NCBI RefSeq assembly: GCF_002095575.1
Contig: NZ_MLJJ01000006.1
Coordinates: forward strand, 62,001 to 126,000
Source of the DNA: Pantoea septica
GTDB lineage: Bacteria > Pseudomonadota > Gammaproteobacteria > Enterobacterales > Enterobacteriaceae
Length of the DNA stretch: 64,000 bases
Direction of reading: 5' to 3'
This document shows, one piece after another, positions 1-64,000 of the stretch. The first letter of the stretch is position 1. The number at the start of each line of letters is the position of its first letter. The notes beneath the pieces are model-generated. The model searched no databases. It saw only the letters and a program-made list of their open reading frames with translations, and was not told the origin of the DNA. The position numbers and the translations under genes were made by a program.

Positions 1-1740
1 GGTCAGCTCCTGCGGATCGTTCTGCACCGGCGCGTGCTCCGCCAGCGTTTCAATAATGGTGCGCATATCGCGAATCGAGACGCGCTCGGTAAGCAGGTTT
101 TGCAGCACCTTGTGCAGCGTTGTCAGGGTGATAACGCCCGGCACCAGATCTTCTGTCAGCTTCGGCATCTCCTGAGTAACGCGATCGAGCAGCTGCTGCG
201 CCTCCTGACGACCAAACAGCTCGCTGGCGTGCTGGCCAATCAGATGGTTCAGATGCGTCGCCACCACGGTGCTCGCTTCCACCACGGTAAAGCCCTGAAT
301 CTGCGCCTGCTCTTTCAGCGCGCTGTCGATCCAGATGGCCGCCAGGCCGAACGCCGGATCGATCGTCGCCTCGCCCGGCAGCGTGCCCGCCGCCGTGCCT
401 GGGTTAATCGCCATCCAGCGCCCAGGATAGGCATCGCCGCTGCCGATCTCGACCCCTTTCATCAGAATACGGTAGCGCGCAGGCGGCAGCTCCATGTTGT
501 CGCGGATATGCACCACCGGCGGCAGAAAGCCGACATCCTGCGCCACCTTTTTACGGATGCTGCGGATACGGCCCAGCAGCTCGCCGTTTTGCGTGCTGTC
601 CACCATCGGGATCAGGCGATAGCCGACCTCCATGCCCAGCGTGTCCTCCAGCTGCACGTCGGTCCACGAGGCTTCGGTACTGGCGGGCGTATCGGCCGCT
701 TTCATCACGGCGCTGCTGGCGGCTTCCGGGTTCTTCTTCGCCTCCATCTCGCGGCCGCGCATCCACCAGGCCAGACCGAGCAGCGCGCCGGTAAACAGCA
801 GAAACACGAAGTTCGGCATGCCGGGCACCATGCCAAGCAGGCCGAGCACGCCGGCGCTGAGCAGCATGACGCGCGGGTTATTGAACAGCTGCCCCACCAT
901 CTGCTCGCCGACATCCTGATCGGTGCCGACGCGGGTGACGATCACGCCCGCCGCGGTCGAGATCACCAGCGCCGGGATCTGCGCCACCAGGCCGTCGCCG
1001 ATGGTCAGCAGCGTATAGGTCTCGGCGGCGTGGCCAATGTCCATGCCGTGCTGCACCACGCCGACCAGCAGTCCGCCGATCACGTTAATCACCATAATGA
1101 GAATGCCGGCGATGGCGTCGCCGCGCACGAACTTACTGGCGCCGTCCATCGAGCCGTAGAAGTCCGCTTCCTGCGTCACTTCGCTACGGCGCGTTTTCGC
1201 CTCCTGTTCGCCGATCAGGCCGGCGTTCAGGTCGGCGTCGATCGCCATCTGTTTGCCCGGCATGCCGTCAAGCACGAAGCGCGCGCCCACTTCCGCGATA
1301 CGCCCTGCGCCTTTGGTGATAACCATGAAGTTGATCACCACCAGGATAACGAACACCACGATGCCGATGGCGAAGTTGCCGCCGACGAGGAAGTGGCCGA
1401 ACGCCTCGACCACCCGTCCCGCCGCGCCCGCGCCGGTATGCCCTTCCATCAAAATGATACGCGTCGAGGCGACGTTCAGCGCCAGGCGCAGCAGCGTCGA
1501 GAAGAGCAGAATGGTCGGGAAGGCGGCGAACTCCAGCGTACGCTGGGTGAACATCGCCACCAGCAGCACCATAATCGAGAGCGCGATGTTAAAGGTGAAC
1601 AGCAGATCGAGGATGAAGGCGGGCAACGGCAGTACCATCATCGACAGGATCATCATGATCAACACGGGACCGGCAAGCACCTGCCACTGTGTATCTTTCA
1701 GGTTGTTCGGTAAACGCAGTTTTGCGGCCAGGTTAGCCAT
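1..1740 (-). CDS. flhA: FlhA, flagellar export gate protein (3' end outside window)
   Basis: FlhA is the large inner-membrane protein of the flagellar type III export gate. It begins at 1740 with MANLAAKLRLP and stays open to base 1, giving about 580 of the roughly 690 residues usual for the family; the C-terminal cytoplasmic end lies outside. The hydrophobic N-terminal half carries several membrane segments and the conserved stretches TRIILMEGHTG and VITKGAGRIAEV. The cytoplasmic part starts after about residue 330. Its ATG overlaps the last 8 bases of flhB, so the two are translationally coupled. Identity rests on close similarity to enterobacterial FlhA. Confidence 0.96.
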   Translation of the reverse strand, partial: MANLAAKLRLPNNLKDTQWQVLAGPVLIMMILSMMVLPLPAFILDLLFTFNIALSIMVLLVAMFTQRTLEFAAFPTILLFSTLLRLALNVASTRIILMEGHTGAGAAGRVVEAFGHFLVGGNFAIGIVVFVILVVINFMVITKGAGRIAEVGARFVLDGMPGKQMAIDADLNAGLIGEQEAKTRRSEVTQEADFYGSMDGASKFVRGDAIAGILIMVINVIGGLLVGVVQHGMDIGHAAETYTLLTIGDGLVAQIPALVISTAAGVIVTRVGTDQDVGEQMVGQLFNNPRVMLLSAGVLGLLGMVPGMPNFVFLLFTGALLGLAWWMRGREMEAKKNPEAASSAVMKAADTPASTEASWTDVQLEDTLGMEVGYRLIPMVDSTQNGELLGRIRSIRKKVAQDVGFLPPVVHIRDNMELPPARYRILMKGVEIGSGDAYPGRWMAINPGTAAGTLPGEATIDPAFGLAAIWIDSALKEQAQIQGFTVVEASTVVATHLNHLIGQHASELFGRQEAQQLLDRVTQEMPKLTEDLVPGVITLTTLHKVLQNLLTERVSIRDMRTIIETLAEHAPVQNDPQELT

Positions 1741-2884
1741 CGTTTCGCTTCTCTCCTGCAAAGTCCATCTCTGCCGGGACCGGCAGGTTTTTCGGTTTGT
1801 TTGGGATCAGGCCGCCTTCGCGCTTCCAGCGACGCAGCTGCCAGACCCAGGCCAGCACTTCCGCCACCGCCGCGTAAAGCGCGCCGGGGATCTGCTGGCC
1901 GATTTCAGTGTGCCGGTAGAGGGCGCGCGCCAGCGGCGGCGCCTCCAGCAGCGGAATGCGATGCTCTGCGGCGATTTCCCGGATCTTCAACGCCACCTCG
2001 CCTGCGCCTTTCGCCACCACTTTCGGCGCGCTCATCTTGTTCTCGTTGTACTGCAGCGCCACCGAGTAGTGCGTCGGGTTGGTCACGATCACGTCCGCTT
2101 TAGGCACATCGGCCATCATGCGGCGGCGCGCGGCGGCGCGCATCGCCTGGCGAATGCGCCCTTTGACGTGCGGGTCGCCCTCCTGCTGTTTGAATTCGTC
2201 GCGGATCTCCTGGCGCGACATGCGCAGCTTTTTGTAGTAGCTGTAGAGCTGCCAGAACACGTCGTAGCCCACCATCGGGATAAGGCCGAGGATCACCAGC
2301 GCGCAGCAGGCGGCGATCATCCCCAGCCCGTGCATCAGCGCATTGGTGGGGGACTGGCTGATCAGCCGCAGCATCTCCGGCCAGTGCGACCAGATGTACC
2401 AGCCGCCGACGCTGCCCACCAGAATCGCCTTCAGGATGCCCTTAAAGAGTTCGGTCCAGGCCTGCGCGGCGAACATACGGGCGAAGCCGGGCAGCGGATT
2501 GAGCTTTTTGAAGTCCATCTTGATCGATTTGCCGCTGATCACGATGCCGCCAAGCAGCATCGGCGCGGCGATCGCCACCAGCACCAGCCCGCCCATTAGC
2601 GGCAGCAGCGCCATGACCGCCTGGCCGATCAGGCTGCTGATATGGCCGACAATCAGCTTGCTGTCGTTCACCATGCTGTGATCGAAGCGCAGCCCGGAGG
2701 CGACCATCGCCGCCAGCTGGCGCGCCATCAGCGTGCCGCCCAGCCAGAGGATCATGAGTCCCGCCAGCAGCATCAGCACCGACGTCAGCTCGCGCGAACG
2801 CGGAATCTGCCCCTCTTCACGCGCTTTTTCAAGTCGGTGGGGTGTGGGCGATTCTGTTTTGTCCTCGTCGCTCTCTTCAGCCAC
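1733..2884 (-). CDS. flhB: FlhB, export switch protein
   Basis: FlhB is the flagellar export-gate component that switches substrate specificity from hook to filament. The N-terminal signature TPHRLEKAREEGQIPRSREL, four membrane segments in the first 210 residues, and the autocleavage motif NPTH in the C-terminal cytoplasmic domain are all visible. I place the start at a GTG (2884): it is preceded by AGAGG at proper spacing and gives an N-terminus like that of E. coli FlhB. An in-frame ATG 42 bases upstream (2926) is the alternative. The stop overlaps flhA. Confidence 0.94.
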   Translation of the reverse strand: MAEESDEDKTESPTPHRLEKAREEGQIPRSRELTSVLMLLAGLMILWLGGTLMARQLAAMVASGLRFDHSMVNDSKLIVGHISSLIGQAVMALLPLMGGLVLVAIAAPMLLGGIVISGKSIKMDFKKLNPLPGFARMFAAQAWTELFKGILKAILVGSVGGWYIWSHWPEMLRLISQSPTNALMHGLGMIAACCALVILGLIPMVGYDVFWQLYSYYKKLRMSRQEIRDEFKQQEGDPHVKGRIRQAMRAAARRRMMADVPKADVIVTNPTHYSVALQYNENKMSAPKVVAKGAGEVALKIREIAAEHRIPLLEAPPLARALYRHTEIGQQIPGALYAAVAEVLAWVWQLRRWKREGGLIPNKPKNLPVPAEMDFAGEKRNDG

Positions 2885-3001
2885 GACAAACCTCTGTGGG
2901 TAGGAATTCTGAGCATAGAATGCCAAATTTGGCTTTGGTTAAAGCGCAAATAAGACGGGGAAAAGAGGCGTTCTTTGGCGGATGAGTTTGGGAATGAGGA
3001 A

Positions 3002-3064
3002 CGGGACCGCCTGGAAGGCGGTCCCGCTTATGGCGAGTCGTGGCCAGTCTGAAAGCTGGCCACG
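3002..3064 (-). terminator. two hairpins after cheZ
   Basis: Two strong inverted repeats lie just beyond the cheZ stop. One is a GGGACCGCC/GGCGGTCCC stem (about 3002-3025) and the other a GTGGCCAG/CTGGCCAC stem (about 3039-3062). Neither is followed by a long T run on the minus strand, so they may stabilise the mRNA end or terminate only partly. They separate the che block from flhBA. Confidence 0.5.
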
Positions 3065-3069
3065 CAGGG

Positions 3070-3711
3070 TTAAAACCCTAAGCTGTCCAGCAGGTCGTCG
3101 ACCTGATCCTGGTTCGCCACCACGCCCGGTGCATCGGCGTGGATCTGCGGACCGTTCAGCAGGCTGGTGCCCTCCTGACGCTTCTCGGCGCTGACTTCCG
3201 GCATGTTCTCCAGCAGCACCATCAACAGCTGGCGCTCAATCTCCTGGATCACGTCCATCATGCGCTTGATAACCTGACCGGTCAGATCCTGGAAATCCTG
3301 CGCCATCATGATTTCAAGCAGCTGCTTGTTGGTAAAGGCGGTATGATCTGGCACTTCACTGAGGAATTCGCGCGTATCCGTCACCAACTCCCGCGCATCG
3401 GCCAGTTCAATCGGGTTCTCAAACCATTGGTCCCAACGCCCTTTCAGCTGGGTTGCCCCGGCTTCCATTTTATCCTGATGCGGTTGCGCCGCTTCGACGC
3501 AGTTCAGCGCACGGTCGGCGGCCTGCGCCGTCATCTGTACCACATAATCCAGACGATCGCGGGCATCGGGAATGGCTTCAGCCGCATCGGCGATGGCTTT
3601 ATCCAGCCCCAGCTCGCGCAGACTGTCGCGCAGCATGCGCGTCAGAGAACCGATGCGAGCAATGATGTCGTGTGCCGAGGCATCCTCAGTTGGTTTCGGA
3701 AGGTCGCTCAT
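3070..3711 (-). CDS. cheZ: CheZ, CheY-P phosphatase
   Basis: CheZ dephosphorylates CheY-P and so ends the clockwise signal at the flagellar motor. The 213-residue protein has the long-helix core with the catalytic region [17 protein letters not shown]. It ends in [10 protein letters not shown], the tail that binds CheY. Two adjacent ATGs exist (3714 and 3711); the second matches known CheZ N-termini (MSDLP). It lies 9 bases after cheY, last in the cheRBYZ run. Confidence 0.95.
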
Positions 3712-3720
3712 CACATCTCC

Positions 3721-4110
3721 TTACATGCCCAGTTTTTCGAAGATCTTACCTAACTTCTCTTCCAGCGTAGCGGCGGTAAAAGGCTTCACCACGTAGCCGC
3801 TGGCGCCAGCCTGTGCGGCCGCAATAATGTTCTCTTTCTTCGCTTCCGCGGTCACCATCAGCACCGGCAGCTTGCCCAGCGCCGCGTCGGCGCGAATGGT
3901 CTGCAGCAGCTGCAGGCCATCCATGTTCGGCATGTTCCAGTCGGAGATCACGAAGTCGAAACCGCCCGCTTTAAGCTTGCCGAGGGCGTCTACGCCATCT
4001 TCCGCTTCTTCGACGTTATTGAAGCCAAGCTCTTTCAGCAGGTTACGCACAATACGACGCATCGTGTTGAAGTCGTCCACCACCAAAAAGCGCATGTTTT
4101 TATCAGCCAT
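3721..4110 (-). CDS. cheY: CheY, chemotaxis response regulator
   Basis: CheY is a single-domain receiver that, phosphorylated by CheA, binds FliM/FliN and favours clockwise rotation. At 129 residues it has the usual length. The acidic pair D12/D13, phospho-acceptor D57 (VISDWNMP), T87 and K109 (VVKPF) are all present, so it should be fully functional. It lies between cheB and cheZ on the same transcript. Confidence 0.98.
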
Positions 4111-4149
4111 AATTACTCCTGTGTTATCTCGCCCGGCAGGACGGGCCTG

Positions 4150-5199
4150 TTAAATACGCAGTGCCTGTCCGGCGCTAATTTTTGCCAGCATATGCTGGCT
4201 GATGTTGCCTAAATCCACGACTTCGCTTACACCGCCGCTGGCGATGGCTTCTCGCGGCATTCCAAAGACCACGCAGGAGGCTTCGCTCTGCGCGATGGTC
4301 CAGGCGCCGGCGCGATGCATTTCCAGCATGCCCGCCGCGCCGTCGTTGCCCATGCCGGTGAGGATGACGCCCACCGCGTTACGTCCGGCGTTGATGGCCA
4401 CCGATTTGAACAGCACGTCCACAGAAGGTTTGTGCCGGTTCACCGGCGGCCCTTCATTCAGTTTCACTACATAGTTGGCGCCGCTGCGCGCCAGCTCCAT
4501 ATGCATCGCGCCAGGGGCGATATAGGCGTGCCCAGGCAGGATGCGCTCGCCGTCCTCTGCCTCTTTCACGGTGATTTGGCAGAGCTTGTTCAGGCGATCG
4601 GCAAACGATTTGGTAAAGCCCGGCGGCATATGCTGGGTGATCATCAGCGCCGGACTGGTCGGCGGCAGCGGCTGCAGCACGTGGCGAATCGCTTCGGTGC
4701 CGCCGGTGGAAGAGCCGATGGCGATCAGCTTTTCGCTGCTCAGCAGCGGCCCGGCCTTTAAGGTTATCGGCGCCGGCATCATCGGACGGGCGTGCAGCTG
4801 CGCGCGCGCCGCCGCACGGATCTTGTCGGCGATCATCTGGCTGTAGGCCAGCATCCCTTCGCGGATGCCGAGCTGCGGCTTGGTAACGAAATCCACCGCC
4901 CCGAGCTCCAGCGCGCGCAGGGTGATCTCCGAGCCTTTGCCGGTCAGCGACGACACCATCACCACCGGCATCGGGCGCAGACGCATCAGCTTCTCGAGAA
5001 AGTCGAGGCCGTCCATGCGCGGCATCTCTACGTCCAGCGTCAGCACCTGCGGGTTGTACTGCTTGATTAAATCACGGGCGACCAGCGGATCGGGCGCTGT
5101 CGCCACCATCTCCATATCGGGATGACTGTTGATGATTTCGGTCATCAACTGGCGCATCAGCGCGGAGTCGTCCACGCACATTACGGTGATTTTGCTCAT
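4150..5199 (-). CDS. cheB: CheB, receptor methylesterase/deamidase
   Basis: CheB removes methyl groups from chemoreceptor glutamates and deamidates glutamines, giving adaptation together with CheR. An N-terminal receiver domain (phospho-acceptor Asp in [12 protein letters not shown]) is joined to a C-terminal esterase domain with the active serine in [12 protein letters not shown], followed by the later His and Asp regions. Two consecutive ATGs overlap the cheR stop (5202 and 5199). The second gives MSKITV, as in E. coli, and has better spacing from AAGGA. Confidence 0.96.
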
Positions 5200-6071
5200 C
5201 ATCTTTCCTTCGTCAGTCCATAGACGGTTTGTCCACGCAGCCAGAACTCTTTGCTGATCTGACTAAAGTTCTCTGAATGACCGGCAAACAGCAGTCCGCC
5301 CGGCTTCAGCAGGGGAACAAAACGGCGCAGAATCTTTTCCTGCGTCTCTTTATCGAAATAGATCATTACGTTGCGGCAGAAGATCGCATCGAAAGGCCCC
5401 GGCAGCGCCCACTCGTTCGCCAGCAGGTTAAGCTGGGCGAAGTTAACGCTGTTCGCCAGTTCCGGACGCACCCGCACCATGCCGCTATGCGGGCCGGTGC
5501 CGCGCAGGAAAAAGCGCTGCATTTGCTGCTGCGACAGCGTGCGCAGCTCTTCCTGCCGATAGACGCCGGAAATCGCCTTCTCCAGCACCTGAGTATCGAT
5601 ATCGCTGGCGTGCACCTGGAACTTGCCCGGACCGGCGCCCAGCGTTTCCGCCAGCGTCATGGCGATCGAGTAAGGCTCTTCGCCGGTCGAGGCGGCGGCG
5701 CACCAGACGTTAAAGCTGCCCGCGCGCTTGCGCGCGTGTTCCGCCAGAATGGGGAAGTGGTGCGCCTCGCGGAAAAACGCCGTCAGGTTGGTGGTCAACG
5801 CGTTGATGAAAGCCTGCCACTCTGCGCTGTTGACGTCGTTCTCCAGCAGCGCCAGATAGCGGCCGAAGTCGTCGATGTTCAGCGTGCGCAGACGACGCAC
5901 CAGACGGTTGTAGACCATCTCGCGCTTGTGGTCGGCCAGCACAATGCCAGCGCGCTGATAGATCAGCTGGCTGATACGACGAAAGTGTGTATCCGAAAGC
6001 GGCAGGCGCTGCACCATCTGCGAGAGCAGCGTTGTCGCTTCGGTTTGATCCAGTAACGTCGATTTCTTCAT
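5199..6071 (-). CDS. cheR: CheR, receptor methyltransferase
   Basis: CheR is the SAM-dependent methyltransferase that methylates chemoreceptors. It has an N-terminal helical domain, then a Rossmann methyltransferase domain with [20 protein letters not shown] (SAM loop) and [11 protein letters not shown]. Its docking site on receptors is the NWETF pentapeptide carried by all three MCPs upstream. It is 290 residues long, the family norm, and overlaps cheB by a few bases. Confidence 0.97.
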
Positions 6072-6155
6072 TTCAGATCACCTGGCACTGTACTTAATTC
6101 ATTAAATTCTGCTGCTATGTCGGGCGGCGTTGCCGCCCCCCGACCATCCAGGCGG

Positions 6156-7838
6156 TTAAAAGGTTTCCCAGTTGTCGTCGCTGCGAACAGCCGGCGCGCG
6201 GGAGGCCGCAGCCGGCGCGTCCAGCCGTAAACTTTTCGACGCCGTAGTTCTGTTAACGGCCTGGGCGACAAATTCTTTACCAATATTGAACACAGAAACT
6301 GCCTGTTTCAGTCGGCTGGCCTGATCTTCCAGCGAGGCGGCCGCCGAAGCGGACTCTTCCACCAGCGCGGCGTTCTGCTGGGTGACGCGATCCATCTCCG
6401 TCACCGCGAGGCCGACCTGATCGATGCCGCGGCTCTGCTCGTCCGACGCCGAGGCGATCTCGCCCATGATGTCGGTGACGCGCGTTACCGCACTGACGAT
6501 GTCATGCATGGTCTCGCCTGCGCTCTCTACCAGCACCGAGCCGGTATCGACGCGCGCCACCGAGTCCTCGATCAGCGCTTTAATCTCTTTCGCCGCCTGC
6601 GCGCTGCGCTGCGCCAGGCTGCGCACTTCGCCCGCCACCACCGCGAAGCCACGGCCCTGCTCGCCCGCGCGCGCCGCTTCCACCGCGGCGTTCAGCGCCA
6701 GAATGTTGGTCTGGAAGGCGATGCCGTCGATGACGCTGGTGATATCGGCGATCTTCTTCGAGCTGCCCGCGATGTCGCTCATGGTTTTCACCACGCCGTC
6801 CACCACTTTGCCGCCCTTCTGCGCGGTTTCCGAGGCGCTCAGCGCCAGCTGCGACGCCTGACGGGCGTTCTCGGCGTTCTGCTTCACGGTGGCAGTAAGC
6901 TGCTCCATGCTGGCCGCGGTCTGCTCCAGCGACGCCGCCTGCTCTTCGGTGCGGGATGAAAGATCGTTATTGCCGATGGCGATTTCGCTGGCGCCGGTAT
7001 AGATGGCGTCCGCGCCGTCGCGCACGGTGGAGACGGTGCGCGCCAGCTCCTGCTGCATCTCCTGCAGGGCCGCAAGCAGGTCGCCCAGCTCGTTGCGTAC
7101 GCTACAGGTAATCGGCTGCGTCAGGTCGCCGCGCGCGATATGGCGGATATGCTCGATGCTCAGCTTCAGCGGGCCTATCAGCGCGCTGCGCATAACCGTC
7201 CAGACCAGCAGGCTGATCAGCAACGAGGCGATCACCAGGCCGATCGCCATGAGAATGGCGTGATTGTAAGCGGTGTTATTGGCGTCAACGCCCTGCTTCG
7301 CCAGCAGCTGGTTATGGCTCTGCCAGGCGTTGTAATCGTTTTCAAACTTATCCTGAAAACCCTGAGTCGGCTGGTCGACAAAGCCCTTAAAGTTACCGGC
7401 CGCGAGGAAGCCCGTCAGCTCGGTCAGCGCGTCGCGGTAGGCTTTATAGTTCGCCTGCAGCGTCAGCACGTTCTCGGCGGTTTTACCCTTTTCCGACAGG
7501 TTGGCGTTAAAGTCGGCAAAGCCCTGATCGGCAACCTTCAGCTCCTGGTTGGCCAGCGCGACCAGATCCTGCACCGTCGCGCCGGAACCAGCCTGCTGGC
7601 TGTCCAGCAGATAGCGGATGCCGGCCCGGTTCAGGGTATTGCGCGCCTGTACCAGGGAAACCCATGAGGTGCCCATCGCCTGCTGTAGCGTCGCGAGACG
7701 CTGGTTATAAGCAAAATTCTCTTTGTCGGCTTTTACCGTATTGAAAAAAGCGCTTCCGGAAACCAGCTGGAGCAGAACAAACAGCGCCAGCACACCCAGC
7801 AGCCCGGAGATAACGCGTACTCGATTAAACATAAACAC
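6156..7838 (-). CDS. Methyl-accepting chemotaxis protein 1 (Tsr/Tar-like)
   Basis: This transmembrane chemoreceptor has 560 residues. TM1 is at about 9-31, the periplasmic four-helix sensor at about 35-190, TM2 at about 194-216, then HAMP and the signalling hairpin with [18 protein letters not shown]. It ends in NWETF, the CheR/CheB tether. The sensor keeps the amino-acid binding motif [12 protein letters not shown] of Tsr and Tar, unlike the next two receptors, so an amino-acid ligand is a reasonable inference. It has its own sigma-28 promoter and precedes cheR. Confidence 0.93.
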
Positions 7839-7863
7839 CTCATTGGTTGGCGGATCTCACCTG

Positions 7864-7890
7864 TTATCGGCCTCAGCGTGGGGATCTTTA
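7864..7890 (-). promoter_or_regulatory. sigma-28 (FliA) promoter for MCP1
   Basis: Read on the minus strand: TAAAGATC, 11 bases, GCCGATAA. The -10 element is a perfect FliA consensus and the -35 keeps TAAAG. It lies 26 bases upstream of the MCP1 start codon, making MCP1-cheRBYZ a late flagellar transcript. Confidence 0.85.
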
Positions 7891-7967
7891 TGCAGTAAGC
7901 GCGGGTTGGACCAGCAGGAGTGAAAATGAAAAACGCGCTTCATCGGCGCGGCAACGGGCGGGATTGA

Positions 7968-7990
7968 AAAAGCCCGCTTCCCTGCGGGCC
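7968..7990 (-). terminator. terminator of MCP2
   Basis: A GCCCGC stem with GCGGGC, followed on the minus strand by a run of five T, directly after the MCP2 stop. It isolates MCP2 from MCP1. Confidence 0.8.
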
Positions 7991-8002
7991 GTGCGTTGCG
8001 GG

Positions 8003-9661
8003 TTAAAAGGTTTCCCAGTTATCGCCGCCCGCCGGCGCGGCCAGCGCCTTGCGTACCGGCGCAGCCGGCACCGCACGCGATGCCGCGCGAACCGCCTGTG
8101 CGGCGCGTGGGATGTTAAACACCGCCACCGACTGGCTGAGACGGCTCGCCTGATCTTCCAGCGAGGCGGCCGCCGAGGCGGACTCCTCGACCAGCGAGGC
8201 GTTCTGCTGGGTGACGCGATCCATCTCCGTCACCGCCTGGCCGACCTGGTCGATGCCGCGGCTCTGCTCGTCCGACGCCGAGGCGATCTCGCCCATGATG
8301 TCGGTGACGCGCGTTACCGCGCTGACGATCTCGCTCATGGTCTCGCCCGCGGTGCCCACCAGCTGCGAGCCGGTATTAACGCGATTCACCGAGTCTTCGA
8401 TCAGCGCTTTAATCTCTTTCGCCGCCTGCGCGCTGCGCTGCGCCAGGCTGCGCACTTCGCCCGCCACCACGGCGAAGCCGCGGCCCTGCTCGCCCGCGCG
8501 CGCCGCTTCCACCGCGGCGTTCAGCGCCAGGATATTGGTCTGGAAGGCGATGCCGTCGATGACGCCGGTAATGTCGGCGATCTTCTTCGAGCTGCCCGCG
8601 ATGTCGCTCATGGTTTTCACCACGCCGTCGACTACGCTGCCGCCCTTCTGCGCGGTTTCCGAGGCGCTCAGCGCCAGCTGCGACGCCTGACGGGCATTTT
8701 CGGCGTTCTGTTTCACCGTGGCGGTGAGCTGCTCCATGCTGGCCGCGGTCTGCTCCAGCGACGCCGCCTGCTCTTCGGTGCGGGCGGAGAGATCGTTGTT
8801 GCCCGCCGCGATTTCGCTGGCGCCGCTCAGAATGGCGTCGGAGCCGTCGCGCACGTTGCTGACGGTGCTGACCAGCGCCTGCTGCATCTCCTGCAGGCCG
8901 TTCGCCAGCTGGCTCATCTCGTTACGCCCTTCCACCACGATCGGCTGGGTAAGATCGCCCGCCGCAATGGTACGGATATGGCTCAGCAGCTCGCGCAGCG
9001 GCTGGATCAGCACGTGACGCAGCCCGAACCAGCAGGCGACCACCACGCCGATCACCAGCAGCGCTACCGCCGCCAGCAGCCACATCATCTGGGTGAAGGC
9101 GCGCTGGTTCTGCTCTGCGCCCTGCGCGGCGAGCGTGGTCTGCTTCGCGCGCCAGTCGCCGTAGGCTTCTTGCATCGTGTTCTGGGTTTGCTCGATATTG
9201 AAGCGGAACATGCCCTGCAGATCGCGCGCCTTCAGGCGCTCCAGCATTCCGGCCAGGCCGTCGTGATAGCTGGCATACTGCGCCTCAAGGCGGTCGCGCA
9301 GCGCCACTTCAAGGCCCGGCGTCGAAGGGAGATCGTAATAGACTTTGAAGTGGCGATCGGCCTGCGCCAGCTGCTGCTCTGTCTGCTTCACCAGTTCGTC
9401 TAACGCCCCGCCGTTCATCTGCGCCGCCGTGCTGCTCTGCAGCCGCAGCATGGCGCGGTTAAGGGTGATGCGCGTCTGGTTCAGCGCGATCCAGGCGTCG
9501 GTCATCGCCGTGACGTTGCTGGTGGAGACCTGCGCCAGCGCGAAGGCCTCTTTATCTTTCTGCAGCGCGGACCAGAAGAGTCCGCCCGACGTCAGCTGAA
9601 GCAGGCTAAAGATAGCCAGCACGGCAATCAGGCTGGTCACCACTTTGATTCGTTTCAACAT
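8003..9661 (-). CDS. Methyl-accepting chemotaxis protein 2
   Basis: This is a 552-residue chemoreceptor with TM1 near residues 9-28, a four-helix periplasmic sensor, TM2 around 190-212, HAMP, a signalling domain and a C-terminal NWETF. The sensor keeps only part of the Tsr/Tar ligand motif ([11 protein letters not shown]), so its ligand is uncertain. Its cytoplasmic half is almost identical at DNA level to those of its two neighbours. Its own terminator follows. A sigma-28-like TATCGGC lies upstream without a matching -35. Confidence 0.93.
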
Positions 9662-9790
9662 ATATTTTCCCGGGAGTCATAAAAAAACGTGCAGGCTCTC
9701 TATCGGCGCGCGGCCGCCAGATCTGAGCCGGTTTAACGGTTTTTAGAGTTATGTAGGTTTTTAAAGCGCGGTTTGACGCTGGAGGGTGAA

Positions 9791-9810
9791 AAGCCGGGCG
9801 GCTGCCCGGC
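9791..9810 (-). terminator. terminator of MCP3
   Basis: A GCCGGGC/GCCCGGC stem with a 3-4 base loop followed by TTTT on the minus strand, just after the MCP3 stop codon. Confidence 0.75.
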
Positions 9811-9830
9811 AGAGTAAAGAGTGAAGCCGA

Positions 9831-11510
9831 TCAGAAGGTTTCCCAGTTGGCGTCGCTGCCTGCCGCGGCCAGCGCCTTGCGCGGCGCGGCGGAGGCCGGG
9901 CTGAGCGCAGGCGCCGCGATCTGGGCGTGTCGGGTGCCGACAGCCGCTGCCGCAGCGCGCGGGATCTTGAAGACTGCCACCGACTGGCTCAGACGGCTCG
10001 CCTGCGACTCCAGCGAGGCGGCCGCCGCGGCGGACTCCTCGACCAGCGAGGCGTTCTGCTGGGTGACGCGATCCATCTCCGTCACCGCCTGGCCAACCTG
10101 GTCGATGCCGCGGCTCTGCTCGTCCGACGCCGAGGCGATTTCGCCCATGATGTCGGTGACGCGCGTCACGGCGTTAACGATATCGCTCATGGTCTCGCCC
10201 GCGGTGCCCACCAGCTGCGAGCCGGCATTGACGCGATTCACCGAGTCTTCGATCAGCGCTTTAATCTCTTTCGCCGCCTGCGCGCTGCGCTGCGCCAGGC
10301 TGCGCACTTCGCCCGCCACCACGGCAAAGCCGCGTCCCTGTTCGCCCGCGCGCGCCGCTTCCACCGCCGCGTTGAGCGCCAGAATGTTGGTCTGGAAGGC
10401 GATGCCGTCGATGACGCTGGTGATATCGGCGATCTTCTTCGAGCTGCCCGCGATGTCGCTCATGGTTTTCACCACGCCGTCGACTACGCTGCCGCCCTTC
10501 TGCGCGGTTTCCGAGGCGCTCAGCGCCAGCTGCGACGCCTGGCGGGCGTTTTCGGCGTTCTGTTTCACCGTGGCGGTGAGCTGCTCCATGCTGGCCGCGG
10601 TCTGCTCCAGCGACGCCGCCTGCTCTTCGGTGCGGGCGGAGAGGTCGTTGTTGCCTGCGGAGATTTCGCTGGCGCCGGTAAAGATGGCGTCCGAGCCGTC
10701 GCGCACGTTGCTGACGGTATGCACCAGCGCCTGCTGCATCTGGTGCAGGCTGGCGGCCAGCTGGCTCATCTCATTGCGCCCTTCCGCGTGGATCCGCTGC
10801 GTCAGGTCGCCCTGCGCAATCTGCTGGATGTGGGCGATATTGGCGTTCAGCGGGTTGATCAGCACGCGACGCAGGCCAACCCAGCATAGCGCGATAACCA
10901 CCACCACCAGCGCCATGATGGTGCCGAGGATCCAGAGCATGCGCGTATAGGCGCTGGCGTTTTTCTCCACGCCCATCTCTGAAAGGTGCGCCTGGTTGGC
11001 GCGCCAGTCGGTATAGATCTTCAGGAAGGCGCTCTGGCTCGGCGCCACCGGCGCCTTGCCCGCCTCGGCGAGATTGCTCGACTGCAGCGCGGTTTGCAGC
11101 TGGGTCAACGCGGTCGCATAGACGCCATAGGCGTCCATCAGACGGTTGTTGAGCGCGGCGTCCTGTCCCGGGGTGTCCGGCGTGGTTTTAAACAGGTCGA
11201 AATTGGTCGCCGCAACCTGCTGGAAATGCTGGCTGTCGGTAAACAGCGAGGCGATATCCGGCGTGCTGCCATCCACTTTGCTGTTCGCAATGCGCAGCTG
11301 GATGCGCGTCAGCACGACGCGGCTCTGGTTAAGGCTCATATAGGCGTCGTTAAGCGCCTGCAGATTTTTACTGGCGAGCTGCGATACGTTGAAGCTGGTT
11401 TTATCATCGCTCAATGCAGAGAAGAACACTGCCCCTGAAAACGCCTGGAACAGGCCGAACATCAATAACACCAGCAGCAAGCTGGTGACGACACGAATTT
11501 TGGTTAGCAT
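9831..11510 (-). CDS. Methyl-accepting chemotaxis protein 3
   Basis: This is a 559-residue chemoreceptor: TM1 at the N-terminus, periplasmic sensor, TM2 near 195-215, HAMP, the conserved [18 protein letters not shown] hairpin tip and a C-terminal NWETF. The sensor has lost most of the amino-acid binding motif ([12 protein letters not shown]), so it probably detects something other than serine or aspartate. It has its own sigma-28 promoter and terminator. The signalling domain is nearly the same sequence as in the two receptors downstream. Confidence 0.93.
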
Positions 11511-11548
11511 AAGGAAGCCCTGGAGAAGTAGGAGATCAAGCAGTAGAG

Positions 11549-11575
11549 GTATCGGCAGAACACGGGATATATTTA
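11549..11575 (-). promoter_or_regulatory. sigma-28 promoter for MCP3
   Basis: On the minus strand: TAAATATA, 11 bases, GCCGATAC. This has the correct spacing for FliA-RNA polymerase, about 40 bases before the MCP3 start. Confidence 0.75.
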
Positions 11576-11631
11576 GCGCAAGGGGGGATAAATAAAATAC
11601 GCTTGTTCTTGTTTTTAAAGGAAATAATAAC

Positions 11632-11655
11632 GAGCCGGGTTAATCCCGGCTCGTG
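11632..11655 (-). terminator. terminator after cheW
   Basis: A CGAGCCGGG/CCCGGCTCG stem with a 4-base loop and a T-rich tail on the minus strand. It ends the motAB-cheAW transcript before MCP3. Confidence 0.8.
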
Positions 11656-11666
11656 AAAAACAGGGC

Positions 11667-12164
11667 TTACGCGCTGCGCAGCGTATCCATCAGCGCCATC
11701 TCTTCGCTGCTCAGCAGCTTCTCGATGTCCACCAGAATCAGCATGCGCTCGCCGAGCGCGCCGAGACCGGTCAGGTACTCGGTCGACATGGTCACGGCGA
11801 ATTCCGGCGAAGGACGGATCTGATCCTGCGTCAGCGACAGCACGTCAGAGACGCCGTCCACCACGATGCCGACCACGCGATGCTCCAGATTCAGCACGAT
11901 CACCACGGTGTTGTCGTTGTACTCGACATCCGGCTGGGAAAACTTCACGCGCAGATCGATAATCGGCACGATGACGCCGCGCAGATTGGTGACGCCCTTG
12001 ATAAACTCCGGCGTGTTGGCGATGCGCGTGACCTGATCGTAGCCGCGGATCTCCTGCACCTTAAGAATATCGATACCGTACTCTTCGTCTCCCAGCGTAA
12101 ATACCAGGAACTCCTGGCCGACGGTTTCGCCGGCGATTTTGGTCACGGTTGCCATTCCAGTCAT
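11667..12164 (-). CDS. cheW: CheW, receptor-kinase coupling protein
   Basis: CheW couples MCPs to the kinase CheA in the polar chemoreceptor array. The 165-residue protein is a single SH3-like CheW domain with [19 protein letters not shown] and [14 protein letters not shown], almost the same as E. coli CheW. It follows cheA by 22 bases and ends before a strong terminator. Confidence 0.97.
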
Positions 12165-12186
12165 GTTTCTACCCTTTTGTTATCAG

Positions 12187-14181
12187 TCAGGCGGCCGCGC
12201 CGGCCACACGTTTTTCACGGTTGAGCGATTGCAGCGCCGACACGTCAACGATCAGCGCGACGCTGCCGTCGCCGAGGATGGTGGCGGCGGAGATGCCAGG
12301 CACCTTGCGATAGTTGCTCTCGAGGTTTTTCACTACCACCTGATGCTGGCCAATGAGCTGATCGACCAGCAGCGCATAGCGTTTGCCCGCGCTCTGCAGG
12401 ATCACCACGATGCCCTGCGTCGCCTCGGTTTTCGCGCCCTGCACGTCAAACACGTTCCACAGCTCCACCAGCGGCAGGTATTCGCCGCGCACTTCCAGCA
12501 CGCATTCGCCGCCTGCCAGCGGCTTCAGCTCTTCGCCGCGCGGCTGCAGGGATTCCATTACCGCGTTGAGCGGCAGGATAAAGACTTCGTCCGCCACGCG
12601 CACCGACATGCCGTCGAGGATCGCCAGCGTCAGCGGCAGCAGAATACGGATGGTGGTGCCTTTGCCCTGCTTCGAGGCGATCTCCACATGGCCGCCCATC
12701 TCCTGGATATTTCGCTTAACCACGTCCATACCGACGCCGCGGCCCGACACGTCGGTGACCTGCTCAGCGGTAGAGAAGCCCGGTGCGAAGATCAGCATGC
12801 CGACCTCTTCGTCGCTCATGTTTTCGCTGACCGGCAGGCCGGATGAAAGCGCTTTGGCGAGAATGCGCTCGCGGTTCAGGCCGGCGCCGTCGTCAGAGAC
12901 TTCGATGCAGATGTTGCCGCCCTGATGTTCCGCCGACAGCGTCAGGTTGCCGGTGGCGACCTTGCCCGCCGCCAGGCGTTTTTCCGGCGCTTCGATGCCG
13001 TGATCCAGGCTATTGCGCACCAGATGCGTTAACGGATCGATAATGCGTTCGATCAGGCTCTTGTCGAGTTCGGTAGAGCTGCCGAGCAGCGTCAGCTCCA
13101 CCTCTTTGCCCAGCTTGCTCGCCAGGTCGCGCACCAGGCGCGGGAAGCGGCTGAAGACATACTCCATCGGCATCATACGGATCGACATCACCGATTCCTG
13201 CAGATCGCGCGCGTTGCGCTCAAGCTGGCCCATGCTGTTCAGCAGATCGCCGTGCGCCACCGGATCGAGTTCGCCCGAGCGCTGCGCCAGCATCGACTGG
13301 GTAATCACCAGTTCGCCGACCAGGTTGATCAGCTGATCGACCTTCTCTACCGCGACGCGGATGCTGCTGGATTCGCTGGTTTTCGCGGGCGCGGCGGCGC
13401 GTTTGCCTTCGCGCTTCGCCACCGGCAGTTCGCTGACGCTGGCGCTCTGCACCGGCGCGGCCTCGGCGACCGGCGCAGGGGCGGCGACCGGCACTGCCTC
13501 CGCAACCGGCGCGGCGTCAGCGTCCGGGAAGCGGATCTGCGCCTCTTCGATCACGAAGCAGAGCACCGCCACGATGTCGTCTTTGCTGACGCCGTCGATG
13601 CTCGCCTCAAGGAAATCGCTGCCCTTAACCACGTTGCTCAGGCTGCCGAGATTGCCCAGCTCCTCCAGCATCAGATCGACCTCTTTCTCTTTCAGGTCGA
13701 CCAGCTTCACGCGCAGGCCGCTGCTGGCTGGCGCGCTCTGCACGGCTGGCGCGGCGGCGACCGCGACCGGCGCGGCGACCGGCAGGCCTTTCGCCTCTAA
13801 CGCCAGCTGGCGCAGCGCTTCGCAGATGTAGTTAAAGCTTTCCGCGTTCGGCTCCTGCGCGGTTTTATAGGCATCGAGCTGTTCCTGCATAATATCTTTG
13901 GTTTCCAAAAACAGGTTGATGATGTCGGTGCTGAGCTGCATCTCGCCGCGACGAGCACCATCCAGAATATTTTCCAGAATGTGGGTTGTTTCCTGCAAAA
14001 CCGTAAAACCAAAGGTTCCGGCTCCGCCTTTTATCGAATGGGCGGCGCGGAAAATGGCATTTAGCTGCTCGGAGTCCGGCTCCTGGGGATCGAGCCCCAG
14101 CAGATGCTGCTCCATATCAGCTAACAGCTCATCGGCCTCATCGAAAAACGTCTGGTAAAAATCGCTGATGTCCATGCTCAC
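12187..14181 (-). CDS. cheA: CheA, chemotaxis histidine kinase
   Basis: CheA autophosphorylates in response to receptor state and passes phosphate to CheY and CheB. All five domains are visible in 664 residues: P1 Hpt with H48 (AAHSIKGGAGTFGF); P2, flanked by Ala/Pro/Val-rich linkers; P3 dimerisation; P4 ATPase with NSLDHGIEAPEKR and GRGVGMDVVKRNI; and P5, CheW-like. Translation starts MSMDISDFYQ, as in E. coli, 5 bases after motB. Confidence 0.97.
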   Translation of the reverse strand: MSMDISDFYQTFFDEADELLADMEQHLLGLDPQEPDSEQLNAIFRAAHSIKGGAGTFGFTVLQETTHILENILDGARRGEMQLSTDIINLFLETKDIMQEQLDAYKTAQEPNAESFNYICEALRQLALEAKGLPVAAPVAVAAAPAVQSAPASSGLRVKLVDLKEKEVDLMLEELGNLGSLSNVVKGSDFLEASIDGVSKDDIVAVLCFVIEEAQIRFPDADAAPVAEAVPVAAPAPVAEAAPVQSASVSELPVAKREGKRAAAPAKTSESSSIRVAVEKVDQLINLVGELVITQSMLAQRSGELDPVAHGDLLNSMGQLERNARDLQESVMSIRMMPMEYVFSRFPRLVRDLASKLGKEVELTLLGSSTELDKSLIERIIDPLTHLVRNSLDHGIEAPEKRLAAGKVATGNLTLSAEHQGGNICIEVSDDGAGLNRERILAKALSSGLPVSENMSDEEVGMLIFAPGFSTAEQVTDVSGRGVGMDVVKRNIQEMGGHVEIASKQGKGTTIRILLPLTLAILDGMSVRVADEVFILPLNAVMESLQPRGEELKPLAGGECVLEVRGEYLPLVELWNVFDVQGAKTEATQGIVVILQSAGKRYALLVDQLIGQHQVVVKNLESNYRKVPGISAATILGDGSVALIVDVSALQSLNREKRVAGAAA

Positions 14182-14185
14182 GGGA

Positions 14186-15133
14186 TCACCTCGGCTGTGA
14201 GGGGGCTGTTGTGGTTACCGGGCTGCTGCCTTGCGGCACAGGCGGCGCGGTAATCTTTTCTATGGCCGCCGGATCGCTCACCTGTACGGCGTCGCTCTCG
14301 GCGTTCTCTTTTTCAATCGCCGCTTCGGTGTCATGGTTCAACACCAGCAGGCTAATGCGGCGGTTAACGGCATCGTTACCGACGCGATTTTTCAGTTTCA
14401 TGGTGTCGGCCATGCCGACCACGCGCAGTATTTTGCCGCCGTCGAGTCCGCCCATGACCAGCTCGCGACGCGAGGCGTTGGCGCGATCGGCGGAAAGCTC
14501 CCAGTTGCTGTAGCCGCGATCGCCATTCGCGTACTGGAAGTCGTCGGTATGGCCCGCCAGGCTGATGCGGTTTGGAATATCGTTAAGCAGCGGCGCAATG
14601 CCGCGCAGGATATCGCGCATATAGGGCTCGACTTCGGCGCTGCCGGTTTTAAACATCGGCCGGTTCTGGCTGTCGATAATCTGGATGCGCAACCCCTCTT
14701 CCACCATGTTGATGATCAGATGCGGACGCAGCGTTTTCAGACGCGGATCCGCTTCGATCAGCTGGTCCAGCTTTTCGCGCAGGCGATTCAGGCGAATGTC
14801 GTCGAGCTTGCGCTTCTGCTCATCCATATCCACGACCTTTTTCACTTCGCCCTTGATGCGCGTCGCGTCGTCGCCGCCGCCCGGAATCGGGCTTTCGCTG
14901 TCGCTGCTGCGTTTGCCGCCGGTCATCGCGACCTTCAGCGGCGTTTTAAAATATTCGGCAATCTGCACCAGCTCCTGCGGGCTGGAGATTGAGATCAGCC
15001 ACATCACCATAAAAAAGGCCATCATCGCCGTCATAAAGTCGGCATAGGCGATCTTCCAGGAGCCGTGGCCGCCTTCGTGTCCTTTATGCTTGCGCTTTTT
15101 GACGACGATGATGGGACGGTTGCTGTTCTTCAT
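14186..15133 (-). CDS. motB: MotB, stator protein
   Basis: MotB anchors the proton-driven stator to peptidoglycan. It has one membrane helix near residues 29-50 with the proton-carrying D32 ([17 protein letters not shown]) and a C-terminal OmpA-like peptidoglycan-binding domain ([19 protein letters not shown]). At 315 residues it is of normal length. It overlaps motA by 4 bases (ATGA-type coupling). Confidence 0.97.
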
Positions 15134-16017
15134 GCAGTTTCGTCCGAAGTCTGTTTCGCCGGGTTCTTCGCGTTACGTACGTGCTCCTCCAGTTCGCTGA
15201 ACGAGGGGCGCTCGGTGGAGTAAAGCGTCTTACGGCCAAACTCCACCGCGATCTGCGGCGCATAGCCGTTCAGGCTGGAGAGCAGCGTGACCTTGATGCA
15301 CTGCATCATCTTGGTGGTTTCAGAGCACTTCTGGCGCAGCACCGACGCCAGCGGCGAGATAAAGCCGTACGCCAGCAGGATGCCGAGGAAGGTTCCCACC
15401 ATCGCGTGCGCCACCAGCGCGCCCAGCTCCGCGGCCGGACGGTCCGCTGACGCCAGCGCGTGCACCACGCCCATTACCGCCGCCACGATGCCGAAGGCCG
15501 GCAGGCCGTCGCCGACGGCGGATAAACTTTGCGCTGGCACTTCGCATTCATGCTCGTAGGTTTCGATCTCTTCATCCATCAGCGCCTCGATCTCAAAGGC
15601 GTTCATGTTGCCGCTGACCATCAGACGCAGATAATCGGTAATAAAATCCACCAGCTGTTTATCGGCGAGAATACGCGGATAATTAGCAAAAATTTCGCTC
15701 TGTGCCGGATCTTCAATATCGCGCTCCAGCGACAGCATGCCCTGCTGGCGCGATTTGGCCATCAGGCGATAGAGCAGCGCCATTAAATCCATATAAAGGG
15801 CTTTATTATATTTCGAGCCGCGCATCAGCTTCGGCAGCGCTTTCAAGGTTTTTTTAATCGACTTGCCGTTGTTGCCGACGAAAAAAGCGCCAAGGGCGGC
15901 GCCGCCGATAATTAACAGCTCTGACGGCTGGTAAAGGGCACCCAGGTGACCCCCCACCAGCGCATATCCGCCCAACACGGATGCGACAACAATGATATAA
16001 CCCAATAAGATCAGCAC
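15130..16017 (-). CDS. motA: MotA, stator protein
   Basis: MotA forms the proton channel of the flagellar stator with MotB. It has 295 residues with four membrane helices (two at the N-terminus, two around 170-225) and a large cytoplasmic loop. It contains the family signature [18 protein letters not shown]. It is the first gene of motAB-cheAW. I could not find a convincing sigma-28 promoter between it and the flhC terminator. Confidence 0.97.
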
Positions 16018-16100
16018 TAGAACATCCTTACGTCCGTAACGTGTTGGTGGAAGTTAAGCCAGAGAGCCGCAGGCGTTATTCAAATCGTGGGCAAAAAAAA

Positions 16101-16123
16101 AGCAGCGGGGGATACCCGCTGCT
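16101..16123 (-). terminator. terminator of flhDC
   Basis: An AGCAGCGGG/CCCGCTGCT stem, 5-base loop, and a run of 8-9 T on the minus strand (16093-16100) after flhC. Confidence 0.88.
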
Positions 16124-16150
16124 GGATGACTTTCCACGATGCGAACAAAC

Positions 16151-16729
16151 TTAAACGGCGTGTTTAACCTGTTCATCCAGCAGTTGTGGAAAGGTATCGG
16201 CAGAATCTGCAGAAAGTTTACGTCTTTTTACCGCGCGCGACGGCGGCTGGCACAGGCTGCAGACAAAGCTGCCGACCGGCTGATGCGCATGGTTGATGAA
16301 ACTGCCGCTGCAGCTTTTGCAGTCGGCCAGTTCGAGCATATTACTTTCAACGAATCGCACCAGGGTCCAGGCGCGCGTCAGCGCCAACAGCGGGCCCTCG
16401 TCCGATTGCGGACACTGTTCGAGATAGAGGCGGTAAGCTTTGATTACCGCGTCAACGCCGGTCGCCATGCCGGTTTTCAGCATAAACTGCCAGGCGTTGC
16501 AGAACATAGAAGCGTGAATATTCTGCTCCCACGTCATAAACCAGTCGGTCGAAAAAGGCAGCATGCCCTTCGGCGGCGGACTGCCGCGCAGCTCTTTATA
16601 AAGCTTAATTAAGCGGCCGCGACTTAACTGGGTTTCGCTTTCCAGCATTTGCAAACGTGCGCCGAGCGTAATTAATTCCATCGCGAGTTGAATATCGCGC
16701 GCTTCCTGAACAATGCTCTTTTCCGACAT
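16151..16729 (-). CDS. flhC: FlhC, flagellar master regulator subunit
   Basis: FlhC forms the FlhD4C2 activator of class II flagellar promoters. It has 192 residues and the zinc-binding cysteines in DCKSCSGSF and CSLCQPPSR that are typical of FlhC. It directly follows flhD (stop and start adjoin) and ends at a strong terminator. Confidence 0.97.
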
Positions 16730-17080
16730 TTACATCGCCCTCTTCTTCGCCGGCGTCTCATCTTTAGAAACATTACGCAGTAAACGGCTTGATAATAAAA
16801 TTCCGGTGTGGATTTGTTGTAAATCATCCACGCGAGATTCTTGCGTCAGGCGATTAATAATAGCGTGATCGTTAAAGCGAAACTGGCAAACCAACTGATT
16901 GGTTTCCGCTAACTTTACCATTTCCGGCAGAGTTAATTGCGACAATGCGTTAGCCATCTCTTCATCAATTCCGAGGCGAAACATTGCAGAAGCTTTTTCC
17001 TGGTTAATTAATCGCTGTGCAAGCAGTAAATACGACAGATTGATATCATAAATATGTTTTAGTAAATCAGATGTACCCAT
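16730..17080 (-). CDS. flhD: FlhD, flagellar master regulator subunit
   Basis: FlhD is the partner of FlhC. The sequence [20 protein letters not shown] and [13 protein letters not shown] identify it. I prefer the ATG at 17080 (MGTSDLLK), which has AGGA at good spacing and fits known N-termini. An in-frame ATG 9 bases upstream (17089) sits directly against that same site. Confidence 0.96.
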
Positions 17081-18017
17081 TTTTTCCATCCTGACAGACG
17101 CGACGTGAGAGCATCGCAGAAAAACCCTCTGCGTTACGGGTTGCTGGTTGTTAAATCTAAAGATGGCAAAAATTTACAGCCAAAAACCAAACGTACTCTG
17201 AAGCCTGCCTCATGTCCTGAACGACATATTTACAGTGTTAGTCAAAACCCCAGGGCCATTCTTTTTTAAATTATTGCGCTCTTCCGTGACGTCTTTTTAC
17301 ATTTTTTTAAGACTATTCCTAAAACAACGCAAATCTATCCCGTCTGATTTACACATACAACGACAGGACCGTGAAATTTTAGATAAAGTGTGATCTGCGT
17401 CACACTTTTAAGGCAAATTTTTTTCCTGAACCTTCAGTGACGCTTTTATTTTGTCTATTTTTTGCACAAAACAGCTTTGTTTCATTTATATTTCGTCCTA
17501 ACAAAGGGCTTATTCCCCTTATGGACCCGATATATCTTTCATCGCGCATTCCGAGCGATCGATTATTTTTAACATTGCTTTTAACACCCTACAAGGCGCT
17601 ACCCAAAACCCATAAGCCAGCATAATATGCTAAAAAGGCACATTGTTAATCGCTGGAAAATTAATTACTTAGGGCAAATATTTCCTGGAGTGCGTAAGCG
17701 AAGCGTAAAGAGAGATGGCGCGCATTCGTCGCGTTTTAACAACGAATCGTTAACCTTTAACAGTGGGCGTAAAGCAGAGAGAAGCAGATGTAACAATGTG
17801 TTACATTAGAAATATGAATGAATTGGGCATTTGACACTTTGATGAGTCACAACTATCGGCATTTCGCTGCCAGACTTTAGGCCTGCGTGCAGAAAAAAAG
17901 CGTTTTTCTTCTCGGCTGTGTGTTAAATCGGCAAATCGAATCCGCCGACATGGTCAGGTGATAACCCAAATCTTTAGCGGGACTGGACAGAGGAGAAGTG
18001 GAAAGGAACAAGATAAG
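17081..18017 (-). promoter_or_regulatory. long flhDC control region, no gene seen
   Basis: About 940 bases without a credible gene lie between flhD and otsA. The stretch is AT-rich, as expected for the flhDC promoter, which integrates many signals. A perfect CRP site lies within it at 17389-17404. The small reading frames here lack ribosome sites and conserved features. The far part (17820-18000) probably holds nothing but spacer before the otsA terminator. Confidence 0.6.
17389..17404. promoter_or_regulatory. CRP-cAMP binding site upstream of flhDC
   Basis: TGTGA-N6-TCACA, a perfect consensus. The symmetry extends to AAAGTGTGA/TCACACTTT. It lies about 310 bases before flhD. CRP activation of flhDC is well established in E. 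coli, so the same control is inferred. Confidence 0.85.
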
Positions 18018-18043
18018 CGGCGGCCCCTAAAAGCGGGCCGCCG
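18018..18043 (-). terminator. hairpin after otsA
   Basis: A CGGCGGCCC/GGGCCGCCG stem just beyond the otsA stop. There is no long T run, so terminator strength is uncertain. Confidence 0.6.
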
Positions 18044-18049
18044 TGAAAA

Positions 18050-19486
18050 TCAGGCGAGTTTCGGGAAGGTCGCCACTTTATTTACCGTGCTGTGATCTTC
18101 GCTACGCGGCGGGAGAGCCCACAAATCCTTCAGGAAGCTCTCGCGCCAGTGAGTGATGTCATTCTTGCGCAGCACTGCCATCATGTCGTTGTAGCGCGAA
18201 ATACGCTCGGTGCGCGGCATGGTCAGCGCCTTATTCAACGCCGCCGCCACTTCGTCGCGATCGTAAGGGTTAACAATCAGCGCCGAGGTCAGCTCGTTGG
18301 CGGCGCCCGCAAAGCGCGACAGCACCAGCACGCCCGGATCGTCCGGGTCCTGCGCAGCGATATACTCTTTCGCCACCAGGTTCATGCCGTCCCGCAGCGG
18401 CGTCACCAGTCCGACGTCAGTCAGACGGAAGATTTTCATCAGCAGACGGCGGTCAAAATGCTGGTTCAGGTAGTAGAGCGGCGTCCAGCCCAGCGTGCCG
18501 TACTTGCCGTTGATGCGGCCAGCTTCGGTTTCAAGCTGATGACGAATATCCTGGTAGGCCTGCACGTCCCCGCGCGAGGTCGGCGCAATCTGCGAATAGC
18601 GAATTTTGCCGCGATGCTCGGGGAAGTTTTCCAGCAGCGCTTCATAGGCCAGGAATCGCTCCGGCAGCCCTTTGGAATAGTCGAGGCGCTCGCAGGCGAT
18701 AATGTTCTTCGCATCGCCCAGCTCGCGTTTCATCGCCGCCATTTTCGGCGGCAGCGGACCTTCAGCCATCTCTTTGATGCTGTCCGGCTCGATGCCGATG
18801 GGATAGACCTCGGTCATAAAGGTATTGCCGAACGCACGGTGCTTTTTATCGCCCATGTTCTGCAGCTGCGTAAGCTGGCTGATGCACTCCAGGAAGGCGA
18901 GGCGATCCGATTCGGTCTGGAAGCCCAGCAGATCGTATTCGCACAGCATCTCCAGCAGTTCCTGATGCGGCGGCAGCGCGTTGAAAATCTCCGGCGTCGG
19001 GAACGGGATATGCAGGAAGAAGCCGATGCGGTTATTAACGCCCTGCTTGCGCAGCTCGGCGGCAAACGGCAGCAGATGATAATCGTGGATCCACAGGGTG
19101 TCGTCCGGCTTAATCAGCGGCTTCAGGCGCTGCGCCAGCATCTCGTTGACGCGGCAGTAGCCGTCCCAGGCTTCGCGCTGGAACTGAACCAGATCGAGAC
19201 GGTAGTGGAACGCGGGCCAGATAACGGTATTAGAGAACTGGCAGTAATACAGATCGTAATCGTTCTGGCTCAGCGGCAGCGCGGCATAGGAGATGCCGTC
19301 ATGCTCTACCTGTACCAGTTCGTCTTCCTCTTCTCCGGAAAATTCGCTGATCTCCCCGTTCCAGCCAAACCACAGGCCGCCGGTGCTTTTCAGCGCGTCG
19401 AGAATGCCGACGGCGAGGCCGCCTGCGCTGGCTTTTTTCCCATCAGGAATGGCGATTCGGTTAGATACGACCACTAAACGACTCAT
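18050..19486 (-). CDS. otsA: OtsA, trehalose-6-phosphate synthase
   Basis: OtsA makes trehalose-6-phosphate from UDP-glucose and glucose-6-phosphate (GT20 family) in osmotic and stationary-phase stress. It has 478 residues. The N-terminus [10 protein letters not shown], the loop GGLAVGI, the acceptor-site [13 protein letters not shown], and the nucleotide site with [14 protein letters not shown] are present. It follows otsB by 5 bases. Confidence 0.97.
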
Positions 19487-19491
19487 AACCT

Positions 19492-20271
19492 TTACTCCTT
19501 ACCGACATTGTCTTGTTTTATTTGTAATAGTAATCGCTCCAGCCACGCGTGAACCGCCTCGACGTCTGGCAGTCGATAGCGCGCCTGACTGGAACCTTGT
19601 CCAACCTTAACGGAAATGCCCTGCATGGCGTTTACGGCGATAAATCCTTTCTCATCCGTCAGATCGTCTCCGACAAATACCGGGATACGACCGGCAAAGG
19701 GCGCTTCGCGCATAAAGGCGCGCACAGCTTCGCCTTTATCGACTCCCTGCGGTTTGATCTCCACAACGCATTTCCCAGGCTGAAGCGCCAGCGCCGGAAA
19801 GCGTTTCACGGCCTGTTCGGCCAGATTAAGCACATCCTGTTCATGCTGCATCGCCTGACGGTAATGCAGCGCAAAGGCCATGCCTTTGGCCTCGAGTAGC
19901 GTGCCTGGCCAGCGCGCCATCGCCTCTTGCAGCTGCTGCTGCAATGCTTCGGCGACCGTTGGATCCAGGCGGATAAGATGCTGTTCGCCCTGCGCGTCGC
20001 GACGCTCTGCGCCGTGAACGCCCGCAGCGGGCGCGATTAACGGCGCGGCCAGCGCGTCGAGCTGTGAAACAGGTCGCCCCGACACCAGCGCCAGTGCGCC
20101 GTGACAGAGAGAGGCAAGCTGTTGCAGCTGCTGACGTACCTTTTCCGGGATGAAAACGGCGTCGGGCTGCGGTTGAATAGCGGCAAGGGTGCCGTCTACG
20201 TCAAAAAAGAAGGCATAAAGACCGCCGCTTAGCGCAGGAAGCGAGGCATGTTCATTCGCCGCTTGGGTCAC
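19492..20271 (-). CDS. otsB: OtsB, trehalose-6-phosphate phosphatase
   Basis: OtsB dephosphorylates trehalose-6-phosphate to trehalose. It is a HAD-family enzyme of 259 residues. Motif I is FFFDVDGTLA, and later motifs include VSGRP and the metal-binding FVGDDLTDEKGF. The start is a GTG at 20271 preceded by AGGAG at 7-8 bases; no better ATG is present. It is first of the otsBA pair. Confidence 0.94.
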   Translation of the reverse strand: MTQAANEHASLPALSGGLYAFFFDVDGTLAAIQPQPDAVFIPEKVRQQLQQLASLCHGALALVSGRPVSQLDALAAPLIAPAAGVHGAERRDAQGEQHLIRLDPTVAEALQQQLQEAMARWPGTLLEAKGMAFALHYRQAMQHEQDVLNLAEQAVKRFPALALQPGKCVVEIKPQGVDKGEAVRAFMREAPFAGRIPVFVGDDLTDEKGFIAVNAMQGISVKVGQGSSQARYRLPDVEAVHAWLERLLLQIKQDNVGKE

Positions 20272-20741
20272 GTGTCTTCTCCTGTAGTTGATTCGGGCGC
20301 GTACGATTCGCGGCTTGTCAGGTCAGAGGCCTGGCTCGTCAACGCGCCATTGCAGGATGTTTTAGCGAGGGTAAATGTCTGCGGGAGCAACAGCCGGAAC
20401 GGCTGAGCGTGGGGTAAAGTGCAGGGCAAAAACTGCGGATACCAGCAAGTCACTTCAGATAAGACGCCACTACGTTTTAGAACCTTCACAGACATATCAA
20501 CCTGACTGAAAACATCGTCGCGATTAAGTGTAGACGGCCTGGTCATATTTGCCAGTCGACACGGCATTATTTGTCTATTGTTAGCAGAATATCCTGCTTT
20601 TAACGCTTCGCTTAGCTTTGCGCCGTCCTTTGTCCGGCAAGGGCTGGAGGGGGTTAAGGGACACGACGCGACGAAGAGCCGCCTGCCGCTGGCCGTCTCG
20701 CACGCGTATACTGGCGAAAGAGTACTAACAAGGAGCGCAAT
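20272..20741. promoter_or_regulatory. divergent control region otsBA / pdxK
   Basis: About 470 bases between divergently read genes. It should hold the otsBA promoter (minus) and the pdxK promoter (plus; TATACT at about 20707 is a possible -10). An open frame on the minus strand here has no ribosome site or family features, and I do not call it a gene. Confidence 0.45.
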
Positions 20742-21584
20742 ATGTTTCAGGTTTCCGACGCCTCAGACGGCGAGATCATCGACGTCATCTCTGTTCAGTC
20801 TCAAGTGGTTTACGGCAGCGTAGGCAACAGTATCGCCGTCCCCGCGCTGCGACGTCATGGATTGCAGGTCGTTGCGGTGCCTACGGTGCTGTTGAGCAAT
20901 ACGCCCCACTATGCCAGCTGCTACGGCGGCGAAATCCCCCAGCCCTGGTTTGACGGCTATCTGACCGCGCTGGCCGAGCGGAACCTGGATAGCGCCGCGC
21001 GCGCCGTGGTGATGGGCTATCTGAAATCCACCGATAAGGCGGCGTCGCTGGCGCGCTGGCTGCGGCTGATGCGCGAGAAAAACCCGCAGATGCCGGTGAT
21101 TATCGATCCGGTACTGGGCGATGACGACAGCGGTTTCTATGTCGATCCGCAGCTGGCGGTTCACTATCGGCAACAGCTTGCGCCGCTGGCTACCGGCCTG
21201 ACGCCGAACCGCTTTGAGCTGGGCTGCCTGTGCGACGCGCCGCTGGAGAGCGACGCCGAGATTATCGACGCTGCGCGCTCGCTGCTCGGCGCGCAAACCC
21301 AATGGGTGGTGGTAACCAGCGCCACGCACGACGAGACGCGTCACAGCATGCAGGTGTTTTGCGTGACCGCGAAAGAGACCTTCGTCACCGAGCACCCGCG
21401 CTACGATAATCCGCCCAAAGGCACCGGCGATCTTTTTACCGCCGAGCTGACCGCCCGCCTGCTGCGCGGAGCGCCGCTGAGCCAGGCCGTCGAGCAGGCG
21501 AGCCTGTTCGCCCAGCAGTCGGTGCTGGCGACCCGCACGCTGGGCAGGCGCGAACTGCAGCTGGCGGCCGCAGAGCCATTGTGA
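20742..21584 (+). CDS. pdxK: PdxK, pyridoxal/pyridoxine kinase
   Basis: This is a ribokinase-fold enzyme that phosphorylates pyridoxal, pyridoxine or hydroxymethylpyrimidine for vitamin B6 salvage. The N-terminal VQSQVVYGSVGNSIAVPALR and VPTVLLSNTPHY match PdxK rather than PdxY. The catalytic loop is KGTGDLFTAEL, with the active aspartate. It has 280 residues, and the start is preceded by AAGGAG. It stands as a single gene 60 bases before the LacI-like gene. Confidence 0.9.
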   Translation: MFQVSDASDGEIIDVISVQSQVVYGSVGNSIAVPALRRHGLQVVAVPTVLLSNTPHYASCYGGEIPQPWFDGYLTALAERNLDSAARAVVMGYLKSTDKAASLARWLRLMREKNPQMPVIIDPVLGDDDSGFYVDPQLAVHYRQQLAPLATGLTPNRFELGCLCDAPLESDAEIIDAARSLLGAQTQWVVVTSATHDETRHSMQVFCVTAKETFVTEHPRYDNPPKGTGDLFTAELTARLLRGAPLSQAVEQASLFAQQSVLATRTLGRRELQLAAAEPL

Positions 21585-21644
21585 AACAGGGGCCCTATCC
21601 TTTATGGTACAGAGACCTCTACTCACTTCAACAGGGTCTTCTGA

Positions 21645-22463
21645 ATGTATAACAACACCTGTAAAACCATTGGCGTGCTGAGCCATGATTTCAGCCGTCC
21701 GCAGACGGCGGCGCTGCTGCAGGAAGTGAACCGGCAGCTTAATGCGCGCGGCTGCGCGGCGCTGCTGGTCGACGCCGCCGATGAGCGCGCGCGTCAGCTG
21801 GCGCCGCTGCTGAGCGGCGCACTGCACCTTTCCGGTCAGTTTAGCGACGCGTTTCGCGCCGCTGCCGGGCCGATTCCGCTGCTGGCGCTGGATGCGCTGA
21901 ATCTGGATGGCTTTGCCGCCGGCGCGGAGATGGGTCGGCTGCTGCTGGCGCAGGGCCACCAGCGTTTCGGCTATCTGCAACCGTCGCGCTGCGCCGATCC
22001 CGCCCGCATCGACGGCTTCTGCAGCGTTCTAGCGGCGGCGGACAAACGCCTGGATCAGTCGCTCATCGCCGCCGACGCGAGCGATGAGCGCGACAGCGGC
22101 TATCAGGCGATGTTTGCCTATCTGAAGCGCGCCCGTGCCTCGGAGCGCATTCAGGCGCTGTTTTGCGACAGCGACCGGCTGGCATTCGGCGCGCTACAGG
22201 CGGTGCGGGACTTTGGTCAGGGGGCGCATGTCGCCGTGGTGGGATTCGGTGACTGTATTGAGGCAGGCGCCACGACCTGGCATTTGACGAGCTGGGCGCA
22301 GCCGCACGCGCTCCGGGTAACGGAAGCGCTAAACCGTCTGCTGCTCAATCGCGCGGAAGAGGACGGCGCCTGGCGTCGCGGCGAACTGCGGGTGCGCCAC
22401 TCCCATCAGGGCAAAGCGGCGCTGGGCGAAATGGGCCAGTGCGGCTGCGCCGTTCGGCACTGA
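21645..22463 (+). CDS. LacI/GalR-type ligand-binding protein lacking the DNA-binding domain
   Basis: The 272 residues match the effector-binding (periplasmic-binding-protein-like) fold of LacI-family regulators: IGVLSHDFSRPQTAALLQEV at the start, then LLAQGHQRFGYL, and IQALFCDSDRLAFGALQAV. The usual N-terminal helix-turn-helix of about 60 residues is absent. The sequence between pdxK and this start does not encode one in frame. It could be a remnant regulator or a cytoplasmic sugar-binding protein. The C-terminus (GEMGQCGCAVRH) is unusual. The function is unknown. Confidence 0.7.
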   Translation: MYNNTCKTIGVLSHDFSRPQTAALLQEVNRQLNARGCAALLVDAADERARQLAPLLSGALHLSGQFSDAFRAAAGPIPLLALDALNLDGFAAGAEMGRLLLAQGHQRFGYLQPSRCADPARIDGFCSVLAAADKRLDQSLIAADASDERDSGYQAMFAYLKRARASERIQALFCDSDRLAFGALQAVRDFGQGAHVAVVGFGDCIEAGATTWHLTSWAQPHALRVTEALNRLLLNRAEEDGAWRRGELRVRHSHQGKAALGEMGQCGCAVRH

Positions 22464-22468
22464 TCAAA

Positions 22469-22490
22469 AAGCCCGCCGTGAGGCGGGCTT
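22469..22490 (+). terminator. terminator after the LacI-like gene
   Basis: An AAGCCCGCC/GGCGGGCTT stem with a short loop directly after the stop. The A run before it on the plus strand gives a T tail on the minus strand as well, so it may serve nlpC too. Confidence 0.7.
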
Positions 22491-22529
22491 GAGGCGTTGG
22501 TCAGGCGGGCTGGCGTGCCGCAGATACGA

Positions 22530-23099
22530 TTACTTACGCGCCAGCGTCATGCCGCTGCCTTTATTGAGGGTGATCTGCGCGTTGTACTCTTTCGGCAGGC
22601 GCCGCGCCTGATAGAAGACTTTTTGCCAGTAAGGATTATTCAGCTCGGAGCGCACCACGCCCTGGCTGACCGAGGCGTGGAAAAAGTGCTGGTCGGTATC
22701 ATAGAAGCCGACGTGCATGCCGCCTTTGATGCGGAAAAAGACCAGGTCGCCCGGCTGCAGATCGCGCGGGGCGATGCGCTTGCCCATCTTCAGCAGTTCG
22801 GTGGTGGTGACGCGATCCATCGGCAGGTTAAAGCGATCTTTCAGCGTGCGCCAGACAAAGCCGGAGCAGTCGACGCCGGAAAGTTCGGTGCCGCCCCACT
22901 GATATTGCGTGCCGTGCCAGGTATGCATTTGATCGTGCAGCGCGGCAACAACCGGAATGAGATCGCCCTGATCCCCCTGGCCCTCATCGCTGACCTGCGT
23001 ATCGTTCTGTGCGGATGGTTCAGTAGAATGGCGCGAGCAGCCGCCAAGCAGAAAAGCGGAAGCTAACACAAGCGTCAGCAGAGGTCGCAGAGTCATCAT
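22530..23099 (-). CDS. nlpC: NlpC/P60-family lipoprotein (NlpC-like)
   Basis: This is a predicted outer- or inner-membrane lipoprotein and peptidoglycan endopeptidase. The signal peptide ends with a lipobox LLGGC (Cys21). The NlpC/P60 domain has catalytic Cys78 (GVDCSGFVW), His129 (GGMHVGFY) and His141 (FFHAS). The stretch WHGTQYQWGG and the C-terminal YWQKVFYQARRL resemble E. coli NlpC more than MepS. It stands alone, convergent with the LacI-like gene. Confidence 0.8.
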   Translation of the reverse strand: MMTLRPLLTLVLASAFLLGGCSRHSTEPSAQNDTQVSDEGQGDQGDLIPVVAALHDQMHTWHGTQYQWGGTELSGVDCSGFVWRTLKDRFNLPMDRVTTTELLKMGKRIAPRDLQPGDLVFFRIKGGMHVGFYDTDQHFFHASVSQGVVRSELNNPYWQKVFYQARRLPKEYNAQITLNKGSGMTLARK

Positions 23100-23259
23100 C
23101 GTGTAAGGTGTAACCCTAAGCAGTAAGCAGGTTGGCGTGGTAGAGGACTTATAGCCTAATAACGCTTTCCGCTAAACCTGGCTGGCTTCCGCTTTACGTT
23201 AATTTACAAAAAGTGCGACCTGCGCGCGCTATCCGCTGATTTTAAGGCAAATATTCCCC
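23100..23259 (-). promoter_or_regulatory. spacer between nlpC and the LysR gene
   Basis: 160 bases holding the upstream region of nlpC and the 3' side of the LysR gene. I see no gene or strong hairpin here. Confidence 0.3.
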
Positions 23260-24171
23260 TTAACGCGACGCGTTGAGCGACTCGATCACGCCGGTCAAAT
23301 GTTGAATTACCTGCTGAGCGGCGCGCGACAGCTGCCGCGCCGGCGCGCAGCATAATGCCAGCGTCAGCGGCCGCACGTTAGGGTCGCGCAGCGGCACAAA
23401 GCTTAGCGTCCCCCGCCCCACCTCGTCCATCACGTCGAGCAGGCTCAACATGCTGATGCCGCTGCCCTGCTTAATCAGCGACTTAATCAGGCGAATGTCG
23501 TTACAGGTAATGACGTTCTCCGGCTGCAGGCTGTGCCTCCTGTAGAGCATTTCGACCCGCTCATGCACCACCAGCGGCGCGCCGGGAATGATATGCCGCT
23601 CCGCGCTGAGCTGGCCGGTGGAGAGCGTCGCGTGCGCGCCAAGCGGGTGGCCGGCGGGCAGCACCACGCCAATCGGCAGCTCGGCGAAGGCCATCACGCT
23701 CAGCCCGGCCTGCGCCTGTGGCTCGAGCACCAGTCCGGCATCCAGCTCCGCCAGCCGCACCTGCTCGCCGATCTGCGCGCTGTCATGCACGCTGAGATCG
23801 AGCCGCAGCCAGGGGTGCGTCTGCGCAATCTGCGACAGTGCATCGGCAATCGCCCCTTCGTTCAGCGCCTGAATCAGCCCGAGACTGACATGGCCGCGCC
23901 GCAGCCCCTGAATCTCATCGAAGCGCTGGCGGGTGCGCTGGTACTCGCGCTGCCAGCGACGCAGGTCGTCCAGCAGCAGCTCGCCGGCGCTGGTCAGGCG
24001 CATGCCGTCAGGCAACCGTTCGAACAGCCGCATGCCCAGCTCCTCTTCCGCCTGCAGGATTTGCCGGTTGATCGCCGAGGCGGAAACATGCAGCCGTTCC
24101 GCCGCCTTACGCAGGCTGCCGCTGCGCGCCAGTTCGAGAAAGTAGTGAGAGAAGCGTGAAAAAGGGAGCAT
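23260..24171 (-). CDS. LysR-family transcriptional regulator
   Basis: This is a DNA-binding activator or repressor of about 303 residues. The N-terminal winged helix is ARSGSLRKAAERLHVSASAI, followed by LysR substrate-binding lobes. I choose the ATG at 24171 (MLPFSRFSHYF), since the reading frame upstream of it has no family similarity. It is divergent from the Rieske oxygenase set starting at 24287, with 115 bases between, the usual arrangement for a LysR regulator and its target. Confidence 0.85.
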   Translation of the reverse strand: MLPFSRFSHYFLELARSGSLRKAAERLHVSASAINRQILQAEEELGMRLFERLPDGMRLTSAGELLLDDLRRWQREYQRTRQRFDEIQGLRRGHVSLGLIQALNEGAIADALSQIAQTHPWLRLDLSVHDSAQIGEQVRLAELDAGLVLEPQAQAGLSVMAFAELPIGVVLPAGHPLGAHATLSTGQLSAERHIIPGAPLVVHERVEMLYRRHSLQPENVITCNDIRLIKSLIKQGSGISMLSLLDVMDEVGRGTLSFVPLRDPNVRPLTLALCCAPARQLSRAAQQVIQHLTGVIESLNASR

Positions 24172-24286
24172 GAGCGACCTGTACTGTTTAACGCAACACC
24201 TTAGTGAAAAAACGATGATGGATCGTTGCACCCGCCTCTGTCCACAATGTTCGTAACTTCCCTTGCGCCTCAGACAGGTAATCGCC

Positions 24287-25318
24287 ATGAAACAACCCTC
24301 GCCTCCCGCCCATTGCACCTTTGAACCTGACGACTGGCTGCGGCTGGCGCGCTGCTGGCATCCCGTAGCGCGTCTGTGCGACGTGGGCCCCGCGCCGATG
24401 AAAGCGGTGCTGCTTGACGAGCAGCTGGTGATCTACCGCATTAATGAGCAGATCGTCGCCGCGAAAGATGTCTGCCCGCACCGCGGCGTGCCGCTGACGC
24501 TCGGCTTTCACGACGAGCACGGCATTATCTGCCCCTACCATGGACTGCGTTTCGGCGAGGATGGCCGCTGTAACCGCATTCCCTCCAGCCCCAACCAGCC
24601 GGTACCCGCCAAGCTCAATCTCATTAACTTTCCCGTGGAAGTACGCTTTGGGCTGGTATGGGTCTGCCTCGCGCCGGATGCGGATAACCCCGCCGCGCTG
24701 CCGCAGATGCCGCACTGGGAGGACGCCGGCTTTCAGCAGATCACCTGTCCTCCTTTCGACGTCGCCGGCTTTGCCGGACGCCAGGTAGAAGGATTTCTCG
24801 ACGTCGCCCATTTCGCCTGGGTGCACAGCGAAACCTTCGCCGATCCCGGCAATCAGGAGGTGCCGCCCTACAACCCGGTCGAGACGGAGTATGGCTTTAC
24901 GGTGGATTACTGGAGCTCGGTTTCCAACTTCGCGGCGGGCTCCGATCGGCAGGCGCCGGAGGGCTTCCAGTGGCTGCGCCATTTTGAGATGCATCTTCCC
25001 TTTACCGCCACGCTGACGGTGCATTTCCCCGATGCCGCGCGCTTAGTGATTATGAACGCCGCCTCGCCGGTCTCGGCGCGTAAAACGCGGATGTTCGCGC
25101 CCATCGCGCGTAACTTCGACCTGCATATTCCGGTCGAGGAGGTGCACGCCTTTAACCATCGGGTGTTCGAGGAAGATCGGCTGATGGTGGAGACGCAGAT
25201 GCCGGAACGCCTGCCGCTCGATCTGACGCTGGAGGCGCATATTCCCGCCGACCGCAGCTCTATCGCCTACCGTCGCGGACTGAAAAAGCAGGGCTACGGC
25301 GACTTCTTCCTGGTGTAG
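24287..25318 (+). CDS. Rieske non-heme iron oxygenase, oxygenase component
   Basis: This is a VanA-type aromatic ring or O-demethylating oxygenase of 343 residues. The Rieske [2Fe-2S] motif is C63-P-H65 with C82-PY-H85. The mononuclear iron site follows at D172, H175 and H180 (LDVAHFAWVHSE). Electrons should come from the reductase encoded 13 bases downstream. The substrate is not evident; vanillate-like or other aromatic acids are possible by family analogy. Confidence 0.88.
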   Translation: MKQPSPPAHCTFEPDDWLRLARCWHPVARLCDVGPAPMKAVLLDEQLVIYRINEQIVAAKDVCPHRGVPLTLGFHDEHGIICPYHGLRFGEDGRCNRIPSSPNQPVPAKLNLINFPVEVRFGLVWVCLAPDADNPAALPQMPHWEDAGFQQITCPPFDVAGFAGRQVEGFLDVAHFAWVHSETFADPGNQEVPPYNPVETEYGFTVDYWSSVSNFAAGSDRQAPEGFQWLRHFEMHLPFTATLTVHFPDAARLVIMNAASPVSARKTRMFAPIARNFDLHIPVEEVHAFNHRVFEEDRLMVETQMPERLPLDLTLEAHIPADRSSIAYRRGLKKQGYGDFFLV

Positions 25319-25331
25319 CGAGGAGAATAAG

Positions 25332-26297
25332 ATGACGACTTTTACGGTAACTATCGATGGTTTGTCGCGTCAGGGACGCCACGCCGTGGCGCTGAGCCTG
25401 GTGCGCGACGACGGCCAACCGCTGCCGCGCTGGGAAGCGGGCGCGCATATCGATCTGCACCTGGGCAACGGCATGATGCGGCAGTATTCGCTGACCGGTT
25501 CGCCGCTGCGCCAGGATCGCTATCTGATCTGCGTCGGGCTGGCCGCCGACTCGCGCGGCGGCTCGCGCTATATCCATCAGCAGCTGCGGTTAGGCCAGCA
25601 GCTGACTATTTCCGCGCCGCGCAACCTGTTTCCGCTGGTGGCAGCGCAGCGCGTGGTGCTTATCGCCGCCGGTATCGGTTTAACGCCGCTGCTGGCGATG
25701 GCGGCGCAGCTTGAGGCGGACGCCGTGCCCTTTTCGCTGCACTATTATGTGAAGCAGCGTCAGGATGCCGCCCTGACGCGCCAGCTGCTGCAGCCGTTCC
25801 GCCACGGCTACGGCGAGATCCTCTGTAGCGCCGAAGGGCAGAGCCCGCGCCGGCATCTGCCCGAGGCGCTGCGCAAGCCTGAGCCGGGAACGCATCTCTA
25901 CCTCTGCGGGCCGCAGGGCTTTATGGCACACCTGCAGCAGCAGGCGCAGGCGCTCGGCTTCAGTGCTGAGCAGCTGCATACGGAAGCCTTTAGCGCCGCG
26001 GCGCCGACGGCGGCGCAGGGTGACGATGAGAGCTTTACCGTCACTCTGGCCTCTTCCGGCGCCAGCTGGCCGGTGCCTGCGGATAAAACCATCGCCCGCG
26101 TGCTGCTGGAGAACGGCGTCGAGGTGCCGCTCTCCTGCGAGATGGGGCTGTGCGGCGCCTGCCTTACGCCGGTGGTATCCGGCGAGCCGGACCATCGCGA
26201 CACCGTTCAGACTGAGACGGAAAAGTCTGCGCCGCTTCAACAAATCGCGCTCTGCTGCTCGCGCAGCCGCAGTAAAGCGCTGGTGATCGACCTGTAG
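25332..26297 (+). CDS. VanB-type ferredoxin reductase component
   Basis: This is an FMN- and NAD(P)H-binding oxidoreductase of 321 residues with a C-terminal plant-type ferredoxin domain. Flavin binding is shown by RQYSLTGSP, nucleotide binding by IAAGIGLTPLLAMA and YLCGPQGFM. The [2Fe-2S] cysteines lie in SCEMGLCGACLTPV plus ALCC. It forms a two-component system with the oxygenase directly upstream. Confidence 0.9.
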   Translation: MTTFTVTIDGLSRQGRHAVALSLVRDDGQPLPRWEAGAHIDLHLGNGMMRQYSLTGSPLRQDRYLICVGLAADSRGGSRYIHQQLRLGQQLTISAPRNLFPLVAAQRVVLIAAGIGLTPLLAMAAQLEADAVPFSLHYYVKQRQDAALTRQLLQPFRHGYGEILCSAEGQSPRRHLPEALRKPEPGTHLYLCGPQGFMAHLQQQAQALGFSAEQLHTEAFSAAAPTAAQGDDESFTVTLASSGASWPVPADKTIARVLLENGVEVPLSCEMGLCGACLTPVVSGEPDHRDTVQTETEKSAPLQQIALCCSRSRSKALVIDL

Positions 26298-26338
26298 CTT
26301 CTACACTTAAAGGCATCGCCCCGAAACAAGGAGATGCC

Positions 26339-26905
26339 ATGAGTCAACGTCTGCACAAAACCGCCTTTCCGGTCAGCAAGGCGCGTAAATATCTCGAGCC
26401 CGGCCCGGTGCTGCTGCTCAGCTCGCAGTTCGAAGCCCACAGCGACATCATGACGCTTGGCTGGCATACGGTGCTGGAGTTTTCGCCGTCGCTTGTCGGC
26501 TGCATGATTTCCAGCATGAACCACAGTCACGCGCTGATCCGCGACAGCGGGCAGTGCGTGCTGAACGTTCCCTCGGCAGATTTGATCGATAAGGTCGTGG
26601 CTATTGGCAACAGCCACGGCGACAAGCTGGATAAGTTCGACGCGTTTGGCCTCACCGCAGAGCCGGCCAGCGTAGTAAACGCTCCGCTGATTAACGAGTG
26701 CTTCGCCAGCTTTGAGTGCCAGCTCTATGACGATTCGATGGTGGATAACTACAACCTGTTTATTTTCGAGATCGTTAAAGCCCACGTCGCCGACGAGCCG
26801 GAATTTCCGCCGACGCTGCACTACACCGGCGAAGGCCGCTTTACCATTATGGGCGACCGGGTGCTGGATCGCAGCGGTCAGTTTAAACCTGAGATGCTGA
26901 TTTAG
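26339..26905 (+). CDS. Flavin reductase-like domain protein
   Basis: The 188 residues fit the FMN-binding flavin reductase-like family: PVLLLSSQFEAHSDIMTLGW, then CVLNVPSADLIDKV. Such proteins reduce flavin or serve as FMN-binding partners. It follows the oxygenase/reductase pair by 41 bases with a good GGAG site, so it is probably in the same operon. Its exact role there is not known. Confidence 0.78.
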   Translation: MSQRLHKTAFPVSKARKYLEPGPVLLLSSQFEAHSDIMTLGWHTVLEFSPSLVGCMISSMNHSHALIRDSGQCVLNVPSADLIDKVVAIGNSHGDKLDKFDAFGLTAEPASVVNAPLINECFASFECQLYDDSMVDNYNLFIFEIVKAHVADEPEFPPTLHYTGEGRFTIMGDRVLDRSGQFKPEMLI

Positions 26906-26997
26906 CCTCTCATCGGCCATTCTTGCCCTGCGCGGGTTGAAAAGGCGCGCAGCCGTCCCTACTCTCTCATACTCGACCTCGACAGGAGTTAAGCATT

Positions 26998-27531
26998 ATG
27001 GCAATCGAATACGCAGTGATCGCAGGCGGCTGTTTCTGGTGTACCGAAGCGGTTTTTAAAGATGTGATCGGCGTGGAGTCGGTTGAAAGCGGCTATACCG
27101 GCGGCGCGCGTCCGAATCCGACCTATGAGCAGGTCTGCAGCGGCGCAACCGGTCATGCGGAAGCGATTCGCATCGGATTCGATCCGGAAAAAGTGAGCTA
27201 CGGCGATCTGCTGGATATCAGCTTCGCCACCCACGATCCGACGCAGCTTAACCGCCAGGGCAACGACATCGGCACGCAGTACCGCTCCGCCATCTTCCCG
27301 GCCACCCCGGAGCAGGAAGCAGAGGCGGTCGCCGCTATTGCGCGCGCGCAGCAGGACCATCAGGATCCGGTGGTCACCACCATTGAGCCGCTGAAAGAGT
27401 GGTATCCCGCCGAGGCCTATCATCAGGATTACTGGGAAGGCGCAGGCCAGCGCAACGGCTACTGCATGGCGGTCATTCCGCCGAAGCTGCAGAAGCTGCG
27501 TAAAAGCTTCGCCAGTCGCGTGAAAAACTAA
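26998..27531 (+). CDS. msrA: MsrA, peptide methionine-S-sulfoxide reductase
   Basis: MsrA repairs oxidised methionine. The active-site motif GGCFWCTEAVF is at residues 10-20, followed by SGYTGG and the family's GNDIGTQYRSAIF. At 177 residues it is the short form without an N-terminal extension. CAGGAG precedes the ATG. It ends at a strong terminator. Neighbouring oxygenase genes may explain an oxidative-repair function, but that is inference. Confidence 0.93.
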   Translation: MAIEYAVIAGGCFWCTEAVFKDVIGVESVESGYTGGARPNPTYEQVCSGATGHAEAIRIGFDPEKVSYGDLLDISFATHDPTQLNRQGNDIGTQYRSAIFPATPEQEAEAVAAIARAQQDHQDPVVTTIEPLKEWYPAEAYHQDYWEGAGQRNGYCMAVIPPKLQKLRKSFASRVKN

Positions 27532-27535
27532 GCCA

Positions 27536-27597
27536 GCAGCGGGTTTACCGCCCGCTGCCGCGCATTGGATCAGCCCCGCCTGCGCGGGGCTTTTTTT
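27536..27597 (+). terminator. terminator of msrA
   Basis: A first hairpin (GCAGCGGG/CCCGCTGC) is followed by AGCCCCGC/GCGGGGCT with seven T at 27591-27597. Confidence 0.9.
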
Positions 27598-28679
27598 CAG
27601 GCGGCGGAACGGGCGCGTTTCAGGCCGATCAGCGTCGGGAAGATAAACAGCGACTGCCCCAGACCGCGATTGGTCACCGACCACACCGCCACCGAGCAGA
27701 GCGAACAGAGACCCACTATCGCCACCGGATAGAGGCAGGCCCACAGAAACGAGAACCAGGCGTGCTCGAACAGGTGATGCCGCTGAGCGAACAGAATCGC
27801 CGACATGCCGAAGAACTCGATAAAGATACGGTGGATCACGTAAATCTGCAGCGTGTTGCGCCCTATCCAGTTCATGTAGCTCATGCTGAAATGCTGATTG
27901 AGCCAGCGGCAGGCCGCCACGCTTCCCAGCACCGCGATAATGCACATAAACAGGCTCTTATCGAGGCCGAAAATAACGTGGATGCCCGCCAGCGCCGCCA
28001 GTATCGCCCAGGGCACCATATTTTCACGGCGCCATTCGCTCAGCCGCAGCATCATCGGGCTCCAGAATACGCCCAGCAGGAAGAACAGGAAATATTGCGC
28101 CACGCTCTGCGGGCCCCAGAAGGGAATAATCTTCTCTACCGCAAGGTAATTCAGCAGCACGGCGACCGCCAGCAGGGCCACTTTATGCTGGCGAAATATT
28201 TTGGCGCAAAGGAAATATAAGCCAAGCCCGTAGAGATACCAGGAGGTGCTCATCGCCAGAAAAGTCAGCTTTAAAAATTCAAGCAGCGACCCGGCATAGG
28301 CGGCGTTAAGATTTTGAGAAATACGCTGGCCGGTGATTTCAGTCGAGATGCCGACAATCGACCACCACTGAATAAAGCCCCACAGAATGTAGAGATAAAA
28401 GAGATTAGTAATACGGCTGGTGAAAACCTGTTTCCAGGGGCGATTAAGAATGCCGTTAGTGGCCAGCAGGCCGGAGACAAAGAAAAAGGCGGGCATACGC
28501 AACGGCGACAGCACGGTATTAAACTGCACCCACATTTCCGCCGGGATCCAGCCTGCGGAGAGATATTTCAGCGTGCCTTCAAAGCCCGGCAGCACGGTGT
28601 GATACAGCACGACCAGCAATATGCAGGCCCCCTTAAGGGTATTGACCCACGATATTTCATCTGACTTAGCGTTGTTCAT
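27597..28679 (-). CDS. Acyltransferase family 3 membrane protein (YcfT-like)
   Basis: This is a multi-pass inner-membrane acyltransferase (family 3, OpgC/WecH/YcfT type) of 360 residues. It starts WVNTLKGACILLVVLYH, the conserved first helix with its His, followed by PFFFVSGLL-like and about ten hydrophobic helices. IGRNTLQIYVIHRI near the end is typical. It probably acylates a surface glycan. The ATG at 28679 has AGGAG; the frame upstream is not family-like. Confidence 0.82.
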   Translation of the reverse strand: MNNAKSDEISWVNTLKGACILLVVLYHTVLPGFEGTLKYLSAGWIPAEMWVQFNTVLSPLRMPAFFFVSGLLATNGILNRPWKQVFTSRITNLFYLYILWGFIQWWSIVGISTEITGQRISQNLNAAYAGSLLEFLKLTFLAMSTSWYLYGLGLYFLCAKIFRQHKVALLAVAVLLNYLAVEKIIPFWGPQSVAQYFLFFLLGVFWSPMMLRLSEWRRENMVPWAILAALAGIHVIFGLDKSLFMCIIAVLGSVAACRWLNQHFSMSYMNWIGRNTLQIYVIHRIFIEFFGMSAILFAQRHHLFEHAWFSFLWACLYPVAIVGLCSLCSVAVWSVTNRGLGQSLFIFPTLIGLKRARSAA

Positions 28680-29106
28680 GATTTGACTCCTGCTGTGTAG
28701 GTCAGAAACTAAAGAGGAAAAGAGAAAAAACGACATGATACTTTTAGGATTATCTGGCGATTATTCGCCATTCCCCTGCCGCTGACTCTAGCGAAAGTCT
28801 TAAAAGTATTAAGCTGGCCCTGAATTAACAAGGCTTTACGCGTTTCGTTTTTTCTTTACATTCCTCTCGGGCAGGGCTTTTTTGTTAGCTGTTAACGACT
28901 AAGCGGAAAAAGCGTGTCAGGCCGGCAACCGTTATTTGCTCAGGTAAATAGGAGTAAACCTGAAGCGGTAAAACCAGAGAATGTTTGATGCGCGTGAAAA
29001 TATTAAAATATTTTGCCCCAAATTGTTTAAGCATAAATAATTAGCTGTGGTAGGGCGAATAAGATAATAGATTGCTTGTGCGGCTCGCGCGCAGCAGAAA
29101 AAGGGA
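28680..29106. other. intergenic stretch of about 430 bases, no gene seen
   Basis: AT-rich spacer between the 5' end of the acyltransferase gene and the 3' end of tcyN. It should carry the acyltransferase promoter. No convincing reading frame or RNA structure was found. Confidence 0.4.
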
Positions 29107-29129
29107 ATACGCCTCCGAAGAGGCGTATT
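29107..29129. terminator. terminator of tcyJLN
   Basis: An AATACGCCTC/GAGGCGTATT stem of 10 bp with a tight loop, just after the tcyN stop on the minus strand. Confidence 0.8.
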
Positions 29130-29131
29130 TA

Positions 29132-29884
29132 TTACTGGTTGAGGAATTTATCGAGGAACTGCCGGGTACGCGCCTGCTGGGGATTGCTGAACAGCGCTTT
29201 CGCCGCGCCCTGCTCCACGATGCGCCCCTGATCCATAAAAATCGCCCGATCCGCTACGTCGCGGGCAAAGCTCATCTCATGGGTAACGATGACCATGGTG
29301 CGCTTCTCCTGAGCCAGCGCGCGAATGGTGTTGAGCACCTCGCCCACCAGCTCGGGATCGAGCGCCGACGTCGGCTCGTCAAACAGGATGACCTGCGGAC
29401 GCATCGCCAGCGCACGCGCGATAGCAACGCGCTGCTGCTGGCCGCCGGAGAGCCGACGCGGGAAACTGCTCTCTCTGCCCTGCAGCCCCACTTTCTCCAG
29501 CAGCGCACGCGCACGCGCTTCGGCTTCCCCTTTCGGTTCGCCTTTGACGATCACCGGCCCTTCAATAATGTTTTCCAGCACCGAGCGGTGGGGAAACAGA
29601 TTGAAGTTCTGGAACACAAAGCCGACCTGCTGGCGCAGCTGGCGCACCTGCTCTTTCTGCCTGGTCTGCGCCAGCCTGGCGTCGATAGCGATCTCGCCTA
29701 CCTTGATGGTGCCGCTGTCCGGCGTTTCCAGCAGGTTGATGCAGCGCAGCAGCGTGGTTTTACCCGAGCCGCTGGGGCCGATAATCGCCACCACTTCGCC
29801 GGAAGCCACCTCAAGGTCGATGCCGTGCAGCACCGTCTGGCCATTGAAGGTTTTCACCAGCTTGCTGATTTCGATGGCGCTCAT
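29132..29884 (-). CDS. tcyN: TcyN, cystine ABC transporter ATPase
   Basis: This is the ATP-binding subunit of an L-cystine importer, 250 residues. Walker A is GPSGSGKTTLLR, the signature LSGGQQQRVAIARAL, Walker B VILFDEPTSALDPE, and the H-loop VTHEM. It overlaps the permease gene by 4 bases, and the order J-L-N matches the fliY-yecS-yecC locus of E. coli. Confidence 0.93.
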   Translation of the reverse strand: MSAIEISKLVKTFNGQTVLHGIDLEVASGEVVAIIGPSGSGKTTLLRCINLLETPDSGTIKVGEIAIDARLAQTRQKEQVRQLRQQVGFVFQNFNLFPHRSVLENIIEGPVIVKGEPKGEAEARARALLEKVGLQGRESSFPRRLSGGQQQRVAIARALAMRPQVILFDEPTSALDPELVGEVLNTIRALAQEKRTMVIVTHEMSFARDVADRAIFMDQGRIVEQGAAKALFSNPQQARTRQFLDKFLNQ

Positions 29885-30549
29885 TTCGCCTCCTCATCCT
29901 GACGATTAACCCGTTTTTCCAGCCGGTTTTGCAGCGCCGACAGCAGGGTCGCCATGACCCAGTAGATCAGCGACGCCGCCAGGTACATGGTGAAGACCTC
30001 CAGCGTGCGAGAGGTAATCAGCTGCGCCTGACGGAACAGCTCCGGCACCTGAATGGTTGCCGCCAGCGAGGTATCTTTCACCAGGCTGATAAAGCTGTTG
30101 CCGAGCGGCGGCAGCGCCGTGCGCGCCGCCTGAGGCAAAATGACGCGGCGCAGCGTCTGCCAGCGGGTCATGCCGATACTCGCCGCCGCTTCCCACTGCC
30201 CGCGCTCAATAGCCGCAATCGCGCCGCGCAGCGACTCCGACGCGTAGGCGGCGGTATTCAGCGACAGTCCAATCATGGCGGAGGGAATGGGATCGAGCTC
30301 GATACCGAACTGCGGCAGGCCGTAGTAAATCATAAACAGCTGCGCAATCAGCGGCGTGCCGCGAAACACCGACACGTAAAAGCGGGAAAGCAGGCTAACG
30401 GGCCAGAAACGCGACAGCCGCATCAGCGCCAGCACAAAGCCCAGCACCAGCCCGAAAAACATGCCGCCGATACTGAGCTGTAGCGTAAAGAGCGCGCCTT
30501 TTAATAAAAAAGGTGCTGAATCCAGCACCAGTTGAAGACTTTCCTGCAT
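29881..30549 (-). CDS. tcyL: TcyL, cystine ABC transporter permease
   Basis: This is the polar amino-acid-type permease, 222 residues with about five membrane helices. The EAA loop is ESLRGAIAAIERGQWEAAAS. Its start adjoins the end of tcyJ and its end overlaps tcyN, so the three are one operon. Confidence 0.92.
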   Translation of the reverse strand: MQESLQLVLDSAPFLLKGALFTLQLSIGGMFFGLVLGFVLALMRLSRFWPVSLLSRFYVSVFRGTPLIAQLFMIYYGLPQFGIELDPIPSAMIGLSLNTAAYASESLRGAIAAIERGQWEAAASIGMTRWQTLRRVILPQAARTALPPLGNSFISLVKDTSLAATIQVPELFRQAQLITSRTLEVFTMYLAASLIYWVMATLLSALQNRLEKRVNRQDEEAK

Positions 30550-31349
30550 TACTTAGTCACATCCGCGCCGAACCATTTTTCGGAGAGTTTGGCCAGCGAA
30601 CCATCTTTCTGCATGGCGGCGATCGCCTGATTGACGGCGTTAAGCAGATCGTCGTTGCCTTTGCGCAGCGCGACGCCTGACTCAAGACGTGAGAACGGCG
30701 CGCCTGCCACAGCCATGGTATTGCCGGTTTTCTTCACCAGATCCAGCGCGGCCAGACGATCCACCAGAATCGCATCAAGACGGCCAGAGCGCAGGTCCTG
30801 ATATTTGGTCGGGTCGTCGTCATAGGTACGGATATCGACACCTTTAACATTGTCGCGCAGCCACTGCTCGTAGTTCGAGCCCAGGCCGACGCCGACTTTT
30901 TTGCCTGCCAGATCTTCCGGCTTGCTGATGGTGCCCGCTTTCGCTTTCATCGTCAGCGCCTGCACGCCAGAGATGGTGTACGGCGTAGAGAAGTCATACT
31001 TCTTCTTGCGCTCGTCGGAGATGGTCACCTGATTGATCACCACGTCGATGCGTTTTGAGTCCAGCGACGCCAGCATGCCGTCCCATTTGGTCGGCTGCAG
31101 TTTGGCCTTCACGCCCAGGTGCTGCGCCAGCTGCTGCGCGAACTCCACTTCGAATCCTGTCAGCTTGCCGCTCTCATCCTGAAAGCTGAACGGCGGATAG
31201 GTGCCTTCCAGGCCGACGCGCAGCTCGCCCTTGTCTTTGACCTGCGCCAGCAGGTTTTCCGCCGCGTGCGTTTTCAGGTTAACGCCGGCAATCAGCGCCG
31301 CCGCCATCACGCCCATCGCCAGATGGCGACCAACACGAGAAAAAATCAT
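30549..31349 (-). CDS. tcyJ: TcyJ (FliY), periplasmic cystine-binding protein
   Basis: This is a substrate-binding protein of 266 residues with a signal peptide (cleavage near THAAEN, residue 30). GTYPPFSFQDESGKLTGFEV and VVINQVTISDERKKKYDFS identify the cystine-binding family. It delivers cystine to TcyL/TcyN. Next to dcyD, it links cystine uptake with cysteine breakdown. Confidence 0.93.
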   Translation of the reverse strand: MIFSRVGRHLAMGVMAAALIAGVNLKTHAAENLLAQVKDKGELRVGLEGTYPPFSFQDESGKLTGFEVEFAQQLAQHLGVKAKLQPTKWDGMLASLDSKRIDVVINQVTISDERKKKYDFSTPYTISGVQALTMKAKAGTISKPEDLAGKKVGVGLGSNYEQWLRDNVKGVDIRTYDDDPTKYQDLRSGRLDAILVDRLAALDLVKKTGNTMAVAGAPFSRLESGVALRKGNDDLLNAVNQAIAAMQKDGSLAKLSEKWFGADVTK

Positions 31350-31458
31350 ATCTACCCCATTTATTAGTATGTGATGTGTGTGTTGTCAGGCCGCGCCTGC
31401 GCGCCGCCCAGTACTGCTCTAATAACCCGCGAAGTATAAACGTTTTTTTGCCAGCTGC

Positions 31459-32445
31459 TCAGACCGAAGGATGATAAGCAAATAACGCTGGCGCACCGCC
31501 GGTGTGGACGAACAGCAGCGGCCCTTCGCGGCGGAAACGGTTCTGGCTGATGCCGTCGAGCAGGCCCGCCATCGCTTTGCCGGTGTAAACCGGATCGAGC
31601 AGGATGCCTTCCAGCCGCGCCAGCAGCTTCACCGCCTCCATTCCCTCCTGGTTCGGCTCGCCGTAGCGCGGGCCGAAGTAATCGTCCCACAGGGTCACGG
31701 GGGCCGTGCTGGTCAACTCCAGTTTAGCGATCAGCTGCTGCCGCAGGCTATCCACCACCGGCAGCTGCTGCTCCGCATGGCGCGAGACGGTGACGCCGAT
31801 CACCTCTGTTTCCGGCAGCAGCTGCTCAAGGCCGACCGCCAGTCCGGCATGGGTGCCGGCGCTGCCGGATGCGACCACGACCGCGGCGTAGTCAACCACG
31901 CCTTCGCTCTGGTGCGCAATCTCCTGCGCGCAGTCGATATAGCCGAGCGCGCCGAGCCAGTTCGAACCGCCGATCGGCACCACATAGGGACGAAAGCCCT
32001 GCGCCTCCAGGCGTTCCGCCTGCACCGCAAGCTGCGCCGCCGGATTGTCCAGCGCGTCCACCAGCTCGATTTCGCAGTCGAACAGATCCAGCAGCAGCCG
32101 GTTGCCGTTGCTGAGGTAATTTTCCGCCTGGGTGTGAATCGGGTTTTCCAGCAGCGCAATGCACTTTATGCCGAGCTTCGCGGCAACGGCGGCGGTCTGA
32201 CGCACGTGGTTGGACTGGATGGCGCCCGCCGTCAGCAGGACATCGGCGCCTTCGCGCAGCGCATCCGCCGCCAGGAACTCCAGCTTGCGCAGTTTGTTGC
32301 CGCCCAGGGCGATGGGCGTGACATCGTCACGTTTGATAAAGATATCGCGGCCAACGTAGTCGGAGAGGCGCGGCAGATGCTCAAGCGGCGTGGGCGCGCC
32401 GAGCAGTTCCAGACGGGGATACTGATGAATGAGATATAAAGACAA
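31459..32445 (-). CDS. dcyD: DcyD, D-cysteine desulfhydrase
   Basis: This PLP enzyme (ACC deaminase family) splits D-cysteine to pyruvate, sulfide and ammonia. It has about 328 residues. The lysine site is in [20 protein letters not shown], followed by [21 protein letters not shown] choose a TTG start at 32445 because GGAGG sits 5 bases before it and the result matches E. coli DcyD (residues before FPRLEF). The longer open frame upstream has no similarity. In E. coli dcyD lies between tcyJ and tcyL; here it precedes tcyJ. Confidence 0.88.
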
Positions 32446-32599
32446 TGCGGCCTCCAGGGCAGTCACGGTAATCTTTACAGTGTTGCAGAAGTTGCGCCAA
32501 GGATCATCCAGCATCGCGCGTAAAAAAGGCGGTCGAGCAGCCTGATGTAAAATCGCCCGCTCACAGGCGCAGACCCTGCAGCTCTTAGCGCCCTGCATA

Positions 32600-32637
32600 G
32601 CAATCCGCCGCCTGACGAGCGCGCGGCGGCGGATTGC
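32600..32637. terminator. 13-bp perfect hairpin between fliZ and dcyD
   Basis: GCAATCCGCCGCC pairs perfectly with GGCGGCGGATTGC around a 12-base loop. There is no long T run on either side, so it may act as an mRNA end-stabilising hairpin or partial terminator. Confidence 0.55.
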
Positions 32638-32710
32638 TTAACGCGCTGCTGGCGTTATCTGGCTCGCTTCCGCCTCAGCGGAAAGATTCAGAGTGCCAGC
32701 GCTTCGGCAG

Positions 32711-33214
32711 CTAGCTGCGCTGCCACCCCAAAAACTGGTCATATTTGCGCAGCGCGATGCGGTAGTTATTATTTCCCGCATCGGGCAGATCGTTCTCCAG
32801 GCACGCGTGCCAGCTGTTGCCGCTTAAACGGTCAGCCGGAAAATTTTTGGCCTTAAGCATATCGTCCAGACGACGCAGCCTTACCACATATTCGCGGATA
32901 GTGCTGTGGCTCATTTCCGTCTGCTCAAACAGGTACTGTTTGAATGCCATAATGTCGAAGTAATTAGGATGCGTATTGCAAAAAATATCACTACAAAAAC
33001 GGCACAGCGCGGTCAGTTCTGGCTGTAATTTCAGCCACAGCTGCTCATCAATCATTTGGTCCATGCGCGCGATGGCCTCTTTATTGATGATCTGCCCGCG
33101 AAAGACCAACGCCATGCGGTCCAGTACTTTGCCACAGTGTGAACAGTGGCTCTGGCTGTGTTTGTAGTCTTTAAGATAACGGCTTAAAGGTCTGGCCTTG
33201 GATTTGGCTCCCAT
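32711..33214 (-). CDS. fliZ: FliZ, flagellar regulator and sigma-S antagonist
   Basis: FliZ binds sigma-S-type promoters and damps the stationary-phase programme during motility. The 167 residues contain RPLSRYLKDYKHSQSHCSHC and FKQYLFEQTEMSHSTIREYV, clearly the FliZ tyrosine-recombinase-like core-binding domain. The start at 33214 (MGAKSKARP) fits E. coli FliZ. It follows fliA by 49 bases, as in other enterobacteria. Confidence 0.93.
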   Translation of the reverse strand: MGAKSKARPLSRYLKDYKHSQSHCSHCGKVLDRMALVFRGQIINKEAIARMDQMIDEQLWLKLQPELTALCRFCSDIFCNTHPNYFDIMAFKQYLFEQTEMSHSTIREYVVRLRRLDDMLKAKNFPADRLSGNSWHACLENDLPDAGNNNYRIALRKYDQFLGWQRS

Positions 33215-33263
33215 TGCTGAGTCCCCGGTTTTATTATTTTTAGATCGCCAGGAACTGAGGCCG

Positions 33264-33986
33264 TCAGCGCGCTCCCGTAAGTCGGGCACGCAGGCGTTTG
33301 ATCGCCTGACTGTGCAGTTGGCTGACGCGTGATTCTCCCACGTCGAGTACCGCTCCAATCTCTTTCAGGTTCAGTTCTTCCTGGTAGTACAGTGTCAGCA
33401 CCATTTTTTCGCGATCGGGTAAGGCTTCGATCGCTTCAATGACGCGTTCACGCAGATTCCCTTCAAGCAGCTGATGCAACGGGTTGGCTTCTTCATGCCC
33501 TTCCGTGACCAGCTCCGCGCTGTCGCCGTGTTCTTCCCGATACTCGTCGTAGGAGAAAAGCTGGCTATTGTTGGTATCCAGCAGGATCTGCCGGTACTCT
33601 TCCATCGAAACATTCAGCCGATCGGCTACCTCCTGCTCGGTGGCGGCACGCCCCATCGTCTGCTCGACCTGGTGCATCGCGCCCGCCACTTCGCGCGCGT
33701 TGCGCCGCACGCTGCGTGGCGCCCAGTCCCGGCTGCGAAGCTCATCCAGCATTGCGCCCCGGATGCGCTGCACGGCGTAGGTGGTGAATGCCGTTCCCTG
33801 CAGCGCGTCGTAACGCTCTACAGCGTTCAGCAAGCCAATGCCACCGGCCTGCAGCAGATCGTCAAGCTCAACGCTGGCTGGCAGGCGAACCTGCAGACGC
33901 AACGCTTCATGGCGCACCAGCGGCACGTAGCGCTGCCAGAGCGAATGTTTATCCATCACGCCTTCGGCGGTATAGAAATCGTTCAC
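33264..33986 (-). CDS. fliA: FliA, flagellar sigma factor 28
   Basis: FliA directs RNA polymerase to late flagellar promoters (TAAAGTTT-N11-GCCGATAA), several of which are visible in this window. It has 240 residues. The start MNDFYTAEGVMDKHSLWQRY and regions 2 (FTTYAVQRIRGAMLDELR) and 4 (LKEIGAVLDVGESRVSQLHS) are intact. It is first in the fliAZ transcript. Confidence 0.98.
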   Translation of the reverse strand: MNDFYTAEGVMDKHSLWQRYVPLVRHEALRLQVRLPASVELDDLLQAGGIGLLNAVERYDALQGTAFTTYAVQRIRGAMLDELRSRDWAPRSVRRNAREVAGAMHQVEQTMGRAATEQEVADRLNVSMEEYRQILLDTNNSQLFSYDEYREEHGDSAELVTEGHEEANPLHQLLEGNLRERVIEAIEALPDREKMVLTLYYQEELNLKEIGAVLDVGESRVSQLHSQAIKRLRARLTGAR

Positions 33987-34010
33987 GTTGACTACCCTGC
34001 GTTAATGAAG

Positions 34011-34037
34011 TTATCGGCAGGATTATCCAATTCTGTA
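34011..34037 (-). promoter_or_regulatory. sigma-28 promoter upstream of fliA
   Basis: On the minus strand: TACAGAAT, 11 bases, GCCGATAA. The -10 is perfect and the -35 partial. FliA autoregulation of fliA is known in enterobacteria. Confidence 0.7.
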
Positions 34038-34129
34038 GGGGGATCGATTGGCTGAATAGGCGGGCAAAAGCGAGGTTATTTCATTTTTGTTATGTCAGAG
34101 AGCGGATCGCTCCGCTCTTATTACGCCGC

Positions 34130-35104
34130 TTAATCTGACGCGCACAGGCGCTGCCGCGTGGCGGGCGGCACCGCGTCCCATAACGCGCACACCTGACCTT
34201 CAAGGGCCTGATAACAGGGGCTTATGCTTTGCCGGTTTTCCACGTCGGGATGAAAGCGTATCTTGCCGGATTCACCATCGATGCTTATCAGTTTGTTAAG
34301 AAACAGACGCTGCAGATCGCTGCGCAAAAACAGTCCGTTATCGACGCTGTTATCCGCAAGGCCGCCTTCGCTGTTTTCCCGCGTATCGATATGACAGGCC
34401 TCTACCCAGGGCCAGACTGGGCGATCGGTCAGGCGCGTGCCGGTGATAACGCAGCCGCCGTAGCGCGCTTTTACGGCCGTCAAAAACGCCTCCTGGCTGG
34501 CGCGCTGAAACAGGCCTTCTTTGACCCGTCGTCCGACCTCCATGCCCGGCATGACCGCCGTGGGCGCCTTATGCCGCGGCGTGCTCAGCACCACGATGAA
34601 CTGGACAGGACGCGAGAGCGGAAAACAGGGGCGCGCCTGGGGATCGAAGAGCTGCCACCAGGCGTCATTTTCATCCTCGCGCATCAGCGCCAGCTGATAG
34701 CCGCGGCTGGCGAGCAGGTTCTGCGCGGCGGCGGAATGGGGATCGAGCATGGCGTAGACGCGGCTTTCGCCCATCACCTGCCAGAGGTTGTCGCGCGACG
34801 CCTCGCCGCTGCGGCGAAAATAGGCAAAGGGCTGCTGCGACTTCAGGTAATGCTCGAACCGGCGCAGGTAGTTTTTGCGCTCGTTGTCGTCGGAGATAAA
34901 CAGCAGATCCTCCAGCGGGCTGTTGCTCTCTTCGCCGGCGAACACCGCGCGAATACGCAAGGCGCGATAGCTGGTGGACGGGCTCAACAACCCGCGGACG
35001 GTCAGCGCCTTTTCGTCGGGATGCTGCCGCGCGTAACGCAGCGCGATCTCGTCGAAGGTGAGCTGCTCGCCAGGTAACAAGTCATAATTGAAGCGCATAG
35101 ACAC
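34130..35104 (-). CDS. HNH_2-type endonuclease-like protein of the flagellar region
   Basis: This is a 324-residue cytoplasmic protein. The C-terminal third matches the HNH_2 nuclease fold: GGCVITGTRL, then VEACHIDTREN and DNGLFLRSDLQRLF. The usual final motif is LHxLFD; here the His is replaced by Gln and the Asp by Leu, so nuclease activity is doubtful. The N-terminal two thirds have no motif I recognise. It lies between fliA and fliB, and is preceded by a sigma-28 promoter, so it should be expressed with late flagellar genes. Its job is unknown. Confidence 0.78.
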   Translation of the reverse strand: MSMRFNYDLLPGEQLTFDEIALRYARQHPDEKALTVRGLLSPSTSYRALRIRAVFAGEESNSPLEDLLFISDDNERKNYLRRFEHYLKSQQPFAYFRRSGEASRDNLWQVMGESRVYAMLDPHSAAAQNLLASRGYQLALMREDENDAWWQLFDPQARPCFPLSRPVQFIVVLSTPRHKAPTAVMPGMEVGRRVKEGLFQRASQEAFLTAVKARYGGCVITGTRLTDRPVWPWVEACHIDTRENSEGGLADNSVDNGLFLRSDLQRLFLNKLISIDGESGKIRFHPDVENRQSISPCYQALEGQVCALWDAVPPATRQRLCASD

Positions 35105-35149
35105 TCCAGAAAAAAATCAAACCAGATGCGTGTGTTGTTCTGTAGGGAG

Positions 35150-35176
35150 TTATCGGCAGGCGCGCGGGGATCTGTA
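35150..35176 (-). promoter_or_regulatory. sigma-28 promoter for the HNH-type gene
   Basis: On the minus strand: TACAGATC, 11 bases, GCCGATAA, about 45 bases before the HNH gene. The -10 is perfect and spacing exact. The TTATCGGCAGG core is the same as at the fliA promoter. Confidence 0.7.
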
Positions 35177-35262
35177 ACGCAACAGGCAACGTGCAGGCGT
35201 CAGGAGAGAGGATCGGCGAAGGTCAGGCGTACCGTTTTAGCGAATCAGTACGCCTGCCTCAC

Positions 35263-36465
35263 TTAGCGCAGCAGATGAAGCAGCGAGAGATCGTCGTTAA
35301 CTTTGCTTTTTTCAATTTCACGCATAAAAGCTTTATCGGAAATCTGATCGTGTTTCGTCACGGAGTGGTAGCTGTAAATAATATTAATAACGTCTTTTTC
35401 ACCGATCGTGCCCACCAGCTCCAGGCTGGCTGAGAGTAGCGATCTCAGCAGGAACCATTCCGCCGTCAGCAGATAGAGATTAGCGAGCGCGCTCTGCCCG
35501 CTTTGGGAAGGAAAGCCGTCGTGATACATACGGTACTGCAAATAATTGCCCATAATATGCGGGCGCTCCGCCAGCCAGGGTTTCAGCTTATCCTGCCAGA
35601 CGGCCGCCAGACGCTTCATCGATACCGTGACGTCATTGCCCTCAGCAAGATCGCTCTGGATGTAAATCAGCTTATTCACATAGTGGACAAGCGTCGCCGA
35701 CCCGCGAATCGCCTTATGGCTGCCCAGGTAGGCCTGTAGACGCAGCAGCAGCGCCCACTGCAGCTGGTAGTCAGGCTTGATGCTGTCGATATTCGCTGCC
35801 ATTTCTCCCTGCTCGATCAGGTTCAGCACCGAGAAAAAGTACTCTTCAAGCCGGGTGTATTTATCCGCGCTGTCGCCTGTTTTCTCGGCAAAAAGAAAAA
35901 GCATCGCAATGCCGTAAAGCCCCTGCTCAATGTTAGCGCCGCTGGCCAGCAGCAGGTTGCTGCACATCAGATTGATAAATCGCGACGCCTGATCGACATC
36001 CGGCGCGTCCAGCGCTGAAATACGCAAAGTTTTCTTTTCATTAAGCAGCATGGCCTCAGGGCTGGCCAGCAGGCCTTTTACCGCTTCCGGGCAGGAGAGC
36101 GTCAGGCTGTTCCTGATCTCATATTTAGTTTTCTTCTGCGAGCGTGGATAGCTGGAACAGGTGGGGCTCAGCGCTTTTTCACCCATTTTTTTGTGGATGC
36201 TGCACAGGCTGTTCTCATCGAGAAAACCGCAGTTACCACTGGCGGAGAACTTCATGGTGCCCCAGTTATCAAAACTCTTTTTGGTTTTGATAATATTTTC
36301 TTCCGCAAGCTGGCGCACCGTAATGTCACCGCTCTTCAAATAGCGGTTGACCGTAGGCTTATCTAAATAGATATCCCAGCCTTTACAGCAGTGGTCCAGG
36401 CACGCGCTGCCGGCGCATTTAAATTCGCTGAAAAATAGCGGTTCAACTACCGAAATCTCTTTCAT
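35263..36465 (-). CDS. fliB: FliB, flagellin lysine-N-methylase
   Basis: FliB methylates surface lysines of flagellin, a modification known in Salmonella that affects hydrophobicity and adhesion. The 400-residue protein opens with cysteine-rich CAGSACLDHCCKGWDIYLDK, then CSIHKKMG and SPTCSSYPR, the probable iron-sulfur cluster ligands of the family. It lies next to fliC, as in Salmonella. Base composition is a little more AT-rich than its neighbours. Confidence 0.92.
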   Translation of the reverse strand: MKEISVVEPLFFSEFKCAGSACLDHCCKGWDIYLDKPTVNRYLKSGDITVRQLAEENIIKTKKSFDNWGTMKFSASGNCGFLDENSLCSIHKKMGEKALSPTCSSYPRSQKKTKYEIRNSLTLSCPEAVKGLLASPEAMLLNEKKTLRISALDAPDVDQASRFINLMCSNLLLASGANIEQGLYGIAMLFLFAEKTGDSADKYTRLEEYFFSVLNLIEQGEMAANIDSIKPDYQLQWALLLRLQAYLGSHKAIRGSATLVHYVNKLIYIQSDLAEGNDVTVSMKRLAAVWQDKLKPWLAERPHIMGNYLQYRMYHDGFPSQSGQSALANLYLLTAEWFLLRSLLSASLELVGTIGEKDVINIIYSYHSVTKHDQISDKAFMREIEKSKVNDDLSLLHLLR

Positions 36466-36588
36466 GATCTTACCTGCTGATGGCGTTAAAACGGCAAAAA
36501 CACAATGACAGCGACCAGCCTATCAACAGTTCAGGGACCGCAATGCAGATAACATCGGGCCTTTTTTGTCTTTTTCCCAGGCATAAAA

Positions 36589-36610
36589 AAACCCCGCCGA
36601 AGCGGGGTTT
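36589..36610 (-). terminator. terminator of fliC
   Basis: An AAACCCCGC/GCGGGGTTT stem with a 4-base loop and seven T on the minus strand. Confidence 0.92.
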
Positions 36611-36633
36611 ACAGGTATTTCACCAGAGGGTGA

Positions 36634-37860
36634 TTAGCCCTGCAGCAGAGACAGAACCTGCTGCGGAACCTGGTTAGCTTTCGCCAACACGGAGTTACCC
36701 GCCTGCTGGATGATCTGCGCTTTAGACATGTTTGAAACTTCGGTCGCGTAGTCAGCATCCTGAATACGAGACTGTGCTTCAGACAGGTTAGTGGTGGTGT
36801 TGTTCAGGTTAGTGACCGCTGAATCCAGACGGTTCTGAATCGCACCCAGTGAAGAACGGAATTTGTCTACGCTGGCGATTGCTTCGTCCAGCTTGGCCAG
36901 TGGGTCAGTAGTTGAACCAGAAACCATATTACTCAGATTCAGCTTAGAGGTATCCAGATTAAATGCTGCTGTGGTTGGAGTAGTAGTCGTGTCAGCATCT
37001 TTAGGATCTAAAGCAATATAATAATCTTTTGCGACACCAGTTGAAGACGCTGAGTCATATTCACTTTCGAAGCCATTTGCTTTAAGGCTGTTCACCTCTG
37101 AAGCGCTACCTGGCGTGATGGTGACTTTGGCAAACAGGTTGCCATTATCATCCGCAACGGCGGTGCTACCAATTGAAATGCTGCCAGCAGCAACACCAAG
37201 ACGGGTTGCAAGATCGTCACCAGTCGCAGCTTCAGTTACTGAAGTTGTCGTGATCTTTGTAGTATCGCCATAGTAGGACTTCAGGTTAGCGGCAGAAGGC
37301 CCAGTCATGGTTCCTGTTTTACTTACTGGTCCGGTAACGTTGAAAGTATTCAGACCTAAAGTTGATGAATCAATTTTCTTCAAATCGATTGAAATGGTTT
37401 CACCATCATTTGCACCGACCTGAATCTTCATTGAACCGTCTTTCGCCAGTACGTTTACGCCGTTGAACTGGGTTGTGCCAGAAACACGGTCAATTTCGTC
37501 CAGACGTGATTTGATTTCGTCCTGAATTGAAGATTTGTCAGAATCGGAGTTGGTGCCGTTCTGCGCCTGTACGGTCAGTTCACGGATACGCTGCAAGTTG
37601 TTGTTGATTTCTGACAGCGCGCCTTCAGTGGTCTGCGCAGCAGAGATACCGTCGTTGGCGTTACGTGCCGCCTGAGTCAGGCCCTTGATGTTAGAGGTGA
37701 AACGGTTGGCAATTGCCTGACCCGCAGCGTCATCTTTCGCGCTGTTGATACGAAGACCAGAAGACAGACGCTCGATAGAGGTAGACAGAGCGGACTGGTT
37801 CTTGTTGATGTTGTTCTGAGTGATCAGCGAGAGGCTGTTGGTATTAATGACTTGGGCCAT
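36634..37860 (-). CDS. fliC: FliC, flagellin
   Basis: FliC is the filament subunit, exported by the flagellar type III system. It has 408 residues with the conserved N-terminal D0/D1 (MAQVINTNSLSLITQNNINK) and C-terminal D1/D0 ends (SRIQDADYATEVSNMSKAQI). The middle variable domain (about 180-310) is short and Thr/Ser/Asp-rich, the part recognised as H antigen. It is transcribed from a consensus sigma-28 promoter. Confidence 0.98.
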   Translation of the reverse strand: MAQVINTNSLSLITQNNINKNQSALSTSIERLSSGLRINSAKDDAAGQAIANRFTSNIKGLTQAARNANDGISAAQTTEGALSEINNNLQRIRELTVQAQNGTNSDSDKSSIQDEIKSRLDEIDRVSGTTQFNGVNVLAKDGSMKIQVGANDGETISIDLKKIDSSTLGLNTFNVTGPVSKTGTMTGPSAANLKSYYGDTTKITTTSVTEAATGDDLATRLGVAAGSISIGSTAVADDNGNLFAKVTITPGSASEVNSLKANGFESEYDSASSTGVAKDYYIALDPKDADTTTTPTTAAFNLDTSKLNLSNMVSGSTTDPLAKLDEAIASVDKFRSSLGAIQNRLDSAVTNLNNTTTNLSEAQSRIQDADYATEVSNMSKAQIIQQAGNSVLAKANQVPQQVLSLLQG

Positions 37861-37937
37861 GATAAATATTCCTGTTAATCAAGTCTTTCGGTTAAGGTGT
37901 GGGCTTCAACCCGCCGGCTTCAGCGCCGTCAAAGTTG

Positions 37938-37964
37938 TTATCGTCTGCCCTTAAACAACCTTTA
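37938..37964 (-). promoter_or_regulatory. sigma-28 promoter of fliC
   Basis: On the minus strand: TAAAGGTT, 11 bases, GACGATAA, about 75 bases before the fliC start. Confidence 0.88.
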
Positions 37965-38128
37965 GAATTTTTTTAGTACCAGGTGAAATTTTTTTCCTTC
38001 AACCTGTCACGCTTATCTTTATCGCCCTCGCCCGCCACTTCTTTAGCAGAAAATCACTTCCTTTCTAGCCGTTGAAATACCCTTCTCTATATACGCTATT
38101 CGCTTTATCGCGCAGTGATGAATAACTT

Positions 38129-38155
38129 TAAACTTTCCCTATTCGCAGCCGATAA
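38129..38155 (+). promoter_or_regulatory. sigma-28 promoter of fliDST
   Basis: TAAACTTT, 11 bases, GCCGATAA: an almost perfect FliA consensus. It lies inside what would be the 5' end of a longer fliD frame, which shows that translation must start later, at 38199. Confidence 0.92.
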
Positions 38156-38198
38156 CCCCGGTATTCACTCTCCGTGTCGACATGATAAGGAAACAAAC

Positions 38199-39620
38199 AT
38201 GGCAAGTATCACTAACCTGGGTGTCGGTTCAGGCCTTAACTTAAGCGATATCTTAGACAGTATGCAGACGGCGGAAAAAGCCGCGCTGACCCCGATTTCT
38301 AAACAGCAGTCCTCCTATACCGCTAAACTGAGCGCCTACGCGACGCTGAAAAGCGCGCTGACCACCTTTCAGACAGCGAACACCACGCTGAATAACGCCA
38401 GCCTGTTTAGCGCCACGACGGCCACCAGCTCCTCCAGCGCCTTTAGCGCGACCACATCTGGCAGCACCGTCGCGGCAGGCAAGTACACTATTAGCGTGAC
38501 GCAGCTGGCGCAGGCGCAAACCCTGACCTCGGCGGTACAGAGCAGCAACACCGCCGCGCTGGGCGACAGCTCGGCCAGCAGCCGCACGCTGAGCATCGCG
38601 CTGGCGGACGGATCCAGCAAAGATATTACGCTGACCAGCGCGCAGACCTCGCTGACCGGCATGCGCGACGCGATCAACGGCGCCAGCGCAGGCGTTACCG
38701 CCAGCATTATCAAGGTTGGGGATGGCAGCTACCGTCTTTCGGTGAGCGCGAATGAGAGTGGTTCAGGCAAAGCGGTCAGCACCATTAAAGTCACCGGCGA
38801 CGATACGCTTGCGGGCATCGTCGGCTACGACGCCAGCGCCACCAGTAATGGGATGACCGAAAGCGTCACGGCGCAGAATGCCAAGCTGACGGTCAATAAC
38901 GTCGCTATCGAGAGCAGCAGCAACACCATCAGCGACGCGCTGGAAGGCATTACGCTGAATCTCAGCGACGTCACCAGCGGCACCCAGACGCTGACGATCG
39001 CCTCCGATACCACCAAAGCCAACGCCGCTATCACCGGCTGGGTCTCCGCCTACAACACCCTGCAGGACACCTTTTCCAGCCTGACCAAATATACCGCGGT
39101 GGATGTGGGCGCGGACTCGCAGGACAGCAGCAACGGCGCGCTGCTGGGCGACAGCACCTTGCGCACCATTCAGAACCAGCTGAAGAGCCTGCTGACCAAT
39201 GCCGCCAGCTCCTCGACCTTCAAAACCATGGCGCAGATCGGCGTGACCTCCAACCCGACCACCGGGCAGCTGGAAGTCGACTCTGACAAGCTGAGCAAAA
39301 GCCTGAAAAACAATATGTCGGACGTGAAAGAGATGATTATCGGCGACGGCAAAACCACCGGCATCGCCACCACCGTCTCCAGCAACCTGACCAGCTGGCT
39401 CTCCAGCACCGGCATTGTGCAGTCGGCCACCGACGGCGTCAGCAAGACGCTTAACGCCCTGACCGTCCAGTACAACTCGGTCAACGATCGTATCAACGAC
39501 ACCATTACGCGTCTGAAAACCCAGTTTACCCAGCTCGACGTGGTGATGAGTTCGCTTAACCAGACCAGCAGCTACCTGACGCAGCAGTTCGACACCTCGA
39601 ACTCCAGCTCCAAAAGCTGA
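38199..39620 (+). CDS. fliD: FliD, filament cap
   Basis: FliD is the cap protein that folds flagellin at the growing filament tip. It has 473 residues. MASITNLGVGSGLNLSDILDSM at the N-terminus is shown from residue 1, and the C-terminal coiled coil ends QTSSYLTQQFDTSNSSSKS. The start at 38199 has AAGGAAA and lies downstream of the sigma-28 promoter. The middle is Ser/Thr/Ala-rich. Confidence 0.96.
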   Translation: MASITNLGVGSGLNLSDILDSMQTAEKAALTPISKQQSSYTAKLSAYATLKSALTTFQTANTTLNNASLFSATTATSSSSAFSATTSGSTVAAGKYTISVTQLAQAQTLTSAVQSSNTAALGDSSASSRTLSIALADGSSKDITLTSAQTSLTGMRDAINGASAGVTASIIKVGDGSYRLSVSANESGSGKAVSTIKVTGDDTLAGIVGYDASATSNGMTESVTAQNAKLTVNNVAIESSSNTISDALEGITLNLSDVTSGTQTLTIASDTTKANAAITGWVSAYNTLQDTFSSLTKYTAVDVGADSQDSSNGALLGDSTLRTIQNQLKSLLTNAASSSTFKTMAQIGVTSNPTTGQLEVDSDKLSKSLKNNMSDVKEMIIGDGKTTGIATTVSSNLTSWLSSTGIVQSATDGVSKTLNALTVQYNSVNDRINDTITRLKTQFTQLDVVMSSLNQTSSYLTQQFDTSNSSSKS

Positions 39621-39638
39621 TTTTAAAAAGGAGTGATC

Positions 39639-40049
39639 ATGTACACCGCAAACGGCACGCAGGCCTATGCAAAAATCGGCGTCGAGAGCGCCGTCATGAG
39701 CGCGAATCCGCATCAGCTGGTCAACATGCTGTTCGAGGGCGCGCTGAGCGCGCTGGTGCGCGCCCGCCTGTTTATGCAGGACGGCAATATTGAGGGAAAA
39801 GGTCTTTCCCTTTCGAAGGCCATTAATATTATTGAAAACGGGCTTAAGCAGGGTCTCGAAGAAGAGAGCGGCGACGAGCTCACCACCAACTTGATTTCGC
39901 TTTACGCCTACATGGTGCGGCGACTCCTGCAGGCGAATTTACGCAACGACGTGGAGGCCATTGTTGAGGTCGAAGCGCTGCTGCGCAATATCGCTGACGC
40001 ATGGAAGGAAATCGCCCAGCCTCAACCTCTGATTCAGGACGCCGTTTAA
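39639..40049 (+). CDS. fliS: FliS, flagellin export chaperone
   Basis: FliS keeps flagellin unfolded before export. It has 136 residues, beginning MYTANGTQAYAKIGVESAV, with an all-helical fold and GLEEESGDELTTNLISLYAYM. GGAG precedes the ATG at 39639. The stop overlaps the start of fliT by one base. Confidence 0.96.
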   Translation: MYTANGTQAYAKIGVESAVMSANPHQLVNMLFEGALSALVRARLFMQDGNIEGKGLSLSKAINIIENGLKQGLEEESGDELTTNLISLYAYMVRRLLQANLRNDVEAIVEVEALLRNIADAWKEIAQPQPLIQDAV

Positions 40050-40417
40050 TGATACTAGCACCGCAACTGATTACCATTTACCAGCAGTTACTCGATCTCA
40101 GCCAGCAAATGCTGCGACTTGCGGCCGAGGGCGAATGGGATGATTTGATCAAAAAGGAAGTTGATTACGTCAGCGCGGTGCAACGGCTGGCGCGATCGAC
40201 CGAAGCCGCCTCGCCTTCCGTACAGGCGCAGGAGCAGCTGCGTCCGGTACTGCGCCATATTCTTGATAACGAAAGCGAAGTGAAGCGCCTGCTGCAGGAA
40301 CGCATGAACGAGCTTTCCACGATGGTTAATCAGAACACCCGTCAGAAATCGGTGCTTAACGCCTACGGCAAACAGGGCAGCGTGATGGTGCCGATGGAGA
40401 ACCAGCCGCTCTCCTGA
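40049..40417 (+). CDS. fliT: FliT, FliD export chaperone and FlhDC antagonist
   Basis: FliT is the chaperone for the cap protein FliD, and it also binds FlhC to reduce class II transcription. It has 122 residues and is helical: LMLRLA-like [16 protein letters not shown], then [18 protein letters not shown], close to E. coli FliT. The start is the ATG in the TAATG overlap with fliS. Confidence 0.92.
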
Positions 40418-40424
40418 TTCTGAA

Positions 40425-40472
40425 ACGCACCGCGACAGAGAAAATAACTCTTCTGCCGGTGCGTCTTTTTTT
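40425..40472 (+). terminator. terminator of fliDST
   Basis: An ACGCACCG/CGGTGCGT stem with a long loop, followed by seven T. Confidence 0.8.
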
Positions 40473-40517
40473 CGCCGTGCTCCATACTTGCTTTTCCTTC
40501 CCGCTGGAGCACAGCCA

Positions 40518-41999
40518 ATGCACAACCCGACGTTATTGCAATTCTTTCACTGGTATTACCCGGATGGCGGCCAGCTTTGGCCTGAAGTCGCTGAAAAAGC
40601 GGCCTGGCTGAGCGAGATCGGCATTACTATGACCTGGCTGCCGCCTGCTTATAAAGGCGAATCAGGCGGCTATTCGGTGGGATACGACAGCTACGATCTC
40701 TTTGACCTGGGCGAATTCGATCAGAAAGGCAGCGTCGCCACCAAATATGGCGACAAGCAACAGCTGCAGGCCGCCGTGGACGCATTGCGCGCCCACAATC
40801 TCGGCGTGCTGCTGGACGTGGTGGTGAACCATAAGATGGGCGCCGACGAGAAAGAGCGCGTGCGCGTTAACCGCGTCAACCCCGACAACCGCGACGACAT
40901 CAGCGACGAAGTGATTGAATGCGAAGCCTGGACGCGCTTTAGCTTCCCGGCGCGCGCGGGCGAATATTCCAAATTCGTCTGGGACTATAAATGCTTTAGC
41001 GGCGTCGACCATATCGAAAATCCGGATGAGAACGGCGTCTTCAAGATCGTTAACGACTACACCGCCGACGGCTGGAACGATCAGGTCGACAGCGAGCTGG
41101 GCAATTTCGATTACCTGATGGGCGCCAATATCGACTTCCGCAATAACGCCGTGCGCGAAGAGCTGAAATACTGGGCGCGCTGGGTCAGGGAGCAGCTGCC
41201 CTGCACCGGCTTCCGCCTTGATGCGGTGAAGCATATTCCCGCCTGGTTCTACAAAGAGTGGATCGATCACGTTCAGGAAGTGGCCGACGAGCCGATGTTT
41301 ATCGTCGCTGAGTACTGGTCGTTCGAGACCGACAAGCTGCTGGAGTATATCCAGCAGGTCGAGGGCAAAACCCTGCTGTTCGACGCGCCGCTGCATATGA
41401 ATTTTCATCAGGCTTCCACCCAGGGCAGCGACTACGATCTCAGCCAGATCTTCGCTAATTCGCTGGTGCAGGCCGATCCCTGGCATGCGGTTACCATTGT
41501 CGCCAACCATGACACGCAGCCGCTGCAGTCGCTGGAGGCGCCGGTCGAGGCCTGGTTCAAGCCGCTCGCCTACGCGTTGATTCTGCTGCGCGAGCAAGGC
41601 GTGCCGACGGTGTTTTATCCCGACCTGTTCGGCGCCAGCTACGAAGATGAAGGCGGCGACGGCGAAACCCACCGCGTCGAGATGCCCGCCATTCCGGAAC
41701 TGGAAGCGCTGATCCGCGCTCGTCAGGCTTACGGCTGGGGGGCGCAGACGGACTATTTCGATCATCCCAACTGCGTCGCGTTCAGCCGCAGCGGCACCGC
41801 TGAGCAGCCGGGCTGCATCGTGATTATGTCGAACGGCGAAGAAGGTGAAAAAAGCGTGGCGATGGGCGACGGCTTTGCCGGTAAAGCGTGGCGCGACTAT
41901 TTAGGTCATCGCGACGAGATCCTCACCGCGGATGAACAGGGCACGGTAGTGGTGCGCTGTAACGGCGGCAGCGTCAGCGTCTGGGTGCTGGCGGAGTAA
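40518..41999 (+). CDS. amyA: AmyA, cytoplasmic alpha-amylase
   Basis: AmyA is a GH13 alpha-amylase without signal peptide that acts on cytoplasmic maltodextrin or glycogen. It has 493 residues, starting [20 protein letters not shown]13 motifs are visible: [10 protein letters not shown] (I), GFRLDAVKH with the nucleophile Asp (II), EYW with the acid Glu (III) and ANHDTQ (IV). Its place after fliDST is as in E. coli and Salmonella. Confidence 0.97.
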
Positions 42000-42004
42000 C
42001 GTAA

Positions 42005-42042
42005 CGCGCCTTATTCTGTCGCAGCTGACGGAATAAGGCGCG
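42005..42042. terminator. bidirectional hairpin between amyA and yedD
   Basis: CGCGCCTTATTC pairs perfectly with GAATAAGGCGCG, lying between two convergent genes. Confidence 0.7.
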
Positions 42043-42048
42043 GCGGGA

Positions 42049-42528
42049 TCACTGCTTGTTTTCGTTCGCCTGAGTGATGGCGGACTTCAGGATTTCTGGT
42101 TCGATATTCTGAATAACGGCCGCGTCTGGCTGTTTCGCCACTTCATCCAGCGCCTGCTGGCACTCTACCGTCGGACGCTCGACCTTACGCAGCGTCAGCC
42201 CGTCATAGCGCAGCTCGCCGCCATCCAGCTCTAAAGGCATGACGCGCGACTGGCGATTGACGTTAACGTAATCGCCGCTGAGCAGCGTCAGCTTGCCTGG
42301 CTTGGCGATAACGCGCATCCACTGGCGGCAGTCAAGCGTACTGCCGTCCGCGTTGACGATCAGACTGCCCAGCGCGCGATCGCTGCGCAACCCGCTCTGC
42401 GGGCCGACCGTTTGCCAGATGCCCTGCAGGCTGGCGGGCGCCGGCGTCTGCACCGCGTCCTGATAGCTGTTGATTTGCGCACAGCCGGCCAGCGCCAGCG
42501 CGGCCGTCGTCAGCATCCACTTTTTCAT
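42049..42528 (-). CDS. yedD: YedD-like lipoprotein
   Basis: This is an outer-membrane-type lipoprotein of 159 residues, with lipobox LALAGC (Cys16) followed by AQINSYQDAVQTPAPASL. It shares with E. coli YedD the sequence LDCRQWMRVIAKPGKLTLLS and the C-terminal paired cysteine. It is known only as an uncharacterised lipoprotein. The start is at 42528 (MKKWML). It has the same position beside amyA as in E. coli. Confidence 0.88.
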   Translation of the reverse strand: MKKWMLTTAALALAGCAQINSYQDAVQTPAPASLQGIWQTVGPQSGLRSDRALGSLIVNADGSTLDCRQWMRVIAKPGKLTLLSGDYVNVNRQSRVMPLELDGGELRYDGLTLRKVERPTVECQQALDEVAKQPDAAVIQNIEPEILKSAITQANENKQ

Positions 42529-42723
42529 CGTTAATCCCTGAGATCGCTTCAATGGCGGCTAAGTTATAATTTTTCGCCTGCTTTCCGCAAGCTATCTGCG
42601 CCCTGCTTCGCCTCGCGCGGCCACTTTTTTTCCTCCGCTTCGCTGTTTAACGGCGTCCTGACAAGGGCTGGAGGGTGAGTTACACTGGCGCGCTGCACCG
42701 CAATTAATCTTTCAGGAAACCTT

Positions 42724-43047
42724 ATGAAAACGCCAGAAGCCTACTACGCGCAGGCGCGCGAGATGTTTTTTACCGCCCATGCCGATTTTCAGGCCGCGCT
42801 CGATGAACTGACGGAGAGCGACGCGCGCCATGCCAATATGTCGCTGCGCCAGCTGCGCGAATGGCATGCGGAACGTATTTACGCCGCTTTCCTGCGCCAG
42901 AAAAATCTCGACGGCATGATCTTCTCTATTCAGCTAGCCGAGCCTGATAAAGCGGTGGCTGCCGAAGCCATTGAAAACTATCTTAAATCGCATGCAGAAT
43001 CGCTGGGAATGACCTGGGAAGAGTTCTGCATCAAGAACGAGCTTTAA
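42724..43047 (+). CDS. Small helical cytoplasmic protein of unknown function (possibly DUF6388)
   Basis: A 107-residue acidic, probably all-helical protein: MKTPEAYYAQAREMFFTAH, HANMSLRQLREWHAERIYAA, then LGMTWEEFCIKNEL at the C-terminus. A good AGGAAA precedes the ATG. I think it belongs to a family of small uncharacterised enterobacterial proteins (DUF6388-like), but that is from memory. No signal peptide or motif suggests a reaction. A candidate RNA gene follows. Confidence 0.65.
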   Translation: MKTPEAYYAQAREMFFTAHADFQAALDELTESDARHANMSLRQLREWHAERIYAAFLRQKNLDGMIFSIQLAEPDKAVAAEAIENYLKSHAESLGMTWEEFCIKNEL

Positions 43048-43097
43048 CCGGTCGAAAGGGGCAACACCTCCAACCAGTAAAATAAATCGGGATTAAA

Positions 43098-43125
43098 TTG
43101 TACAAGAAGACAAAACTTGTATAAG
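43098..43125 (+). promoter_or_regulatory. possible promoter for the candidate small RNA
   Basis: TTGTAC, 16 bases, TATAAG. A start at about 43131-43133 would place the first RNA hairpin at the 5' end. Confidence 0.5.
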
Positions 43126-43130
43126 TTTAC

Positions 43131-43228
43131 TGCACGACTTCGGTCGTGATTGTCCTTGAACGAATGGTGCGCTTGCACCGCCTCTGGAGGTGTTGCTGGA
43201 TTTCCACCTCCAGAGGTTTGATTTTTTT
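43131..43228 (+). ncRNA. candidate small RNA with three hairpins
   Basis: Three hairpins stand in a row. The first is CACGAC-TTCG-GTCGTG (43133-43148). The second is GGTGC-GCTT-GCACC (43166-43179). The third is a perfect 11-bp CCTCTGGAGGT/ACCTCCAGAGG stem (43181-43216) followed by TTTGA and seven T. This is the architecture of an Hfq-type bacterial sRNA of about 98 nt. It lies between a small gene and dinI, with no reading frame. Bases 43062-43072 (CAACACCTCCA), before the promoter, could pair with 43185-43195 and disrupt the terminator in read-through transcripts. I do not recognise a known sRNA. Confidence 0.55.
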
Positions 43229-43331
43229 CCTCTGTTACCCTTCTTACCTCCCGTTAATCTTCCCGGTTTTGCTATCAGAGACGAATTTGCGCACCACGCC
43301 GAAAAAAAAGCGTTCAATGCGCCTGAGAGGC

Positions 43332-43359
43332 TTGTCACTGGTTGGATTTACAGTATGAT
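43332..43359 (+). promoter_or_regulatory. sigma-70 promoter of the dinI-like gene
   Basis: TTGTCA, 16 bases, TATGAT, close to consensus. The LexA box lies just downstream, so LexA would block clearance or initiation. Confidence 0.65.
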
Positions 43360-43378
43360 GTGCCAGCGAATTTCTTCC

Positions 43379-43394
43379 CTGTATGGAATACCAG
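43379..43394 (+). promoter_or_regulatory. LexA box of the dinI-like gene
   Basis: CTGT-N8-CCAG, seven of eight consensus bases (CTGT-N8-ACAG). The E. coli dinI box has the same CCAG variant, as far as I recall. It ends one base before the start codon. Confidence 0.7.
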
Positions 43395-43395
43395 T

Positions 43396-43635
43396 ATGTT
43401 TGTGGAATTGATTTACGATAAGCGTAACGTAGCCGGCCTGCCAGGCGCGCGTGAGATGATTTTACGGGAGCTGGAAAAGCGCGTTCAACGCGTCTTCCCG
43501 GAGATTGAGGTGCGCGTAAAGCCAATGGAGCGCAACGCCATCGAAACCGACCTGAGCAAGAACGATAAGGCCACGGTGGCGCGCATTGTCGAAGAGATGT
43601 TTGACGAGGCGGAAATGTGGCTGGTGGCCGACTAA
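43396..43635 (+). CDS. DinI-family SOS protein
   Basis: DinI-type proteins bind RecA filaments and tune the SOS response. The 79 residues fit the family: MFVELIYDKRN, LPGAREMILRELEKRVQRVF, and the acidic C-terminal helix IVEEMFDEAEMWLVAD. It is chosen at the ATG 43396 because the earlier part of the frame has no family similarity. No clear ribosome site is present, since the LexA box occupies that position. It could equally be an ImpC/Tum-like prophage relative. Confidence 0.83.
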   Translation: MFVELIYDKRNVAGLPGAREMILRELEKRVQRVFPEIEVRVKPMERNAIETDLSKNDKATVARIVEEMFDEAEMWLVAD

Positions 43636-43659
43636 GCGTCGACCACCGCCGGAGCAGGA

Positions 43660-43926
43660 CTACTTCTCCTGCTCGCTGTGGTTAATGGCGATTTCGATAT
43701 CCTGAATCACAGCGTCTAAGTCATCCAGCAGCGTGCCCTGTTTGTTCAGCAGCGCATCAATGCGTGCGGCAAATTCCGGATCTTTATATTCGCCGGCATC
43801 GAACGCGAGCCAGTGGCTGGAGAGGGTTTCTGTATTGGTCTGCGCATAGTGGCGCATCTCTTTCAGCTGCGAGGTCACATCGCGCAGGTAGTCAGTTTTG
43901 CTTTTCGTTTCCACTGAATCACTCAT
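43660..43926 (-). CDS. Small acidic helical protein, unknown function
   Basis: An 88-residue protein, predicted helical, beginning MSDSVETKSKTDYLRDVTSQ and ending AVIQDIEIAINHSEQEK. AAAAGGAAAA precedes the ATG. It has no membrane segment or known motif. It is read toward the dinI-like gene (convergent). I do not recognise it. Confidence 0.65.
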   Translation of the reverse strand: MSDSVETKSKTDYLRDVTSQLKEMRHYAQTNTETLSSHWLAFDAGEYKDPEFAARIDALLNKQGTLLDDLDAVIQDIEIAINHSEQEK

Positions 43927-44103
43927 GCTGTTTTTCCTTTTGCTGTTTTAACCAATAAATATCTCGCGTGAATGATTAAAGGTAGTGGAATATAACGAAG
44001 CCGCCTTAAGAATATTCGGAAGTGGCCCCTGACCCTCTCGATTTCTGGCTCAGGCGCCTGCTCTTCTTTAGCCCAGCCTTATCGCCAGAAGCGCCCTCTT
44101 GAT

Positions 44104-44130
44104 AAAAAAACAGGGGACGCATTGTCCCCT
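44104..44130 (-). terminator. terminator of the repressor-linked operon
   Basis: An AGGGGAC/GTCCCCT stem with a 5-base loop and seven T on the minus strand, closing the operon below. Confidence 0.85.
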
Positions 44131-44152
44131 TTGGTGCCTTACCGCTCAGTTA

Positions 44153-44956
44153 TTAGAGATATTTACGCGCCAGTTCGAATAACTCCTTTCTGGCCGCCGT
44201 GCCCAGATGCTCAATCCCTTGCTGCACAAAATCAAAAGCGGCGCCGAAATCTTTTACCCCTGCGCTGAAGTCGCTTTGCTCCTCTTTCCCGGCAGGCTGA
44301 GCAGACGACAACACAGCAGGCGCAGCGCTGGTGGAAGCGGCTACGGGCGCCGTTTCCTGAACAGCAGCGTTAACAGCCTGCGCGCTGGCCTGCTGGGCAG
44401 CGGCATCCGCCACGGGTGTCTGCGCCTGGGGTTGCGCATCGGCGGCAGCGTCTGTCGCAGCTGGCTGATCGACGGCCTGAGCGGTCGCATCGGAGGGCGC
44501 GCCCTGCTCTGCGGGCTGGGGCGCTGCTGCTGCGGCCTCTGGGGCCGCAGACTGTGCGGCAGCAGCGTCGGGCGTTGCAGCCTGCTCCGCAGCCTGTGCC
44601 GCAGCAGCGTCGGGCGCAGCAGCCTGACCCGCAGCCTGTGAGGCTGAAGCGTCGGGCCCAGCGTTCTGATCCGCCGATGGCGACGGCGTATGCTGCGCCG
44701 TCGCATCCGGCGCCACATGGGTTTCGCCCGGCGTCTCTTCAGAGGTGGCAGGCGCCACCGTTGAGGGAGAGGATAAACGCTGCAGCTGCGGATCGGTCGG
44801 CACATTGGCGTCCGGTATGGCAAACTGCGGCAGCTCGGCATCGCTTGCTGGCGTGGTTGAGTTAATGATGCTGGTATCGGTCATGGCAGACTCCTTAGTG
44901 ATGATGAACGATCGGAGGGCATGAAAGCCTTCACCAATCAGGTTAAAAATTCGCAT
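44153..44956 (-). CDS. Ala/Pro/Gln-rich low-complexity protein, third gene of the repressor-linked operon
   Basis: A 267-residue protein. After a short N-terminal helix, the middle (about 75-215) is low complexity, made of repeated PDAAAAQAAEQAA-like units. The last 40 residues form a distinct amphipathic end (DFSAGVKDFGAAFDFVQQGI and HLGTAARKELFELARKYL). Two in-frame starts are plausible. The ATG at 44956 has GGGAGAG and adds MRIFNLIGEGFHALRSF. The ATG at 44884 (MTDTSI) has a stronger AAGGAG. The function is unknown. It is 12 bases after the second operon gene. Confidence 0.7.
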   Translation of the reverse strand: MRIFNLIGEGFHALRSFIITKESAMTDTSIINSTTPASDAELPQFAIPDANVPTDPQLQRLSSPSTVAPATSEETPGETHVAPDATAQHTPSPSADQNAGPDASASQAAGQAAAPDAAAAQAAEQAATPDAAAAQSAAPEAAAAAPQPAEQGAPSDATAQAVDQPAATDAAADAQPQAQTPVADAAAQQASAQAVNAAVQETAPVAASTSAAPAVLSSAQPAGKEEQSDFSAGVKDFGAAFDFVQQGIEHLGTAARKELFELARKYL

Positions 44957-44968
44957 TAGACTCTCCCG

Positions 44969-45283
44969 TTAAGGCTTCGTAGCATTTTCATCCTGTATGA
45001 CGACCCGCTTCACCTTGTCGACCGTCTGATCGGGTAGCGTATCCAGCTTTTTCTGAAGCACGTTCACCTGCTTCGAAAGCTCATCCACCTTGGCTTCACG
45101 TCGCGCGGCGGACTCGCGCGCTTCGCGCCGGATATCCTCAACGCGCTGATTAGCCGTGCTGCTGACGTATAAGAAAAGGATGGTCATCACAATGCATACC
45201 AACGACATGCCCAGCATCAGCACGCCGAGCATGACTTTGCGCTTGTGGCTCACCGGTCTTATTTCACTGTGTATCTCGGCCAT
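44969..45283 (-). CDS. Small membrane-anchored coiled-coil protein, second operon gene
   Basis: 104 residues: a basic N-terminus, one membrane helix (about 18-42, LGVLMLGMSLVCIVMTILFL), then a charged coiled coil (EDIRREARESAARREAKVDE and LSKQVNVLQKKLDTL). AAAGGAG lies before the ATG, inside the end of the upstream gene (20-base overlap). No family is recognised. The topology resembles small phage membrane proteins, which is only an analogy. Confidence 0.7.
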   Translation of the reverse strand: MAEIHSEIRPVSHKRKVMLGVLMLGMSLVCIVMTILFLYVSSTANQRVEDIRREARESAARREAKVDELSKQVNVLQKKLDTLPDQTVDKVKRVVIQDENATKP

Positions 45284-45653
45284 CGCTATGCTCCTTTAAT
45301 GTAGAAATCAGCCTGTCGATTTCATTACGGAACTTGCTGTTTTGATCGGCATCGGTCATGACGACCAGTATGCCGAGCGCGTTTTTGATTAAGCGAAGAT
45401 CGGTCTCCAGGGTAGATATCCGTCGTAAATTGGTATCATGACGTATGCGTAAATCGTCATTCTCCTGACGGAGCAGCGCATTGCTCTCCTTCAGCAGCAA
45501 GACTTGCTCCTTGTAGCTGGTAATGATTTCTCCACCGGCACGATTGCTGGTGACGATAGAAGCAATGCCTGCAATAAGCGGCTTCCAGAAAAGCGCGGCC
45601 GCTCCGCCCCCAAGAACTAACGCGCCAACACTGGTTATCAAACTACTTTCCAT
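45264..45653 (-). CDS. Small membrane-anchored coiled-coil protein, first operon gene
   Basis: 129 residues: an N-terminal glycine- and alanine-rich hydrophobic segment (VGALVLGGGAAALFWKPLIA), then a coiled coil (LLLKESNALLRQENDDLRIR). A possible second hydrophobic patch lies at ALGILVVM. It is transcribed divergently from the CI-type repressor gene, over two CTTAAG-type operators, so it is a likely repressor target. The function is unknown. Confidence 0.7.
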   Translation of the reverse strand: MESSLITSVGALVLGGGAAALFWKPLIAGIASIVTSNRAGGEIITSYKEQVLLLKESNALLRQENDDLRIRHDTNLRRISTLETDLRLIKNALGILVVMTDADQNSKFRNEIDRLISTLKEHSDGRDTQ

Positions 45654-45728
45654 GCCTCACCTCTGTACCTTGACGGGTAACGGCTGCTGACGTCAGGCGT
45701 AAAACGCAAAGCGCCTCCCTCGCCGCAA

Positions 45729-45767
45729 CTTAAGATTGCTTAAATTCACAGCTTAAGTATACTTAAG
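45729..45767. promoter_or_regulatory. paired operators for the CI-type repressor
   Basis: Two 16-base near-palindromes of the form CTTAAG-N4-CTTAAG lie at 45729-45744 (one mismatch) and 45752-45767 (perfect). Their centres are 23 bp apart, about two helical turns. A promoter TTGCTT-N16-TATACT (45736-45763) reading toward the repressor lies exactly across both, so it should be autorepressed. The divergent operon begins about 75 bases away. Confidence 0.8.
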
Positions 45768-45793
45768 TCTGGCTCTCAGGAGATGTCAAGAAG

Positions 45794-46420
45794 ATGGAAA
45801 AAGAAACCACGGGCGATCGCATTCGCTTTCGACGTAAAGCACTGAATTTGACGCAAAAAGCAGTTGCGGAAAAAATCTCGGTTTCCCATGTGGCGATATC
45901 GCAGTGGGAAAAAGAGGAAACGCTGCCGCGCGGAGAAAACCTGCTGCGACTCGCGGAGGTGCTGGGCTGCGCGCCGGCATGGCTGGTAGACGGGGATGGA
46001 CCGGTGTTTACTATACAAACGCAGGCGCAAGCCGGCCTGCCTTTTCTGGAAAGAGAACAGATTGGCGACTGGCTGGCGGAGGCGTCGCAGGTTGAGATCA
46101 TCAGGCGGATCCCTGCCGATCGCAGCTACTCTGTCACCAGCTTTGCATTGACGCTGTGGGACAATGCGCTGGCGCCGCAGTGCCTGCGTGGCGATCTGCT
46201 GCTTATCGATCCGGAATTGCCGCCCCAGCCAGGGGATCTGGTGCTGGCGCTTAATGGAGAGAATGAGTATGTGCTGCGGAAATATCGCGCGCGCAGTCAT
46301 AACAGCTTTGAGCTAACGCCGCTGAACGAGGATTATCCGCTGTTGCGCTCATCTGAACAGGCGCTGTCTGTGCTGGGCACGCTGGTAGAGTGGCGACGCT
46401 ATCGCGATACGGCGCAGTAA
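45794..46420 (+). CDS. CI-type phage repressor homologue with disabled self-cleavage
   Basis: 208 residues: an N-terminal XRE helix-turn-helix (LTQKAVAEKISVSHVAISQW) joined to a LexA/CI (S24) C-terminal domain. In cleavable repressors the motif is GNSM or GDSM with the nucleophilic Ser. Here it reads DNALAP, with Ala125 in that place. The general-base Lys163 (VLRKYR) is kept. The usual Ala-Gly cleavage site is Ile90-Gly91 (EQIGDW). It should therefore be insensitive to RecA-induced cleavage. AGGAG precedes the ATG. Confidence 0.85.
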   Translation: MEKETTGDRIRFRRKALNLTQKAVAEKISVSHVAISQWEKEETLPRGENLLRLAEVLGCAPAWLVDGDGPVFTIQTQAQAGLPFLEREQIGDWLAEASQVEIIRRIPADRSYSVTSFALTLWDNALAPQCLRGDLLLIDPELPPQPGDLVLALNGENEYVLRKYRARSHNSFELTPLNEDYPLLRSSEQALSVLGTLVEWRRYRDTAQ

Positions 46421-46506
46421 GCAGCTAAAATCTTCCGCTTCGCTCGAACTTTCGCCGCGAAGCAGCGTCCTACTAAGCATGTGGATAATTCCATGTAACG
46501 ATTTCA

Positions 46507-46530
46507 CCCGCCTTGAGCGGGCTTTTTTTT
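46507..46530 (+). terminator. terminator after the repressor gene
   Basis: A CCCGC/GCGGG stem followed by eight T. Confidence 0.85.
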
Positions 46531-46660
46531 GCCCATAAGAATTTCCTGTGACGAATGCCTGCTCCTGCGTTTCTTTATCGTAGCGCCGGTGAGAAGATAA
46601 TCTGGCGCTATGCGCATACCCTTTACGTAATGCAATCGAGAGTTCTGCTTGACTGGACTT

Positions 46661-46688
46661 GCCCGCTGACCTGTGCGGGCAATTTTTT
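46661..46688 (+). terminator. second plus-strand terminator without an obvious gene
   Basis: A GCCCGC/GCGGGC stem, then AA and six T. It lies 130 bases after the repressor terminator, with no gene between. It may close a short unannotated RNA starting around 46540-46600, but I see no clear promoter. The rest of 46531-46660 shows nothing else. Confidence 0.5.
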
Positions 46689-46730
46689 GCGCGCTTTGAT
46701 GATAAAGCCGTCCGCAGACGGCTTTTACCT

Positions 46731-46895
46731 TCAGGGATTCAGATTTTCATCCTCATCCTCATCCTCAATGTCATCTTCTACATACTCATCATCTTCTGGC
46801 ATCTCATCCCCCTCTCCGCCGGGGATATCTTCTACGCCGCCTGGGATCTGGCCGTCGCCGGGAATGGGATCGATATCATCGGGACGTTCTGACAT
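46731..46895 (-). CDS. Very acidic 54-residue protein
   Basis: This begins MSERPDDIDPIPGDGQIPGG and ends with a run of Asp/Glu (EDDIEDEDEDENLNP). A strong GGAGGT ribosome site lies 4 bases before the ATG, so it is very probably translated. A hairpin AAGCCGTC/GACGGCTT (46704-46724) follows the stop. It is rich in Asp, Glu, Pro and Gly and probably disordered. The function is unknown. Confidence 0.65.
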   Translation of the reverse strand: MSERPDDIDPIPGDGQIPGGVEDIPGGEGDEMPEDDEYVEDDIEDEDEDENLNP

Positions 46896-47156
46896 ACGCA
46901 CCTCCAGTTACCCCTATTGGGTATATTTAGTTTAGTGCTGTGACTATCAGCTATGCGCCCTCGCTTGCTGAAACGTGAACGAAGCGTAAAAGATGAAACA
47001 TTACGTCGCTGCCGTTTGGCTTATTGGCCCGGCTGTGTTCCACGAACGCTTTCACAAAGGCGCCGTCGTCAACCCAGATAAATTTAATTCTGTTTATTGA
47101 CGGATCGCCTTATAGCTTCTTCAATAAAATAAGAGTCTGCACTGGAGGAAAAGCTC

Positions 47157-47222
47157 ATGACTGAACTGTTACATATTATCTCTGTCAGCGCGATTGTCGC
47201 CGGAATATATCTGATTCAGTAA
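47157..47222 (+). CDS. 21-residue hydrophobic micro-protein
   Basis: MTELLHIISVSAIVAGIYLI followed by Q: one membrane-spanning helix and almost nothing else. GGAGG lies 7 bases before the ATG, an ideal ribosome site. A possible -35 (TTGACG) lies 60 bases upstream. Small enterobacterial membrane proteins of this size are often regulatory; this one I do not recognise. Confidence 0.5.
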   Translation: MTELLHIISVSAIVAGIYLIQ

Positions 47223-47248
47223 AAGAATGGTCACGCGCAGGTAATATT

Positions 47249-47410
47249 GTGGTGATAACCTTCTCTGATGGGGCCCTTGTGCTTGAGAGACGCTTCAGCG
47301 CAAGAGCCGATGCAGCAAGACCTGCGGCGAGGCTGCTGGTTGAAAACCGTCGTCGACAAGATTTCTCATACCGTCTGAATAATATATCGTTTTTCAGGCA
47401 ATACGCCTGA
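47249..47410 (+). CDS. Possible 53-residue basic protein (weak)
   Basis: An open frame from a GTG with a weak GCAGGT upstream, coding for VITFSDGALVLERRFSARAD and ending FFRQYA; basic and arginine-rich. It follows the micro-protein by 26 bases. It may be real or chance. Confidence 0.25.
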   Translation: MVITFSDGALVLERRFSARADAARPAARLLVENRRRQDFSYRLNNISFFRQYA

Positions 47411-47440
47411 CTAAAATATATTTACCCAATTTCAGTAATA

Positions 47441-48085
47441 TTAATGATGCAGCATTTCATCAACCACCTGTTCCTGTGTTAACTGCCAGGGATAATAAGT
47501 TGGCCAGTTATCCATTTCTTCCAGCAGCGCCTGCTGAGAGATATTGCCGCTAAAAAGGTGAAAATGGCTCGATTTGCGCGGTGCGATAATATGATCGCTA
47601 AACTGCACATATTTCGGCGCCTGGCTGTTCCTGTCATGACACTCAAACAGATAGCGAACGCCTTTTTTCCCGGAGGCGTAGGTCAGGATTTTATGTCCGG
47701 CATAGCTGTAGCGGCAGGAGGCGACACTGTCGCCGCGGTGAAATTCGATGACGTCATCTTCAATGCCCAGCCGCTCGATTTGCGTGGCGTAGCCTTTGCG
47801 GTAGTAAGCTTTAACCTGTTCTGCCGTTTTATGCCCATCTTTTTGCGCTTTCTGCGCGAAAACCGGGTCCAGCTTTCCCTGCTCCAGCAGCGGATAGACG
47901 GACTCCCATACGCCATCCCAGTCTGACAGCGGGCGATCCTTTACATCTTTGTCGTCAAACACCCCTTCGGCCGCTTTTTGCTCTGTTTGCGACAGCGCTG
48001 GGCCGTGCGCGTGATGGCCATGGGCCATAGCCTGCCCGCTAAGCAGCAGACTCAATGCGATGACTTTCCCTTTACCTGCCAACAT
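47441..48085 (-). CDS. zinT: ZinT, periplasmic zinc/cadmium-binding protein
   Basis: ZinT binds Zn(II) in the periplasm under starvation and passes it to ZnuA. It has 214 residues, with a signal peptide ending SGQAMA, then the His-rich HGHHAHG and the family sequences [15 protein letters not shown] and [19 protein letters not shown] Zur-type operator lies upstream. Confidence 0.96.
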
Positions 48086-48114
48086 AGTTACCCTCCATCA
48101 GTGAAAGAGTGTAA

Positions 48115-48135
48115 AATGTTATGATATAACGTTTC
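48115..48135 (-). promoter_or_regulatory. Zur box of zinT
   Basis: AATGTTATGATATAACGTTTC, close to the Zur consensus TGTTATAATATAACA. It lies 30 bases before the zinT start, giving zinc repression. Confidence 0.8.
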
Positions 48136-48164
48136 TAAAAACAAGCTTTGCGTGTGCTCTTCCG

Positions 48165-48524
48165 CTAGCTGGAAGGGAAAAGCCCTTTCGCCTCTGATTT
48201 TGAATCTGTTGCCGTCATGCACTTCACATCACGCAGCGCCTGTAGCTCGGCGAGGCGCGATTTGGCTTTTTCGCTGGCGTTGTGGCGAGCGAGGCCGTTG
48301 CCGATGCCGAGATCGCCCATAAAACCCAGTACGGTACGATAGTCGAAGCTGCCGGTCTCCGTGATCTCCTGCTGGATATGGCGCGTTTTAACGATTTCCT
48401 GTTCCAGCGCCTGGCAATTTAGCGTTACCGCTTCTTCATCAGTTACCGCGGAAGCCTGGGGGTACTGCTTGGTCGCGCAGGCGGAGAGCAGCAGCATGGC
48501 TGCGATTAACCATAGTGTTTTCAT
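48165..48524 (-). CDS. Small lipoprotein of unknown function
   Basis: 119 residues with a lipobox LLSAC (Cys16) after a clear signal peptide, then a charged helical region (LNCQALEQEIVKTRHIQQEI, ASEKAKSRLAELQALRDVKC). The start at 48524 gives MKTLWLIAAMLLLSAC. A glycine-rich patch FMGDLGIGNGLAR resembles that of other small envelope lipoproteins. I do not recognise it. It is the last chromosomal gene before the phage island. Confidence 0.72.
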   Translation of the reverse strand: MKTLWLIAAMLLLSACATKQYPQASAVTDEEAVTLNCQALEQEIVKTRHIQQEITETGSFDYRTVLGFMGDLGIGNGLARHNASEKAKSRLAELQALRDVKCMTATDSKSEAKGLFPSS

Positions 48525-48562
48525 TGGGGTGTTTGTTACGCCGTGCTGATTGTGGGGGGTAG

Positions 48563-48579
48563 ACCTGCATATCCATAAT
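48563..48579. repeat. left boundary repeat of the island (attL-like)
   Basis: ACCTGCATATCCATAAT matches, with one mismatch in 17, the sequence at 63927-63943, which is the 3' end of fliE. The two copies enclose the whole 15.4-kb phage-derived block. This copy too would read IMDMQV on the minus strand, as fliE ends. Confidence 0.6.
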
Positions 48580-48740
48580 TTCACTTTGCAGTTTTGCAGG
48601 AGTACGTTGATTCAGGCTGATTCAAGGTTTATCAGAAGCATACCGCAAGGCACGTTTTGCCCATTGGGTGAATACGAGGTGTTTTGCGGTTTTTTTTGTG
48701 CTTCATGTGTGCTACAGCACTTGATGTGCTCTAGTCTCCT

Positions 48741-48759
48741 CCCTCCCTGCCTCCCTCCC
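48741..48759 (-). other. G-quadruplex motif upstream of gtrA
   Basis: On the minus strand four GGG tracts with loops of 1, 5 and 1 bases form a textbook G-quadruplex motif. It lies within a pyrimidine tract in the 300-base stretch between the left repeat and gtrA, which holds no gene. Confidence 0.6.
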
Positions 48760-48895
48760 GTAGCCAGCGAAGACCTGCATGGTATATCTCTGCCACATCG
48801 CCTAGGCTTTTTTGCCTTACACATTCTGACGAATCCTTGCCATAGGTCTAATCTGATGCCAAGATCCGCACCTTCTGCTAATGGGGATTTTCTTA

Positions 48896-49255
48896 ATGGT
48901 TAAGCTTTTTGCGCGGTATGCCTCTGTCGGCGTCATCAACACGCTAATTCACTGGGTGGTCTTTACCATCCTCTATACAGAGGGCCAGACGCAATCCATT
49001 TCAAACTTTGCTGCTTTCTGCTTTGCGGTAACATTTTCTTTCTTTGCTAATGCAAAATGGACCTTTAGCACAGAAGCTACCACGATGCGTTATCTGCTTT
49101 ACCTCATCTTCATGGGCGGAATGGCAACTGCCATCGGCTTGTATGCAGACAAAATTCACGCCAACCCCATTGTGACACTTATCGTTTTCTCAGCCGTCAG
49201 CTTAATATGCGGTTTCGTCTATTCCAGGTTTGTTGTTTTCAAGGATCGGAAATGA
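48896..49255 (+). CDS. gtrA: GtrA, bactoprenol-glucose flippase
   Basis: GtrA is a 119-residue four-helix membrane protein that moves undecaprenyl-phosphate-glucose across the inner membrane for O-antigen glucosylation. [20 protein letters not shown] and [12 protein letters not shown] are family hallmarks shared with P22-type phage GtrA. The ATG at 48896 is chosen to match family N-termini. It overlaps gtrB by 4 bases. Confidence 0.93.
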
Positions 49256-50187
49256 AAATTTCTCTTGTCGTACCCGTATTTAATGAAGAGGATGCTATCC
49301 CACTTTTTTATCAAGAAGTTCGCAGATTTCCAGCCTTCGCAGAACATGAGGTCGAAATTGTCTTTGTGAACGATGGAAGCACGGACAGTACCGAAGCGGT
49401 CATCCTCCACTTAGATAAACAAGATGTGCTTGTGAAGCATGTGTCCTTTACTCGCAACTTTGGCAAAGAACCTGCTTTGTTTGCAGGCCTCGAATGTGCC
49501 ACCGGAGACGTCATTATCCCCATTGACGTCGACCTGCAAGACCCAATAAAGGTCATTCCCGAACTCATTGAGAAATGGAAGAAGGGTGCGGATGTTGTGC
49601 TGGCAAAGCGTGTAGATCGTAGTTCGGACAGTCGCATGAAGCGAGTAACCGCCGAGTGGTTCTATAAGCTTCACAACAAAATCAGCTCTCCTAAGATTGA
49701 GGAGAACGTCGGTGACTTCAGGCTAATGTCACGTGACGTAGTTGAAAATATTAAACTGCTCCAGGAGCGCAATCTTTTCATGAAGGGCATACTCAGTTGG
49801 GTCGGCGGAAAAACTGAAGTTGTCGAATACATCCGCGCTGATCGCATTGCTGGTAAAACAAAATTCAATGGCTGGAAACTATGGAATCTGGCGCTTGAGG
49901 GAATTACTTCATTTTCAACATTCCCTTTGCGGATGTGGACATACATAGGCCTGTTTGTTGCAAGTCTGTCATTCTGCTATGGCGCTTACATGATTCTCGA
50001 CACGCTATTTTTCGGAAATCCGGTTCATGGATATCCGTCAATCCTTGTATCAATTCTTTTTCTCGGGGGCATTCAGTTAATAGGAATTGGAGTGCTTGGC
50101 GAATATATTGGAAGAATATATATCGAGACGAAAGAAAGGCCTAGATATGTAATGAAAAACATAAAGAAAGATGCCAACCACAAATAG
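49252..50187 (+). CDS. gtrB: GtrB, bactoprenol glucosyltransferase
   Basis: GtrB is a GT2 enzyme that transfers glucose from UDP-glucose to undecaprenyl phosphate at the cytoplasmic side. It has 311 residues. The N-terminal catalytic domain has [11 protein letters not shown], the metal site DVDLQDP and [11 protein letters not shown]. Two membrane helices lie near 230-255 and 270-290. It would serve every gtr glucosyltransferase in the island. Confidence 0.94.
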
Positions 50188-50267
50188 CCATGAATCTTTT
50201 AAACTATCAAACCAACATTACCATTGTTATTTACATAAATAATTATTCGAGCCAGTTTATGTAATAG

Positions 50268-50398
50268 AGAGTACAAACAGAGCATTACCGAAATTTACCT
50301 TGATCAGCCAGTGCAGGACGGACTACATTAAGAAATTTTTTCCCAATAGATGCTCCACGGTTGAAATTCAGGCAACATATGTATTGAGAGAGGTTAGG
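50268..50398 (+). repeat. leader of gtr copy 1, repeated before gtr copy 2
   Basis: About 130 bases upstream of the first gtr gene. It shares ACAAACAGAGCATT, a TACATT-centre and GTATTGAGAGAGG with 50866-50990 before the second gtr gene. This shows the duplication includes the 5' leader. Confidence 0.7.
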
Positions 50399-50817
50399 AT
50401 GTTGAAGGAAAAAGGCTGGCTTAGCGCTGCCTCGATTGCAGGGCTGATGGCCCTGGCATTTGTGCTTCTGGTTTTAAGGCGACCAGATATCGTTACGCAT
50501 GCCCAGCCATGGGCTGAAGATGGCAGAGTTTGGATGGCGGGGATATATAATAATGGATTCTGGTCTTCTCTTTTCCTTCCACAGAATGGATATTTCCAGA
50601 CCATATCGAGAATAACTTACGGCGTAGCGCTGTGGTTTGGTTTATCTCACGCTGCTTTGGTTGCTAACATTCTGGCAATCTTAATAAGATGCTTCTTTGT
50701 AGGACTTGTACTTTCGAGTCGAATGAACTTTATCGGCATCTGGTACAGAATGGCATTGGTTATTTATTTTATATTTATGCCAAACGTGGCTGAAGGTTTC
50801 GTAAACATTACGAACGT
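50399..50817 (+). pseudogene. gtr copy 1, N-terminal part, interrupted by the nested element
   Basis: The first 139 codons of a serotype-specific O-antigen glucosyltransferase (MLKEKGWLSAASIAGL, HAQPWAEDGRVWMAGIYN). The reading frame runs as far as NITNV and then into unrelated sequence, ending at 50902. The missing C-terminal part is at 55342-56185. The two parts share TACGAACGT at the break. Joined there they give 1,254 bases without a stop, the same length as copy 2. Confidence 0.9.
50809..50817. repeat. left core (TACGAACGT) of the nested element
   Basis: A nine-base sequence at the point where gtr copy 1 is broken. The identical sequence is at 55342-55350, 46 bases beyond the intact integrase gene. 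Probably the crossover core of the integration. Confidence 0.85.
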
Positions 50818-50874
50818 GAGATGGTGTAGAAAAACGTCCGAGTTACTTCGGGTAAGAGCAAGAACAAACAGAGC

Positions 50875-50933
50875 ATTGCCGCAATTGAACCTGATCTGTT
50901 AGTGCAGAGCGGGCTACATTGCGGCAATTTTTT
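50875..50933 (+). terminator. terminator/attenuator in the leader of gtr copy 2
   Basis: A perfect 11-bp stem ATTGCCGCAAT/ATTGCGGCAAT around 32 bases, followed by six T. It lies between the left core and gtr copy 2, so it could stop or modulate transcription from gtrAB. Confidence 0.65.
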
Positions 50934-50990
50934 GCCCCACACATGCCCCATGGTTAAATTTTAGGCAGGCAGGTATTGAGAGAGGATAGT

Positions 50991-52244
50991 ATGGTGAAGG
51001 AAGAAGGCAGCCTGAGCGCGGTCACGGTTGTAGGGCTGATGCTGCTGGCGTTCGCTCTTTTGGTTTTGCGTCGTCCGGATATCGTTATTCACGCCCAGCC
51101 ATGGGCGGAAGACGGGAAAATCTGGATGGCAGGCATATATAACGAGGGGTTTTGGTCGTCGCTTCTACTGCCTCAGAATGGTTATTACCAGACGATATCA
51201 AGAATAGCTTACGGTATTTCGCTTGCTTTCGGTCTTGAGCATGCGGCATTGGGCGCTAACTTAATCGCTCTCCTTATTCGCTGCTGCTTTGTTGGATTCA
51301 TTCTTTCGTCTAGAATGAACTTCATTCCAGTCGCTTACCGACTGGCTGCAGCGGCATATTTTGTGCTTATGCCGAACTTGTCTGAAGGTTTCGTAAATAT
51401 TACCAACTCCCACTGGTATCTTTCAATGTATTTGGTAGCGGTTGTTATGGCAGAAATGCCAGAAAGTCGCGCATGGAAAATCCATGATTACGGCCTGCTT
51501 ATACTAAGCTCGCTCAGCGGTCCATTCGTCGTATTTATCGCGCCATGTTTGTTAATAAAAAGAATTCACGAAAGAGGTGGCATTCTAAATGCAATAAAAG
51601 GAATGAATACCTTCGATTTCATTATGGCTTCCTGCTGTGTTATTCAGATTGCCGCCATACTCTTATCTCCTGAAACAGCTCGATCATCCGCCCCGCTTGG
51701 CGCGTCGTTAGGCGTTTTGATAAAAATCGTATCCTATAGAATCATTGCAGGAACATTTTTCCCTAATGAAGCAATATCTTTTATTCCATTAAATAAATGG
51801 CTCTGCCTGGCATTGTTCCTTCTTTTTATCATACCAGCGGTTTACTACTTTTTCCGTGCGGGATGGAGATATAAAATCGCGATCATTTTTCCCACATTGA
51901 TGATTGGGTTTGCATTAACTAAACCGATGATGAGCATTACAGACCCACAGTGGCCTGTTTTCTTTGGCCCTGGTAATGGAGAAAGATACTTCTTCGTCAC
52001 TAATTTCGCGTTCTTCTGTTTTGTTTTGTTTATGATATCTAAGGCCGGAAAGGCAAGTAAGGTTGCTCTCCCTGTTCTATGCTTGCTCACCTTGCTTTTG
52101 GTAAGCCGAGATTTTCGTATGGAGCCTTATGCCGACGTGGGTTTCGCCAAGGACATTTCTGAGTTCAACTCATTACCTGAAGGGCAGGTTAAGGATATAC
52201 ACATCAATCCTCCAGGGTGGATTATGACGCTTCATAAAAAGTAA
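50991..52244 (+). CDS. Serotype-specific glucosyltransferase, gtr copy 2 (inside the nested element)
   Basis: 417 residues, a polytopic membrane protein with about ten helices. It transfers glucose from the flipped bactoprenol carrier to O antigen in the periplasm, with GtrA and GtrB. The N-terminus VVGLMLLAFALLVLRRPDIV and HAQPWAEDGKIWMAGIYNEG are closely related to copy 1, and both have exactly 1,254 bases. Start ATG 50991 with GAGAGAGG upstream. Lower GC than the backbone. Confidence 0.85.
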   Translation: MVKEEGSLSAVTVVGLMLLAFALLVLRRPDIVIHAQPWAEDGKIWMAGIYNEGFWSSLLLPQNGYYQTISRIAYGISLAFGLEHAALGANLIALLIRCCFVGFILSSRMNFIPVAYRLAAAAYFVLMPNLSEGFVNITNSHWYLSMYLVAVVMAEMPESRAWKIHDYGLLILSSLSGPFVVFIAPCLLIKRIHERGGILNAIKGMNTFDFIMASCCVIQIAAILLSPETARSSAPLGASLGVLIKIVSYRIIAGTFFPNEAISFIPLNKWLCLALFLLFIIPAVYYFFRAGWRYKIAIIFPTLMIGFALTKPMMSITDPQWPVFFGPGNGERYFFVTNFAFFCFVLFMISKAGKASKVALPVLCLLTLLLVSRDFRMEPYADVGFAKDISEFNSLPEGQVKDIHINPPGWIMTLHKK

Positions 52245-52250
52245 AGAAAA

Positions 52251-52278
52251 GGCCATCAATGCGATGGCCTTACTTTTT
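52251..52278 (+). terminator. terminator of gtr copy 2
   Basis: A GGCCATC/GATGGCC stem then TTACTTTTTAT, shortly after the stop codon. Confidence 0.8.
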
Positions 52279-53439
52279 ATTCTGCTGACAGTTCGAACTG
52301 GCAAGAGAATGCGCTGATGTTGGCGCCTGCCACGTTTCTTATGTAAAACTTGGCAGATGTTGCGCTACTTTCACTGGGAGCATATGAAAGAATGTAGTCA
52401 GCGCTAACGTTAATTGGCGTTGCTCTACCCCATGCCGGAGCCTCTTTGAATACGCCAGAAGGCAGAGCTACTGTATAGCTCCCGGTTGAGGCAGAGATTG
52501 CATTAACGGATGTCGTCTCTCTCTACGTATGAGGTTGTTGGCGTCGTGAATGATGCGTCAGTTGCGCTTCCCCGATGAATATTCCCTTGGTATGTGCTGT
52601 AGTTAAAATATGACAGGTCGGACAATGCTGTAGTCATATCACGAACAGTGTTGCCAGTTACAGACCAGTAGGAAATACTAGTGCTGCTTCCGGTAAGGAA
52701 TCCATTGAACCCTCTCGCATTGTTGTTTGCGATCATGCCCTCAATTCCGCCCGAAATATTTATTGCGTATTGAGTAGAAGCACCAGTGCTCAGCATATTA
52801 CCGTAGATTTGGTTGCCTGTAATTGTCGCATTATCACCCGATGACGTTATGGCCGTTCCGGCTACGCTGATCCAGTTATTAGAAATAATTAGCGCATCAA
52901 CTACAGAACTGATCGCGCTTCCTGTGCCAAGAATGATGTCAATAATGTTATTAGTGACAGTGGCCAGAAGTCCTGCCTGGAAGAAGGCTGCCTGAGTACA
53001 AGCAATAATTGTATTGTTGTTTATCATCCAGCCTTCACAGCGGTGCCCAACGGTTGTATCGGTAGACCAGTTAATGCCGCGGGAAAAGCTCATAATGGTG
53101 TTGCGTGTTACGCTGATGTTTACAGAGCTGAGGCCATTTATGCCTGTACCATACTGACCAACATACGCTGGAACGTTCATCAGCTCATTACCAGAGATTG
53201 TTCCATACCACGCATTTTGCAAGAGGATTGCATTCGCAAAGTAATAAGATGTTGAGTTAACTGGATTCCCAATAAAACAGTTAGTGATACTCCAGTGTTC
53301 AACAGCACTTCCAGACAGGTCACCGATAACAATTGCCCCTGCGGCGCGGGGGACCAGCTTAAGGCCGTTTATTGAAGATCCACTCGCAAGAACAACTATC
53401 CTGCCTGAACCTCCAAACCTGATTTCTGCACCATTTGAT
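52277..53439 (-). pseudogene. phage tailspike-like protein, broken
   Basis: The minus strand encodes a right-handed beta-helix protein with many Ile/Asn turns (VNISVTRNTIMSFSRG, ISNNWISVAGTAITSSG). The 5' part is cut off at about 53439, where an HNH fragment begins. A one-base frameshift near 52510 separates the helix part from the C-terminal domain (SASTGSYTVALPSGVFKEAP to FSCQFELSAE). It probably recognised O antigen in the ancestral phage. Confidence 0.75.
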
Positions 53440-53650
53440 GAACATCAAAGACAGGGATGAAAGAGGCCGCACATATGTTCCAGGTGGAGAAAATTCCCCG
53501 CACTCAAAACTGACTGATGAAGACGTCCTATCCATCCTTAGCTCCTCTGAAAGTCACCGGGCCTTAGGAAAGAAATTCGGCGTCATGCCATCTGCCATCT
53601 TTTCCATAAAGAAAGGCAAGACATGGAAACACTTAGGGAAGAGAGATTAA
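53435..53650 (+). pseudogene. C-terminal fragment of a phage HNH-type homing endonuclease
   Basis: 71 codons: RTYVPGGENSPHSKLTDEDV and GKKFGVMPSAIFSIKKGKTW, the DNA-binding C-terminal domain of phage HNH endonucleases. The catalytic domain is missing, since the frame begins directly at the junction with the tailspike remnant. Confidence 0.65.
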
Positions 53651-53722
53651 GTGGCGCTCGTCGTGAGCATTTTAATAATTATCGCCTGCATAGTGGCCTG
53701 GTACTGGCCGGATAAGGAGTAG
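53651..53722 (+). CDS. 23-residue membrane micro-protein upstream of xis
   Basis: From a GTG directly after the HNH stop: ALVVSILIIIACIVAWYW then PDKE. One hydrophobic helix. The last codons (AAG GAG TAG) contain the ribosome site of xis, 3 bases further on. A related micro-frame precedes the second xis (62255). Confidence 0.45.
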   Translation: MALVVSILIIIACIVAWYWPDKE

Positions 53723-53724
53723 GT

Positions 53725-53982
53725 ATGGAAAACGTAATTCAGCTGATGCCCAGCAAATGGGTTACTGAAGATGTTCTGATAGCAATCACCGGCTTGCGGC
53801 CCGGCACAATCAAGAGAGCCAGGGAGAACGCCTGGCTTCAGGGTAGAGAGTACCTGCTCTTCTCTCCAGTGAACGATCCCAAGCCAAACAGTGAAGCAAT
53901 GTACAACCGTGAGGCAATCGACAAGTGGATCGAGTCTCAGGCGCAACGTCAACCAGATGCGGCTGAGCGGAAAAAGGCTTAA
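53725..53982 (+). CDS. xis: Excisionase (Xis) of the nested element
   Basis: 85 residues, MENVIQLMPSKWVTEDVLIA, with a winged-helix DNA-binding domain of phage excisionases (GLRPGTIKRARENAWLQGRE). It directs integrase toward excision. It lies 33 bases before int. A near-identical relative is at 62332. Confidence 0.85.
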   Translation: MENVIQLMPSKWVTEDVLIAITGLRPGTIKRARENAWLQGREYLLFSPVNDPKPNSEAMYNREAIDKWIESQAQRQPDAAERKKA

Positions 53983-54015
53983 CCTGACCTCCCTTTCAAC
54001 CAATGGAGATGGCGC

Positions 54016-55296
54016 ATGTCAAAATCAGCGTATCCGACCGGAGTAGAAAACCATGGCGGCTTTCTGTGGATCTGGTTTGTCTATCAGGGTAAAAGAGTTC
54101 GTGAGTCACTTGGAGTACCTGACACGCCGAAAAACAGGAAGGCTGCCGGTGAACTCAGAACGGCGATTACGTATCGCATCCAGACGGGAGCATTCAGTTA
54201 CAAAGAGCAATTCCCGCAGTCGAAGCGATATGAAACAGACAGAAGCAAGCAGAGTGTCACCATTAAGGAGATGTGTGAAAAATACCTAGCGCTGAAGCAG
54301 CCGACAATATCTGCTATCACATTGAAAAACTTCAGGGCCAGACTGAAGACTGTTTACCTTCTTCTTGGCGAAGATGTACCGATATCATCAATCCGGCAAG
54401 AGGACGTTCTAAGGGTAAGGAACGAGCTTCTGAACGGAACCCAGTTCATTCGCATGTTTCAAGATGAGCCTAAAAAAGGGCGCACGGTCACAACTGTAAA
54501 CTGCTCTATTTATCAACTTAAAAGCGTGCTGGCATTTGCTGTAACCAACGGATACATCGCTAACAATCCGGCAGATGGCATTTCTCCTATGAGGAAGGAT
54601 AAGAGTGCTCCGGACCCGCTATCCAAGGATGAATTTCGCAGGATCATCAGTGCAGCCAGTCATCCACAGATTAAGAATTTCTGGTCAATCGCGGTATACA
54701 CCGGCATGCGCCATGGTGAGTTGTGCGCGCTGGCATGGGAAGATGTCGATCTTGTGAATGGCACAATCACCGTCTGCAGAAACCTTACCGCTCTGGGTAA
54801 TTTCTGTAAGCCTAAAACATCCGCAGGCGAAAGGGTGATCAATTTAATCGAGCCAGCAATTCAGGCATTAAAAGACCAGATGCTGGTCACAAGGATGAAG
54901 AAGGCAGTTGAGATAGAGGTTGTTGGGAGAGAGTATGGCAGGAAAGAACGGCAGGATGTGACTTTTGTTTTTAGCTCAGAAGTGACCGATGTATCAGGTA
55001 ACGGCGGTGGGCACTACTCAGTCATGTCAGTAAGCGGTATGTGGAAAGGCATTATCAAACGATCTGGGGTCAGGCACAGGAGGCCATACCAGACGAGGCA
55101 CACCTATGCGTGCTGGTCACTCACTGCAGGAGCTAATCCAAGTTTCATTGCCTCACAAATGGGCCACCGAAACGCGCAGATGCTTTATACGGTTTATGGA
55201 AAGTGGATGAGTGACAATAACAGTGAGCAAGTTGACCTTCTAAACAGCAAACTAAACGCATTTGCCCCATCAGTGCCCCAAAGGAAAGAGGCTTAA
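54016..55296 (+). CDS. int: Tyrosine-recombinase integrase of the nested element, intact
   Basis: 426 residues. An N-terminal arm-binding part (YPTGVENHGGFLWIWFVYQG), a core-binding helical domain, and the catalytic domain with R232 (TGMRHGELCALAWEDVDL), R361 (QTRHTYACW), H384 (MGHRNAQM) and a nucleophile Tyr at about 394 (YTVYGKW). No lesion is visible. The right core lies 46 bases after its stop. Confidence 0.93.
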   Translation: MSKSAYPTGVENHGGFLWIWFVYQGKRVRESLGVPDTPKNRKAAGELRTAITYRIQTGAFSYKEQFPQSKRYETDRSKQSVTIKEMCEKYLALKQPTISAITLKNFRARLKTVYLLLGEDVPISSIRQEDVLRVRNELLNGTQFIRMFQDEPKKGRTVTTVNCSIYQLKSVLAFAVTNGYIANNPADGISPMRKDKSAPDPLSKDEFRRIISAASHPQIKNFWSIAVYTGMRHGELCALAWEDVDLVNGTITVCRNLTALGNFCKPKTSAGERVINLIEPAIQALKDQMLVTRMKKAVEIEVVGREYGRKERQDVTFVFSSEVTDVSGNGGGHYSVMSVSGMWKGIIKRSGVRHRRPYQTRHTYACWSLTAGANPSFIASQMGHRNAQMLYTVYGKWMSDNNSEQVDLLNSKLNAFAPSVPQRKEA

Positions 55297-55341
55297 ACAA
55301 TTAGCATTTAAATACATGTAGTTATATCTCAATGCCATTTC

Positions 55342-55350
55342 TACGAACGT
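55342..55350. repeat. right core (TACGAACGT) of the nested element
   Basis: Same nine bases as 50809-50817. Directly after it the reading frame of gtr copy 1 resumes in phase (T-N-V-H-W-Y-L). Confidence 0.85.
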
Positions 55351-56185
55351 TCACTGGTATCTTTCAATATATCTTGTCGCGGTTGTTATGGCCAAAGATG
55401 CAGAAAGTTTACCAGAGAAAATGCATGACTTCATTGTTCTGGTGATAAGCGGACTAAGTGGGCCCTTCGTTGTTTTCATTGCACCATGCCTGATTATAAA
55501 GAGAATCTATACAAGAGAGGGGTTGATTAATGCGGTTAAAGGCATCAACCTGTTTGACGTTGTCATGGCTATTTGTTGTGTAATCCAGTTGTGGGCAATC
55601 CTTGCAACATCAGGATCGACACGCATTGATGCGCCTCTGGGATATAGCTTTGGCTTGCTTGCCGACATCGTTTCTTGTCGCATTATTTATGGCTCATTCC
55701 TTCCATTTAACATGGCGCGAGAAATGGCTGCGCACGGTAATGTCAATGCAGGGTTGTTCATCATTCTTTGCGTCGTACTACTATTTGCCTTCTTCCGGTA
55801 TGGATGGAGAGTGAAATGCCTTATTCTCTTCCCGCTTCTGATGATAGGCTTTGCGCTTAAAAGCCCGGTCATTGCTATTGGCCAACCCCAATGGCCTCTG
55901 ATATTTAATACGGAAAGTGGTGAAAGATATTTCTATGTTACCAACATAGCTCTGGCATGTCTGGCTATCGCACTGGCTTCGTCCATCACGAAGATCAGGA
56001 TTACCATCCTTTCCGTCGGAGTGATTATCTTCCTTTCTTTTGTCCCTAAACATTTCCGGCTCCCTGCCCTTCCTGCGTCTGGTTACTATCAGGATGTTAA
56101 GTCGTTTGATGAAAAACCTTCTGGTGAAACGGTTTCTATAAGGATTCTGCCGCCAGGATGGGACATGAAACTTATTAAAAAATAG
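55342..56185 (+). pseudogene. gtr copy 1, C-terminal part
   Basis: The last 280 codons of the interrupted glucosyltransferase (HWYLSIYLVAVVMAKDAESL to ILPPGWDMKLIKK), matching the C-terminal two thirds of copy 2, including YFYVTNIALACL and the end PPGW. No start codon of its own is expected to work. Excision of 4,533 bases would restore it. Confidence 0.9.
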
Positions 56186-56191
56186 AATGGA

Positions 56192-56216
56192 GCCCACCTT
56201 CCCGGTGGGCTTTTTT
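56192..56216 (+). terminator. terminator of gtr copy 1
   Basis: GCCCACC/GGTGGGC with a 5-base loop and six T. Confidence 0.85.
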
Positions 56217-56370
56217 ATGCCATAAAGATATTACCAGTCTGAACACTACCCGCACCTGCATTAATAGATGTTGCACAAGTAAATACGTTACCTGTAGCAC
56301 AGGTATAATATGCGACTCCCTCAGTGAGAGAGTAAGAGTTTCCGGTTGTTCGAAAGGCGTTGCCGGAAAA
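56215..56370 (-). pseudogene. C-terminal remnant of a phage tail protein
   Basis: On the minus strand an open stretch codes TTGNSYSLTEGVAYYTCATG and INAGAGSVQTGNIFMA before a stop. A stop also lies just upstream, so only the end of a tail or tailspike protein remains, convergent with gtr copy 1 as in P22-type phages. Confidence 0.5.
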
Positions 56371-56373
56371 AAT

Positions 56374-56642
56374 TTAGACTGTCGGCCGACACGGCTCACA
56401 AACGGACACTATCTTTGCCTTTACCCTCCCCAGCACGATAATTCCTTCCATATCATCCCCGTCGATCGTTTCACCATCCTGCGTTATCAATCTGGAAGCA
56501 AACAGCTTGCCTACCACCGGGTAGCCATAGTACTGAAAAGCCATTTCATCGCCAGGCTTCATCGTTTCGGCACGGTCTACGATGACAAGCCCGTCTGGCG
56601 TCTCCACACGGACACGCTGTCGTTTTCATATTCCCTGAACAT
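56374..56642 (-). pseudogene. SOS-linked S24/UmuD-like phage protein, frameshifted
   Basis: From the ATG at 56642 the frame reads MFREYENDSVSV, then shifts by one base near 56605 to VETPDGLVIVDRAETMKPGD and LITQDGETIDGDDMEGIIVL. This resembles the C-terminal domain of LexA/UmuD-like phage proteins (PGD plus a final beta strand). A LexA-type box lies 24 bases upstream. Probably inactive because of the frameshift. Confidence 0.5.
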
Positions 56643-56665
56643 AAAGCTACCCTTTACATTCATCA

Positions 56666-56681
56666 GTGTGTATAAACACAG
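56666..56681 (-). promoter_or_regulatory. LexA-type box
   Basis: On the minus strand CTGT-GTTTATAC-ACAC, one base off CTGT-N8-ACAG, upstream of the S24-like remnant. Confidence 0.55.
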
Positions 56682-56707
56682 TGATATTCAGAACTGGTTT
56701 TTGCAAT

Positions 56708-56817
56708 CTGTCTGGGGGTTTGTCATGAGTATGTGAAGGGCTAAGATTTGGGTAACCACCCCGCAGCCCGCTCAGACAGGTGCGACGAAGATCTGCCCCT
56801 TCGCCGGGGCTTTTTTT
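56708..56817 (+). ncRNA. possible structured RNA ending in a terminator
   Basis: CTGTCTG (56708-56714) pairs with CAGACAG (56773-56779). Inside, GGGCT pairs with AGCCC. A GCCCC/GGGGC hairpin with seven T follows (56795-56817). No gene lies here. It could be a phage small RNA or the tail of a lost transcript. The region 56818-56990 after it, before gtr copy 3, shows only AT-rich promoter-like sequence. Confidence 0.35.
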
Positions 56818-56990
56818 GTGTTAGGATTTACGCCAACTTAAGAAAGGGGTACTAATCATGAGTAGTTGTGCATATGAGGCCATAAGAATATACCTCGGCA
56901 TATAATAAGAAACGATAGGAGTTAAGTAGTTAATAAGTAGCAATAACGAATACCATTTTTGATAAATGCACAAAGCTGGACAAAATAAAC

Positions 56991-58469
56991 ATGCTTGCTA
57001 AGACCATATCTTTAGGTAATGAAGAGCTAAAAAAATACCGATATATTTTTATAGCCGCACTGGTGTCTTATATACTCATTTTTGGATTTGAGCTTACTCA
57101 CTTCACCTTGTCCATTGATGAAGAACTAATGGATAATTTTCACCAGACTCTTAGTTTGGGACGCTGGGGACATGCCTTGTTGAGGAAATACATTCTTCCT
57201 GAGCCATACATTCCTTTTTTTACATTGATTCTTTCTATTCTTATACTTTCTGTATCATCTGTTATAGCAAGTGTTTACCTTGATCTATCCACACGCCAAT
57301 CTGTAATTTTTGTCATAATGCTGGCTGCGATACCTCAGATGGCATATCAGCTTGAGTTCAGCAATCAAGCGGATACTATTGCCATATCAGTATTGTGCTC
57401 CGTGTTGTCGTTAACTTTACTGAATCGCTTGAGCATTGTTAATGCTGTCTCATTTGTCTTACTAACTGTCGCTTCGCTTTCAATTTATCAGTCAATATTC
57501 CTTTACGCCGCCTCATTGTTGATGGTATGGGTGTCAATTGGTGTTTTCAGAGGAAATCTAAATTTCATAAAATCATTAAAGATATGTACAATATTCTTGT
57601 TTTTAGTTATCATTTCTCTCATTATCAATAGTTACGTATCCGTCGTAGTCTCCAGCCATTACAATGTAGCCATTTCCGACTATCTTTCTGACAGGATGGG
57701 ATGGAAGATTGCGCCGACGCATACTATTATAATGAATATAATTGGCGTAACTAGAGACTATTTAACTTTCAATGCTGAATATGGAATGAATGCTTTCCCT
57801 TTCTCAGTATTGTTCCTGCTGGCATCTGTCGCAGGTGCGTTTTATTATCGTAAAAATCCAATTCTTACTTCTGTTGTGCTGGTTCTGACTTTTTTTTCTG
57901 CATTCTCTCTTAATTTTGCTCTAGGCATGAGGTTACCACCAAGAACTATGACGCAAATACCTGTGGTGTTTGCTGGATTATTCATCATGGCTGTGCTTAT
58001 CTTCAGGTTGAATGTTAGCGCGCTGGTAATTGCATTAATGTTCCTACTCACTAGTGCGGCATCTTCTAACAGGTTATTTTATACAGACTATATGGCCAGA
58101 AAAGCTGACGACCACCTGGCTACCAGAATAGTTGTGGCAATACAGCAGGAATATCCTACCGTAGATATTGATAATACACCCATATTCTTCTACGGAAGCT
58201 ATACGCCTTATAACCAATGGTCACTAGCTAATTCTGATATTTTTGGTCGTTCGTTCTTTAGTCAGGACAAGGGTAATAACACAAGGATGAATGGTTATCT
58301 TTCTATTTCCAACATAATTAAAGTTAAGCGCCCGAACCCTGAACAAGTAGCAATGGCCAGAGAGGCAGGGGCTGACTTGCCATCCTGGCCGAACAAAGGC
58401 TCAGTTTCAATGGTTAATGGTGTATTGATAGTTAAGCTATCTAATGAACTTAGCAAGTATAATAATTAA
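56991..58469 (+). CDS. GtrII-type glucosyltransferase, gtr copy 3
   Basis: 492 residues with about ten membrane helices. The sequence around FTLSIDEELMDNFHQTLSLG and WGHALLRKYILP is that of the Glucos_trans_II (GtrII) family of serotype-converting glucosyltransferases. It is not related in sequence to gtr copies 1 and 2. It probably uses GtrA/GtrB-made bactoprenol-glucose. It is strongly AT-rich, as for transferred phage DNA. Confidence 0.82.
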   Translation: MLAKTISLGNEELKKYRYIFIAALVSYILIFGFELTHFTLSIDEELMDNFHQTLSLGRWGHALLRKYILPEPYIPFFTLILSILILSVSSVIASVYLDLSTRQSVIFVIMLAAIPQMAYQLEFSNQADTIAISVLCSVLSLTLLNRLSIVNAVSFVLLTVASLSIYQSIFLYAASLLMVWVSIGVFRGNLNFIKSLKICTIFLFLVIISLIINSYVSVVVSSHYNVAISDYLSDRMGWKIAPTHTIIMNIIGVTRDYLTFNAEYGMNAFPFSVLFLLASVAGAFYYRKNPILTSVVLVLTFFSAFSLNFALGMRLPPRTMTQIPVVFAGLFIMAVLIFRLNVSALVIALMFLLTSAASSNRLFYTDYMARKADDHLATRIVVAIQQEYPTVDIDNTPIFFYGSYTPYNQWSLANSDIFGRSFFSQDKGNNTRMNGYLSISNIIKVKRPNPEQVAMAREAGADLPSWPNKGSVSMVNGVLIVKLSNELSKYNN

Positions 58470-58475
58470 AAAGTT

Positions 58476-58495
58476 GCCCACCAGAGACGGTGGGC
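58476..58495 (+). terminator. terminator of gtr copy 3
   Basis: GCCCACC/GGTGGGC stem with a 6-base loop, seven bases after the stop. There is no T run. Confidence 0.6.
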
Positions 58496-58690
58496 ATCCT
58501 CATTAAGCTGGCCTGTTTGGCCAAGGAATATCTGCATCAGTATTAGCGTCTAAAGCTTATAGATGGTCAATATAACTAAGCATAAGCTGAGTGACGTTGT
58601 CTCCTCATCAGTGAGCTTACGCCCAATCAAAAGCTTAGTTTGCCATACACTATATTGTTGAAGCCTGATTTATTAAGGCCTCTTTAGATG

Positions 58691-58932
58691 CTAAACCAGA
58701 TTAATCAATCCCTGTTTTGTTTGTACGATTTCTTCATCCGTTGATTCAGGGGCTGCGAATTCCCCATCTATATAAGCGAATCCGATAGCGATTGTTTGAT
58801 TTTCATCAAGTGGTACCACCTAAGAGCCATCACCTGCTGAAAGGCCAAAATCAAATTAATCTAATCATCCTGAGAAGAAAAGTAAGCCACATTAACAACT
58901 TTCCCATCTTTTATAATGACTGCATTTGGCAT
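58691..58932 (-). pseudogene. phage protein remnant, multiply broken
   Basis: MPNAVIIKDGKVVNVAYFSS, then a stop. The rest continues in another frame (VVPLDENQTIAIGFAYIDGE to QTKQGLINLV) with a further stop. It resembles small phage tail-associated proteins. The stretch 58496-58690 before it shows nothing recognisable. Confidence 0.5.
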
Positions 58933-58937
58933 TATGC

Positions 58938-59370
58938 ATATTCCTCTACAATAAATATCTCGTAAACTGACTGACTGGTGACATTCGCGCCAGCGCCAAT
59001 GCCAAATACCTTAAAATTATTGATAGCTATTAAAGTGTCACTCCCCATGCGCCGTCATCAAATCCGGCAATATATTTATTGTCCATATCGGAGCCGAAGA
59101 ATTTTAACCCAACTGATGGCGTTAAAATAAGAGGCGTTTGAATGTCCCCTGCCCATACTCCCGCAGCTTTAACTGTCTGATAGCGGACAGAAGCTCGAGT
59201 GACACCTGGCTGATATCCTCTTCAGGAAATACCCAGACTGAGATGGTCATATCCTGATTGTCGACTATTTGCATTCTCAAACCGGAACCTTCTAGCGCAA
59301 CTTCCAGAATCGCCTTAGCGGCGCTAACAGCTGAGCCTGTTGTTTGGGTTAAGCATAAAGCGATCGGCAT
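58938..59370 (-). pseudogene. phage structural protein remnant
   Basis: The open part 59122-59370 codes for MPIALCLTQTTGSAVSAAKA to QGTFKRLLF. After the stop, fragments in other frames continue (FFGSDMDNKYIAGFDDGAWG and NNFKVFGIGAGANVTSQSVY). It appears to be one or two decayed phage tail genes. I do not recognise the family. Confidence 0.45.
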
Positions 59371-59531
59371 TCAGCGAATGACGAGCATAGACGCCGTGAT
59401 AATCCCCGGCGTTCATTAATATGGCATTGGTTTATTCACCAACTAAACCATTTCAACATCACATTATGCGTGAGGGAATTTTTTGTCACTTAGTTATCTT
59501 TTATATGAAACTCAACTTGATACAATATGCC

Positions 59532-59660
59532 TTATTGATTGGCTCGAAATAGCTGGATAAGTGAGTGACGCGGCGCTGTTGGTGTTAACACCATACAAAC
59601 CCAGCTTGCTAAACATAGTGTATGCTATGCACGAACCATAATCACCGAGCCAATCAATAA
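59532..59660. repeat. 129-bp element with perfect 15-bp terminal inverted repeats
   Basis: TTATTGATTGGCTCG at 59532-59546 and its exact complement at 59646-59660. Between them lies a 14-base palindrome TGGTGTTAACACCA (59580-59593) and AGCTGG/CCAGCT. No gene is present. It could be a MITE-like insertion, a recombination site or a regulatory structure. The rest of the gap 59371-59716 shows nothing else. Confidence 0.6.
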
Positions 59661-59716
59661 TCTACACCGACATATATAAAAATCACCCTGCGAACAATCG
59701 CAGATATTGATTAATT

Positions 59717-60736
59717 TTATACAAAATACCTAAAAAACTTGATCCTTCTAGCGAGCCACACTATAAAAACCGAAACCAGGAAGATAATTAAAGTGTTTAC
59801 CGCAGGGTCTACAATAGCTCGCCCACGCATTACAAACTCGTATTTTTCTAAGACAATAAAAACCAGCCAATGGACCAGATAAACACCGAAAGAGCACTCA
59901 CCAACAGTCAATACAAAGCGAGTTAAAGTATTAGGTAGCCATGAGAAATCCAGAGACATCACGATATTAAAAATAACATATGATGACAAGAAAACAATGA
60001 GTGTATTAAAACCATAGAATCTCTCGTCTGGTTTCCCAGCCAGCCCGGAAGCATTAAGGTTAAGCCATGAATTTAATGAAAGAAGAGCAAAATATATCAG
60101 AAGTGCTGGTAATACTCTTACTTTCTTATGCATGTATGGAAAAGCCATTGCATACAATAAAAAGGATGGAAAAGTAAGATTAAATTGATTCAAACCAGAC
60201 AGGAATCCATAGTCCCCTGGCATTAACTTAGAGTAAGCGATAATTGAAGGCAGACATATTGTGAAAAAGAAAACAACCCAAAAAAGATATTTGAATTTAT
60301 CTTTTCCTTCTTCATAAAAAACATGTTTAACAAGCGGCAATGCAAACATAAATCCAATAAAAGGAGCTATAAACCAGAGGTGGAATGATGTACTCCTTGT
60401 GAATAGTCTGATTATAAACTCAATAAAACTACCCCCGCCATTATAAACATAATAAATTACAGACCATGTAATAAAAGGAATCCCTATCCTGATCAGTCTT
60501 GATGCCAAGCCTTTCTGGCTTTTATTGTTAAACGATATATATGCGGCAATTATAAAAAAAACAGGAACGCAGAATCTAGATATTGTGTAATAAATATGAC
60601 TGGAGATCCACGCTAGGTAATTTTTACTCATTAAATTCGGATCATAATAGTGTTGCATAGTCATATGAATTAGTATGACACCAACGACAGCCATGAAACG
60701 TAGAACCTCAATATTTAAATTTTTTATTTGCTTCAA
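59717..60736 (-). CDS. O-antigen acetyltransferase-like membrane protein (acyltransferase family 3)
   Basis: 339 residues with about ten membrane helices. The N-terminus NIEVLRFMAVVGVILIHMTM carries the catalytic-type His, followed by FCVPVFFIIAAYISF and WFIAPFIGFMFALPLVKHVF. Such phage-borne enzymes O-acetylate O antigen (Sf6 Oac type) or act like WecH. It is strongly AT-rich and alone on the minus strand in the phage island. Acceptor sugar unknown. Confidence 0.8.
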   Translation of the reverse strand: MKQIKNLNIEVLRFMAVVGVILIHMTMQHYYDPNLMSKNYLAWISSHIYYTISRFCVPVFFIIAAYISFNNKSQKGLASRLIRIGIPFITWSVIYYVYNGGGSFIEFIIRLFTRSTSFHLWFIAPFIGFMFALPLVKHVFYEEGKDKFKYLFWVVFFFTICLPSIIAYSKLMPGDYGFLSGLNQFNLTFPSFLLYAMAFPYMHKKVRVLPALLIYFALLSLNSWLNLNASGLAGKPDERFYGFNTLIVFLSSYVIFNIVMSLDFSWLPNTLTRFVLTVGECSFGVYLVHWLVFIVLEKYEFVMRGRAIVDPAVNTLIIFLVSVFIVWLARRIKFFRYFV

Positions 60737-61021
60737 GAAATTTACCTTTTTAAAAGTATACTATTTAATCTTTTCACCTAAGGCTTAACCTCTGATCAAC
60801 TACCTATAAAATTTCCAGCATTTAAAATACTTAATAAATATTGCAAGTAAAATACCGCAATAAGAATGAACCCCATCCAACCCTCCTTTTTGAACCAAAT
60901 GATTACGAATAATTTCAATTAGCTAATTTAAGTGACCCATTTCACATTTAAAGACGATTTATGGCTGTTTTCGTGGTTAACAAAACGTTTCATTTCACCA
61001 TAAATATTTCTAGAAATAAAT
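60737..61021. other. AT-rich spacer
   Basis: About 285 bases with the upstream region of the acetyltransferase gene. No gene or clear structure seen. Confidence 0.3.
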
Positions 61022-61102
61022 ATGGAAAACATCATCAAACTAGTTTCAGGCAAATGAGTGCCTAATTCAGTGCTGATAGCTATCGCTGGCATAGCGAGTT
61101 AA
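61022..61102 (+). pseudogene. third excisionase copy, relic
   Basis: ATG GAA AAC ATC ATC AAA gives MENIIKLVSGK, then TGA in the place of the Trp codon of the other xis genes, and VPNSVLIAIAGIAS before a second stop. This aligns with MENVIQLMPSKWVTEDVLIA of the intact copy. It marks a third, older integration. Confidence 0.65.
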
Positions 61103-61224
61103 GCCTTCTTGCTGCTTTGCCCATCGCTTTTGCTCGTAAACTACCTTAGGAGAAGATGTGGCTGTATGGTCACGTTTACTCTTATTGGGTGAAGTTATTG
61201 CTATCTACCGACATTGGAGATCGA

Positions 61225-61515
61225 ATGGAAAGTTACGTCCTTTCAATGGATGAGGCGTACGCGTTTCTGATCATATTCTGTTCGACAGCCCAGCAGTGGA
61301 TACGCACCGGCAGACTAACCTCCACACGTAAAGGCCTATTCAAACCTAAATCACCTTGCCTTCTCACTCGCCAGGCCTGTATTGCCGCTCTCAACAATCC
61401 AATGCACACTGTTGCCGTGAGCGCGGTAGATATACATGAGAAGAAATCACCATGTCGATCTTCCGCAGGGATAAAAGCTGGGACGCCAGTTTCACAGAAC
61501 TGGTCAATAGCCTAA
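61225..61515 (+). CDS. Phage helix-turn-helix (excisionase-family) protein
   Basis: 96 residues from the ATG 61225: MESYVLSMDEAYAFLIIFCS, then STAQQWIRTGRLTSTRKGLF and a conserved tail YLLTRQACIAALNNPMHTV-like. This is the small winged-helix protein found near the right arm of lambdoid prophages. Its role is unknown. The start is chosen because the longer frame before it has no similarity. Confidence 0.6.
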   Translation: MESYVLSMDEAYAFLIIFCSTAQQWIRTGRLTSTRKGLFKPKSPCLLTRQACIAALNNPMHTVAVSAVDIHEKKSPCRSSAGIKAGTPVSQNWSIA

Positions 61516-61647
61516 TAGCTAGTCAATTCGGCATTACAAGCTCTAAGGTAATGCTCTGGATTTTGTGGCATTATCGCTAAGCCACATCGCCCTGAAGTAA
61601 CCTCCTACTCACCCTATTCACTATCGCGCTTTGCGTGAGGATTCTCT

Positions 61648-62232
61648 ATGTCTGAAGCTATTCCCAGACGTGGCTACCATGACAGCCACACCAATCTCGA
61701 TATTCGCGATTTATGGCAGACGCCGCTTGAGGTATTCGCAGCTTTAAACCGCGATTTCCGTTTTGTGGCAGATGTTGCCGCGAGCGAGCACAACCACCTG
61801 CTGCCGGTTTACTTCACCGAAAAGGATGACGCGCTGGCACAGGACTGGGCCGGGCGACTGCCACTGGGAATAACCTGGTGCAATCCGCCCTATAGCGAAA
61901 TCACGCCATGGATAAAGAAAGCCACGGAGGAATGCCGTAAAGGGATCGGTACAGTGATGCTTGTTCCCGCTGACACTTCGGTCAGCTGGTTCAGCCTGGC
62001 GCGGAACCCATGCACCGAGGTGCGCTTCATTATCGACGGCCGCCTCTCGTTTATTCACGCTGATACCGGCAAACCAGTCAACGGCAACAACAAGGGCTCG
62101 ATGCTGCTCATCTGGAATCCGTTCGCCTCAGGTTTTGGCATAACCGGGTATGTCTCGCGCGACACGCTGATGGCGATCGGCCGGAAGCTATTATTGTCTG
62201 GCATGGAGCCTGCCGACGAGCGCGCCGCATGA
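61648..62232 (+). CDS. Phage DNA N6-adenine methyltransferase (Dam family)
   Basis: 194 residues of the phage Dam methyltransferase family. The catalytic motif NPPYSEI is at 79-85, preceded by DLWQTPLEVFAALNRDF and VADVAASEHN, which bind SAM. It could methylate phage or host adenine sites and affect gtr or phage gene expression. It lies in the outer phage remnant, 100 bases before the second xis. Confidence 0.85.
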   Translation: MSEAIPRRGYHDSHTNLDIRDLWQTPLEVFAALNRDFRFVADVAASEHNHLLPVYFTEKDDALAQDWAGRLPLGITWCNPPYSEITPWIKKATEECRKGIGTVMLVPADTSVSWFSLARNPCTEVRFIIDGRLSFIHADTGKPVNGNNKGSMLLIWNPFASGFGITGYVSRDTLMAIGRKLLLSGMEPADERAA

Positions 62233-62254
62233 CAGCTACCAGAAAGAAGCCGAC

Positions 62255-62314
62255 ATGGGCTGGATTATCACTAATCTTGCCCTTTTTATTTGTATCGTGC
62301 TGGTCTGGCTATAG
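62255..62314 (+). CDS. 19-residue membrane micro-protein upstream of the second xis
   Basis: MGWIITNLALFICIVLVWL and stop. The sequence after the stop still reads PPKE and a stop in frame, like the end (WPDKE) of the micro-frame before xis 1. The TAG replaces a Trp codon, so this copy is shortened. It also carries the AAGGAG of the next gene. Confidence 0.35.
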   Translation: MGWIITNLALFICIVLVWL

Positions 62315-62331
62315 CCGCCAAAGGAGTAGAT

Positions 62332-62580
62332 ATGGAAAACGTAATTCAGCTGGCGCCCAGCAAATGGGTTTCAGAATCTGTGCTGATGGCTATTACTGGC
62401 CTGAAGAAAAACACGATTAAGACAGCAAGGGAAAAGAGCTGGATGGAGGGTCGTGAGTATAAGCACATTTCGCCGGATGGCATGCCGATGGATAACAGCA
62501 TGTGCTTCTACGACTGGAAAGCTGTTGAGAAGTGGATCGAGAATCAGCCAGCAACGATTCCGCGGCGTAAATCTGCTTAA
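62332..62580 (+). CDS. xis: Excisionase of the outer prophage
   Basis: 82 residues: MENVIQLAPSKWVSESVLMA, GLKKNTIKTAREKSWMEGRE and VEKWIENQ, closely related to the excisionase at 53725. Its integrase partner, 30 bases downstream, is broken, so it probably has no function unless it acts on the intact integrase. Confidence 0.85.
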   Translation: MENVIQLAPSKWVSESVLMAITGLKKNTIKTAREKSWMEGREYKHISPDGMPMDNSMCFYDWKAVEKWIENQPATIPRRKSA

Positions 62581-62610
62581 ATGCAGATCACTTTCAACAG
62601 GAGACAGGAA

Positions 62611-63895
62611 AATGTCTGCATATCCAACAGGCGTGGCCCCCAACAAAAACCATCTTCGGATCTGGTTCATGTATGAGGGTAAAAGACGGTGGGAGGCGCT
62701 TGGTGTACCCGACACGCCGAAGAACAGGAAGGTGACTGGCGAGTTGCGAAGCAACATCGTGTACCGGATAAAAACAGGGACGTTTAATTACCGCAGCCAG
62801 TCCCCCGACTCGCCGCTGTTTAAGAACGAGATAGATTCACCTAAATCATTAGCGATAAGTGATGCGGCGGATTTATGGCTAAAGCTGAAAAAGCCGGACT
62901 GGGCGAACAGCTCATATGTAACGACCGAGCGACGGGTACGGGTTACGCTCGACCATATCGGGAACAGTCGGGACATCAGGTCAATAATGCAGAAGGATCT
63001 GCTTAACCTGCGCATAGAGCTGCTGAACGGAAGTTACTTTACCGGCAGGAAGATGAATATAGAGTAAAAAGGCAGGACGGCGGCCACGGTAAATTCCAGC
63101 ATGTCCGATCTGAAAGCCATCTTCGCCTTCGCGTACGGGAACGGATATATAGAGGAAAACCCGATGACGGGCATCAAGCCTCTTAAAAAATCCAACAAGC
63201 GGCCGGATCCAATCACGCGCGAAGAGTTTCCACGGCTCATTGCCGGATGCTCTACACGACAGAACGCGAACATGTGGTCGCTGGCGATCCTGACAGGAAT
63301 GCGCCACGGGGAAATCTGCGCGCTAGCCTGGGAGGATATAGACCTCGAAGCGAAGACAATAACCGTGTCGCGAAACCTGACGCCGCAGGGACTGTTCACC
63401 CCACCTAAAACGGAAGCGGGCAACAGGGTAATAAACATGCTCTATGCAGCAGCAGAGGTTCTTCGCGACCAGCGCGAGCTGACAAGAATGTATCCTCAGA
63501 CACCCTTCACCTTTCATACCAGGGATTTGGTGAGCGAATCGAGGAGCAGAAAACATTCGTCTTCAACGCCAGTCTGGATTCAGTAAACGGCAGGTCAGGC
63601 GCTTACTATTCAACAGAGTCGCCAGGTCAGATATGGAACAGTGCATTAAGGCGTACAGGCCTTCGTCACCGAAAAGCATATCAGTCCAGGCATACCTTCG
63701 CATGCTGGGCGTTGTCGGCAGGCGCAAACCCGAACTATGTCGCCGCGCAAATGGGTCACTCAGATGCGCAGATGGTCTATCGGGTTTATGGCGCCTGAAT
63801 GTCAGAGAACAATACGGATCAGCTTTCCCTTATCAACACGAAAATGAACGTTCTTTTGCTACATACGTGCTTCGCTAAAGTGGCCGTATAGTTAT
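62611..63895 (+). pseudogene. integrase of the outer prophage, broken in three places
   Basis: The sequence aligns from end to end with the intact integrase (YPTGVAPNKNHLRIWFMYEG; TGMRHGEICALAWEDIDL; SRHTFACWALSAGANPNYVA; MGHSDAQMVYRVYG). A TAA at 63065-63067 cuts it after about 152 codons. A frameshift near 63515 follows. A TGA at 63796-63798 stands where the other has TGG. It is certainly inactive. Confidence 0.9.
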
Positions 63896-63922
63896 TTTTA
63901 ACATTATCAGCCAGTTACCCGA

Positions 63923-64000
63923 TTAAACCTGCATATTCATAATATCGGTATAAGCCGCCACCAGCTTATTCCTCACCTGAATCCCCATCTGCATCGAGAT
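63923..64000 (-). CDS. fliE: FliE, flagellar basal-body/rod junction protein (5' part outside window)
   Basis: The last 25 codons of fliE: SMQMGIQVRNKLVAAYTDIM, then NMQV and stop. FliE joins the MS ring to the rod. The rest lies beyond base 64000. Its 3' end serves as the island's boundary, and the gene product remains intact. Confidence 0.9.
   Translation of the reverse strand: MSMQMGIQVRNKLVAAYTDIMNMQV
63927..63943. repeat. right boundary repeat of the island, within the 3' end of fliE
   Basis: ACCTGCATATTCATAAT, coding for the last residues of FliE on the minus strand. It matches 48563-48579 with one difference. It lies about 30 bases beyond the broken integrase, the place expected for attR. 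Confidence 0.6.

Follow-up and report, generated by a model that had tools for sequence, protein, structure and literature searches.

The resident O-antigen glucosyltransferase gene of Pantoea and related bacteria is probably the attachment site (attB) of a family of temperate phages that replace the enzyme encoded there by a phage-borne one set beside the resident gtrAB genes, a reading to which we give a probability of roughly 0.8. Its basis is legible in the sequences compared, namely in the insertion site, the in-frame junctions, the reciprocal alleles, the variety of cargo, an arm-like leader ahead of the resident gene and a recombination breakpoint. Present excision, integrase activity, expression of the cargo and a change of the O-antigen are what we infer from these features. 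The DNA analysed, called the window throughout, is a 64,000-nt stretch of Pantoea septica (GCF_002095575.1, NZ_MLJJ01000006.1, positions 62,001-126,000, forward strand).

A split glucosyltransferase gene and its insert

In the window, a GtrV-like glucosyltransferase gene (allele A) is interrupted at TACGAACGT by 4,533 bp, and this core occurs exactly twice (50809-50817 and 55342-55350), with zero occurrences on the opposite strand. The region contains the following features:

48896-49255, +, resident gtrA (flippase), intact; PF04138, phrog_2224
49252-50187, +, resident gtrB (bactoprenol glucosyltransferase), intact; PF00535, phrog_841/34335; 95% identical to P. latae
50245-50357, +, decayed phage attL arm in the spacer that separates gtrB from the resident gtr; arm profile E 2.3e-13
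50399-50808, +, resident glucosyltransferase allele A, 5' part; phrog_19534 E 1.3e-24
50809-50817, +, attL core TACGAACGT
50818-50951, +, phage P' arm with a hairpin and T-run (-27.8 kcal/mol, z -5.4) and a GCCCCA-N5-GCCCCA pair at 50934-50950
50991-52244, +, phage-borne intact glucosyltransferase allele B (copy 2), GtrV-like, 417 aa; phrog_19534 E 9.6e-54
52503-53222, -, broken phage ORF that runs toward the glucosyltransferase gene; 61% match in locus G033 and 57% in G015, also beside gtr
53435-53650, +, short ORF with a partial HNH-type match; phrog_59 E 9.2e-9
53725-53982, +, excisionase xis, intact, 85 aa, DUF1233; PF06806, phrog_539; 98% identical to the P. latae prophage
54016-55296, +, tyrosine integrase int, intact, 426 aa, Arm-DNA-bind_2 and Phage_integrase; 73% to the P. 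latae prophage, 68% to prophage G448
55264-55280, +, P arm, GCCCCA-N5-GCCCCA pair within the 3' end of int
55342-55350, +, attR core TACGAACGT
55342-56185, +, resident glucosyltransferase allele A, 3' part, still open; phrog_19534 E 7.5e-23 (ORF 55388-56185)

The earlier note on this DNA held that copy 1 of the gene is broken at one core and resumes in frame after the other, which is right to the base; the removal of 4,533 bases that it described is likewise reproduced, 410 nt (50399-50808) and 844 nt (55342-56185) giving 1,254 nt, an open frame of 417 codons equal in length to copy 2. Over its full length the joined protein can be aligned with the intact P. latae phage copy (82% identity) and with copy 2 (56%). 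The equivalent join yields 417 aa in P. latae, where the core also lies at nt 411 of the gene, and 416 aa in G448, a prophage from IMG/VR; the agreement of the two halves is therefore far beyond chance. That they were once one gene is further borne out by uninterrupted versions in relatives (L118, L054, L091, L100 and others), and the search for an uninterrupted copy 1 that the note had called for turned up intact relatives, but no empty site with exact TACGAACGT, or in the same species, among those examined. Neither an excised form nor an attP circle was observed. At this chromosomal site, the closest relative is L118, with a flank 96.7% identical over 3.1 kb; there it harbours another prophage, one of gtrABC type, that has its A-type gene intact.

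Copy 2 comprises 417 aa from the ATG at 50991 (422 aa from a TTG in the ORF list). By sequence family it is GtrV-like (phrog_19534; 33% identity to SfV GtrV over 93%) and would transfer glucose to the O-antigen; the GtrV-like protein has no Pfam match, and no solved structure matching its alignment was found. The integrase and excisionase are, as the note had it, intact and carry the expected domains. They are the only phage genes of the insert besides remnants, structural, packaging and repressor genes being seen in the P. latae prophage instead, and the broken ORF (zero matches in Pfam, PHROG, PDB and phage records; perhaps a tailspike, judged by its position only) and the short ORF suggest a deletion remnant of something larger. 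The insert is thus best described as an internally deleted temperate prophage that retains gtr, xis, int and both att sites: of the small excisable element that had been proposed, site-specific insertion stands and self-standing nature does not. Repeats that might bound the outer prophage (48.56-48.96 kb against the fliE side) amount to unconvincing matches of 9-11 bp.

The domain content of the integrase, the DUF1233 excisionase and the GCCCCA pair at the 3' end of int assign the window integrase, on sequence criteria, to the Gifsy-2/Fels-1 type. The integrases of the P. latae and G448 prophages are 68-73% identical to it, while the next best reached 54% among the candidates scored in a draw of 392 genomes of the window's family (up to 4 per genome; P. 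latae is not listed, being outside the draw or missed) and the best other in viral contigs 56%. None of the 997 phage records with an integrase match showed at least 60% identity, the best among the matches listed having 54.2%. GCCCCA-N5-GCCCCA pairs flank the core on both sides. The relatives in which the two pairs are found on a single piece (L015, L016 and L174) show a pair-to-pair distance of 208-209 bp; for the window circle, 203 bp would be expected. Integration is not into a tRNA gene, the core lying within the glucosyltransferase gene, and the 64-kb window has no tRNA genes.

Other occupied sites and their cargo

In P. latae, a 42-kb prophage (cores at C6:43526 and C6:1383) sits in this gene at the identical base, and there the allele arrangement is the opposite of the window's, the resident allele B being broken and the phage-borne allele A intact. 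Its terminase, portal, head protease, tape measure, sheath and repressor genes, covering structure, packaging and repression, mark it by gene content as a temperate prophage. The 12.9-kb prophage G448, on a virus contig, interrupts a third such gene in frame, so that at three loci (window, P. latae and G448) the gene can be rejoined in frame across matching core repeats, each time at the same position. In all three, the gtr or other cargo gene adjoins attP and int and xis lie on the other side. The idea of a site-specific element lodged in a resident glucosyltransferase gene, importing another beside the resident gtrAB, thus gains support.

The contigs L116 and L117 and a decayed locus, G033, look like further occupied sites. 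L116 and L117 come without an integrase end, so their assignment is by attL alone, and the L117 record is only part of its prophage. G033 carries a frameshift in the 5' part and stop codons in the 3' part, and the 14 kb examined yielded no int, so some insertions are dead ends. Searches of viral contigs with an attR DNA pattern (35 contigs) and an arm pattern (62) gave mostly chance hits, of which tblastn left only the sites known already, P. latae, G448, L116 and L117. When 48600-57000 was compared by megablast with 5,426 E. coli genomes, 6 genomes matched, in gtrAB only, and no such insertion appeared. In phage records, relatives of the glucosyltransferase were limited to SfV (two records) and SfX, at 31-33%.

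The cargo beside attL varies between GtrV-like proteins, two different GtrII-like proteins (in L116 and L117, 34% identical to each other) and DUF6056 proteins (in G448, at the same site). By tblastn at E 0.01, no gtrA or gtrB lies inside the sequenced prophage stretches, and the GtrA/GtrB matches of P. latae, G448, L117, G033 and the window all fall outside the split gene; the 37.9-kb L116 record has none at this threshold. The set of gtrA, gtrB and type-specific gtr that SfI and SfV carry beside attP is accordingly not found on the sequenced parts of these prophages. The cargo lies on the gtrAB strand at 5/5 sites with a visible adjoining gtrB.

A terminator-like hairpin in sense orientation precedes the cargo, strong in all but one of the five phage arms folded, the exception being the L116/L117 arm with a weaker one; a simple terminator scan did not report the one before copy 2 because the fold exceeds its loop limit. 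Because a strong hairpin separates copy 2 from gtrB, it is unsafe to count on read-through from gtrAB, and as the promoter scan gave no + strand promoter between 50,818 and 50,991 either, expression of the cargo is left without an explanation.

This hairpin, the internal deletion and broken phage ORF of the insert, and the decayed G033 with no int found in its 14 kb would all fit a dead relic, in which a site once used by a prophage now holds a fixed 4.5-kb remnant, the resident gene is permanently lost and copy 2 is silent or incidentally expressed. We consider this possible, at clearly lower probability than a living phage system. Against it stand the intact state of int and xis, of the two arms and of the two 9-bp cores, and the full-length prophages that occupy this site in P. 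latae and G448. The halves of allele A and copy 2 also remain open, with dN/dS of 0.06-0.12 in the three pairs with computable dS (dS was saturated in three comparisons of the allele A 3' part), although these pairwise values are compatible with a recent loss of function on one branch.

Exchange of alleles between phage and resident copies

Copy 2 (allele B) shares 88-90% identity with the resident gene that is broken in P. latae, and in trees the two group together (100/96 in the 5' part, 99/99 in the 3' part). Reciprocally, the window resident is sister to the P. latae phage copy in the 5' part (96/92); in the 3' part, both belong to a four-row group with L118 and Erwinia L091 (99/97), within which the window resident pairs with L118 (97/95) and not directly with the P. 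latae phage copy. L051b and L097, without the splitting motif, were dropped from the trees, and L117 contributes its 5' part only.

The resident genes themselves have arm-like leaders, detected at E 2.3e-13 in the window and 3.5e-14 in P. latae by a profile built from 5 phage arms with the residents excluded (L116, the same as L117, was left out). The hairpin is lost in the resident leader arm (-7.1 kcal/mol, z -0.75), and 50245-50357 is most readily taken as the fossil of an earlier solo-gtr insertion. In 60-nt windows, the two residents are 83-92% alike from position -129 to +171 of the gene but only 53-63% from +201 to +381, whereas the P. latae resident matches the window phage copy at 82-95% from +81 onward, which places a recombination breakpoint near resident codons 37-57. 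Decayed phage arms serving as resident leaders, together with this breakpoint, would seem to reflect past replacement of resident alleles by phage alleles. Insertion and allele exchange are well supported by these comparisons; the direction of the exchanges is what we infer.

Such exchange implies that resident and phage copies serve the same role, and this bears on the idea that only negative conversion matters, the phage gene being an ordinary moron independent of the resident gtrAB. A hairpin ahead of the cargo in all five arms folded, and GtrII-like and DUF6056 cargo from families other than that of the broken gene, would suit this idea, but we hold it unlikely in view of the shared role, the cargo co-oriented with gtrAB at 5/5 sites and the sequenced prophage parts in which no gtrA or gtrB was found. 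An origin of the copies by duplication or homologous recombination, with int and xis as unrelated neighbours, would account for the similar leaders and 5' ends and is very improbable given the exact core repeats, arm repeats, in-frame junctions in three prophages, related integrases and differing cargo, the P. latae and G448 loci contradicting it strongly.

Proposed mechanism and relation to known systems

In the phage-driven replacement that we favour, the attB for temperate phages of Pantoea and its relatives would be the GtrV-like resident O-antigen glucosyltransferase gene, third after gtrA-gtrB, and a Gifsy-2/Fels-1-type integrase would recombine at the codons for NITN-x-HWYLS. The attP would sit between int and a lone gene for a glucosyltransferase, or another membrane glycosyltransferase-like protein, without gtrA or gtrB. 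Insertion would cut the resident enzyme short at about codon 139 and place the phage enzyme beside the resident gtrAB in the same orientation, combining negative and positive conversion in a single step, and with gtr as attB lysogeny would happen where the gtrAB partners exist. The window would hold a 4.5-kb remnant of such a prophage. Through their conserved 5' ends, phage and resident copies may then recombine homologously, which would carry phage alleles into the resident place, and gene turnover would proceed in rounds. A broader proposal, which we favour with more reserve at somewhat better than even odds, is that a phage lineage with tails from baseplate-type to lambda-like has specialised in replacing the host O-antigen glucosyltransferase, its attB being the gene replaced and its attP-side slot holding interchangeable partnerless glycosyltransferases, with resident and phage alleles cycling and fossil att arms left behind.

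Some integrating elements restore the gene that they enter (the tRNA, icd and prfC types) by bringing matching sequence. An att site within a gene and matching sequence are found here too, but those elements rebuild the same product, whereas the present phages deliver another allele, or an enzyme of another family, and leave the old one broken. With the serotype-converting phages of Shigella and Salmonella (SfI, SfV, SfX, P22, epsilon34), the present phages have a GtrV-like enzyme in common (33% to SfV GtrV). In SfI, the modification gene adjoins attP with int and xis on the opposite side, as in the present phages, and attachment is at the thrW tRNA gene (PMC3636060); epsilon34 uses the argU tRNA gene (PMC2629481). 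Such phages carry a whole gtrABC beside attP and use tRNA-gene sites, in contrast to the lone gtr and the attB inside a resident glucosyltransferase gene described here. The phiSa3 phages of Staphylococcus likewise inactivate a protein gene, hlb, by insertion, and a reversible switch has been proposed (PMC6597384). According to PMC5726172, phiSa3 encodes immune-evasion factors, a cargo unrelated to hlb, whereas the GtrV-like cargo here is another version of the broken gene, apparently using the resident partner genes. The literature searched, which covered few subscription journals and took in PMC4924310, PMC3688519, PMC3636060 and PMC2629481, gave no instance of a gtr gene serving as attB.

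Serotype conversion is usually pictured as an added modification; in the present case a lysogen would trade its modification for a different one, the modification gene being the landing site. This offers a natural account of how type-specific gtr genes come and go beside a lasting gtrAB, and would explain the different glucosyltransferases found behind one gtrAB pair in related bacteria. One prediction is that the surface switches upon excision, and the scheme also bears on the exclusion of competing phages that read the O-antigen.

As a separate observation of the present analysis, the GCCCCA pair was found at 77 of 80 integrase loci from viral contigs and may be a hallmark of Gifsy-2/Fels-1-kind integrases; the int-side pair lies within coding sequence and may be kept for the protein's sake.

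Layout of the split gtr locus

The genome containing the window has a size of 4.31 Mb, and its split gtr locus is bordered by a small gene (48165-48584), lipoprotein-like by eye and with no Pfam match, on one side and by fliE-fliF (Pfam) on the other. The proposal that a split gtr gene encloses an intact gtr copy, xis and int between repeats was borne out by the gene order and by the 417-codon frame obtained when the two parts of the broken gene are joined. Hereafter, alleles A and B designate two versions of a GtrV-like glucosyltransferase, resident the chromosomal gene next to gtrA-gtrB, and cargo the phage-borne gene or genes beside the left core.

Features of the locus in the window
48896-49255, gtrA
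49252-50187, gtrB
50399-50808, 5' part of the GtrV-like gene, allele A (resident), followed by the 9-bp core
50991-52244, intact GtrV-like gene, allele B (cargo)
Downstream, in order: a reverse-strand ORF (broken), a short ORF, then xis and int; the locus closes with the second 9-bp core and the 3' part of allele A

The stretch 56377-59370 forms an additional layer of phage debris carrying another glucosyltransferase: it contains a UmuD-like ORF (phrog_3469), a GtrII-like gene that is intact (56991-58469) and a tail gene remnant (59122-59370) resembling the P. latae and L118 prophages. It is followed by a reverse-strand acyltransferase (PF01757, 59717-60736), which may be an O-antigen acetylase belonging to this phage-derived region, and then by a second xis-int pair (62290-63878), frameshifted, with an integrase of the same kind (about 48% identical), which stops just before fliE. 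Probably, gtrAB was brought by an older outer prophage, and this pair is its integrase end. Ca. Pantoea deserta (L055/L089) has a compact unit, gtrA-gtrB-gtr, ORF remnant, xis and int, with a different integrase (45%) and an int 3' fragment upstream of gtrA; we regard it as the conventional counterpart of the window remnant. In another Pantoea (G040, L051 3893-6866), two tandem GtrV-like genes adjoin fliE, and gtrAB was not seen in the 10 kb fetched; we take these genes as orphan survivors at the same chromosomal spot.

Prophages at the same site

The prophages described here use one insertion site with frame-exact junctions, bear reciprocal alleles or variable cargo and, as far as sequenced, contain no gtrAB. 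A DNA-level search across 61 genomes of this genus located P. latae AS1 (contig C6), in which this site holds a 42-kb prophage (cores at C6:43526 and C6:1383) with genes for terminase, portal, head protease, tape measure, tail sheath and repressor. Its excisionase and integrase are 98% and 73% identical to those of the window, respectively. A mosaic boundary lies between the two genes, the window xis (53725-53982) matching 2746-3000 of L048 (P. latae prophage) at 98% and the adjoining int at 73%. The alleles mirror those of the window, the broken resident being B and the intact phage-borne copy A. This mirror-image arrangement is backed by trees built separately from the 5' and 3' parts: the window phage copy groups with the P. 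latae resident (100/96 and 99/99, respectively), and the window resident groups with the P. latae phage copy in the 5' tree (96/92) and, in the 3' tree, within a four-row group that also comprises L118 and Erwinia L091 (99/97), where it pairs with L118 (97/95).

A third prophage (G448, IMG/VR 2903076451_000004; 12.9 kb between cores, integrase 68% identical) interrupts yet another glucosyltransferase gene, again in frame (416 aa when joined), and its cargo consists of two DUF6056-family proteins, with a small ORF ahead of each. Two further loci, L116 and L117, have an identical broken 5' part and attL arm and differ beyond, with GtrII-like cargo proteins of 478 and 511 aa, respectively (34% identical to each other), followed in L116 by Baseplate_J and Mu gp45-like genes and in L117 by genes like lambda gpJ and tail assembly I; integrase is absent from both records. 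G033 is a decayed version: its 5' part is frameshifted, its GtrV-like gene is intact, and a piece of the reverse-strand ORF known from the window is present. Its 3' part has two stops, and past it lies a second gtrA-gtrB pair; int was not found in the 14 kb fetched.

Matches to GtrA/GtrB occur only outside the split gene in the window, P. latae, G448, L117 and G033, and none was found in the 37.9-kb L116 record (tblastn, E 0.01). At all five sites with a visible adjoining gtrB (window, P. latae, G448, L117 and G033), the cargo has the same orientation as gtrAB. The glucosyltransferase family is present in 8 of the 61 genomes, with a copy broken at codons 135-148 in 3 of these 8. Among loci found with a glucosyltransferase alignment, 4 of 20 on viral contigs (L107, which is P. 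latae again, L110, L116 and L117) and 1 of 10 on genome contigs (L090, P. latae) are broken there.

Attachment sites and a putative enzyme switch

The core coincides with the codons of a conserved stretch, N136 I137 T138 N139 and W142 Y143 L144 S145 being invariant in 8 aligned proteins. Its sequence is host-dependent (TACGAACGT, TACTAACT, ACCAATATG) yet identical at both ends of each prophage, as expected of a strand-exchange region. A GCCCCA-N5-GCCCCA pair flanks both sides, at the int 3' end (77 of 80 integrase loci examined) and 117 bp past the left core. The two pairs lie 208-209 bp apart in L015, L016 and L174, where both are in one piece, and would be 203 bp apart in a window circle. 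These pairs are probably integrase arm sites, the int-side one also being coding sequence.

Integration would stop the resident enzyme by truncation at about codon 139 of 417, while the phage-borne enzyme would substitute for it, working with GtrA/GtrB, and excision would bring the old resident enzyme back. In this integrase family, a hairpin with a T-run lies between the att core and the P' arm (window 50818-50951; also L015 and L174), a position resembling that of an int terminator beyond attP. Lambda tI ends int transcription past attP, and in the circle the hairpin would act likewise. Its location before the cargo speaks against a simple read-through operon; the hairpin may dampen rather than block transcription, or the cargo may have a promoter overlooked by our scan, which gave 7 promoter-like sites versus 13.7 expected in shuffles and did not list the hairpin.

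In the window, int, xis, arms and cores are intact, both halves of the broken gene are still open, and dN/dS is low (0.06 for the A 5' part, 0.114 and 0.116 for the B 5' and 3' parts; dS of the A 3' part is saturated), which suggests that either the insertion is recent or the halves are maintained.

Shigella glucosylating phages are described with a gtrABC cluster adjoining attP, SfI integrating at tRNA-thrW (PMC3636060), epsilon34 is placed at argU (PMC2629481), and four genomic locations are given for Salmonella gtr families (PMC3688519). Neither a gtr gene serving as attB nor a phage breaking one glucosyltransferase gene while bringing another was found in the literature searched, and we therefore place the gtr-splitting prophages among the serotype-converting prophages as a form of their own, whose logic is close to that of hlb-converting phages.

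Probable traces of earlier replacement

In uninterrupted gtrABC loci inspected closely (L054, L055, L118, L091), gtr starts within about 0-60 bp after gtrB, and the spacing of about 200 bp in the window and P. latae residents is unusual. A profile built from five phage arms, with residents left out, matches the resident leaders (E 2.3e-13 in the window, 3.5e-14 in P. latae) and, at E 0.1, none of the uninterrupted loci L051, L054, L091, L093, L094, L095, L097, L098, L100, L105, L106, L108 and L118. A weak match (0.0033) precedes an orphan gtr in L052, and the profile also detects arms located elsewhere, past int in L055/L089 and upstream of gtrA in L117. The hairpin is kept in four phage arms (-24.8 to -29.9 kcal/mol, z -4.7 to -6.9), weaker in the L116/L117 arm (-16.7 kcal/mol, z -2.9) and decayed in the resident leaders (-7.1 and -9.1 kcal/mol, z -0.75 and +0.36).

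In a comparison of leader and gene by 60-nt windows, similarity between the two residents is 83-92% from -129 to +171 and falls to 53-63% from +201 to +381 (72-77% in the last two windows). The P. latae resident is 82-95% alike to the window phage copy from +81 onward, and together these comparisons place a breakpoint near codons 37-57. Read most simply, these patterns mean that a previous solo-gtr insertion brought in the resident gene, whose conserved 5' end later allowed its coding part to be swapped with that of a phage copy; which way each allele moved is inferred. Homology between the P. latae resident and the window phage copy continues about 165 bp beyond the stop (79%).
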